From: an uncultured Burkholderiales bacterium | GTDB taxonomy: Bacteria > Pseudomonadota > Gammaproteobacteria > Burkholderiales > Burkholderiaceae_C | Length of the DNA: 35,104 nt | Direction: 5' to 3' | NCBI GenBank assembly: GCA_903896615.1 | Contig: CAITYM010000129.1 | Span: 1 to 35,104, forward strand | Part shown: one piece after another, positions 1 to 35,104 of the stretch | How positions within the stretch are numbered: position 1 is the first letter of the stretch | Layout: every line of letters starts with the position of its first letter | The notes under the pieces: generated by a model | Seen by the model: only the letters and a program-made list of their open reading frames with translations | Told to the model about the DNA's origin: nothing | Database searches by the model: none | Program-made: the position numbers and the translations under genes

Positions 1-44
1 AACTCCTACGTCTGGTACTTTGACTAACTGTACAGGGTTACCAC
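1..44. repeat. Terminal direct repeat, left copy (circular overlap)
   Basis: Bases 1-44 are identical to bases 35061-35104. The repeat lies inside the tail-fibre reading frame, and joining the two copies keeps that frame open. This is most simply the overlap left when a circular or circularly permuted genome is assembled. It is much shorter than the direct terminal repeats of T7-type phages. Confidence 0.93.
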
Positions 45-1360
45 TGACTACCGGAGTAACCGGGGTGTTACCGATTGCAAACGGCGGAACTAATAATGGA
101 TCTCTCGCGGTGACCGCAGGGGGGGTTCTCTATACGGACGGGACAAAGTTTCTAAATGTCGGAGCAGGAACCTCGGGACAGTTTCTCAAAAGCAATGCGG
201 CCAGTGCTCCGACATGGGCGTCAGCAGTCACCAGCGCTTCCGTTGTTTCTGCCAATGGATTTGCCGGTTCTGTTGCGACAGCTACCACAACGCCTGCAAT
301 TACTTTAACCACGAGTGTCACTGGAATTGTCAAAGGAAATGGGACTGCAATTAGTGCGGCGACTACCACCAATCATAATGTTTTGGTTGGTGCTGGAGCA
401 GCTGATTTTACCAATGTCGCGCCTAGCGCTACTTCTGGCTTAGCTCTAGTCTCGGCTGGTTCGGCAGCTGATCCTACCTTCGGGGCCGTGGCTTTAGGTG
501 CTTCGGGTTCCGTGAGTGGAACGCTTCCATTTAATTTCGGCGGTACTGGACAAACGTCTGCTTTTAATGCCGATGGGGTTATCTATGCATCAAGCACCTC
601 GGCTTTAGCTAGCACCACGGTCGGAACTTCCGGTCAAATCTTAACCAGTAACGGTTCAGGTAACGCTCCTACTTTTCAGGCTTTATCAACCTCTTCTTTT
701 GTTGCTCCAACCGTTCAAAAATTTACCTCCGGTTCAGGGACCTACACCTTACCCACCTCCCCTCGATCTCCCCTTTATATTCGAGTAACAGCAGTCGGAG
801 GCGGCGGCGGCGGCGGTGCCGGTTTAGGGACAGGCTCTAATAGTGGGACTAATGGAGGCGCTACTACTTTTGGAACGACTCTCATCTCCGCTGGCGGCGG
901 GTCCGGCGGTACTTATGGAAACTCAACGTCCGTTGGTGGTACGGGTGGTTCAGCGTCGCTTGGAACAGGGCCATTAGGTTTAGCAATTCCAGGTTCTGCT
1001 GGAAATACGGGTACTGCAAATAACGGTACATTGACTAATACATATTCTACAGGCGGTTCCGGAGGATGCTCGGCTTTGGGTGGTCAAGGCTGCGGCGGTA
1101 TTAATGGGATAGCTGCTACAGCTGGAGCCACTAATTCCGGATCCGGCGGCGGCGGCGGTGGAACAACTCCAATAACCGGGACAGCAGGTGGCGGGGGCGG
1201 TGGTTCCGGGGGATATGTTAATGCCATTATTACATCTCCATCCTCGACTTATGCTTATGCCGTAGGTGCCGCAGGAACTCGGGGTACAGGCGGCGGCACA
1301 GGTGGTAGCGGGGGAGACGGGGGCGCCGGGGTGCTGATTATCGAAGAGTTCTATTCTTAG
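1..1360 (+). CDS. Tail fibre/adhesin, C-terminal part (continues from 32500)
   Basis: This is the 3' part of the gene that starts at 32500 and crosses the circular junction. The frame here begins at base 2 and ends at the TAG at 1358-1360. Rejoined, the protein is 1306 residues. This part holds motifs common in phage fibres (TSGTLTNCTGLPLT, LPIANGGT). It also has a second copy of the SANGFAG module found near the end of the window, then a FTSGSGTYTLP linker, and finally about 200 residues rich in glycine runs (GGGGGGG, GTAGGGGGGSGGY) ending VLIIEEFYS. Gly-rich C-termini of this kind are known from phage adhesins such as T-even gp38, where they form the receptor-binding tip. Role here: probable receptor-binding tip, by inference. 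An ATG at position 20 is internal, not a start. Confidence 0.85.
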   Translation, partial: TPTSGTLTNCTGLPLTTGVTGVLPIANGGTNNGSLAVTAGGVLYTDGTKFLNVGAGTSGQFLKSNAASAPTWASAVTSASVVSANGFAGSVATATTTPAITLTTSVTGIVKGNGTAISAATTTNHNVLVGAGAADFTNVAPSATSGLALVSAGSAADPTFGAVALGASGSVSGTLPFNFGGTGQTSAFNADGVIYASSTSALASTTVGTSGQILTSNGSGNAPTFQALSTSSFVAPTVQKFTSGSGTYTLPTSPRSPLYIRVTAVGGGGGGGAGLGTGSNSGTNGGATTFGTTLISAGGGSGGTYGNSTSVGGTGGSASLGTGPLGLAIPGSAGNTGTANNGTLTNTYSTGGSGGCSALGGQGCGGINGIAATAGATNSGSGGGGGGTTPITGTAGGGGGGSGGYVNAIITSPSSTYAYAVGAAGTRGTGGGTGGSGGDGGAGVLIIEEFYS

Positions 1361-1386
1361 ATGAATTTTAAAATTAGAGGGCAATC

Positions 1387-1911
1387 ATGGCTTATGTAAA
1401 CAATCCAAATCAGGTACCCGATAAATCCATATGTGATTTAAATGGGCGTCAAACCTACTTAGGTCAAAACTTTATTTATAGCGCAGTCGGTACCTATGCA
1501 AGCACGTCCGAGGGTATTTTGTATCTGCTACAGAATCCTGTGAGTAACGCTAACCCCCCCAAAGCGATTTTTCAGGACTTTAAAAAACTCACTTGTCTGA
1601 CTGCTAGCCAATATTTGATTTTTAAATTCTATGCTAACCCCACGATAACAAGCACCGGCACTTCGCTTACTCCCACTAATTTGAGAGTAGCAAGTTCGGT
1701 CACTGCTTCTGCTAAACTTTTCAACTCTTCAAATTTTACCGTGTCGGCAAATGGGATTTATTTAGGAGCTTTGGGGTCTAATTTTTTGGTCCCGGATATG
1801 TCACATGTGCTTTCAATCTTTGACGCAGGGAATTCCTTGCTTATTACTGCTCAAGCAAGCCAGGCGTCGGCTACAACCTATTCCACTGAACTTTCGTGGT
1901 TCGAATTATAA
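1387..1911 (+). CDS. Conserved phage structural-type protein, unknown function
   Basis: A 174-residue protein starting 26 bases after the fibre gene, with GAGGG upstream of the ATG. It is rich in Ser/Thr/Asn and short hydrophobic strands, with no signal peptide, membrane segment or catalytic motif that I recognise. The composition suggests a beta-sandwich virion protein. Its place directly behind the fibre suggests a fibre accessory or late virion protein. The function is not established. Confidence 0.7.
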   Translation: MAYVNNPNQVPDKSICDLNGRQTYLGQNFIYSAVGTYASTSEGILYLLQNPVSNANPPKAIFQDFKKLTCLTASQYLIFKFYANPTITSTGTSLTPTNLRVASSVTASAKLFNSSNFTVSANGIYLGALGSNFLVPDMSHVLSIFDAGNSLLITAQASQASATTYSTELSWFEL

Positions 1912-1920
1912 AGGAGTTTT

Positions 1921-2577
1921 ATGGCTATGATGAAAGGGTATCAACCCGAAGTGATTAGTTCAAATGTCCGAGAGATGATGAAATCCGGCAGACCTCAAAA
2001 AAGCGCTATTGCCGCTAGTTTAGCTAGTGCTCGTAAATTCAAAAAAATGGCTAAGGGCGGAATGGTCGACATGGATAAAGAAGATCCAGAAAACTACATG
2101 CGATCTTTGAATGAAATTCGTGACGACGGTGAATACTATCCCAACGAAGTAGCGAATCCGAACGAGCAAGATGAAGCGCAAGGTTTTGCAGCTGCCTTGC
2201 GGCGTCAGGCAAATAATTCACTTTCCCCTGAAAATTATGCTAGTGGTGGCTATGTTAAAGGGGATTCAAATGAAGACTACGAAAAAAGTTACCAAAAAAG
2301 CGAAGAAGAAGACGAAGAAGGCGAAAAAGGCTACGCGCAAGGCGGCTTAGTCCAGGCGGGTCCGGAAGAGGATCAAAGGCTTAACGGTGCTCAACCTGAA
2401 CTTGGTTGGATTGATGACGGGACATCCGAGCCGATGTCTGCTGAGCCAATGAAACCACAAGGTCAAATGCGAATGGGCGGAGAACCTTCCGGTCCCGGTC
2501 TTTCAGCTGAAGCAAAAGCTGCTATCTTGCGTCGCAAAATGGGTCGGCGTTACGGCGCTTTTGATCCTAAAAGTTGA
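1921..2577 (+). CDS. Hypothetical late protein with repeated GG-x-V motifs
   Basis: A 218-residue, highly charged protein with a strong AAGGAG site 5 bases before the ATG. The N-terminal ~45 residues are basic (SGRPQKSAIAASLASARKFK). The rest is acidic and apparently disordered, and carries spaced repeats of the type KGGMV, SGGYV and QGGLV. The same GG-x-V style occurs in the internal protein encoded at 26065-27615. That suggests a small virion or scaffold-associated protein. It is the last gene before the terminator at 2621. No enzymatic motif is visible. Confidence 0.65.
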   Translation: MAMMKGYQPEVISSNVREMMKSGRPQKSAIAASLASARKFKKMAKGGMVDMDKEDPENYMRSLNEIRDDGEYYPNEVANPNEQDEAQGFAAALRRQANNSLSPENYASGGYVKGDSNEDYEKSYQKSEEEDEEGEKGYAQGGLVQAGPEEDQRLNGAQPELGWIDDGTSEPMSAEPMKPQGQMRMGGEPSGPGLSAEAKAAILRRKMGRRYGAFDPKS

Positions 2578-2620
2578 ATTTTTCCCGCTCTAACTTTTGT
2601 CGGTTGTGGGTAGGGGGAAT

Positions 2621-2665
2621 AGCGCAGCAAGAACGGTTTATCCTCTGTTTTTGTTGCGTTTTTAT
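2621..2665 (+). terminator. Rho-independent terminator of the late operon
   Basis: The arm at 2623-2634 (CGCAGCAAGAAC) pairs with 2647-2658 (GTTTTTGTTGCG) over 12 positions, two of them G-U. The stem can grow by two more pairs (2621-2622 with 2659-2660). It is followed by a T-rich run. It would end rightward transcription from the fibre region before the early genes. Confidence 0.6.
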
Positions 2666-2687
2666 TAATTTGATGCGATGTTCTATT

Positions 2688-2779
2688 TGTTCGACCACTC
2701 CATTAAAAACTTTTATCCCGGGCCATAAGCCTGAGATCATGCCCTCTCTGATATTCTTGGTCGAACATTCAGAGAGGGC
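2688..2779 (+). promoter_or_regulatory. Folded leader with pseudoknot potential upstream of the ERF gene
   Basis: An 11-bp perfect hairpin (2741-2751 with 2769-2779, GCCCTCTCTGA) encloses a 17-nt loop. Ten loop bases (2758-2767, TGGTCGAACA) are the exact complement of an upstream segment at 2688-2697 (TGTTCGACCA). The loop can therefore pair upstream, forming a pseudoknot-like fold or an alternative helix. The following T-run is weak (CTTTGTTATT). The ERF start lies 21 bases downstream. It may be an attenuator or a regulatory leader. The function is inferred only from pairing. Confidence 0.5.
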
Positions 2780-2800
2780 TTTGTTATTGGAGATAACGAA

Positions 2801-3532
2801 ATGAGTACAGAATCACAGACAATTGGAAAATTAGCAGAAGCACTCGCAAAAGCACAAGGCATGATGTTGAATGCTTCCAAAGATAAAGATAATCCTTTTT
2901 TTAAAAGCACCTATGCTGATTTAGCGTCAGTCTGGGACGCGTGTCGAGTACCCTTGAGTAGCAATGGATTGTGCGTCACTCAAGCGGTTAGTATTTTAGA
3001 AAATAAATTGATCTTAACTACCAAGTTAATTCATTTGTCAGGTGAGTGGATGAGCAGCGTGATTCCAATTACAACAGCTAATAATAAAACGGATCCGCAA
3101 GCTATTGGATCCGCTATTACCTATTTTAGGCGATTTACTTTGCAGTCCTTGGTTGGTGTCGCACCAGAAGATCAAGATGACGACGGTAATTTAGCTAATA
3201 ATAAGCAGCCTCCCGTTAGTCCAAAAAAATACCCTAAAAAGCATGACTTAGGCCCTAGTGAAACCGAGGGATACCCATTAGCAACCCCCCCCTATCGAAT
3301 TCCCGCCGGAAAACACGCAAAAAAAGCGATAGAGGAAATCGATAGACATGAGCTTATGAGGTATATCGAGAAATGCGAAGCCGGTATTGCTCAAGATACA
3401 AAAATCAAGACTGATTGGTGGGACGACTTTGTATTACGAGCAGAAAGCTACCTTGCTAGTTTAGAAAAAGATTTAGACATCCTAGATTTTGATCCTAATT
3501 TTGACAAAGAAGTTAGTCCTATTCTTTCCTGA
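2801..3532 (+). CDS. erf: ERF-family single-strand annealing protein
   Basis: A 243-residue protein with TTGGAGA upstream of the ATG. The N-terminal ~125 residues match the ERF superfamily pattern: an initial helix (IGKLAEALAKAQG), the KDKDNPFFKSTYADLASV segment, and the conserved AIGSAITYFRRFTLQSLVG stretch followed by an acidic EDQDDDG. ERF proteins, such as the P22 one, anneal complementary single strands during phage recombination and can circularise DNA. The C-terminal ~110 residues are charged and variable. As the first gene after the leader, it opens the replication and recombination block. Confidence 0.85.
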   Translation: MSTESQTIGKLAEALAKAQGMMLNASKDKDNPFFKSTYADLASVWDACRVPLSSNGLCVTQAVSILENKLILTTKLIHLSGEWMSSVIPITTANNKTDPQAIGSAITYFRRFTLQSLVGVAPEDQDDDGNLANNKQPPVSPKKYPKKHDLGPSETEGYPLATPPYRIPAGKHAKKAIEEIDRHELMRYIEKCEAGIAQDTKIKTDWWDDFVLRAESYLASLEKDLDILDFDPNFDKEVSPILS

Positions 3533-3587
3533 TTCTACCAAACGACCTTGAGTAAAAAAAAAAGCCATAGTTTTTTGATAATGCTTA

Positions 3588-3782
3588 GTGAATAATTCAG
3601 GGATGAATATAGGTAAAGGCGAAAAAAATAACCGTTCAAAACTTACGGATGAACAAGCTAGGCAGATTAAATTCTATTCCTTTCATTATAAGCTGAAGGA
3701 TTTGGCTAAAGAATACGGTGTTTCTACTACAACCATTAGTGCGATTAGAACTAACAAAAAGTGGAAGCACATCGAAAAATGA
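3588..3782 (+). CDS. Small helix-turn-helix DNA-binding protein
   Basis: Up to 64 residues from the GTG at 3588, or 59 from the ATG at 3603; neither start has a convincing ribosome site. Residues ~18-60 (LTDEQARQIKF ... LKDLAKEYGVSTTTISAIRT) read as a resolvase/Hin-like HTH: a first helix, then a helix-turn-recognition helix with the typical YGVSTTTIS turn. Its stop overlaps the start of the next gene (ATGA). A palindromic tandem repeat at 3961-3999 could be its operator, making it a possible early regulator. The target is unproven. Confidence 0.65.
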   Translation: MNNSGMNIGKGEKNNRSKLTDEQARQIKFYSFHYKLKDLAKEYGVSTTTISAIRTNKKWKHIEK

Positions 3783-3964
3783 ACACAACTCAAACTGTAA
3801 TGGCTTTAACGGTTGTAATCCTATTGGGATATGATGTTTACGCCGTTTTAAAAGGCGGGCTCAAAAATACAATTTCGTGGCAGACGACAGAATTAAGTAA
3901 GGAATATCCAATTATTCCATTTTTATTGGGGATGCTTGCGGGGCATTTCTTCGGACAGATGTAA
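3779..3964 (+). CDS. Small membrane protein with two hydrophobic segments (possible holin)
   Basis: A 61-residue protein. I choose the ATG at 3779, which overlaps the previous stop as ATGA, over the upstream GTG at 3761. It has two hydrophobic stretches (VMALTVVILLGYDVYAV and IIPFLLGMLAGHFFG) joined by a short polar loop with KGG and SKEYP. Two short membrane spans in about 60 residues fit the class II holin size range. The pattern D-x-YA-x-x-KGG ... YPIIPF ... GHxF resembles other small phage membrane proteins I have seen. It is distant from the endolysin at 5977, so a holin role is only a suggestion. Confidence 0.6.
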   Translation: MNTTQTVMALTVVILLGYDVYAVLKGGLKNTISWQTTELSKEYPIIPFLLGMLAGHFFGQM

Positions 3965-3999
3965 AATTTTACATGGTTTTGTAAAATTTACATGGTTTT
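3961..3999. promoter_or_regulatory. Tandem palindromic repeat, operator-like
   Basis: Two consecutive ~20-base units, 3961-3980 and 3981-3999, each read GTAAAATTT(T)ACATGGTTTT. The first unit contains a perfect 12-bp palindrome (GTAAAATTTTAC), and the second lacks one T. Units about two helical turns apart are typical of cooperative repressor sites. The adjoining HTH gene at 3588 is an obvious candidate binder. Confidence 0.5.
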
Positions 4000-4002
4000 A
4001 CC

Positions 4003-4110
4003 ATGCAAAAAGAAATATACCGTAGTGAATTTGATTTACTTTTAGCTATCGAACGTTCAGTATCTCTTTTAATTTTGGAGATTTATAATGAGATAGTGTC
4101 TTTAAAATAA
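4003..4110 (+). CDS. Possible 35-residue peptide
   Basis: An open frame of 35 codons beginning MQKEIYRSEF and ending EIVSLK. It lies directly after the operator-like repeat and before the folded element at 4117-4285. It has amphipathic, helix-forming content (LLLAIERSVSLLILEIYNE) that could form a short coiled coil. No ribosome site is clear. The only support is its position in an otherwise unassigned gap, so it may be chance. Confidence 0.25.
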   Translation: MQKEIYRSEFDLLLAIERSVSLLILEIYNEIVSLK

Positions 4111-4116
4111 ATGAAT

Positions 4117-4151
4117 AAAAAAACCCCGATTAGTAATGAGCTAATCAGGGG
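4117..4151 (-). terminator. Rho-independent terminator, leftward
   Basis: On the minus strand, 4151-4141 pairs with 4133-4124 (CCCCTGATTAG with CTAATCGGGG, one bulged base) around a 7-base loop. A run of seven T follows (plus-strand A-run at 4117-4123). On the plus strand no T-run follows. This implies a leftward transcript ending here, yet no convincing leftward gene precedes it. The candidate product is therefore the folded RNA at 4134-4285. Confidence 0.6.
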
Positions 4152-4285
4152 CCATTTTCTGCCAAATGATAAAGAGCTGGTAAAAACTCTGTGAACCATC
4201 TTTTCAACACAGAGCCTATCCCCACCAGTTCTTCGGCGCAAGGAAAAAATATCATTTGGCAGAAAATAGCTCCCGACTAGCATTA
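4134..4285. ncRNA. Large inverted repeat / candidate structured RNA
   Basis: Arms 4141-4170 and 4251-4280 pair almost throughout. The inner 17 bp are perfect (4154-4170, ATTTTCTGCCAAATGAT, with 4251-4267). The outer part has only A-C or G-T differences and one C-A. A further TAATG/CATTA pair (4134-4138 with 4281-4285) extends it. Inside are a second stem (4172-4181 with 4224-4233) and a third 7-bp stem (CTCTGTG 4187-4193 with 4208-4214). A 17-nt unpaired strand at 4234-4250 contains AAGGAAAAAAT. On the minus strand a terminator follows, favouring a leftward RNA. The terminator arm reuses bases of the long stem, so two folds compete. Confidence 0.5.
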
Positions 4286-4312
4286 GTAAACTAAAATAGT
4301 TTGGAACATCAA

Positions 4313-5065
4313 ATGAGATTCACAAAAGGTTGGATTAAACTTCACCGCAGTCTTGCTGAAAAAGAAATAGTAGATAACCCGTTTTTGTTTAGCCTATGGG
4401 TCTATCTCCTGCTTGTAGCCAATTACAAAGAATCCAAAATAATATGGAAAGGTGAACAGCGAACCCTTGAACCTGGGCAGGCGTTAATTACGCTCCGAGA
4501 ACTGGCCGACAAGTGGGAGTGTTCACCAACCACAATTTGGAAATGGTTACACTATCTTGAAAAAAGCGAACGCATCGTGAACGAATCGCGAACACACGGT
4601 ACAATTGTAACTATATGTAATTGGAAGGAATATCAGCTTTTAGAAGAAGAGGCGCGAACACCAAGTGAACACGAAGTGAACACGGCGCGAACACCAAGTG
4701 AACACGAAGTGAACAATAGTAAAGAAGAAGTACCTTCTAAGAAAGAAAGAAGGAAAGAAGGAAAGAATAACTCTCCCGGCTTCCGCCAGGAATACTCACC
4801 TGAATTTAATCAGCTTTGGATTGAATACAGTCGCAAGGGGGATAAGAAGGCTTCCTGGGTAGAATTCCAAAAGCTCAAATTAAACCCGGATGATTACCCT
4901 CGACTGGAGCAGGCAATTAAAAACTATTGTCATGAAAATCCCGATAAAAAGTTTCGTAAGGATTTTGAACGTTTTTTAAAAACAGACTGGCGTGAGTCAC
5001 TCACGCTAAGAATAGTTCAATCAGGGGTAGACTGGAGCAACGTTAAACTCGAAGAGGCTCCATGA
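4313..5065 (+). CDS. Replication initiator with N-terminal DnaD-like/O-like winged helix
   Basis: 250 residues from the ATG at 4313 (TTGGAA precedes it); a TTG at 4301 is an alternative start. The N-terminal ~110 residues (GWIKLHRSLAEKEI, then FSLWVYLLLVANYK and PGQALITLRELADKW) have the pattern of phage replisome-organiser winged-helix domains. The middle contains an 11-residue tandem repeat, RTPSEHEVN, created by DNA iterons. A Lys/Arg-rich linker and a C-terminal helical domain follow. As in lambda O, the iterons inside the gene are likely the binding sites of its own product. It overlaps the helicase-loader-like gene by 4 bases (ATGA), matching an O-P type pair. Confidence 0.75.
   Translation: MRFTKGWIKLHRSLAEKEIVDNPFLFSLWVYLLLVANYKESKIIWKGEQRTLEPGQALITLRELADKWECSPTTIWKWLHYLEKSERIVNESRTHGTIVTICNWKEYQLLEEEARTPSEHEVNTARTPSEHEVNNSKEEVPSKKERRKEGKNNSPGFRQEYSPEFNQLWIEYSRKGDKKASWVEFQKLKLNPDDYPRLEQAIKNYCHENPDKKFRKDFERFLKTDWRESLTLRIVQSGVDWSNVKLEEAP
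4566..4775 (+). other. Putative origin of replication (11-bp iterons plus purine-rich tract)
   Basis: Nine 11-base units of consensus G(C/T)GAACACNAA lie in strict register in two clusters. Three are at 4566-4598 (starting GCGAACGCATC), and six contiguous ones are at 4654-4719. Directly downstream, 4712-4775 is strongly purine-rich on the plus strand (repeats of AAAGAAGG type). It would serve as the DNA-unwinding element. This is the same arrangement as lambda ori within gene O: iterons, then an asymmetric A-rich stretch. Spacing of one helical turn puts all sites on the same DNA face. Confidence 0.72.
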
Positions 5066-5535
5066 ACTCCAATTGCTTTAAAGCTCAACTAGACCGCTTG
5101 GCAAAACGATACGGTGAACAGCACTATAAGACCGATTTTGTTGAAATTCTTTGGGGTTACGTAAATAAATTTAGCGACCAATGGATGATTAAGACAACAA
5201 CGGACTTTATCTATCGGGAGAAATACGCCCCCCTAGGGAATGAATGGGATGCTAAAATAGCTGAGGAAAGAGAAAGATCCCACCAGTACGAGAAACGGGA
5301 TCAAAAAAAAGATGCCGAAGATTTGGTAAAGTCCATTTACTCCGAAGAGGAAATAAAAACCTTGTTCAGTCAGGTGCATTTGATAGCTAAAAAACAAATG
5401 TCCGACCAAAACATTAAGTCATTTACAAGCATGGTGACGCCACAGGTTCGATACTCCTGTAACAAATGCCAAGACAGCCGATTTTATTTTGACAAGCAAA
5501 TAGGTGGAAACGTTTTATGCAATCACGGAAAATAG
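5062..5535 (+). CDS. Helicase-loader-like replication protein with C-terminal zinc motif
   Basis: 157 residues, overlapping the initiator by ATGA. The N-terminal half (FKAQLDRLAKRYG ... WGYVNKFSDQWM ... FIYREKYAPLGNEW) follows a helical pattern seen in small phage proteins encoded beside initiators, where lambda P/DnaC-type helicase loaders lie. The C-terminus has a compact metal-binding candidate, C-x2-C ... C-x-H (SCNKCQ and VLCNHG). Function by position: loading or recruitment of the host replicative helicase at the adjacent origin. The family assignment is tentative. Confidence 0.55.
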   Translation: MNSNCFKAQLDRLAKRYGEQHYKTDFVEILWGYVNKFSDQWMIKTTTDFIYREKYAPLGNEWDAKIAEERERSHQYEKRDQKKDAEDLVKSIYSEEEIKTLFSQVHLIAKKQMSDQNIKSFTSMVTPQVRYSCNKCQDSRFYFDKQIGGNVLCNHGK

Positions 5536-5672
5536 TAGCAGCAATCTCATTCCTGACAGGGCTTTTGATAATCCTATGGTTCGTCCTTGTCAGTGACTCC
5601 AATGCCCAGGCATACTCTAGCCATGTCAAAGTTTGGGAACAAGAAGATCTTGTACAAGGGGATGCGGTTTGA
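5517..5672 (+). CDS. Small single-span membrane or secreted peptide, overlapping two genes
   Basis: A 51-residue frame with AGGTGG nine bases before its ATG. It starts inside the end of the previous gene and ends inside the DUF1064 gene, in another frame. It has the basic N-terminus MQSRK, a hydrophobic core (IVAAISFLTGLLIILWFVLV) and then SDSNAQA, which looks like a signal-peptide cleavage region. The C-terminus is polar. It could be a signal-anchored lysis accessory or an inner-membrane protein. There is no lipobox cysteine, so it is not an Rz1-type lipoprotein. Confidence 0.5.
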   Translation: MQSRKIVAAISFLTGLLIILWFVLVSDSNAQAYSSHVKVWEQEDLVQGDAV

Positions 5673-5973
5673 TTCGATCTATGAATTTAGCATCTACAAC
5701 CTACTGTTGCAAAAAGGATACACCGTCTTGGATCGGCAACCCAAAATCTATTTGTCCGCGGCAAAGATTCTGTACAAACCCGATTTCAAATGTAAAGGCC
5801 CCTCAGACGAACGAATTTTTTTTGTTGAGGCAAAGGGGTTCGAGACTCCCATTTGGCGTCTTAAAAAGCGTTTATGGGCGTCCTATGGGGTGTTTGATTT
5901 GCATGTCTATTCTAAAAAAGGCATTGAGGTCATAAAACCCCCACGAGCAAGTAATTTAATAGATGGACCATGA
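5623..5973 (+). CDS. DUF1064-type nuclease (Holliday-junction/VRR-like fold)
   Basis: 116 residues from the ATG at 5623; in-frame TTG and ATG codons upstream (5587, 5602) are less likely because the family begins at KFGNKK. Conserved features run in order: KFGNKK, G-x-RFDS with E21, RQPK (Q39), YKPDF (D54), VEAKG (E69, K71) and TPIWRLKKRL. The spacing E ... Q ... D ... ExK is that of a PD-(D/E)xK nuclease. DUF1064 proteins are phage enzymes proposed to cut branched DNA. It sits at the end of the replication block, where a resolvase for ERF-mediated recombination would fit. Confidence 0.75.
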   Translation: MSKFGNKKILYKGMRFDSIYEFSIYNLLLQKGYTVLDRQPKIYLSAAKILYKPDFKCKGPSDERIFFVEAKGFETPIWRLKKRLWASYGVFDLHVYSKKGIEVIKPPRASNLIDGP

Positions 5974-5976
5974 GAG

Positions 5977-6375
5977 TCATAGCAACTCAAAGTGATCATA
6001 GTCCCGAAGATCTGTAAAAGTCCCCCCCCACCTCATCGTATCGGGTAGGCCTACAGCAAGTTTTTGGTAAGCAGGGATAGGGAAAGCCGCTGTCCCGTCT
6101 CCGAAGAGTTGGAACAGGTCAATTGCCTTGGAGCAGGGTTTACCTAAACTGTCCATGTGATTATGTTTAGAGAACGGAAATTTTAAGTCAGACTTGTGCT
6201 CAACATAAGCCTCATTTTGATCAGCCTCATTCCGATAGCTGATGGCTACATGAAAATCCGGAAACTGGGGTAACACGTGACTCACAAACCAAATTCTTAG
6301 TTTTAAGTCCGTCTGAAGTAGTTTCATTGCGCAAGCAGGACAGTTAGACCCATTTACGTGTTTAGGTGTTGTCAT
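5977..6375 (-). CDS. Endolysin, M15-type peptidase (L-Ala-D-Glu endopeptidase class)
   Basis: A 132-residue protein on the leftward strand. The zinc site typical of M15/VanY-like peptidases is visible: SKHNHMDSLG (H71/H73 region), SKAIDLF (D86) and DYDHFE (H128, with D127/E130). An early AISYRNEADQNE stretch corresponds to the substrate-binding part. A CPAC motif near residue 12 may bind another metal. T5 endolysin is the best-known phage member; the family cleaves the peptide stem of peptidoglycan. No signal peptide is seen, so release would need a holin. A 12-bp palindrome (ATTTCCGGAAAT, 6383-6394) overlaps its ribosome-site region. Confidence 0.85.
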   Translation of the reverse strand: MTTPKHVNGSNCPACAMKLLQTDLKLRIWFVSHVLPQFPDFHVAISYRNEADQNEAYVEHKSDLKFPFSKHNHMDSLGKPCSKAIDLFQLFGDGTAAFPIPAYQKLAVGLPDTMRWGGTFTDLRDYDHFELL

Positions 6376-6500
6376 CTTTTTTATTTCCGGAAATTAAGTT
6401 TAAAATGAACTTTAACAGAGTCGGGGAATTTTGTTCTAGAATATTTAAAAAGCCTTCTAAAATTTTGTTAAGCATACTATGTTTCCCTAAGAAGTAAGTT
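6376..6500. promoter_or_regulatory. Spacer between the two leftward genes with a palindrome
   Basis: This short gap holds a perfect 12-bp palindrome (6383-6394) just upstream of the endolysin start on the minus strand. The rest is AT-rich sequence. I see no gene or strong sigma-70 promoter in it. The palindrome could be an operator or could tune access to the endolysin ribosome site. Confidence 0.35.
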
Positions 6501-6530
6501 ACTCCGGGGTTTCGTGCCCCCGGAGTTTTT
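6501..6530 (+). terminator. Rho-independent terminator, rightward
   Basis: A 9-bp stem, ACTCCGGGG (6501-6509) with CCCCGGAGT (6518-6526), is followed by TTTTT at 6526-6530. It would stop rightward transcription from the replication block before it runs antisense through the gene at 6537-6881. On the minus strand it lacks a T-run but could still slow the leftward transcript. Confidence 0.75.
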
Positions 6531-6536
6531 AAAACT

Positions 6537-6881
6537 TTATGACTGAATCTTAGCTTTCAGGTCAAGGCCGTCTTGAACCACTACAACTAGATCTTGAACC
6601 ATTTTTAAACCGGCGGCTAGTATAATTTGTGCTTTTGCAGAACTTCCACTGAGTTTAAATTTTTCTTTCACATATTCGACTAGGTCTGCTTCTTGATCAG
6701 AACCTGCTAAAGATTTTAATTCATTCGAAAGATCAGAAAAATTAGCAATTACGGAGGGAACATCTCCAATCAAACCTGTCATGTCTCCGAAAATCGAAAA
6801 GTAATTCTTTGCAATCGAATCTTCAGTAAGCTTCAAACCATCGAAAGCCACGTCTAACAAAGCCTTAAGTAATTGATTCAT
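6537..6881 (-). CDS. Leftward hypothetical protein, helical
   Basis: A 114-residue protein with an excellent GGGAG site 8 bases before its start (minus strand). It is predominantly helical, with heptad-like leucines at the N-terminus (NQLLKALLDVAFDGLKL) and a mildly hydrophobic C-terminal helix (AQIILAAGLKMVQDLVVVVQDG). No transmembrane-grade segment and no known motif are visible. Co-directional with and upstream of the endolysin, it may belong to the lysis unit, possibly as a regulator or antiholin-like partner. This is inference from position only. Confidence 0.65.
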   Translation of the reverse strand: MNQLLKALLDVAFDGLKLTEDSIAKNYFSIFGDMTGLIGDVPSVIANFSDLSNELKSLAGSDQEADLVEYVKEKFKLSGSSAKAQIILAAGLKMVQDLVVVVQDGLDLKAKIQS

Positions 6882-6960
6882 TTTACATTCTCCCTTTTTT
6901 TTAATAAAAAACTATTATACTACTAATAATAATTAATATTGTAATACCAAGGGGGTTTTA
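6882..6960. promoter_or_regulatory. Divergent promoter region
   Basis: An AT-rich 79-bp spacer between divergent genes. On the minus strand there is an exact TATAAT (plus 6914-6919) with an AT-rich upstream region, well placed for the gene ending at 6537. On the plus strand the AAGGGGG ribosome site (6949-6955) precedes the gene at 6961, and TATACT or TAATAT near 6916-6938 could be a -10. No good -35 is seen for either, so strength or activator dependence is unknown. Confidence 0.5.
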
Positions 6961-7389
6961 ATGTCTCAAAATAATCAATCTGCGCAAGATGCTCTAAACA
7001 ACGAATATTCCAGATGTTGTGTTTTGGCTTCCGATAAAAGAAACAGGATTAAACTGTTACAGTCTGAAATTGATGAATTAGATCAAAAGATGATGGAATT
7101 GATCAAGGAAGGGAACATGTTGCAAGCAGCTGCTCAAAAAGCTAATGACCCGGCAACTGCAAGTGCTGCTCAAAGTGATGCTCCAGCCACGCCTACTAAA
7201 CCTGCTTCGCCAGCTTCACCAGCTTCTCAATCACCGGGTATCCATCACGGGTTTCAGCCACCTTTTAATCATCAACAACATACACCAGCACCAGCACCAG
7301 CTCCAGCTCCAGCACCAGCACCAGCTCCAGCACCAGCACCAGCTCCAGCTCCAGCTCCAGCCGCTGCCCCTTCGGAACCAAAAGCATGA
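6961..7389 (+). CDS. Coiled-coil protein with C-terminal Pro-Ala repeat
   Basis: 142 residues. Residues ~10-60 form a probable coiled coil (DKRNRIKLLQSEIDELDQKM). This is followed by a Ser/Ala/Pro linker and a long alternating Ala-Pro tract of about 15 pairs (DNA 7290-7360, built from CCAGCA/CCAGCT hexamers), ending PSEPKA. Ala-Pro tracts are stiff spacers, as in TonB or lipoyl-domain linkers. The tract length is prone to slippage. It is the first gene of the rightward packaging block and overlaps the next start. Role unknown. Confidence 0.65.
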   Translation: MSQNNQSAQDALNNEYSRCCVLASDKRNRIKLLQSEIDELDQKMMELIKEGNMLQAAAQKANDPATASAAQSDAPATPTKPASPASPASQSPGIHHGFQPPFNHQQHTPAPAPAPAPAPAPAPAPAPAPAPAPAAAPSEPKA

Positions 7390-7712
7390 ACTTTGTTAAA
7401 TTTGTTGAAAACAGGTACCAAGAGTTAGCTTTTGAAAGCGAAATTGAAAAAAAGGGCGAGGAGTTTAGTGTACTAGTCGATTCTGAAAAGAAAGCTTTGC
7501 ACTGGGCGCTTACCTTCTACCGGGAATCCGTAAAGTGGATCATGATACCTAAAGTGCTTTTTCACTTTTTCGCCGTTAAACTCGGGTTTGAATCCGAACC
7601 TGAACCAAAAATGATCAACAAGCTCAAAAAAGACAAAGAAGATGCCTTGAAAGCAAAAAAAGAAGCTGAGGAGGCTGCAAACGTTTCATCAATTCCCGTC
7701 GACATTAAATGA
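7386..7712 (+). CDS. Hypothetical protein with charged helical tail
   Basis: 108 residues, overlapping the preceding stop (ATGA). The middle contains an aromatic and mildly hydrophobic stretch (ALTFYRESVKWIMIPKVLFHFFAVKLGF) that could be a membrane-associated helix. The C-terminus is Lys/Glu-rich (KLKKDKEDALKAKKEAEEA). No family recognised. Translational coupling on both sides suggests co-expression with the GNAT and terminase genes. Confidence 0.6.
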   Translation: MNFVKFVENRYQELAFESEIEKKGEEFSVLVDSEKKALHWALTFYRESVKWIMIPKVLFHFFAVKLGFESEPEPKMINKLKKDKEDALKAKKEAEEAANVSSIPVDIK

Positions 7713-8158
7713 ATGAATGGGAGTTGAGAGACGCTACCGAGGAGGACCTGAATTTTATCTACGCTTCGTGGTCTTACTCGATGCGTTACGGTTCTGATCT
7801 CGGGAGAGACTGTAGAAATCACATTTTCTTTAAAAACTATCTGAAGGTGATTGATTACATCCTGACTCAGGCCAGGACTGTAATAGCCTGGCATCCCAGT
7901 GAACCTTCCGTTATTCTCGGTTACATTACGTTTGAGCCCGATATTCTACATTACTGTTTTGTAAAAGATCATTACCGAAAACAAGGGATAGGTAAATCTT
8001 TGTACAATAAAACAGGACCGTTTAAGTACTATACCAACCGCACTAACATGATAAAACGGATTCAAATCAAAAATTCCGATCTGACTTACAATCCTTTTAT
8101 TCTGTACAAACAACTAGGAGACACTCATGGCAGAGAAACCGCAAACAGCACCAATTAA
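7709..8158 (+). CDS. GNAT-like N-acetyltransferase
   Basis: 149 residues, starting in an ATGA overlap. The acetyl-CoA binding motif A of the GNAT fold is visible as HYRKQGIGKSLY (R90, Q92-G95), preceded by beta-strands GYITFEPDILHYCFV. The N-terminal RDATEEDLNFIYASW matches the usual first strand and helix. GNAT-like proteins just upstream of terminases are common in podoviruses, with unknown substrates. Its last ~32 bases overlap the next gene. A catalytic acetyltransferase activity is inferred from the motif only. Confidence 0.7.
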   Translation: MNEWELRDATEEDLNFIYASWSYSMRYGSDLGRDCRNHIFFKNYLKVIDYILTQARTVIAWHPSEPSVILGYITFEPDILHYCFVKDHYRKQGIGKSLYNKTGPFKYYTNRTNMIKRIQIKNSDLTYNPFILYKQLGDTHGRETANSTN

Positions 8159-8366
8159 GAGCCCCAAAGGAAAGACGTTAGCAAAAGTGGTTCAGCTTCA
8201 TTCAGGGGTAGACCTCATGGGTTCCCGAACCAGCGCTAATTCTAGAGACTCAGAGATTCAAGTATTTGACTGGGGTGTGAGAATAATTAGCAAAAAGAGT
8301 AAAAGAGTAGTTAGAATTTATTCTGCTAATATTAAAGGATTAGAGGAGTTTCCAGAGGAAGAGTAA
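8127..8366 (+). CDS. Small hypothetical protein
   Basis: 79 residues with an AGGAG site before the ATG. It begins inside the GNAT gene in another frame. It has a basic N-terminus (IKSPKGKTLAKVV) and a central beta-like part (IQVFDWGVRIISKKSKRVVRIYSANIKGL), ending in an acidic tail (EEFPEEE). It has no recognised family. Its position directly before the small terminase suggests a packaging-region accessory. Confidence 0.6.
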   Translation: MAEKPQTAPIKSPKGKTLAKVVQLHSGVDLMGSRTSANSRDSEIQVFDWGVRIISKKSKRVVRIYSANIKGLEEFPEEE

Positions 8367-8379
8367 AGTATTAAAATCT

Positions 8380-8739
8380 ATGGCGAGACCAAAAGGATCG
8401 AAGAATCAAGATACCAAAGATCTGTATGAAATAGCAAATAGACTTAAAGTAAGTCCATTTGAAATTTTGCTCCAAATAGCAAAGGGAGATTGGAAGTCTC
8501 TTGGGTATGAATCTGGTTTCAAAAGCTGCTGGACATCGGCCGGGATCGAGTATGAGGAAGCTATTATTAAAGTCGACCATAGGCTTATGGCCGCAAAAGA
8601 AGCGGCTAGATACTTATATCCTCAACGCAAGGCAATAGAACATGTTGTAAAAGATCCTCTTGAGGACATGACTGAGGAACAACAGCTTGAAGCTTATGAG
8701 AATGCCGCCGAAGCTTTGAGAAAGAAGCTTCACAAATGA
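8380..8739 (+). CDS. terS: Putative terminase small subunit
   Basis: 119 residues, ending in an ATGA overlap with the large terminase. The N-terminus MARPKGSKNQDT has the RPKGSKN signature seen in many phage small terminases and AT-hook-like DNA-binding tails. It is followed by helices (DLYEIANRLKVSPFEILLQIAKG) and a second helical region that would oligomerise. Small terminase recognises phage DNA and regulates the motor. The assignment rests mainly on gene order plus the N-terminal signature. The ribosome site is weak (GAGGAAG is about 18 bases upstream). Confidence 0.7.
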   Translation: MARPKGSKNQDTKDLYEIANRLKVSPFEILLQIAKGDWKSLGYESGFKSCWTSAGIEYEEAIIKVDHRLMAAKEAARYLYPQRKAIEHVVKDPLEDMTEEQQLEAYENAAEALRKKLHK

Positions 8740-10232
8740 ACGTCGAGCTTCAAAGATCCTTGCTCAATCATGCCGCAAAGTACTCTCATAGGAGTCGATT
8801 CAATATCGATAAGATCGCTTTTAATAAGCAATTAAGTTTTATCAAGCATCCCAACAAGCTCAAGGCCCTCTTTTGCACCAGACGAGCAGCAAAAAGCTAC
8901 ACGGGGGGGCTATATCTCGTCCAGGAGGCTCTGAATGTTGATTCTTGTAACTGTTTGTATATTGGTCTCACTCGCCTTTCTGCTAAGGGGATTATTTGGA
9001 AGGACGTGCTCAAAGACATCGATAAACGCTACAAATTGGGAATTAAATTTAACGGTTCAGAGCTTACAGCAACTACAGGTAATGGATCTGTTATCTACGT
9101 TACAGGAGCAGACGCCGGGGACGATGAAATGGAAAAGCTCCTTGGAAAGAAGTATAGACTTGTTATTATCGATGAGGCAGCAAGTTTTACTATTGATCTA
9201 CGACGTCTTATTTACGGGATCCTCAAACCAGCCACAGTGGACCAAGGAGGTTCAATCTGCTTACTTGGAACTTCTGGAAACCTTACGACTGGTCTCTTCT
9301 TTGATATTACGACTGGAGCAGAAACGGGTTGGGAACTCTTCAAATGGAGCGCGTTCGATAACCCCCACATAGCCAAACAATGGAAAGAAGAGCTTGAGGA
9401 CATCGCTTTAAACCGCCCTCGGTTTATGGAAACGCCGTTATTTAAACAGTGGTATCTCAACGAGTGGGTGATTGATGACGATAAGCTTGTTTATCGGTTT
9501 AGTTATGGTCGCAACGAATATGATCATTTACCGAGTTACCCTGGACAAGCCGCTTCAAAATGGCAATACGTTTTGGGAGTGGATCTTGGTTATCACCCTG
9601 ATCCTTCAGCTTTTGTGGTTGTGGCATTTCACGAGTACGATACTACGCTGTACGTAATAGATTGCTTCAAGCAAGTGGAAATGGACATCACCGACGTTGC
9701 GAATAAGATTAAGTGGTTTAAGGCTGAGTATGGGATTGACCGAGTTGTGATTGACGGAGCTAACAAGCAGGCGGTCATGGAGATGCAAAAGCGCCACGAT
9801 GTACCGTTAACCCCGGCAGATAAGACGGGTAAGGTCGATTTTATTCAGATTATGAACGCTGAATTCATTCAGGGTAAAATATTACTGTCTAAAAAATGCC
9901 AGGATTTGAAAGATGAATACCTATCCTTAATCTGGAACGATAAGAAGATTAAAAAAGAAGAGCATCCGAATTGTGACAATCACCTTTGTGATTCTGCACT
10001 TTATTCATGGAGGTATTGTTACCAGTTCTTGTCTAAGATGCCGAAAGAATCACCTAATCTAAAAGATAAGAAACAATACATAGCCCATACTCAAAAGTTA
10101 TTAGAAGAATCACTAGAACGTCAAATCAGAAACCAAGAAGATCAGGAACGCGGCGAGGACATCTTTCATACCAGTGCTATGGATAATGAAGGCGATGTTA
10201 TGAATTACTATATCAATAAAAGGCGAGCATAA
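8736..10232 (+). CDS. terL: Terminase large subunit (ATPase and nuclease)
   Basis: 498 residues. ATPase domain: an atypical Walker A around residues 48-54 (TRRAAKSYT, lacking the usual glycines), Walker B VIIDE (143-147), and a coupling motif LLGTSG near 176-181. RNase H-like nuclease domain: acidic residues D283 (VLGVDLGYHPD), D340 (VVIDGANKQ) and D419 (NHLCDSAL). It packages DNA into the prohead using ATP and cuts the concatemer. It ends in a TAATG overlap with the methyltransferase. Its subfamily, and hence packaging strategy, cannot be fixed by eye. Confidence 0.92.
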   Translation: MNVELQRSLLNHAAKYSHRSRFNIDKIAFNKQLSFIKHPNKLKALFCTRRAAKSYTGGLYLVQEALNVDSCNCLYIGLTRLSAKGIIWKDVLKDIDKRYKLGIKFNGSELTATTGNGSVIYVTGADAGDDEMEKLLGKKYRLVIIDEAASFTIDLRRLIYGILKPATVDQGGSICLLGTSGNLTTGLFFDITTGAETGWELFKWSAFDNPHIAKQWKEELEDIALNRPRFMETPLFKQWYLNEWVIDDDKLVYRFSYGRNEYDHLPSYPGQAASKWQYVLGVDLGYHPDPSAFVVVAFHEYDTTLYVIDCFKQVEMDITDVANKIKWFKAEYGIDRVVIDGANKQAVMEMQKRHDVPLTPADKTGKVDFIQIMNAEFIQGKILLSKKCQDLKDEYLSLIWNDKKIKKEEHPNCDNHLCDSALYSWRYCYQFLSKMPKESPNLKDKKQYIAHTQKLLEESLERQIRNQEDQERGEDIFHTSAMDNEGDVMNYYINKRRA

Positions 10233-11602
10233 TGCTAATTCAAGGAGATTGCTTAGAAGAACTTAAAAAATTAGAATCCGAAAGCGTGGATTCTTTAGTG
10301 ACCGATCCGCCTGCTGGCATTTCATTTATGGGTAAAACATGGGATAGCTCCTTAGACTTTATTCCATCGATGACTCAAATTTACATGGAATGCTTACGTG
10401 TACTCAAGCCAGGTGGTCACGGTTTAGTGTGGGCAATACCGCGTACAAGTCATTGGACTGCTACAGCACTTGAGGATGCAGGTTTTGAGATTCGGGACGT
10501 GATTACACATATTTTTGGTTCGGGGTTCCCAAAATCGCATGACATTTCTAAGGCAATTAATAAAGCTGCTGGGGCTGAAAGGGAAGTGGTTAGCACCATA
10601 AAGAAAACTCCTAGTGCAAATTCGGAGAATATGCAGGAAGGCTGGAAACGTCCCTGGGCGGAAAATCATCCAAAGACGATGGATATCACCGCCCTCTCAA
10701 TTACCGAAGCAAAACAATGGTCCGGATGGGGAACGGCGCTTAAGCCAGCAAGCGAGCATTGGATACTTATCCGCAAGCAATGCTCAGAAAAGACGGTTGC
10801 GCAAAACGTCTTGAAGCACGGATGTGGTGGGCTCAATATTGATGCATCACGTATTATTGGAACGGAACAACGAATTAATAAAGGTGTTCCAAGTTATCAA
10901 GGTACTACTGGGACTTTTTCAGGTCAAAATGAAGTCCCAATGAGATCAGACAAAGTTGCAAGTGGAAGATTCCCATCCAATTTAATCCTAAGCCACAACG
11001 AGAGTTGTGTTGAGGACGGGGTAAAGAAGGTGAAGGCAATCAAGGGCGGAAATTCGACGAATGTAGGCAACAAAGTCTATGGAAAGTATGAAGCAGAATT
11101 AGATAGCAAACCTTGTGGATTCGGAGATTCAGACGGCACCGAGACCGTAGCAGCATGGGAATGCACCGAGGGGTGTCCGGTAGCTGAATTGGACCGCCAG
11201 AGTGGGTTCAGTTCGGAAAAATCGCGTATTATTACTTGTCAACAAAACGATTCAATTGGGACGTTTAAAACAAAGATTAGACAAACAATAGCCCACGGTG
11301 ATTCTGGCGGAGCGTCCCGCTTCTTTTACTGCGCAAAAGCTTCCAAGTCAGATAAGAATAACGGACTCGAAGATCTCGAACCACAAAAGTTGAATCATCA
11401 CCCTACAGTAAAAAGCACTAAGCTAATGCAATACCTAATCAGGCTAATCACACCGCCAGGTGGGACAGTACTAGATCCTTTCATGGGTTCCGGGAGTACA
11501 GGCGTAGCAGCAAAAGAGTTACAATTTAAGTTCATTGGAATAGAAAAAGAAAAAGAATACTTTGATATCGCTTTAAAAAGGATCGAATATGGAAGACGAT
11601 AA
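10232..11602 (+). CDS. Site-specific DNA methyltransferase (N6A/N4C, beta class)
   Basis: 456 residues. Motif IV appears as TDPPAG (D25-A28) near the N-terminus and the AdoMet-binding motif I (DPFMGSGST, ~415-423) near the C-terminus. That order defines beta-class amino-methyltransferases. The QGDCLEELKKL start and the final IGIEKEKEYFDIALKRI fit the same family. A ~250-residue insertion between the motifs would hold target recognition. The DPPA variant, instead of DPPY, recurs in phage enzymes. No restriction partner is nearby, so protection of phage DNA or regulation is likely. It lies in the packaging block between terminase and portal. Confidence 0.88.
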   Translation: MLIQGDCLEELKKLESESVDSLVTDPPAGISFMGKTWDSSLDFIPSMTQIYMECLRVLKPGGHGLVWAIPRTSHWTATALEDAGFEIRDVITHIFGSGFPKSHDISKAINKAAGAEREVVSTIKKTPSANSENMQEGWKRPWAENHPKTMDITALSITEAKQWSGWGTALKPASEHWILIRKQCSEKTVAQNVLKHGCGGLNIDASRIIGTEQRINKGVPSYQGTTGTFSGQNEVPMRSDKVASGRFPSNLILSHNESCVEDGVKKVKAIKGGNSTNVGNKVYGKYEAELDSKPCGFGDSDGTETVAAWECTEGCPVAELDRQSGFSSEKSRIITCQQNDSIGTFKTKIRQTIAHGDSGGASRFFYCAKASKSDKNNGLEDLEPQKLNHHPTVKSTKLMQYLIRLITPPGGTVLDPFMGSGSTGVAAKELQFKFIGIEKEKEYFDIALKRIEYGRR

Positions 11603-11840
11603 GACTCATAGATGTTTAGAACTTAAATTAATATCAGAAGACTTTGTTATAACAGATGAGAATAGGAGTGAAGTAATACATTTATTAATTCCTAATAAAT
11701 ATATAGAAAAAAATTTAAGAGATCTGACTGATGATGAAGTGATCTCTTTATTCCGTGAAAGATTTTCTATAAAGAAAAGTACTCCGGTCGAAAAAGACTC
11801 TAAATCAAAACCTGATAGCAGCTGGTGGATTGATGCCTAA
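11589..11840 (+). CDS. Small hypothetical protein
   Basis: 83 residues, starting inside the methyltransferase end with AAAGGA upstream. The DNA here is notably more AT-rich than the flanking genes, hinting at separate origin. The sequence is acidic and has no recognised family. It ends SSWWIDA and overlaps the next small gene by 8 bases. Confidence 0.6.
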   Translation: MEDDKTHRCLELKLISEDFVITDENRSEVIHLLIPNKYIEKNLRDLTDDEVISLFRERFSIKKSTPVEKDSKSKPDSSWWIDA

Positions 11841-12009
11841 AAAAGAGAAGCAAGAGCATATCACTTTTAGCGTTAAGCCTTTGGACGGTGGGACCGAGGT
11901 CTTGGTTCTTATTCCAAATCAGTTTTGGGGCATCATCGGCATAAGCGATGCGGTGAAAGAGTCGGTGGACTTGGTTTTCTTTGATGAACAACATGAGGAA
12001 GCTCACTAA
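11833..12009 (+). CDS. Small hypothetical protein (58 residues)
   Basis: A 58-codon frame beginning MPKKEKQEHITFSV and ending EQHEEAH. It has GGTGG five bases before the ATG and ends in a TAATG overlap with the next start. It fills the gap between two overlapping genes, which strongly supports it. The centre has beta-strand-like segments (EVLVLIPNQFWGIIGI). No family is recognised. Confidence 0.65.
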   Translation: MPKKEKQEHITFSVKPLDGGTEVLVLIPNQFWGIIGISDAVKESVDLVFFDEQHEEAH

Positions 12010-12407
12010 TGAAAAGCGATCTAACATTTGCACAAGTTATCGTGTTGATCAAGGAAGCGCGAGACGCTGGTATACAGGCGTTTGAGTATGAAGGACTAAA
12101 AGTCAGGTTCAAACCATCCTATGATTTCTCGGATCTCCCGAGTGCTGAAACCGAATCTTTGGATAACGAGATACAAAAAATCACCGAATCGAAAGCGAAG
12201 TTCGACATGGACGCTTTCTTTGGGCAATCAGATAAAAAAGCCACTGTTCCTGAGATGAAAGCTGAAGAGATTGTAAAGCCTATGTCCGTGCTGGACGACT
12301 TAAGTGACGAAGAGATGCTTTATTATGCCACGCCCTATTTTGACCAAATTCAGGAAGAAAAGAAGATACACGCGCAAAAACTCAAGGAAGGACATGTAGA
12401 TGGCTAA
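12009..12407 (+). CDS. Hypothetical protein preceding the portal
   Basis: 132 residues, with GAGGAAG upstream and an 8-base overlap into the portal gene. It is acidic and mostly helical. The N-terminal part (LTFAQVIVLIKEARDAGIQAFEYEGLKVRF) looks like a small alpha/beta unit, and the rest is likely disordered. It occupies the place of small portal-associated proteins. Function unknown. Confidence 0.62.
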   Translation: MKSDLTFAQVIVLIKEARDAGIQAFEYEGLKVRFKPSYDFSDLPSAETESLDNEIQKITESKAKFDMDAFFGQSDKKATVPEMKAEEIVKPMSVLDDLSDEEMLYYATPYFDQIQEEKKIHAQKLKEGHVDG

Positions 12408-14307
12408 GATTGAACGGTCAGGGATGACCCAAAGAGATTCCAAGGGGAATGTGATCAGACAAGCCAGGGATAATTCCACAGAGAATGAAGCTAACTTCCG
12501 TTGGTGGAAGCTTCCAGAGAAAGAAATGGCGAATGGGATTAATGCTACTGTTAAATTTATCAGTGGTCACCAAGGATCACGCCTTGAGCAACTTACTGTT
12601 TCAACCCGACTGTATGGTAGCACCAGCGTGTACAATCTGATGGGGACTGCTTTTACTCGCGCTGCTTCTGTAAATAGCAATCCTTCTAGTCAGCGGATGT
12701 CTTTTAACCTGATTGAATCCTGTGTGGATACCCTTGAATCCAAGATGGCTAAGAACAAAGTCATTCCCACCTACGTGACGAGCGGGGGGGTTTGGGATGT
12801 CCAGAAGAAAGCTAAGGATTTAACCAAGTTTACTCAGGGCTTGTTTTACGGCGAAAACGTTCACAAAAAGACGATTGAATGTTGGGGTGATGCCGCCGTT
12901 TGGGGGGATGGATTTATCTATATCTATGAGGATAACGATAAGGTCTGTTTTGAGCGGACATTTCCTCATGAGCTTCTAGTGGACATGGTCGAGTCTCTGA
13001 CCTCAGAACCTAAACAGCTTCATCGCGTTAAAATCATGGATAGGGACATTGCCTATGAGCTATTCCCGGACCTAGCCGATGCCATCAGTCAGGTCTCACC
13101 GGCTACTTATCAAGAGATTGGTGGTCAAGGGACAGCGGTAGACATGATTACGGTCATTGAATCGTGGCATTTACGATCAGGTCCCGATGCTAAAGACGGG
13201 GTTAGAGCTATTACTATCGGGGATGGAGTCCTTTGTGAGGACTACGATAAAGATTACTTCCCTTTTGCGCACCTCAGATATGCCAGACGTAAGCTCGGAT
13301 GGTACGGACAGGGGATACCCGAACGGCTACAAATTATCCAAGGGGAAATTAACCGATGCATGATCTTAAAGCAGCGTTCTTTGTGGATGCAGGGAAGTTT
13401 TAAAATCTTATGCGAAAACGGGTCAAAAGTCGTTTCTCAGCATTTAAATAATGAAGTAGGCGCTATCGTTCACTATACCGGTACCGCACCTCAATACATC
13501 ACGCCCCCTGCAACTAACCCAGAGTTACAGCAATGGGTCGACACCTTGATTAGCTACGGATACCAGCAAGAAGGACTGAGCAAAATGGCAACGACTGGCG
13601 AGGCTCCGATGGGAGTTGAATCAGGCAAAGCTATGCGAACGCTTATGCAAGTATCCGATGACCGGTTCCTGTTTATGCAGCAGGAGCTTGAGGACTTTTC
13701 TCTCGAAATCGCAAGACAAGCAATCAATGTCGTCAAAGATATTTACGCACGCACTGGTAAGTATGAAGTCATCTTTCCAACCACGAATTTCATGGAAACA
13801 GTGGATTGGGGTAGCATTGACCTAGAAGAGGATCAGTATGTTCTTAAAGCCTATCCAACCTCTAGTTTATCTGATGACCTGGCCGGACGGCTGAGCGAGA
13901 TCCAAGAACTTGCACAAGCGGGCATGATCAGTCCACGCACAGCGCGTAGACTCATGGACATGCCTGACGTGGAGATGAATGACAACCTATCTAATGCCGC
14001 CGAGGATCTTTTGCATAAGATCATTCAAGACATGCTTGACGATGGGAAATATAGAGCGCCTGAACCGTTCTTTGACCTAACTTTGGCAAAGCAGTTAGTG
14101 AATGAGTACTACAACTATGCGGATTTGATGAATGCTCCCACGAGTCGGTTAAATCTTTTGCAGAGATTTGATTCTCAGCTAAACGATTTGATGGGAATAG
14201 CTCAGCAAGCGTTACAACCCCAACCAGGAGCTATGCCGCAAGCAGCCCCTACGGCTCAACCCACGAGTAACCTGATCCCTAACGTTCCAGGAATGAGCCC
14301 CCAATGA
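12400..14307 (+). CDS. Portal protein
   Basis: 635 residues with AAGGAAGGA before the ATG. It follows terminase and precedes scaffold, as portals do. It has an N-terminal FRWWKLPEKE region and a stem/wing core (VDTLESKMAKNKVIPTYV, GDAAVWGDGFIYIYED). Central motifs are typical of podovirus portals (GQGIPERLQIIQGEINR; MATTGEAPMGVESGKAMR with ARQAINVVKDIY). A Pro/Gln/Ala-rich tail (QALQPQPGAMPQAAP) ends it. Dodecameric portals form the DNA channel at one capsid vertex and the docking site of terminase and adaptor. Confidence 0.88.
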   Translation: MAKIERSGMTQRDSKGNVIRQARDNSTENEANFRWWKLPEKEMANGINATVKFISGHQGSRLEQLTVSTRLYGSTSVYNLMGTAFTRAASVNSNPSSQRMSFNLIESCVDTLESKMAKNKVIPTYVTSGGVWDVQKKAKDLTKFTQGLFYGENVHKKTIECWGDAAVWGDGFIYIYEDNDKVCFERTFPHELLVDMVESLTSEPKQLHRVKIMDRDIAYELFPDLADAISQVSPATYQEIGGQGTAVDMITVIESWHLRSGPDAKDGVRAITIGDGVLCEDYDKDYFPFAHLRYARRKLGWYGQGIPERLQIIQGEINRCMILKQRSLWMQGSFKILCENGSKVVSQHLNNEVGAIVHYTGTAPQYITPPATNPELQQWVDTLISYGYQQEGLSKMATTGEAPMGVESGKAMRTLMQVSDDRFLFMQQELEDFSLEIARQAINVVKDIYARTGKYEVIFPTTNFMETVDWGSIDLEEDQYVLKAYPTSSLSDDLAGRLSEIQELAQAGMISPRTARRLMDMPDVEMNDNLSNAAEDLLHKIIQDMLDDGKYRAPEPFFDLTLAKQLVNEYYNYADLMNAPTSRLNLLQRFDSQLNDLMGIAQQALQPQPGAMPQAAPTAQPTSNLIPNVPGMSPQ

Positions 14308-14519
14308 GTGATGTTTTTGGGTATGATCATGAAATCAGTGCTTATGAAAAAATGTACAATTTCCTGAAGCGATCGGCGTTAGGTCATTTCGATGTTTCTG
14401 AGGTGGTTGTACCCAAAGCATTTTTCCATGAGCTAGCAGTTGAACTGAAGTTGGATGAAACCAAAGAATTTTTATTTCAAGGGCCAATTCGAAGCTGCCT
14501 AATCAAAAAGGATAACTAA
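14304..14519 (+). CDS. Small hypothetical protein between portal and scaffold
   Basis: 71 residues, starting in an ATGA overlap with the portal gene and abutting the scaffold start. It has a mixed helical sequence with aromatic and acidic residues (YDHEISAYEKMYNFLKRS). No family recognised. Tight coupling suggests a head-assembly role. Confidence 0.6.
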   Translation: MSDVFGYDHEISAYEKMYNFLKRSALGHFDVSEVVVPKAFFHELAVELKLDETKEFLFQGPIRSCLIKKDN

Positions 14520-15440
14520 ATGAGTAACGAATCTGCATTAGCACTATTAAATGGAACGCCAGCGCCGAGTACTGAGGCACCAAAGACGGATACCCCTACA
14601 GGAGCGCCTACACCTCTCGCGTCTACTCCAATAGCCGCACTAGCACGTAAAGAAGCTGCGCTATTACGAGAAAAGCAGGAGTTTAAGCGTCAGCAACAGG
14701 AACTTGAATCCAAAATGGTCTCAGCACGTAAGATTCAGGAAACCTATGAGAATTTCCAAAAGACTAAAGCACAAGATCCGTTAGCCGCGCTGAAAGAGTT
14801 AGGCTTTAGTGAAGCTGATATTTTCAACTATATGGCCGAGCAGAAGGAACCGACGCCAGAAGAGAAAATGGCAAAAGCTGCGTCCGATGCTGCTGAGGCA
14901 AAGATTAAAGCCTTTGAGGAAGCTCAGGTAAAGAAGGCTAGTCTTGAACAGCAAGAGCGAGACAAACAGCTGATTGCATCCTACAAAGGCGATCTCGCTA
15001 AAGCTTATCAATCCGATCCAGCCAAATTTGAATACTGCAACTATTATGGTCCTGCTGCTGAAGCGCTGATGTATGAAACAGCGATGGAAGTAGTCAGGCA
15101 GTCGAATGGACAAGATGTTTTAAGCCCACAAGAAGCTGCCGAACTCGTAGAGTCATACTATGAAGAACAGGACAAACTCATGATTGGTAAAATTAAGAAG
15201 CGTAATGCTCAACGGGATGAACCTACTCCTCAAGAAAAGATTCAACAGCCTCCTACTCGAACTAGGACGCTACAAGCTCCAGCGCCAGGACAAGAGCCAC
15301 CTAAAGCGCCTATTAACAAGACACGTACTCTCACTAACGCTGCTACCGGGACCGTGGCTTCTACTCGGCTTAAGATGAACGAGACACGGGAACAGAAACG
15401 CGATCGTCTTTTGACTGCGCTTAAAGAAGGTAAGTTGTGA
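14520..15440 (+). CDS. Scaffolding protein
   Basis: 306 residues with AAGGA upstream. It has a Pro/Thr/Ala-rich disordered N-terminus, then a long charged coiled-coil region (ARKEAALLREKQEFKRQQQ onwards). The middle is acidic and helical, and the C-terminus is basic and Arg/Thr-rich (KMNETREQKRDRLLTALKEG). This layout, and its position between portal and capsid genes, is that of phage scaffolding proteins. Their basic C-terminal helix-turn-helix binds the capsid protein during prohead assembly. No protease is seen nearby. Confidence 0.75.
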   Translation: MSNESALALLNGTPAPSTEAPKTDTPTGAPTPLASTPIAALARKEAALLREKQEFKRQQQELESKMVSARKIQETYENFQKTKAQDPLAALKELGFSEADIFNYMAEQKEPTPEEKMAKAASDAAEAKIKAFEEAQVKKASLEQQERDKQLIASYKGDLAKAYQSDPAKFEYCNYYGPAAEALMYETAMEVVRQSNGQDVLSPQEAAELVESYYEEQDKLMIGKIKKRNAQRDEPTPQEKIQQPPTRTRTLQAPAPGQEPPKAPINKTRTLTNAATGTVASTRLKMNETREQKRDRLLTALKEGKL

Positions 15441-15451
15441 TATGAGGAAGT

Positions 15452-15649
15452 ATGAAGCTGAAAGAGGAATATGCGGAAACTCACGTTAACTTTTATAAAA
15501 AAGAATCCTGGTATGAAGGGTTTTTAAAAGGCTGGGACGCGTGCAGGATGGCGTTAGCAGAGAAAACATCACATGGTAGCGAATGGTGTGAAAAAACTAA
15601 AAGCTACAAATTGCTAGATTTTAGAACCTTTGGGGATGAGGAAATATGA
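15452..15649 (+). CDS. Tandem small paralogue 1 (GWDACR family)
   Basis: 65 residues: MKLKEEYAE, then YEGFLKGWDACRMAL, ending in RTFGDEEI. It is the first of three tandem homologues at 15452-16052. The 3' end of each carries the GAGGAA ribosome site of the next, and stop and start overlap as ATGA. The F-x-x-GW-x-ACR core occurs in small phage proteins of unknown function. This copy has the most divergent middle. Confidence 0.65.
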   Translation: MKLKEEYAETHVNFYKKESWYEGFLKGWDACRMALAEKTSHGSEWCEKTKSYKLLDFRTFGDEEI

Positions 15650-15858
15650 AACTGAAAGAGAAAATTGCTTTTGAACACATGTTCCCTCATGTGCAAAACG
15701 ATAACGATATTATCCAAGCATATAGTCACATTCTAGCATTTGTAACTGGCTGGGAGGCTTGCAGAAAAGCACTTTTAGAAACAGTAGATCCCATAAACAA
15801 GGATGTTATTGTTATGCTAATCGACAAGTTGAAAACCTTTGGTGATGAGGAAGTATGA
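15646..15858 (+). CDS. Tandem small paralogue 2
   Basis: 70 residues: MKLKEKIAFEH ... VTGWEACRKALLETVDP ... LKTFGDEEV. It is closest to copy 3 in both protein and DNA: the stretch after each start is almost identical, with AAAATTGCTTTT shared. It starts in an ATGA overlap with copy 1. Confidence 0.65.
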   Translation: MKLKEKIAFEHMFPHVQNDNDIIQAYSHILAFVTGWEACRKALLETVDPINKDVIVMLIDKLKTFGDEEV

Positions 15859-16052
15859 AGCTTAAGGAGAAAATTGCTTTTCGACATGGACCTCCGCCTT
15901 ATGTCAGTAGCGATATTATTCAAGCATTTTTGGATGGCTGGGACGCGTGCAGGAAAACTCTATTAAAAACAGTAGAACCATTGAGCGGCACTGCTATTGT
16001 TATGCCAATAGATCAATTGAAAACTTTTGGCGATGAAGATATTCCGGATTAG
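15855..16052 (+). CDS. Tandem small paralogue 3, stop inside tRNA-Asn
   Basis: 65 residues: MKLKEKIAFRHG ... FLDGWDACRKTLLKTVEP ... LKTFGDEDIPD. It starts in an ATGA overlap with copy 2. Its last three codons and stop (16043-16052) lie within the acceptor arm of tRNA-Asn, so one RNA sequence serves both. The gene may have been extended by, or trimmed to, the tRNA. Confidence 0.65.
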   Translation: MKLKEKIAFRHGPPPYVSSDIIQAFLDGWDACRKTLLKTVEPLSGTAIVMPIDQLKTFGDEDIPD

Positions 16053-16117
16053 ATCAGGGGTAGATCGGCCGGCTGTTAACCGGTAGGTCCTTGGTTCGAA
16101 TCCAAGATCCGGAGCCA
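16043..16117 (+). tRNA. tRNA-Asn (GUU)
   Basis: A complete cloverleaf, with CCA encoded. The acceptor arm is TCCGGAT with ATCCGGA, and the D-stem is GATC/GATC. The anticodon stem GCCGG/CCGGT encloses loop CTGTTAA, giving anticodon GTT. The variable loop is 5 nt, and the T-arm is CTTGG/CCAAG with TTCGAAT. The discriminator is G, as in bacterial tRNA-Asn. It decodes AAC and AAU, and lies ~600 bases upstream of the capsid gene and its AAT-flanked gap. Being complete with CCA and without an integrase nearby, it is more likely a functional tRNA than an attachment-site remnant. Confidence 0.93.
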
Positions 16118-16203
16118 TTTTTTCGATAAGGGGGGGGGTGCACCGTCATGGGTGCATTAAACGATGCAGGCGAAACGAAAAGTGGTGGCGCCCTCTATGT
16201 TTT
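16118..16203. other. Spacer with G9 tract and hairpin
   Basis: Between the tRNA and the end of the leftward HTH gene lie a run of nine G (16130-16138) and a perfect 6-bp hairpin (TGCACC 16139-16144 with GGTGCA 16151-16156, loop GTCATG). It is not a standard terminator on either strand. A 47-codon open frame (16148-16291) runs antisense to the HTH gene and has no support. Confidence 0.4.
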
Positions 16204-16410
16204 TCAAACCGTCAATTTGACCCTAAAAGATTGCATCCAAGTTCGTAATTCTTTCCTAGAAAAACGCACCATTCGTCTCGACATTCTATAATGTGGGATT
16301 TTTTTTAAATGTACCCATGAGTACAACGTCATTCTATTGATACCAGTTTCCTCCATCGCGCCTTCATATCCAGTTAAGTTATTTTGTTCTGTTTTTCCCG
16401 TGTTTTTCAT
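16204..16410 (-). CDS. MerR/excisionase-like helix-turn-helix protein
   Basis: 68 residues on the minus strand, from the ATG at 16410. A longer frame reaches 16527 but would begin upstream of the predicted promoter. Residues ~15-60 (EETGINRMTLYSWVHLKK, then RRMVRFSRKELRTWMQ) form the winged-HTH pattern of excisionases and MerR-type N-terminal domains: a recognition helix, then a wing with RF-x-R-x-ELRTWM. It lies alone and antisense between the tRNA and the capsid gene, with its own promoter and operator-like repeat. Without an integrase, a regulator of late genes is as plausible as an excisionase. Confidence 0.68.
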   Translation of the reverse strand: MKNTGKTEQNNLTGYEGAMEETGINRMTLYSWVHLKKIPHYRMSRRMVRFSRKELRTWMQSFRVKLTV

Positions 16411-16446
16411 AATGAAGCACATAAACCACAAGTTTGATTTTTCGCA

Positions 16447-16527
16447 TAGTACGGTTCTGACACTGAAAAACCGTACTAGTAATAAACTAATTATGTCATG
16501 TATACAAATGTTCACATTCCTTAACAA
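16447..16527 (-). promoter_or_regulatory. Promoter and operator-like inverted repeat of the HTH gene
   Basis: On the minus strand, TTGTTA (16527-16522) and TATACA (16504-16499) are separated by exactly 17 bases, a plausible sigma-70 promoter. Just downstream is an inverted repeat with 10-bp perfect arms, TAGTACGGTT (16447-16456) and AACCGTACTA (16469-16478). It lies between promoter and start codon, as for an autoregulated repressor, or as a 5'UTR hairpin. Confidence 0.6.
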
Positions 16528-16633
16528 TGACGCTATGCTGTTCCAGTAGTCTCATTTTAGACAAAATGCCCATTCAGACAATCCTCGGGCGCAGACTAAA
16601 TTAATCAATTTTATTTTATTCCGAGGTGTATTT
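16528..16633 (+). promoter_or_regulatory. Capsid gene leader
   Basis: AT-rich leader of the major capsid gene with the ribosome site GAGGTG (16623-16628), five bases before the ATG at 16634. A Pu-Py imperfect repeat (TCATTTTAGACAAAATG) is present. No convincing -10/-35 pair is seen on the plus strand, so a phage-specific or activated late promoter, or readthrough, is likely. Confidence 0.4.
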
Positions 16634-18513
16634 ATGCCCGCTCCAATTACCCAGTCCGCAGTGGCTGGTATTCTTAAAGAATTATATGACGATCAGAAAG
16701 TTCAGTGGCTCACTTATAAAGATACGAATAATTAAATGCATTGTCTTTCCCCTAGGTAACTAGGGTGTCTTCCTTTTCAAGCATTTATTGAATGCATTGC
16801 TTGCGATGATCAAAAAGGAAGAGAAGTTCCCTGGTATTTGAAATATTTTCCGGTCTGAGGCCGGTGCTTCTAAGTAATTAGAGGATAATTTGCCAGGGTA
16901 AAATCGGAGAAAATCGGGGAAGGCTGAGATGCTAATCCCGAGGGAAGTTAGGGTTAACAACCGAAACCCCGTAACGCGTAGTGGATGAAACTAACAATAT
17001 GTGTTAGAATATAAGCCGCCAAGAGTCTCCGACTCCTAGTGAATAGGATGAAAAGGTACGCTGAACTTTTACAAAATATGAAAAAGACTTGTTCTAAAGG
17101 AATTCAGAAGTAAAAGAACTAAAGGATAAAAAGCCTTTAGGATAACAAAGAGATCGAAAGGTCTCATGCCCAGTCGTATATGGTTTAACACAAGGCGCGT
17201 CTGCAACATTCAGCAACGCATACAATAACCAATACTCTCCATCCGTGGCAGAGTTTTTGGTTACACGCGTAGCCGATTTCTCGATCGCATCCATCGATGG
17301 ACAGTTGCTTGCAGCTGCTCAGACCGATCCAGGTGCTTTCATCGACGGCGCTGAATTGATGATCGACGCCGCTTTTCAAACAGCGGTGAACAGACTTGCA
17401 TCCGCATTGTTCCGAAACGGTGCTGGTACAATCGGAATGATTAGCTCAGTAGCAAACGTAAGTGGAACCACTTACACTGTTACATTGTCTAATCCTGACG
17501 ATGCTGTTCAATTCGAAATCGGTCAGACACTTGTAGCCGTTCAATTTGTGGATGGTTCAGGTACTGCTCCTTCCGATACAGCAATCGTTAGCGCTGTAAA
17601 TAGAAATACCGGTGTACTTACTGTAACATCGGCAACTAACATTGCGTCTAACTGGCCTGCAACTTATTATCTTGCTGTACAGGGCGATTTGCCAAATTCC
17701 AGCAATAATAACTTTCAGCCTACAGGTTCCAGCGGAACTAACAGCTTGCTCAAGCTTGCTGGTCTAGCTGCTTGGTTACCATTGTCTGGTCCTCCATCTT
17801 CTGATTCATTCTTCGGCGTGAACAGAAACTTGGATGTTCAACGTTTGGCTGGCGTGACCTTCAACGGTTCGTCCCTAACACTTGAGGAAGCACTCCTCCA
17901 AGGAACAGGACGAATTGCATTGAACGGTGGCCGAGTAGATACGGGCGTGTGCTCCTATGCTACTTATACCGCTTTGATCACCTCACTCGGAGCTAAAATC
18001 CAGTACATCGATGAGCGAATTGGTGAGATTGGAGTCCGTGGCGTTCAAGTGAATGGAGCCAACACTGTTATGAGTGTCTTTCCAGACAGAAACTGTCCAG
18101 ACGGATTAATTTACTGTTTGGAAATGGATTCATGGGTACTCCGTTCTCAAAATCCTGCTCCGCACATCCTCAACGTTGCTTAGGGATGTATAAATTCTCT
18201 CTGATTGACTTGGAGGCCCGACAGGGTAACAGGGGGCAAGCGAAAGCAGCCTGAACGACTAAGTGAGAGAACCCGAAAGGGATGCGATAGTCTGAACACT
18301 AGATATAAATAAAACTAGTGAGCCGAAGCCCGAAGAGGTGAGTAGGCCACGGTGAAAACCGGGGTAACAGCAAGTAAGTACATGGATGAAATAGAAATAC
18401 TCCGAGTTCCTGGAGTAGACAGTGCTGAGTTACGTGTTGGAACGTACGGCAATGTTTATTGCACCCATCCAGGTCATAACGGAGTTATTCAGGTTCAGCT
18501 TCAGGAATTTTAA
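16634..18513 (+). CDS. Major capsid protein, split gene (gap plus two group I introns)
   Basis: Coding pieces: 16634-16732, 16794-16835, 17161-18170, 18375-18513, giving about 429 residues. Piece 1 (MPAPITQSAVAGILKELY ... WLTYKDTNN) is the usual N-terminus. Piece 2 encodes ALLAMIKKEEKFPG, matching the N-P-L-x-A-M-x-KK ... FxG segment of this capsid family. Piece 3 starts VSCPVVYGLTQGASATFSNA and holds the conserved FLVTRVADFSIASIDGQ and LASALFRNGAGTIG. Piece 4 ends ILRVPGVDSAELRVGTYGN with a Cys-x-x-x-PGHNG tail typical of the C-terminus. The 61-nt gap after piece 1 is not an obvious intron. The other two junctions follow group I rules. Without splicing, only truncated products could be made. 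Confidence 0.85.
16733..16793 (+). other. 61-nt structured coding gap, possible translational bypass element
   Basis: It starts with stop codon TAA directly after AAT (16730-16732) and ends with AAT (16791-16793), after which the capsid frame resumes at GCA. A perfect 7-bp stem (TAAATGC 16733-16739 with GCATTTA 16781-16787) closes the gap. Inside is a 6-bp hairpin with a GNRA loop (CCCTAG, GTAA, CTAGGG). The frame changes across it (61 nt). T4 gene 60 bypassing uses matched codons, a stop at take-off and a hairpin in a 50-nt gap. Alternatives are an unknown mini-intron or an inactivated gene. Confidence 0.5.
16836..17160 (+). ncRNA. Group I intron 1 in the capsid gene (IA-like)
   Basis: 325 nt. 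P1: exon CCCTGGT (16829-16835) pairs with guide GCCAGGG (16892-16898), with the required U-G at the 5' splice site. P3: TCGGAG (16904-16909) with CTCCGA (17027-17032). J3/4 is AAAA. P4: TCGGG (16914-16918) with CCCGA (16937-16941), resembling the T4 td core. P6: GGGTT/AACCC. P7: GCGTA (16976-16980) with TACGC (17057-17061), keeping the guanosine-site G-C pair. Extra hairpin P7.1-like: CTAACA/TGTTAG. P8: TCCTA/TAGGA. The 3' site after G17160 is the only in-frame G. No P10 is obvious, and no internal ORF is present. Confidence 0.8.
18171..18374 (+). ncRNA. Group I intron 2 in the capsid gene (compact)
   Basis: 204 nt, no ORF. P1: exon ACATCCT (18164-18170) pairs with guide GGGATGT (18183-18189), with U-G at the cut. 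P10: CTTA (18179-18182), directly 5' of the guide, pairs with 3' exon TAAG (18375-18378). P3: TTCTCTC (18195-18201) with GAGAGAA (18265-18271). P4: AGGC with GCCT. P7: GACTA (18257-18261) with TAGTC (18288-18292), the canonical sequence. P8: CCC-GAAA-GGG (18272-18281). P9-like: CACTAG/CTAGTG. The last base is G (18374). The exons join in frame to give ...PHIL-KYMDE. Confidence 0.92.
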
Positions 18514-18536
18514 TTAACTTAGGTTGAATTAATGGG

Positions 18537-18565
18537 GGGCAAGGCAGGAATGTCTTGCCCTTTTT
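18537..18565 (+). terminator. Rho-independent terminator after the capsid gene
   Basis: Stem GGGCAAG (18537-18543) with CTTGCCC (18554-18560), a 10-base loop, then TTTTT (18561-18565). It follows the capsid stop by 24 bases. It would separate the highly expressed capsid mRNA from the endonuclease gene. Confidence 0.88.
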
Positions 18566-18591
18566 AACATGTTTTAATATATGTGGTGCAT

Positions 18592-19098
18592 ATGAAAATA
18601 TGCCTCCAATGCAAATTAAATCTAGAGGAAAAAGAATTTAGTAAAGCCTCAAGGACTAAGGATGGATTGAGATGGACTTGCAAAAAATGTTGCAAGAACA
18701 AGATGGATCAATACAGATCCAATCCAGATGTTGTTAAGAGAGAACGTGCCAGAAATAACCAATATAATAAGAATAATCCTGACGTTATAAAAAGGGCTAA
18801 AAAAAAGTGGGAAAATAATAATCCCGAAGGATTTAAAAGGTATAATTTATTATGTAAATATGGCCTTACTTTAGAAAAATATAATGAAATATTGGCAAGC
18901 CAAAACGAATGCTGTGCAATTTGTAAAGAACATCAATCGAAACAAAAAAAATCTCTTTATGTAGATCATTGCCATGTAAGTGGAAAGATAAGGGGACTGC
19001 TTTGTTATCAATGTAATATTGTTTTAGGGCACTTTAGAGATTCACCTATAATCTTACAATTCTGTATGGATTATTTAAAACATCATGGCACAAAATAA
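18592..19098 (+). CDS. Endonuclease VII-type HNH nuclease (free-standing, possibly homing)
   Basis: 168 residues from the ATG at 18592; a GTG at 18583 gives three more residues. An N-terminal zinc-binding unit (CLQC ... CKKCC) precedes a Lys/Asn-rich linker. The catalytic endonuclease VII motif follows: CCAICK, then YVDHCHVSGKIRGLLCYQCN, then LGHFRDSP. It is clearly more AT-rich than the surrounding late genes, a sign of separate acquisition. It lies directly after an intron-containing capsid gene. Similar free-standing HNH genes act as homing enzymes for neighbouring introns. T4 endonuclease VII itself resolves branched DNA, so a resolvase role is the alternative. Confidence 0.85.
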   Translation: MKICLQCKLNLEEKEFSKASRTKDGLRWTCKKCCKNKMDQYRSNPDVVKRERARNNQYNKNNPDVIKRAKKKWENNNPEGFKRYNLLCKYGLTLEKYNEILASQNECCAICKEHQSKQKKSLYVDHCHVSGKIRGLLCYQCNIVLGHFRDSPIILQFCMDYLKHHGTK

Positions 19099-19244
19099 TT
19101 CTAGTATGATTATTCTAATGCCGTGTTACGGTATTAGAGCTAGAATTAATACAAGATAGGGGTGTTGGAGTGTATTGCTCCCACACTCTTAAAACAAAAG
19201 AGCAGGAACGGACGCCTGCCCTTAACTGAGAGGGAATTTCAGCC
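19095..19244 (+). promoter_or_regulatory. Structured intergenic leader
   Basis: AATTCTAG and CTAGAATT enclose a strong hairpin, CTAATGCCGT-GTT-ACGGTATTAG (10 bp, one G-U), around 19115-19137. Downstream lie three more small hairpins: GAGTGT/ACACTC, GCAGG/CCTGC, and CTGA/TCAG, the last containing the GAGGGA ribosome site of the gene at 19245. No T-run follows the first hairpin, so it is not a plain terminator. It may stabilise or regulate the downstream mRNA. Confidence 0.45.
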
Positions 19245-20129
19245 ATGGCAAATAGATGGTTTACGCAGTTTTTCGGGACCTTGCATAAAAAACCCGTCAT
19301 GTTGGATTGTAATTTTGTGGTCGATAATGCAAATGGGAATGGCTACGGCGTTCTTAATTTAAAAGGCGCTGGTGTCTATCGCGTTTTCATGCATACGACC
19401 GCTGCATTTACTGGAACCACTACTAATACATCGGCAACTGTAACCGGAATTGCTTCAGGGACAGCAACTCTGTTTCCTGGAATGCCTTTGTCAGGTACTG
19501 GCGTACCAGCTGGAACTTTGATCTCTTCGATCGCAAGCTCAAGTTCAATCGTGATGACTAATGCTGCTACAGCATCAGGGACCGTTTCGATTAACTATGC
19601 AGCTGTAGGAAGCCCAACTCCTACCGGACCTGCTGCAAATTACATTTACATCCAATTCCAAGACAATTTTAATGCTTATTATTTTGGAACTTCAGGCTTT
19701 GCATCTCCAGTCTCTGGAACACCGATTAGCATTAGCGGATCTAGTGTCATGACGATCGGTAATCCATATATTATCGTTTCAGTCGGTACCAGCACTCAAG
19801 CAAATTGGGCTGCAGTGGGTCTTCCAGCTGGACAGATTCCTACTGTGGGTCAATCTTTCATCGCCACTGCAACAGGTGGTGGAACAGGTACAGGGATTGT
19901 GGAGGCACCGAGCGTTTCAGGATTAACCTCCATTGAATTAGTGGGTGACCCAAACCAAAGCTTTGGAGCGAACTTTAACGGAGCATCCTTCCTAGGTGGT
20001 GGTTGGTCAGGCTCTTATATGGTTCTCCAGTGCTTAAACGGATCGACCCCAGCCGCTCCAGCCAATGGAACTGTCATTGCGTTGTCCTTTTTCATGGGTA
20101 ACTCTTATATCCAAGTCCAAGGAGATTAA
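19245..20129 (+). CDS. Head decoration-type or virion-surface protein
   Basis: 294 residues. Around residues 45-120 is a Ser/Thr/Gly-rich beta module (TGIASGTATLFPGMPLSGTG ... GTLISSIASSSSIVMTNAA) of the kind repeated in many phage virion proteins. A second module (GNPYIIVSVGTSTQANWAAVG) and a C-terminal strand region ending NSYIQVQGD follow. Placed between capsid and adaptor genes, it is likely a capsid-surface or head-fibre component. No catalytic motif. The precise role is unknown. Confidence 0.6.
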   Translation: MANRWFTQFFGTLHKKPVMLDCNFVVDNANGNGYGVLNLKGAGVYRVFMHTTAAFTGTTTNTSATVTGIASGTATLFPGMPLSGTGVPAGTLISSIASSSSIVMTNAATASGTVSINYAAVGSPTPTGPAANYIYIQFQDNFNAYYFGTSGFASPVSGTPISISGSSVMTIGNPYIIVSVGTSTQANWAAVGLPAGQIPTVGQSFIATATGGGTGTGIVEAPSVSGLTSIELVGDPNQSFGANFNGASFLGGGWSGSYMVLQCLNGSTPAAPANGTVIALSFFMGNSYIQVQGD

Positions 20130-20131
20130 TC

Positions 20132-20416
20132 ATGTTTTTTGATGACGACCACAAAAGGGCGGTAACGACTATTTTAGGTAAACGTAACGGCAAAGGGGAA
20201 CGCACGATGATGCCTACTCCTATGAAAGCCGAAACCGAAAAGGGCGAAGATGGAGAAATGAGTGGGCTACATGCAGCTGCTCAGGACATTATCGCCGCCC
20301 ACCATGAAAAGTCTCCTCACAAGCTTGCGGAGGCTTTAGGCAATTTCCTCAACATTCACATGAGTGAAGGAAATAGCTTTGATGGTGGGGATAATGTGGA
20401 CGAAATGAATAAATAG
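20132..20416 (+). CDS. Small acidic hypothetical protein
   Basis: 94 residues with AAGGAG eight bases upstream. The N-terminus is charged (MFFDDDHKRAVTTILGKR). The central helix contains the conserved-looking LHAAAQDIIAAHHEKSPHKLAEALGNF, split by His and Lys. The C-terminus is acidic. It precedes a terminator and the adaptor gene. Likely a minor head-assembly protein, by position only. Confidence 0.6.
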   Translation: MFFDDDHKRAVTTILGKRNGKGERTMMPTPMKAETEKGEDGEMSGLHAAAQDIIAAHHEKSPHKLAEALGNFLNIHMSEGNSFDGGDNVDEMNK

Positions 20417-20428
20417 ATTACAATATCC

Positions 20429-20497
20429 GAGAGAGGCTAACCCACACAAATCTTTCCGGGGTTTAGTCACGGATGACGGGGCCTCTCTCATTTTTTT
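20429..20497 (+). terminator. Branched terminator hairpin
   Basis: An outer 9-bp stem, GAGAGAGGC (20429-20437) with GCCTCTCTC (20481-20489), is followed by A and seven T (20491-20497). The long loop can form two inner hairpins, CTAACCC with GGGTTTAG and GTCA-CGGA-TGAC, giving a three-way junction. The T-run sits 12 bases before the next start codon and adjoins its AAGGAAG site. Confidence 0.72.
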
Positions 20498-20508
20498 AAG
20501 GAAGAATT

Positions 20509-21534
20509 ATGCCTATTCCTGCGGTGGGAAACGTAGTAACGCCGACGAACTTCCTTGCAGTTTCAGCGCAAGGCCAGGTTGCTTTGAGTTGGAACCAATC
20601 CCCGTTAGTTACTAGCTATTATGTGAATCGATCGACGGATAACGTGACTTTTACAAATTTAGCAAATGTCACTACTCTCTCGTATAGTGACTTTACAGCA
20701 AGCGTTGGTACCCTCTATTATTATCAGGTTCAAGCTTCGAACGGGACCAACACTTCTCTACCTACGGCGTCCCTAGTCGGACAGGCTCTTAATCCCGGTC
20801 AGACTACCGTAGGTAATCTTAGACTCGAAAGTCAACAGAGAACAGACCGAGTGAATTCCGATAATATTACTGCGCAGGAATGGAACTCGATGATCTCTCA
20901 AAGTTACAAAGAACTTTATGACATCATGATTCAAAAATTCGGGGATGATTATTTTATTGCCCCCCCGGTGACTTATACGACTACTGGACAAATTGACCCT
21001 GTTTACCAAGCACAAGTATTTCCTTTGCCAGCAGACTTTTACAAGCTCATGAGATGTGAGGTAGCTTTAAATCCTTCCGATCCGAATAGTTGGATTACTT
21101 TACGTGAGTTTCAAGCGATTCAGGCAAATCTTTGGAATTACCCGAACCAGTATACTATGTACGGTATTACAAATTTGAGATACCGCCTTTGGGGTAAAAA
21201 TTTACAAATTGTACCCATAGCAGGTTCAGGTCAGACGATTCGGATTTGGTATTCGCCACGCCCTAATCAGTTGATTAACGATACGGATACCTTAGACGCG
21301 ATTTCTGGTTGGGAGGAATATATCGTGGCCGATGTTTGCGCTAAAGCGTTGGCTAAGACTGAAGAGGACACCTCGGTATTCATGGCTCAAAAAATGGCCT
21401 TGTTGAAACGAATTGAGGAAGCCGCCGAGAATAGAAACGTGGGAGAACCTGAAACAGTTTCCGACAGTAGAACCAGGAATTTTTCGTGGGGAGATAGTTT
21501 CGGAAGCGGTTTTGGAGGCGGGGGATGGGGTTGA
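20509..21534 (+). CDS. Head-tail adaptor (P22 gp4-like) with N-terminal FN3 domain
   Basis: 341 residues with AAGGAAG upstream. Residues ~10-95 form a fibronectin type III-like domain (ALSWNQSPLVTSYYVNRSTD ... LYYYQVQASNG). Residues ~105-330 resemble phage adaptor/gp4 proteins: helix SQQRTDRVNSDNITAQEWN, YKELYDIMIQKFGDDY, LPADFYKLMRCEV, RIWYSPRP, and the helical EEYIVADVCAKALAKTEED. The C-terminus is Gly-rich. Adaptor proteins close the portal after packaging. The FN3 fusion on the adaptor is less common; such domains are thought to bind cell surfaces or sugars. Confidence 0.75.
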   Translation: MPIPAVGNVVTPTNFLAVSAQGQVALSWNQSPLVTSYYVNRSTDNVTFTNLANVTTLSYSDFTASVGTLYYYQVQASNGTNTSLPTASLVGQALNPGQTTVGNLRLESQQRTDRVNSDNITAQEWNSMISQSYKELYDIMIQKFGDDYFIAPPVTYTTTGQIDPVYQAQVFPLPADFYKLMRCEVALNPSDPNSWITLREFQAIQANLWNYPNQYTMYGITNLRYRLWGKNLQIVPIAGSGQTIRIWYSPRPNQLINDTDTLDAISGWEEYIVADVCAKALAKTEEDTSVFMAQKMALLKRIEEAAENRNVGEPETVSDSRTRNFSWGDSFGSGFGGGGWG

Positions 21535-21580
21535 AAGTGATTTGGATATCCGAAGCAGCGCATAGCGTCATGAGGTGTTC

Positions 21581-21886
21581 TTGAACCTACCAATTTTCCT
21601 GTCATCACTAAAAGATTTGATGTTGATGCAGACCAAGTGGGCCGCAATTATTAACCCGTTTCTTTCCAATCCATCTCTTCAAAGCAATATTTTGACCGGG
21701 GTAATTTTGGGGAGTGGGACGACAGTGGTCAACCATCTATTAGGGCAGAAGCTCACTGGCTGGAGAATCATAGGGATTAACGGCGCTGCTACGATCTATG
21801 ACAAACAAGCTTCAAATCAAACGCCACAATTGACTCTCGTGCTTGTCAGTAGCGCTGCGGTTACAGTCAACCTGGAGGTTTTTTAA
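21581..21886 (+). CDS. Small conserved tail-associated protein
   Basis: 101 residues from the TTG at 21581 (AGGTG just upstream); a GTG at 21575 is the alternative start. It is recognisable as a family common beside phage fibre genes: NPFLSNPSLQSNILTGVIL, GTTVVNHLLGQKLTGWRII, ATIYDKQASNQTPQLTL, ending AVTVNLEVF. It is probably a beta-sandwich virion protein. Function unproven. Its stop overlaps the next start. Confidence 0.65.
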   Translation: MNLPIFLSSLKDLMLMQTKWAAIINPFLSNPSLQSNILTGVILGSGTTVVNHLLGQKLTGWRIIGINGAATIYDKQASNQTPQLTLVLVSSAAVTVNLEVF

Positions 21887-22941
21887 TGAACTACTACCTA
21901 TCACCCAACATGAACTTAGTCGTCCCGGTTCCAGGGGTAGCACCAGGGCCGACTTGGGCGCAGGATTTAAATGCATCTCTGACTATTGTGGATGCTCATA
22001 ACCATAGCCCCGGAAGCGGTGTTCAAATTAATCCGGTGGGATTGAATATTAACGCTGATCTTACTTTTCAGTCTAACAATGCGACGGTTTTAAGAAGCGC
22101 GCGGTTTAATCCTAATAGTGCCCCTTTGTCTGGATCATCCGATTTGGGTTGTATCTATGAATCGGGAGTAGATCTCTATTACAATGACGGAGCAGGAAAT
22201 CAGATTAGAATTACTAGCGGAGGGTCTGTAGCCGGCGCGTCTGGTACCATTACAGGTCTGCCCAGTGGAACAGCTTCAGCGGCATATCAAAGCGCTTCAG
22301 GTACTTTTCAGTTTCAGCAAGCCACCAGTACTGCTGCAAATATAGACGGCGGGAGCTTAGTAATTCGGTATCCAGGGTCTTATCCATCTCCAACTGGCAA
22401 CTACATTCTTTTGACGGCGCCTAGTTCTCTGTCTTCAGGTTATCAGATTACTTTACCAGCGCTTCCGGGTGCAAATTCCGCTTTAGTGATGAATTCTAGC
22501 GGCGTGATTAGCACGGTTCCGACCGGTGTTACAATCAGTTCAAGTTGCGGCGCTTTTTCAACTAGCAGTACTTCTGCTGTACCGGTGACTAACTTATCTG
22601 TTTCTTTAACTTCTTATGGGAATCCAATTTGGATTGGACTAATCGCCGACGGCGCTTTTCCTTCTATGGTCGGATCAAGCATAGTAAGTGGTTCCAGTGC
22701 CTATACAAGTGCTGCGATAGGACTTTATCAAGGATCCACACAAATTGGAGCTTATACCATTGAACAATATGTAAATGGTTCTTATTCGGCTTTGTCGATT
22801 GAAGTTCCATCATCATCTGTTTTCACAATATATCCGGTATCGGCTGGAACTTATACATTTTCGGTTAAAATGTTAGTCACAAATTCATCTTTTATTGGGT
22901 ATGTTTATTATGCAAAACTTTTAGCTTATGAATTAAAATAA
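21886..22941 (+). CDS. Tail fibre or tail accessory protein
   Basis: 351 residues with GGAGG upstream. The N-terminus (MNLVVPVPGVAPGPTWAQDL, then LTIVDAHNHSPGSGVQI and NINADLTFQSNNAT) is a common phage fibre signature. The middle holds QITLPALPGANSALVMNSSG, the strand-turn motif used as a trimer-forming module in fibres. The C-terminal ~130 residues look like a beta-rich tip. It probably attaches near the adaptor/stabilisation proteins that flank it. Confidence 0.65.
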   Translation: MNYYLSPNMNLVVPVPGVAPGPTWAQDLNASLTIVDAHNHSPGSGVQINPVGLNINADLTFQSNNATVLRSARFNPNSAPLSGSSDLGCIYESGVDLYYNDGAGNQIRITSGGSVAGASGTITGLPSGTASAAYQSASGTFQFQQATSTAANIDGGSLVIRYPGSYPSPTGNYILLTAPSSLSSGYQITLPALPGANSALVMNSSGVISTVPTGVTISSSCGAFSTSSTSAVPVTNLSVSLTSYGNPIWIGLIADGAFPSMVGSSIVSGSSAYTSAAIGLYQGSTQIGAYTIEQYVNGSYSALSIEVPSSSVFTIYPVSAGTYTFSVKMLVTNSSFIGYVYYAKLLAYELK

Positions 22942-22942
22942 T

Positions 22943-25900
22943 ATGGCATTAGCAAAACAAAATCTTACCATTAACTTTTCTCAAGGAGTCGATACCAAGA
23001 CTGATCCTTATCAAGTCAGCGTGGGAAAGTTTTTGAATTTGCAGAATTCTATTTTTTTAAAAGGTGGGTTACTTCAAAAAAGAAATGGATTCGGCCCATT
23101 GGCTGCTTTGCCGCCTGCTAGTGAGGTGGGCTCTAATTTTAAATTTTTAACCACGTTTAACGGGGATCTCACAGCTATCGGTAGCGTCATCGAGTCTTAT
23201 TCATCAGGATATGGGAACTGGTCTAACAAAGGCCAGATTTTCCCCATGAGTTTATCGACTCTGCCATTGATTCGAAACAATACAAATCAAAGTCAAATCG
23301 ATTCAGTCGTATCAACGAATGGCCTTGTTTGTACTGTTTACACGGATCAAAATCCAAGCAGCTTAAGTGCTAAAATATTTAGGTATGCCGTGGCCGACTC
23401 TTCGACCGGTCAAAATATTATCCCCCCCACGACTATTAGCACAGCAAATGCTACCTATGGAACGCCTAGAGTATTTGTAACTTCTCGGTATTTTATTATC
23501 GTTTTTACTAGTCATCCCAGTAATTATGAACTTCAGTATTTTGCAATTAGTATTGCTAACCCGACAGTAAGTACTTCAATTGGTACTGTGACTACAAATT
23601 ATACTCCGACCACGGCAGTGGCTTGGGACGGAGGTGTCTTTAACGATTCTCTCTATCTTGCTTTTAATACCTCTAGTGGTGTTAAAATGTCTTATATTAA
23701 TCCTTCGTTAGTAGCGTCTAGTAGCGTTACCGTAGCAAGTGGATCAAACGTAGCTTCTATTATTGGAATATCGATTGATCAGACTTATGGATATATTTGG
23801 GTTAATTGTTATAACACTACCGGTAACGTAATCTATACCTTAGCAAGGGATCGACATTTAAACTCTATCCTGGTTCCAACCGTAATGTTTACGAGCGAGT
23901 CCTATACTGTTTTAAATATAACAGGCGTCGCACAAAATAGTCAAAACACGGTAATAGTGGAAGTCTCGAACGCTTATAGTTACGGGTCTACATTACCTAC
24001 CAATTTTATTGCAGAAAATACCGTAACGTCGACAGGGACCATTAGTAATTTTGATATCCCTTTCCGTTCGGTAGGACTTGCGTCCAAAGGCTTTATTGTC
24101 AATTTAGGCGGGGTAAGTATTGGTTGTTTTTTAATGACTTATCAATCTGCCTATCAAAATACTTATTTCTTAGGAACTACAAACGGATTTATTTTCGCAA
24201 AGCTTGCTTATCAAAACGGGGGCGGGTACCTCACTACTGGCTTACCTTCCGTTACGATGAACGGTACTCATGCTTATATGGGTTATCTCTATAAAGACTT
24301 AATCCAGGCAGTAAATAAAAATACCAATGTTCCAACCGGTTCACAAATAGCAGGCATCTATTCCCAAACAGGTCTCAACCTAGTTAAATTTGATTTTTCT
24401 CTTTCTAATGTGGGGAGTGCTGAGATTGGGACTAATCTCAATGTCACGGGTGGCTTTACGTGGGCGTATGACGGCTATGCTGCTACTGAGCAAGGCTTCT
24501 TTTTGTATCCTGATAATGTGTCAGCTGCATGGTCTGCCACAGGTGGTTCCATGGCCGCAAAACCTGACGGCACGACAAATACTAATGCTTATTGGTACCA
24601 AGTCACCTACGAGTGGACAGACAATCAGGGGAATGCGTTTCGGTCTGCTCCAAGCATTCCAGTAGCGGTAACTACTACCGGGAGTGGAACTGCTGGCTCA
24701 GTCGTTTTAAATATCCCTACATTGAGATTAACTTATAAGACAGCCAATCCTGTAAAGATTGTCATTTATCGATGGAGCGTTGGACAACAAGTTTATTATC
24801 AAACTACCTCTATTAGTTCTCCCATTTTGAATAGCACCAATGTGGATTCAATCTCCTATACAGATACTGTAGCTGATTCGTCTATTTTGGGAAACAACGT
24901 CCTATACACCACTGGGGGGGTAGTAGAGGATATCGGTGGGCCTTCATTTAAAAACCTTTTTCTTTTCGACGATAGACTTTGGGGAATTACTTCCGAGGAT
25001 AATAATCTTCTGTGGTATTCAAAACAGGTCATCGAAGCAACTCCAGTAGAATTCTCTGACTTGTTTACGATCTATGTGAATCCAAACGTGGGCGCACAAG
25101 GCCCCACCGGTCCATTGACTTGTGGCGCGGCCATGGATGACAAGTTAGTGCTTTTTAAGGCTTCAGCTATTAATTACTTAAATGGTCAGGGTCCCGATAA
25201 TACGGGCGCTAACTCTCAATACAGTGCCCCTATCTTTATTACCTCTACTATTGGGTGTTCCAACCAGCAATCCATTGTATTCATGCCCCAGGGGTTAATG
25301 TTTGAGTTTCAATCCGAAGCTGGCAATCAGATTTTTCTGTTAGGGCGTGATCTTTCGACTCAGTACATTGGGGCCGCAGTCGAAAAATTTACCAAAGACG
25401 CAACAGTACAAAGCGCGATTAACATTCCAGGGACAAATCAAGTCAGGTTCACGATGTCGTCTGGAATTACCCTCATGTATGATTACTACTACGGTCAGTG
25501 GGGAACCTTCGTGAATCTTCCAGCAATTTCAAGCTGCGTGTACCAAGGATTGCATACTTATTTAAACGATCTAGGGGCGGTTTTCCAGGAGACTCCGGGC
25601 GTGTATTTGGACAACTCCAATCCGGTCTTAATGAGTTTTACTACCAGTTGGATCAATTTTAACCAGCTGCAGGCATATCAAAGGCTATACAGCTTCTACA
25701 TTTTGGGAACTTATTACAGTCCTCATATTTTGAACCTTTTGATTAACTATGACTACGCTACGGGTTGGAATAATACGACTCAGCAAGTGAACATTACCCC
25801 GAGTAACTATGCCCCGGGCTATGGTCAGGATTTAACTTATGGTTCAGGCAATCCCTACGGCGGGGAAGGTAGCCTTGAGAACTGGCGAATCTTTCCCACT

Positions 25901-26068
25901 CGGGACCGGTGTCAGGCCTTTCAGATTACTTTGAATGAGATTTACGATCCTAAATATGGAGTTACTGCCGGAGCAGGGTTTACATTATCAGGTATTAACT
26001 GCGTCGTAGGATACAAGAAGGGTTACCGAGCAATCCGAGCAGACCATACGGCTGGAGGGAATTCATGA
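22943..26068 (+). CDS. DNA stabilisation / tail hub protein (P22 gp10-like)
   Basis: 1041 residues. It starts MALAKQNLTINFSQGVDTK, then LLQKRNGFGPLAAL, a beginning typical of phage stabilisation or tail-tube-like proteins. The long middle is beta-rich, like a propeller with Ig-type insertions (VTYEWTDNQGNAFRS, PVKIVIYRW). The C-terminal third contains FKNLFLFDDRLWGIT, CGAAMDDKLVLFKASAI and LLINYDYATGWN, patterns of gp10-type proteins. In P22, gp10 sits below the adaptor ring. It is coupled by ATGA to the ejection gene. Confidence 0.7.
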   Translation: MALAKQNLTINFSQGVDTKTDPYQVSVGKFLNLQNSIFLKGGLLQKRNGFGPLAALPPASEVGSNFKFLTTFNGDLTAIGSVIESYSSGYGNWSNKGQIFPMSLSTLPLIRNNTNQSQIDSVVSTNGLVCTVYTDQNPSSLSAKIFRYAVADSSTGQNIIPPTTISTANATYGTPRVFVTSRYFIIVFTSHPSNYELQYFAISIANPTVSTSIGTVTTNYTPTTAVAWDGGVFNDSLYLAFNTSSGVKMSYINPSLVASSSVTVASGSNVASIIGISIDQTYGYIWVNCYNTTGNVIYTLARDRHLNSILVPTVMFTSESYTVLNITGVAQNSQNTVIVEVSNAYSYGSTLPTNFIAENTVTSTGTISNFDIPFRSVGLASKGFIVNLGGVSIGCFLMTYQSAYQNTYFLGTTNGFIFAKLAYQNGGGYLTTGLPSVTMNGTHAYMGYLYKDLIQAVNKNTNVPTGSQIAGIYSQTGLNLVKFDFSLSNVGSAEIGTNLNVTGGFTWAYDGYAATEQGFFLYPDNVSAAWSATGGSMAAKPDGTTNTNAYWYQVTYEWTDNQGNAFRSAPSIPVAVTTTGSGTAGSVVLNIPTLRLTYKTANPVKIVIYRWSVGQQVYYQTTSISSPILNSTNVDSISYTDTVADSSILGNNVLYTTGGVVEDIGGPSFKNLFLFDDRLWGITSEDNNLLWYSKQVIEATPVEFSDLFTIYVNPNVGAQGPTGPLTCGAAMDDKLVLFKASAINYLNGQGPDNTGANSQYSAPIFITSTIGCSNQQSIVFMPQGLMFEFQSEAGNQIFLLGRDLSTQYIGAAVEKFTKDATVQSAINIPGTNQVRFTMSSGITLMYDYYYGQWGTFVNLPAISSCVYQGLHTYLNDLGAVFQETPGVYLDNSNPVLMSFTTSWINFNQLQAYQRLYSFYILGTYYSPHILNLLINYDYATGWNNTTQQVNITPSNYAPGYGQDLTYGSGNPYGGEGSLENWRIFPTRDRCQAFQITLNEIYDPKYGVTAGAGFTLSGINCVVGYKKGYRAIRADHTAGGNS

Positions 26069-27615
26069 AACTAATAAGCGAATCACCGACTCATTTTTTA
26101 ATTGAGCACAATGGGAATCAAATGCAGGTGCCTAAACAAGGATTATCTGCAAATGCGACTAACATGATTAATGGGATGAAACAGCATTTTGATATGGGAG
26201 GTACCGTTAACCCTTTTGTACCCAGCGGAGGAACCGCAAGTGGAATAGGTGGTCCCGATACAGGAACTGGAAATACGCCATTACCTAGTTATCCATCAAC
26301 TGTTGCAAATACCGCACAAAATAATGCCAATCAACCTGTAAATAATTCCTCAAAAGGATACCAAACACTGCCACAATCAGGAATAAATTACGGAAATCCC
26401 TACCTCAATACTTCTAATCTGACTCAAAATGTAGGTGCGGCTCAGCTAGTGAATCCTACAAACGCGTATCAGGCTTCGAATGCTATTGCTCACAGTCAAG
26501 AAGGACTAGCCCAACAAAATCTGTTTCAACAACAGCTGGCGGGATTAAATGGGATAGGGAATGAGCAAAGCACTTATAACCAGCAGCAAGCTTTATCCAA
26601 TCAGCTGGCATTTAATAACGGAGCCGGGAATCAAGCTTCCGTATTTCAACAACAGCAATCTCTTGCTAACGCTCTACAAAAGCAGGCAGCTGGAACAGGA
26701 ATTAATCCTGTTCAAAATCAACTGAATGAAAATACTGGTACCAATGTAGCCAATGAAGCGGCATTAATGGCCTCTCAAAGAGGGGCGGGCGCCAATGCAG
26801 GGTTATTAGCCAGACAAGCAGCACAACAAGGCGCTGCGACTCAACAACAGGCTGTAGGTCAAGCGGCGACTTTACAGGCTCAACAACAATTACAGGGACA
26901 ACAAGCGCTTCAGGCTCAGCAATCTCAAATGGCTGGCTTAGCAAATACACAGATTGGTCAACAACAAGCACAACAATCTGCTTTATCTAATTACGCTCTT
27001 CAACAAACAGGGCAACAAGGCAGTGCTTTAAATAGCTACAATCAAAGCCTCCAAGGAGAACAAGGGCAATTGTTAGGATTCCTTGGAAACCAAAATGAGC
27101 AAAATGTTCAAATGCAGTCTAATTTAAATACGGCGAGCGTTGCTCAAGCTGGAGGCAATAACCAAATTTTAGCACAAGGTGCAGGGGGTGCTGCATCCGG
27201 GATTGGAGCAGGCTTAGTTGCTTTAGCAGCAGCGGCCAAGGGCGGTGAAATTGGAGATCCTAAGCTAAAGAAAACGTTTAAGTTGCCCCCCCATTTGCAT
27301 GAGGTGGCTAAAATTTATCATCCTGGTTACGCATCGGGGGGGACAGTGTCGGCGTTCCCACAAATGATGAAGATCGGTGGGAAAGTTCCTGGCAAACCTC
27401 AATACTCTGGCGATAACAAGAAGAACGATGTTGTCCCTGCCATGTTATCTAAGGGTGAAATCGTTATTCCTAACTCAGTCACTCAGTCGCAAGATCCGGT
27501 CAAAGGCGCTGCGCAGTTTGTAGCCGCCATTGAAGCTAAAAAAGGGAAAGGTAACCCGAAAGAAGATTTTAAGAATGCTTTGCAACGTGCGATTGCAGGG
27601 AGAAAAAACAAATGA
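26065..27615 (+). CDS. Gln-rich internal virion / ejection-type protein A
   Basis: 516 residues with GGAGGG upstream. The N-terminal motif (FLIEHNGNQMQVPKQGLS ... HFDMGGT) is shared with the next gene. The middle is extremely Gln/Ala/Asn-rich and helical (QAAQQGAATQQQAVG), as in podovirus internal core proteins. The C-terminus has GGEIGDP, SGGTVSAFP and the motif KNDVVPAMLSKGEIVIPNSV, seen in many phage internal proteins. It is likely packaged in the head and ejected with DNA. Confidence 0.65.
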   Translation: MKLISESPTHFLIEHNGNQMQVPKQGLSANATNMINGMKQHFDMGGTVNPFVPSGGTASGIGGPDTGTGNTPLPSYPSTVANTAQNNANQPVNNSSKGYQTLPQSGINYGNPYLNTSNLTQNVGAAQLVNPTNAYQASNAIAHSQEGLAQQNLFQQQLAGLNGIGNEQSTYNQQQALSNQLAFNNGAGNQASVFQQQQSLANALQKQAAGTGINPVQNQLNENTGTNVANEAALMASQRGAGANAGLLARQAAQQGAATQQQAVGQAATLQAQQQLQGQQALQAQQSQMAGLANTQIGQQQAQQSALSNYALQQTGQQGSALNSYNQSLQGEQGQLLGFLGNQNEQNVQMQSNLNTASVAQAGGNNQILAQGAGGAASGIGAGLVALAAAAKGGEIGDPKLKKTFKLPPHLHEVAKIYHPGYASGGTVSAFPQMMKIGGKVPGKPQYSGDNKKNDVVPAMLSKGEIVIPNSVTQSQDPVKGAAQFVAAIEAKKGKGNPKEDFKNALQRAIAGRKNK

Positions 27616-29243
27616 ATTTGTCAGACTTTTCACTCCTAAAAGAGGATAGTAATAACTACACGATTGGGCATCCTAAAGGTAAGTCCATTACAGTTCCAAA
27701 ACAGGGATTAAGTACAAAAGCGCAAAGTTTAATTTCTAAACTGAAACGTCATCAAAACTTTGACGGTGGCACTCCTCAAGGTACCGGTGATGATACAATT
27801 TCAGTAAGCACGAATACCGATAGCCCTACTTTCCAAGCTCCGGTTCCTCAAAATAATTCTCAGTTTAATGCTGGCAATATGTCCATTGCTGATTTGATGC
27901 CACAAGCCACAATAGCTTTACCCCAATCGGATGGAATACCTCAATCATCCGATGACGATACAATAAGCTTCAAGCAACCCGACCAGCAGGACCAAAGCGA
28001 CCGAAGCGTAGCTAATGTTTCTACACCTCCAATGCCACAAGCACAAAACACTGGCGCTACTTCTCTAGGGAATGCCGCACCTACTGGCATGATGAATCCC
28101 AATGATGTAATGGCGCAATTGCAACAACAGCAAAAGGATATTTCTGCTAATAAAGCAGACATTCAAAACGAATGGAACAATTACAAAGCTAAAACTGATC
28201 AATTGCCAAGCATGATGGATACTTTCAATAAGTATCAAGCAAAAGATGAGGATTTAAAAAAAGCAATTCTTGATCACAAAATAGATCCAAACAGATTATA
28301 TAAGAATTTAGGGACTGGAAATAAAATAGGGTTAGCCATTGCTTCTGTGATTGGTGGGATTGGTGCTGGACTAACTCATGGTCCTAACTTAGCGGCAGAG
28401 ATGATTCAGAAGTCTATTGATAACGACATTGAAGCTCAAAGAAATGATCAGTCTCAGGCAATGAATCTTTGGAAAATGAACCGAGAAAATTATGGGAGTG
28501 AAGCAGCTGCAAACGCTGCTACTCGAAATCAGTTATTGGCACCAGTCCAAGCCAAAATTCAAGAAGCTTCAGCATTAAATAACTCTGCCGACTCACAGAC
28601 AAGACTTTCGCAATTAGCTTTGCAATTTCAACAACAGCAAAGATTAAATCAAGCTGCTCTAGCAATTAATCAAGGGCATCCTGGTACGGAACAAGAATTT
28701 CAACAAAACATGCAAGTTTTAAAACAACTTAACCCTCAAATGGCTCAAGAAATAGATAAAAAATATGTCCCTGGAATGTTTGTATCTGATATTCCACTGG
28801 CAGAAAAACAAAGAGACGAATTATTAGGATATAAAGATTTTTCAAGTAGGTTAAATGATGCTTTAGATTTTGCGCAAAACAAAGCAGGAATATGGAGTAA
28901 CCTTCCTGCAAATGCACTGAGTGCAAAAGCCAAAAATTTAACAGATAGCTTGATTGTTAGTGGAAATAATCTCACCGGCTTGAATCGGTTAAATGGTCAT
29001 GAATATGGAAATTATAACGAACAGGTCGGAAATGTAGGATCTCTTTTCAATACTTCTGAAATTGCTAAACTACAAGATTTGCAACAGCAAGTACAGCAGC
29101 ACCAACGGAATTTGCAAATGATGTATGGAGGTAAAACTTTTAAAACATCTCCAATCGATGCAGTGGCAATAGATCATGCTAGGCGAAATCCCCAGGCTCC
29201 TGGTTCATCGGAAATTCTAAGCAGAAATAACGTAGGTCAATAA
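27612..29243 (+). CDS. Internal virion / ejection-type protein B
   Basis: 543 residues, starting in an ATGA overlap. The N-terminus (YTIGHPKGKSITVPKQGLST ... DGGT) is paralogous to the previous protein's. A disordered Asp/Ser/Pro/Gln region follows, then long helices (MAQLQQQQKDISANKADIQ). A Gly-rich hydrophobic segment (IGLAIASVIGGIGAGLTHG) could enter a membrane. The C-terminus is helical. It fits a DNA-ejection protein that helps form a channel across the host envelope. Confidence 0.65.
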   Translation: MNLSDFSLLKEDSNNYTIGHPKGKSITVPKQGLSTKAQSLISKLKRHQNFDGGTPQGTGDDTISVSTNTDSPTFQAPVPQNNSQFNAGNMSIADLMPQATIALPQSDGIPQSSDDDTISFKQPDQQDQSDRSVANVSTPPMPQAQNTGATSLGNAAPTGMMNPNDVMAQLQQQQKDISANKADIQNEWNNYKAKTDQLPSMMDTFNKYQAKDEDLKKAILDHKIDPNRLYKNLGTGNKIGLAIASVIGGIGAGLTHGPNLAAEMIQKSIDNDIEAQRNDQSQAMNLWKMNRENYGSEAAANAATRNQLLAPVQAKIQEASALNNSADSQTRLSQLALQFQQQQRLNQAALAINQGHPGTEQEFQQNMQVLKQLNPQMAQEIDKKYVPGMFVSDIPLAEKQRDELLGYKDFSSRLNDALDFAQNKAGIWSNLPANALSAKAKNLTDSLIVSGNNLTGLNRLNGHEYGNYNEQVGNVGSLFNTSEIAKLQDLQQQVQQHQRNLQMMYGGKTFKTSPIDAVAIDHARRNPQAPGSSEILSRNNVGQ

Positions 29244-32081
29244 ATGGCTGATCAAACTGAGCAAACTCAAGTAGATCCTGGCTTAGTAAATCAAGCTTAT
29301 CTAGCTACTAAGCCTTCAGCAACAAATACAGAAGAACCTATTCCCGTCGATGACGCACAAAGGGCTCAATTTGATCCTCAACAGTATTTAACTCAAAAAC
29401 GAATCGATCAATATAATGCTTTACAGTCTCAATATGGCAGTACTGGTCAGCAAGCCCTTGCTGGGCTCGAGGCTTTTGGTCGAGGAGCATCGTTAGGCAC
29501 CAGCGGATTACTAGAGACTAAATTAGGCCTAACTACTCCAGAAGCCATGGCTGGACGTGCTGAGGCTAATCCGTACACCAGTGGATTGGGGAACATTGCC
29601 GGCGGTGCTGCTTTAATTGGAGTTACAGGGGGGTTATCTGCTCCCGTGGAAGCTGGGCTAGTAGGTGCCGGTGCAAAGGGAATCCTTCCCCGTGTTATCG
29701 GTCATGCGGCAGAAGGCGCGACTTTTGGTGCTGGGAATGTCGTATCGGATTACTCCATGGGAGATCCTAATCTTAATGGACAAAAGATCCTCGCAGACAT
29801 AGGGTTCGGCGCGGCTTTGGGAGGAGGATTAGGGGCTTTATCCAAAGGGATCGAAGCACTTCCGGCAATGCTTAGAAAAGCTCCTGCTGAAATTGCCCCT
29901 ACAGGCGCGGTATCTGCTGAACAGGCATTGAATGAAGCGGGACTAGGAGCACCTGACGTTCCTTTGACAGCCGCCGAGGAAATGACTCAAGCGGGAGATC
30001 CTAACGCACCTAAATTTAGAGATTCCGTTCCACTAGAGTCTTTGGATGAAGCAGATCGGGCACCTATAGTTGACGGGTTGAATAACCTAAAACCGGAGGC
30101 GCCGTTAATATCTGATTCTGCCAAAACACTAGGTACTATTGCCCCAGAAGGCAGTTTAATTGCCGATGAACCTACTCAAAAAATGATCCATGCTTTGAAT
30201 CAATCCCCGAGCCCGACTGGGATAGCTTCTAACCGTTTGTATAATGCAGCATGGGAAAAAGGTTCTCAAACTATGGCTGAGACTTTGGGAGAAGGAAGCG
30301 ACCTTTCCCTAGCTCAAGCTGGAGATCAAGCAAAAGAACTTTTATCTAATGCTGTATCGGAACGGTATCAGCCTGTTAAAGATCTCTATGACAAAATTGA
30401 AACGGTCTATCCTCAAATTCCGGTAGCCAATAAAGCAGGGGCTCAAAATGCTATTTTAGATTTAATTGATGAGCACGGATTAGTTAAGGGAACGCCCGAA
30501 TATGATACGGTGGAAAAATTTGGGAACCGATTAAATGATATCGATCGGTTACAACAACTGCAAAATTTTAGAACCGCTTTGAATCGAAATACCGGACCTG
30601 AAAATAGTTTTATCGCTGAACAAATTAGAGATAGAATTGACGATCTAGAACATAGTTCTATCAAATCTTTTGCGTCATCATTAGAAGATCCAGAAGCTCA
30701 AAAGGGCATGCTTGGTTTGTCTGATCAATTAGACCAAGCGCGAGGCATGTATTCTGATTTTCGAGGTACAATTGGTAAAATAGGGAAAGTCCTTTGGGGT
30801 AATAAAAAGATTTATGGTGCTCAAGATTTTCTCAATAAGATAGCTGATGAAACACCTGAAAAGGTCGCAAATAGACTGTTTTCTAAAAATAATGCCAGGG
30901 CTTTAGAGTATATGCATGAAAACTTCCCTGAAGTCACTCAGACTTTATCTGCCTATGAAAAAGCTAAATTAAGAGCGGCATCGCTTACGGATGGAAAATT
31001 TAGTGCCAAAAAATTTAATAATCAATATGCTGGTATTTCTCCAGAAATGAAAAATGTCATTTTCACGCCTGAAGAGCAAAAAGTCTTTGATGCTGGCAAA
31101 GTTTATTTTGATCATTTTCTGAAGAATTTCAACCCTTCTGGCACCGCTGGGACGCAGGCTTATATCGAATATATGAAACATCCGGTAGCATCTGCTGCTA
31201 ACTGGGGGAAAGACATACTATTATCACAATACATAAAACACAAAGTTAATCTGTCCCCTGAACAATTTGAACAGGCTCAGTTTCAAGCAAATCAAGCTTC
31301 CAAGCTAAAAGCAATTAACGGTATTTTGAATAGAACCACAGACAGAATTAAAGACGGTGTAGCAGCGATCTTTTCTCCAACTTCAAAAAATACAGTAAGA
31401 GGGGCTTTTTTAAGTGGTACCACTCAAATGTCTGATAAAGATTATGATAAAAACACAGCAATAATTAATCAATATGCATCTAATCCACAAAAGATGATGG
31501 ATGATATTTCCGAAAATACTAATTCACTTCATAATGCAGCGCCTAATATTACTAGAGGATATCAAACGTCATATTTAAAGGGAGTGCAGTATCTTCAGAG
31601 TAAAATCCCTAAGCCAGTTTCAACTTACCCATTATCTGCTAAATGGGAACCTACTCAAGCACAGAAAAATCAGTTTATTCAATCTTTCAATACCGTCAAT
31701 GATCCCATTCACAGCTTACAGCAAATCAAAAATGGATCTTTGTCTAATGAAACGATGGAGGCACTTAATGCCGTTCATCCCGACCTACTTCAAAGCATGA
31801 GACAGCAAATAGTTGAAAGCATGGATACGGAGCAAGCTAAGAAGCTTCCCTATGGTCAAAAAGTAGCTTTATCTAAATTTATGGGACAACCCATGGATGG
31901 AAGTCTTACCCCACAAGCAATCATGTCTAATCAGACAGCTTTAAACTCTAATTTGAGTCAACAATCTTTACCCAAACAAGGGCGAAAATCTACTCAAGCT
32001 GGACTTGCGAAGCTCAACCTTTCCAATCGGACTCAAACTCTAAGTGAACAATTAAGGCAGGGAGACGAAGAAAACTCTTAA
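29244..32081 (+). CDS. Large ejection / internal virion protein C
   Basis: 945 residues. Residues ~75-230 are Gly/Ala-rich and hydrophobic (GNIAGGAALIGVTGGLSAPV, GAALGGGLGALSKGIEAL), resembling membrane-inserting parts of large podovirus ejection proteins. The remaining two thirds are long charged helices with Gln/Asn. No lytic transglycosylase or peptidase motif is visible. Third of three co-transcribed ejection-type genes, as in P22 (gp7, gp20, gp16), though homology to those is not claimed. Confidence 0.65.
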   Translation: MADQTEQTQVDPGLVNQAYLATKPSATNTEEPIPVDDAQRAQFDPQQYLTQKRIDQYNALQSQYGSTGQQALAGLEAFGRGASLGTSGLLETKLGLTTPEAMAGRAEANPYTSGLGNIAGGAALIGVTGGLSAPVEAGLVGAGAKGILPRVIGHAAEGATFGAGNVVSDYSMGDPNLNGQKILADIGFGAALGGGLGALSKGIEALPAMLRKAPAEIAPTGAVSAEQALNEAGLGAPDVPLTAAEEMTQAGDPNAPKFRDSVPLESLDEADRAPIVDGLNNLKPEAPLISDSAKTLGTIAPEGSLIADEPTQKMIHALNQSPSPTGIASNRLYNAAWEKGSQTMAETLGEGSDLSLAQAGDQAKELLSNAVSERYQPVKDLYDKIETVYPQIPVANKAGAQNAILDLIDEHGLVKGTPEYDTVEKFGNRLNDIDRLQQLQNFRTALNRNTGPENSFIAEQIRDRIDDLEHSSIKSFASSLEDPEAQKGMLGLSDQLDQARGMYSDFRGTIGKIGKVLWGNKKIYGAQDFLNKIADETPEKVANRLFSKNNARALEYMHENFPEVTQTLSAYEKAKLRAASLTDGKFSAKKFNNQYAGISPEMKNVIFTPEEQKVFDAGKVYFDHFLKNFNPSGTAGTQAYIEYMKHPVASAANWGKDILLSQYIKHKVNLSPEQFEQAQFQANQASKLKAINGILNRTTDRIKDGVAAIFSPTSKNTVRGAFLSGTTQMSDKDYDKNTAIINQYASNPQKMMDDISENTNSLHNAAPNITRGYQTSYLKGVQYLQSKIPKPVSTYPLSAKWEPTQAQKNQFIQSFNTVNDPIHSLQQIKNGSLSNETMEALNAVHPDLLQSMRQQIVESMDTEQAKKLPYGQKVALSKFMGQPMDGSLTPQAIMSNQTALNSNLSQQSLPKQGRKSTQAGLAKLNLSNRTQTLSEQLRQGDEENS

Positions 32082-32155
32082 TTAATTTTAGAATATAGAT
32101 ATGATGAGTTATCACCTTTGCTTTTTTACGAAAGCTTAACTCACGAAGGGGAACT
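32082..32155 (+). promoter_or_regulatory. Short spacer before the fibre cassette
   Basis: An AT-rich 74-base gap with TATGAT (32099-32104), a possible -10 without a good -35. A weak GCTTT/AAAGC hairpin and the ribosome site AAGGGG before the ATG at 32156 follow. It may hold an independent promoter for the two fibre-cassette genes. Confidence 0.3.
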
Positions 32156-32503
32156 ATGGGTGCAACTAGATTTAATGTCTTTACACAATTTTCATCCCAG
32201 GCAGTGACAGGGACAAATACCTACACTTCCTCCCCTACTAATATTAATCAACAGCATAATATTGGAATTCAGGTCAATTTTACTGGAACTATGAGTGGAA
32301 CCTTTTCAGTGATTTGCTCAAACGACGGGGTAAATTATACTGATTTGACTTTCAACCCTGCAATTACTCAACCCAGTGGATCCAATCTAGGCTATTTGAT
32401 TAGCTGCCAACAGGTGCCGTTTTATTATCTTGCCGTACAATACGTGAATTCATCCGGCAGTGGGACATTAACCTCTATTTTAACCTCAAAGGATTTATCA
32501 TGA
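32156..32503 (+). CDS. Small beta-rich fibre-associated protein
   Basis: 115 residues with AAGGGG upstream. It has a beta-sandwich-like pattern (IGIQVNFTGTMSGTFSVICS, then SNDGVNYTDLTF and YLAVQYVNSSGSGTLTSIL) that recurs in small phage proteins encoded before fibres. The stop overlaps the fibre start (ATGA). It could be a fibre adaptor or virion-surface protein. Function not established. Confidence 0.62.
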   Translation: MGATRFNVFTQFSSQAVTGTNTYTSSPTNINQQHNIGIQVNFTGTMSGTFSVICSNDGVNYTDLTFNPAITQPSGSNLGYLISCQQVPFYYLAVQYVNSSGSGTLTSILTSKDLS

Positions 32504-35104
32504 GTACTTTTGTATGGCCTCCAAGCGGTGGCGGCGGTAGCAGTGGTGTTCCAGGCGGAGCTAATACGGATGTTCAATACAATAACGCGGGCGCTTTTGG
32601 TGGTTCCGCAAACTTTACGTTTGATGGGACAAATGTCACCATAGTCAATGAATTAGCAATTGGGACGACTCCAGGTACCTTTCCTCTCAGCATTGCCGGG
32701 CCTGCCGGTGCAACGGGTACGGTTGGGGATATTTCATTAAAGATTTCTGCAAGTGGGAATGAAACAGGTATTTGGTTAGAGAATACTGGTCCGTCTGGCC
32801 AGGGTTATGTCATCAATACATCGGATTCTAATTCTGCATACGGAACCGGATTTTTTAATATTATTGATTATACTACTCAGATTCCTAGACTTCAAATCTC
32901 CCCTGCTGGTCAAATTCTTGTTAATTATGCTGGTCAGGGTATTAACGCGTTGACTCAAATTTATGGTTCAAATCTTGTTGACCAAACTCAACTTTTACTT
33001 CAAGGCAATACTACCCAAACAACGCCTATTTTTCAAATTAACGATAATGCAAATAATACGCTCCTTACTGTAGATAATTTCGGTAAATTACAGTTAGCTA
33101 ATTTTTCTTCTATTTCTTCTGGAAATATTAATCCTAGTGTAATCGCATTAGCTGGCAATTCCGGAGATGCATTTTTTTCAAACAATACTTTTAATCTGTA
33201 TTTAAAAAAGGATAATGGCACCACCACAAATTGGGTACCTCTTAACGTAGGTAATACGATAACTTGGCAGGTAGGGGGCTCTGGAGGTCAGAACGTTTAC
33301 AGTAATTGGTCCGATGTTTATGCAATTATTTCTGCTGTATCGGGTCCTATAGTCGTTACGGTAGATAATACGTTTTCGGGAGGGACCTCAACCATCCCGG
33401 CTGGGACTTATAATCTTCAAAATGTATCCTTTACTTCTTTACCTTCTTTGGGATCATCGAATTTTTCAAATATTAATTTAGCCGATGGTTGTACTTTTAC
33501 TGGATTCCCTACGCTTGAATACAACATAGCCATGACGTCATCAAGTGCTTCGGTAGTCTATACCAGCAGCTTGAATGATGTTTTTAGTATCCTAGGTGGT
33601 AGCGCTTTACTTATGAACGGTTCAGGGGCTCCAATGATTAATTGCCTGACCGGATCAAATCCTACCTTAGTATTAGGAGAAAACTCTGAATGTTTTGGAT
33701 CTGCCCCTTCCTCTCCGGTGATTCAATTACAGCCTTCAGTTGGTTTGTTTGTGGATTTAGATGTAAATGTAGTTGTACATCAAAACGTAATTGCATCGGT
33801 GGATAGTACTGCTAATGCCTATGTGTTTTACAATAATAATAATGCTATTTATTTCCCACAGGCGTTATTTTCAGGGACAACTTCTTATAGTCAAAGTAAC
33901 ATTTTTTATGGAATAAATAACAACGGTGCTTTGCAGGTTCATGCAGATCCTAATACTTCTAATTACAATCTTTTCTTTCCACAAAATCAATCAGTAGCCG
34001 GACAAACATTTGTAAATGATGGAGCCGGTAACTTAAGTTGGCAGACGGCGGCTTTAAATTCGTCTGTTGTGTTTCAGCCGGGCGGAACCAGTAGTGGAAG
34101 CACTTATACTTCATGGGCTAGTTTAATCACAGCAATTACAACTGATCAAAATGCCTACGTCACAGTGGTGATGGATCCTACTTTTAGCGCGATTACAATT
34201 CCATCCGGGACCTATTTTTTAGGCAATGTGGAATTCATAGCGTTAAATGGAACTCCTACGACCGTCACCATGGCAGACGGTGCGGTCTTCGGAGAGTTTC
34301 CAATTCTTGGTAGGGGAATAACACTCACTTCCGTATCCACGGGTTCTATCTATACTCTTTCAGGAGGAGCCCCAAATCCTACTCTTACTTTTAAAGACGG
34401 CGGATCTCTTTTAAATGTAACCGGGTTTGGTCCGATGATTCAGTTTTCAAACAATAATCAAATGATTATTAATATGTCGGGAGGGGGTAGCATTACAGGT
34501 GCTGTTTCTCATGCCATTTTTGATTTATCAATAAGTTGCGGTTTGACCATCAACCTATTTGATAACTCAATTATCAATCAAAATTCAGTGACTACTTCCG
34601 ATGGTTCAGCGTTTTTAGTAGTAAACACAATAGGCAACGGTAGCACGATTTTAGGCCCTCAAACAGGGTTTGCAGCCGGTTTGACAGTAAATAGTTCACT
34701 CCTATTGTCTCAAGTCAATTTGAATCAAGTTACTATTTCACCTAATGCATCCACTGCTACCTTTCAATTAGTACTACCAGCTGCACAGGGCGGAGCGAAT
34801 CAAACGGTCATTAATGACGGCACGGGAGCTTTGAGTTGGGCCGATTCTATCAGCTCCGTTTCCGTCACTTCTGCCAATGGATTTGCAGGAACGGTTGATA
34901 CAATTACCACACCTGGTATTCCGGCGATTACTCTTCAAACGACCGTAACGTCACCAGTTTTATCTGGAAATGGGACTGCAATTTCTGCGGCAACCACCAC
35001 AGGCAGTGGATCCACGGTTGTGCTTGCAACGAGTCCGACACTTGTAACTCCAGTGCTGGGAACTCCTACGTCTGGTACTTTGACTAACTGTACAGGGTTA
35101 CCAC
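32500..35104 (+). CDS. Tail fibre/adhesin, N-terminal part (continues at 1)
   Basis: Open from the ATG at 32500 (ATGA overlap) to the window end. It is continuous in phase with 2-1360 through the 44-base overlap; total 1306 residues. The N-terminus MSTFVWPPSGGGGSSGVPG, then ANTDVQYNNAGAFGGSANF, is a widespread fibre start. Two homologous beta-rich modules follow, from ~33262 (GGSGGQNVYSNWSDVYAII ... TIPAGTYNLQNVSF) and ~34072 (GGTSSGSTYTSWASLITAI ... TIPSGTYFLGNVEF), consistent with beta-helix domains. Each is bracketed by the FVNDGAGNLSW / VINDGTGALSW trimerisation-type motif. SVTSANGFAG marks a module repeated after the junction. Confidence 0.85.
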   Translation, partial: MSTFVWPPSGGGGSSGVPGGANTDVQYNNAGAFGGSANFTFDGTNVTIVNELAIGTTPGTFPLSIAGPAGATGTVGDISLKISASGNETGIWLENTGPSGQGYVINTSDSNSAYGTGFFNIIDYTTQIPRLQISPAGQILVNYAGQGINALTQIYGSNLVDQTQLLLQGNTTQTTPIFQINDNANNTLLTVDNFGKLQLANFSSISSGNINPSVIALAGNSGDAFFSNNTFNLYLKKDNGTTTNWVPLNVGNTITWQVGGSGGQNVYSNWSDVYAIISAVSGPIVVTVDNTFSGGTSTIPAGTYNLQNVSFTSLPSLGSSNFSNINLADGCTFTGFPTLEYNIAMTSSSASVVYTSSLNDVFSILGGSALLMNGSGAPMINCLTGSNPTLVLGENSECFGSAPSSPVIQLQPSVGLFVDLDVNVVVHQNVIASVDSTANAYVFYNNNNAIYFPQALFSGTTSYSQSNIFYGINNNGALQVHADPNTSNYNLFFPQNQSVAGQTFVNDGAGNLSWQTAALNSSVVFQPGGTSSGSTYTSWASLITAITTDQNAYVTVVMDPTFSAITIPSGTYFLGNVEFIALNGTPTTVTMADGAVFGEFPILGRGITLTSVSTGSIYTLSGGAPNPTLTFKDGGSLLNVTGFGPMIQFSNNNQMIINMSGGGSITGAVSHAIFDLSISCGLTINLFDNSIINQNSVTTSDGSAFLVVNTIGNGSTILGPQTGFAAGLTVNSSLLLSQVNLNQVTISPNASTATFQLVLPAAQGGANQTVINDGTGALSWADSISSVSVTSANGFAGTVDTITTPGIPAITLQTTVTSPVLSGNGTAISAATTTGSGSTVVLATSPTLVTPVLGTPTSGTLTNCTGLP
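35061..35104. repeat. Terminal direct repeat, right copy (circular overlap)
   Basis: Identical to bases 1-44; see the left copy. Removing it gives a 35,060-bp circle in which the fibre gene is intact. Confidence 0.93.

Follow-up and report, generated by a model that had tools for sequence, protein, structure and literature searches.

The gene analysed here is a capsid gene of contig CAITYM010000129.1, the 35,104 nucleotides of which make up the window, the whole stretch of DNA that was analysed. An exact 44-nt terminal repeat (1-44 = 35061-35104) suggests that the contig probably represents a whole phage genome, either circular or terminally redundant. Ahead of the interrupted capsid gene lie three small tandem frames (15452-16052) that start alike (MKLKE...) and are apparently paralogous, and a tRNA-Asn (GTT) gene at 16043-16117. 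A recombination-endonuclease-VII-like gene (18583-19098; PF02945, E 7.6e-23) lies behind it. The capsid gene starts at 16634 and is made up of the pieces given in Table 1.

Table 1. Pieces of the capsid gene in contig CAITYM010000129.1 and sequence elements within its inserts.
Feature	Position	Strand	Remarks
Capsid exon 1	16634..16723	+	MPAPITQSAVAGILKELYDDQKVQWLTYKD; U16723 is the last base
67-nt core-less mini group I intron (predicted)	16724..16790	+	G16790 is the last base
Guide C	16735..16748	+	inside the 67-nt insert; AATGCATT|GTCTTT
GUAA-capped hairpin CCCUAG-GUAA-CUAGGG	16750..16765	+	inside the 67-nt insert
Capsid exon 2a	16791..16835	+	NALLAMIKKEEKFPG
5-nt insert AUUUG (DNA ATTTG)	16836..16840	+	after U16835; final base G16840
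Capsid exon 2b	16841..16854	+	AAATATTTTCCGGT (KYFPV): KYFP and the first two bases of V; U16854 is the last base
Full group I intron, 314 nt	16855..17168	+	G17168 is the last base
Guide B CUGAG|GCCGG	16855..16864	+	start of the full intron
P2 hairpin with GUAA loop	16867..16884	+	in the full intron
Guide A AUUU|GCCAGGG	16888..16898	+	in the full intron; AUUUGCCAGGG
P3 5' strand UCGGAGA	16904..16910	+	partner strand 17026-17032
P7 5' strand GCGUA	16976..16980	+	partner strand 17057-17061
Capsid exon 3	17169..18170	+	from comparison with relatives
Second group I intron, other type	18171..18374	+	guide around G18183
Capsid exon 4	18375..18513	+	from joined-frame reconstruction
Peptide WLTYKDNALLAMIK			expected in the virion capsid protein

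Uninterrupted relatives of the gene were found at 42 viral-contig loci, and the close ones, which were inspected, read QWLTYKDNPxLAMxKKEEKFPGKYFPVPVVYG with no break. Compared with these, the window has 67 additional nucleotides between 16723 and 16791 and a further 319 between 16835 and 17170, the latter equal to 5 + 314; the 5-nt insert appears as a 5-nt gap in the DNA alignment with L012 and L019. With the 67-nt insert, the 5-nt insert and both group I introns taken out, the gene is a single open frame of 429 codons, without a stop and colinear with the relatives. The original prediction had placed a gap of 61 nt in this gene and read it as a candidate site of translational bypass. The sequence was re-read, and ACG AAT AAT TAA at 16724-16735, a return to capsid-like coding at AAT 16791 in a different frame, complementarity of TAAATGC (16733-16739) to GCATTTA (16781-16787) and the element CCCTAG-GTAA-CTAGGG (16750-16765) were all present as described. 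Alignment with gapless capsid homologues, which had been proposed as a check, upheld the gap, moved its boundaries and added the 5-nt insert and two group I introns. The codons ACG AAT AAT before the stop (ACGAATAAT) have no counterpart in relatives (...TYKD-NPxLAM...), and the gap is therefore 67 nt (16724-16790) rather than 61. A hop from AAT to AAT would leave the extra residues TN, which are missing in the compared relatives. The gap is real, but it is probably not a bypass site.

The 67-nt insert carries a sequence, guide C (AATGCATTGTCTTT, 16735-16748), that is complementary to the joined exons AAAGAU|AAUGCAUU. Positions 16735-16742 pair with the 3' exon AATGCATT at 16791-16798 (P10, 8 bp), and positions 16743-16748 pair with the 5' exon AAAGAT at 16718-16723 (P1, 6 bp, AAAGAU/GUCUUU); the U.G pair formed by G16743 falls exactly at the 5' splice site. 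This pairing of 6+8 = 14 was the highest among all positions from 16634 to 18400, the runner-up reaching 9, and none of 720 decoy junctions matched it. The ends follow the rules for group I introns, with a U paired to G in P1, a terminal G and P10. Judged by size and by reading, there is no room for the catalytic core P3-P8. Guide C is followed by the GUAA hairpin, which by eye resembles the P2 of the full intron, also closed by a GUAA loop. This hairpin is the minimum-energy fold (-15.1 kcal/mol, z -1.99), only modestly above chance, as 7 of 200 shuffles equalled it. Because the P10 strand AATGCATT reads as a palindrome and is present as a direct repeat as well, it could be an insertion footprint.

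Sequence searches gave no counterpart of the 67-nt insert in the collections covered. Rfam had no intron match for it and also missed both full introns, finding only the tRNA. The exact 17-mer CCCCTAGGTAACTAGGG occurred at five loci in viral contigs, in contexts that look unrelated. An 81-nt blastn query against phages returned seven records with just short matches of 21-23 nt (E 2-8). Eight plasmid records matched the full intron and none of them the 67-nt insert; pattern searches of genome contigs gave 82 and 50 stretches and no relative. The capsid gene was found in none of 60 related genomes (the window's own excepted).

The guide for the 5-nt insert lies inside the 314-nt intron. Guide A pairs with CCCUGGU (16829-16835) and with AAAU (16841-16844), giving 7+4 pairs with a U.G pair at the splice site; with the joined exons CCCUGGU|AAAU this amounts to 11 pairs, the next best position giving 8. 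In the relatives L181, L252 and L272, by reading, a full intron sits at this same G|KY site, and each of these introns has a core-adjacent guide similar in sequence to guide A. Guide A is therefore probably the former guide of the window's own full intron, and exon 2b would now lie in the P1 loop of that intron.

We take the 314-nt intron to be subgroup IA-like. As Rfam had found neither full intron, its fold was tested by covariation across 14 introns, from the window and its relatives. The helices named P3, P4/P5, P7 and P7.1 here pair in 96.4% of 336 cells, and 48 cells were changed on both sides compared with 12.6 expected on shuffling. Sliding the partner strand by 1-3 columns lowered pairing to 26-50%. 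The intron thus has P3, P7 and the associated core helices of a group I intron. Its own guide B pairs with the 5' exon CCGGU at 16850-16854 (P1, 5 bp, CCGGU/GCCGG) and with the 3' exon CCCAG at 17169-17173 (P10, CCCAG/CUGAG, 4 of 5 with one mismatch). When P10 mismatches are allowed, guide B is the best position within the intron (9 vs 7) and not outstanding in the gene, and by unbroken pairs it scores 6, tied with two other positions. Parts of the intron are similar to DNA of Clostridioides, Staphylococcus, Yersinia and gut phages, with 49 records matching at E up to 1 (20 of them among the matches listed). In the records that were opened, the match separated the pieces of a split gene or fell in non-coding DNA, and in one it lay inside an annotated gyrA frame; none of the opened phage records labelled it an intron. 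Around G18183 the second intron has a guide complementary to both exon ends (7+6 pairs, compared with 7 at the next best position), and this intron resembles a stretch that separates two P22-coat-like frames in MW202674. Introns of this second type (around AACGACTAA.TGAGA) recur in the capsid family, with three copies per gene in L213 and one in L012.

Core-less inserts recur in relatives of the window's capsid gene. A scan for the 3' end of introns of the kind seen in the window gave at least 120 stretches (80 among the matches listed), and a gap screen for split genes, aimed at any gene in the plus-strand frames of 132 sequences, exposed two capsid relatives, L086 and L103, each with small inserts. 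The full introns of these two contain frames similar to the window's endonuclease-VII-like gene. Further capsid scans covered 38 loci, 31 loci (partly shared) and the best 80 of 155, and exon chains were then built over 186 capsid loci and inspected. Core-less inserts were located at further sites of the gene: TDD|KEYMK (L242, which is L103, L245, L278, L254 and L316), V|YK in two registers (L272, L252, L267 and L261; L179, which is L086, and L181), EN|PF (L273/L274) and ESP|DGFAG (L277, L276, the L297 group, L306/L307, L243/L244 and L257). They are 30-59 nt long in the relatives, compared with 67 nt in the window. Some capsid genes, in L103 (L242) and the L297 group, carry two full IA-like introns together with one mini intron. 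At 39-245 in the reverse complement of L103, ahead of its capsid gene, there is a second C-terminal fragment that is capsid-like. The sole case opened outside capsid genes, a small excess in L060, was rejected as a mini intron because it consists of two adjacent genes. In L240 the capsid gene shows a 1-nt frame change at 5370-5386 and no intron was found there; this could reflect a sequencing error or an element of even smaller size than a mini intron, and L240 was counted as having no mini intron.

The 3' exon and the guide change together among these inserts. At V|YK the pairs are AUAAGG/CCUUAU, AUAAAG/CUUUAU and ACAAA/UUUGU, and at TDD|KEYMK they are AAAGAA/UUCUUU, AAAGAG/CUCUUU and AAGGA/UCCUU. 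Four inserts at V|YK (L272, L252, L267 and L261) need a bulge in P1, the guide of L244 needs a one-base spacer, and in L257 P1 is broken. A search with the guide pattern of ESP|DGFAG returned nine loci, all with a full intron and all known from the capsid scans, and it is therefore not an independent test.

Boundaries were also placed by protein fit alone. The U^...G^ register was among the one to three tied best registers at 19 of 20 loci, a set that includes one group of five and one group of two near-identical loci. The exception was L261, which fits at 37 nt and not 36; the window lies outside this set, as it was mis-parsed owing to a one-residue difference near the N-terminus. Guide pairing was then compared with decoy junctions from the same gene (other upstream U positions combined with starts 3-42 nt downstream), with one P1 bulge and one spacer base allowed for real and decoy junctions alike. 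Across 18 inserts, 18 of 10200 decoys reached the real value, and for 16 of the 18 inserts none did; the decoys that did were in L242 (15 of 520) and L244 (3 of 560). When bulges and spacers were disallowed, the four bulged V|YK inserts and L243/L244 had poor values (128 of 599 decoys equal). With unbroken pairs only, the L273/L274 guide forms 13 pairs (0 of 560 decoys) and the L257 guide 8 pairs (23 of 560), and L257 is not supported on its own. A cross test covered 14 inserts; L273 was taken in, as was the 5-nt insert of the window, and the bulged inserts, L243/L244 and L257 were left out. At the insert's own junction the guides form 166 of 168 pairs. Guides from other sites form a mean of 5.6 of 12 pairs there, with a maximum of 8 (148 comparisons), and exchange of guides within the TDD|KEYMK site barely altered pairing.

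The same 18 inserts bear on the proposal of a ribosomal hop over the gap of the kind known from T4 gene 60. The window itself has a hairpin, AAT at either end and a stop shortly downstream of exon 1; the stop (TAA 16733) stands beside the take-off codon, and 17 of the 18 inserts contain an in-frame stop. The last sense codon before the stop, however, equals the triplet before resumption in none of the 18, and it is identical to the codon that opens the second piece in only two (the window and L242). The identical take-off and landing codons of T4-type bypass are thus found in the window and not in the family, and on these inserts T4-type bypass was rejected. Several inserts are multiples of 3 (e.g. 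L181, L252, L267, L254 and L276), the 5-nt insert has by eye no matching landing codon in the right frame, and bypass has no role for the guide pairing or the U^...G^ rule. We consider ribosomal bypass hardly credible. The feature is real and recurrent, and was misread as a bypass. The other reading offered by the original prediction, an unknown mini-intron, now appears strongly supported by the group I splice-site rules and by guide pairing across the family.

To relate mini introns to full introns, the 186 capsid loci were grouped into 143 clusters at 95% identity. Of the 26 clusters that have a full group I intron, 19 also have a mini intron, compared with 0 of the 117 that have no full intron (Fisher p 3e-18, a value that is too small because the clusters are related). 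By subfamily the counts are 16/20 vs 0/52, 2/4 vs 0/39 and 1/2 vs 0/26. L257 and L273/L274 were set by reading as having full and mini introns, and L181, L243/L244 and others as having a mini intron; a mini intron that is open and has a length divisible by 3 could escape this count in an otherwise intron-free gene. Seven of the 26 clusters have a full intron and no mini intron (L012/L237, L186, L202/L213, L246, L282, L289 and L295). L273/L274 is the only mini-bearing cluster with the other intron type alone; thus no single core family serves all the mini introns.

This association is left unexplained if each mini intron is a degenerate group I intron able to splice alone, or with help from the exons or the host, independently of a neighbouring core. 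The precedent for such introns is the PaSSU type of Phialophora rDNA (63-75 nt), of which a 67-nt member is reported to splice in vitro and in vivo; it is said to do so with only P1, P7, P10 and an exon pairing, to fail or be inefficient with short exons and to work with a context of about 300 nt (PMC3160393). PaSSU introns end in U, whereas the phage inserts end in G (the U^...G^ register at 19 of 20 loci). The phage inserts go down to 30 nt, which leaves little room for P7, and the 5-nt insert cannot be autonomous, its guide being in the full intron. Independent splicing, which may still apply to the longer inserts, is in our judgement unlikely. That the inserts are scars in dead or misassembled genes might be suggested by the bin of 173 contigs from which the window contig comes. 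Against this, they recur in 19 clusters, at several positions and, by contig name, in different metagenome samples; the downstream frames are open, the guides match, and the window has its 44-nt terminal repeat, as in a complete genome. Scars of this kind are very improbable.

We return to splicing, and consider it probable that the inserts are non-autonomous mini group I introns, and that a full intron within their own transcript supplies the core that removes them. The usual teaching is that group I introns are self-sufficient, and we know of no group I intron as small as 30 nt or 5 nt. The objection that such an intron cannot be so small holds for a self-sufficient intron and falls away if a neighbour supplies the core. 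Group I cores recognise P1 through its shape and its U.G pair, and for this reason foreign segments can be excised by designed ribozymes. A mini intron would keep the parts of a substrate (the P1/P10 guide, the P2-like hairpin and the terminal G) and would have lost the catalytic core P3-P8. The core of the downstream full intron, in the same pre-mRNA or excised and acting in trans, would dock the P1/P10 helix of the mini intron, cleave after the U and then ligate exon 1 to exon 2a past the terminal G. In the window one core would act three times, on the 67-nt insert with guide C, on the 5-nt insert with guide A and on itself with guide B. The two inserts would be handled before the core removes itself, or afterwards in trans; if all steps are in cis, the step with guide B would come last, since self-removal takes away guide A and the core. 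We infer RNA splicing, core sharing and the order of these steps from the DNA. With somewhat less assurance, we favour the view that one natural core removes not only the intron to which it belongs but also core-less mini introns (30-67 nt) and a 5-nt intron, each with its own guide. The mini introns likely arose by core deletion from full introns, because, by reading, the V|YK site that in L179 and L181 holds a mini intron is occupied in L245 by a full intron with a similar guide. A possible benefit would be protection from homing endonucleases.

If this reading is true, introns that keep only an address and their ends would be the intron counterpart of non-autonomous transposons. They would give trans-excision splicing a counterpart in nature and mark an intermediate, made of RNA only, between self-splicing and a shared splicing machine. 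The evolution of a shared splicing machine from self-splicing introns would then be directly testable, and phage genes with small out-of-frame gaps may be intact. Among the matches listed in a search of the open-licence PMC literature, no description was found of core-less introns served by the core of a neighbour, and this is possibly the first case of natural core sharing by group I introns.

Several known systems resemble parts of this arrangement. PaSSU introns have a similar size (63-75 nt), a P1 with G.U, a P10 and no standard core; they differ in lying in rDNA, ending in U and reportedly having a P7 of their own (PMC3160393), whereas the phage inserts occupy more than one site in a gene for a protein, have a terminal G and go together with full introns. 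A group I core likewise removes a foreign internal segment in trans-excision-splicing ribozymes and spliceozymes. Designed ribozymes are described that remove from single nucleotides up to introns of about 100 nt in vitro and in E. coli, with longer excisions by trans-excision splicing inefficient in cells and the 100-nt spliceozyme design in need of an extra P9.2 contact (PMC6155759). Those systems are designed and act in trans, whereas the phage system is natural and probably acts in cis. The 50-nt gap of T4 gene 60 is likewise a short stretch of non-coding sequence that interrupts a phage gene close to a stop, and has been proposed to protect from a homing nuclease (PMC5009743). It is skipped in translation through matched GGA codons, whereas in the window the guide pairing points to RNA splicing. 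In the exon skipping of Twort orf142 and SIOphi, group I introns of one transcript act across intron borders, and a core-less intron is not among the features described in the excerpt (PMC11878797). Finally, non-coding DNA of C. difficile phages is similar to the full intron of the window, and so is the DNA that separates split gyrase-A or capsid frames in phiR1-37 and bajarodcaudo virus 1. Compared with full-length phage group IA introns, the mini introns are without a core, and the full intron of the window bears two guides.
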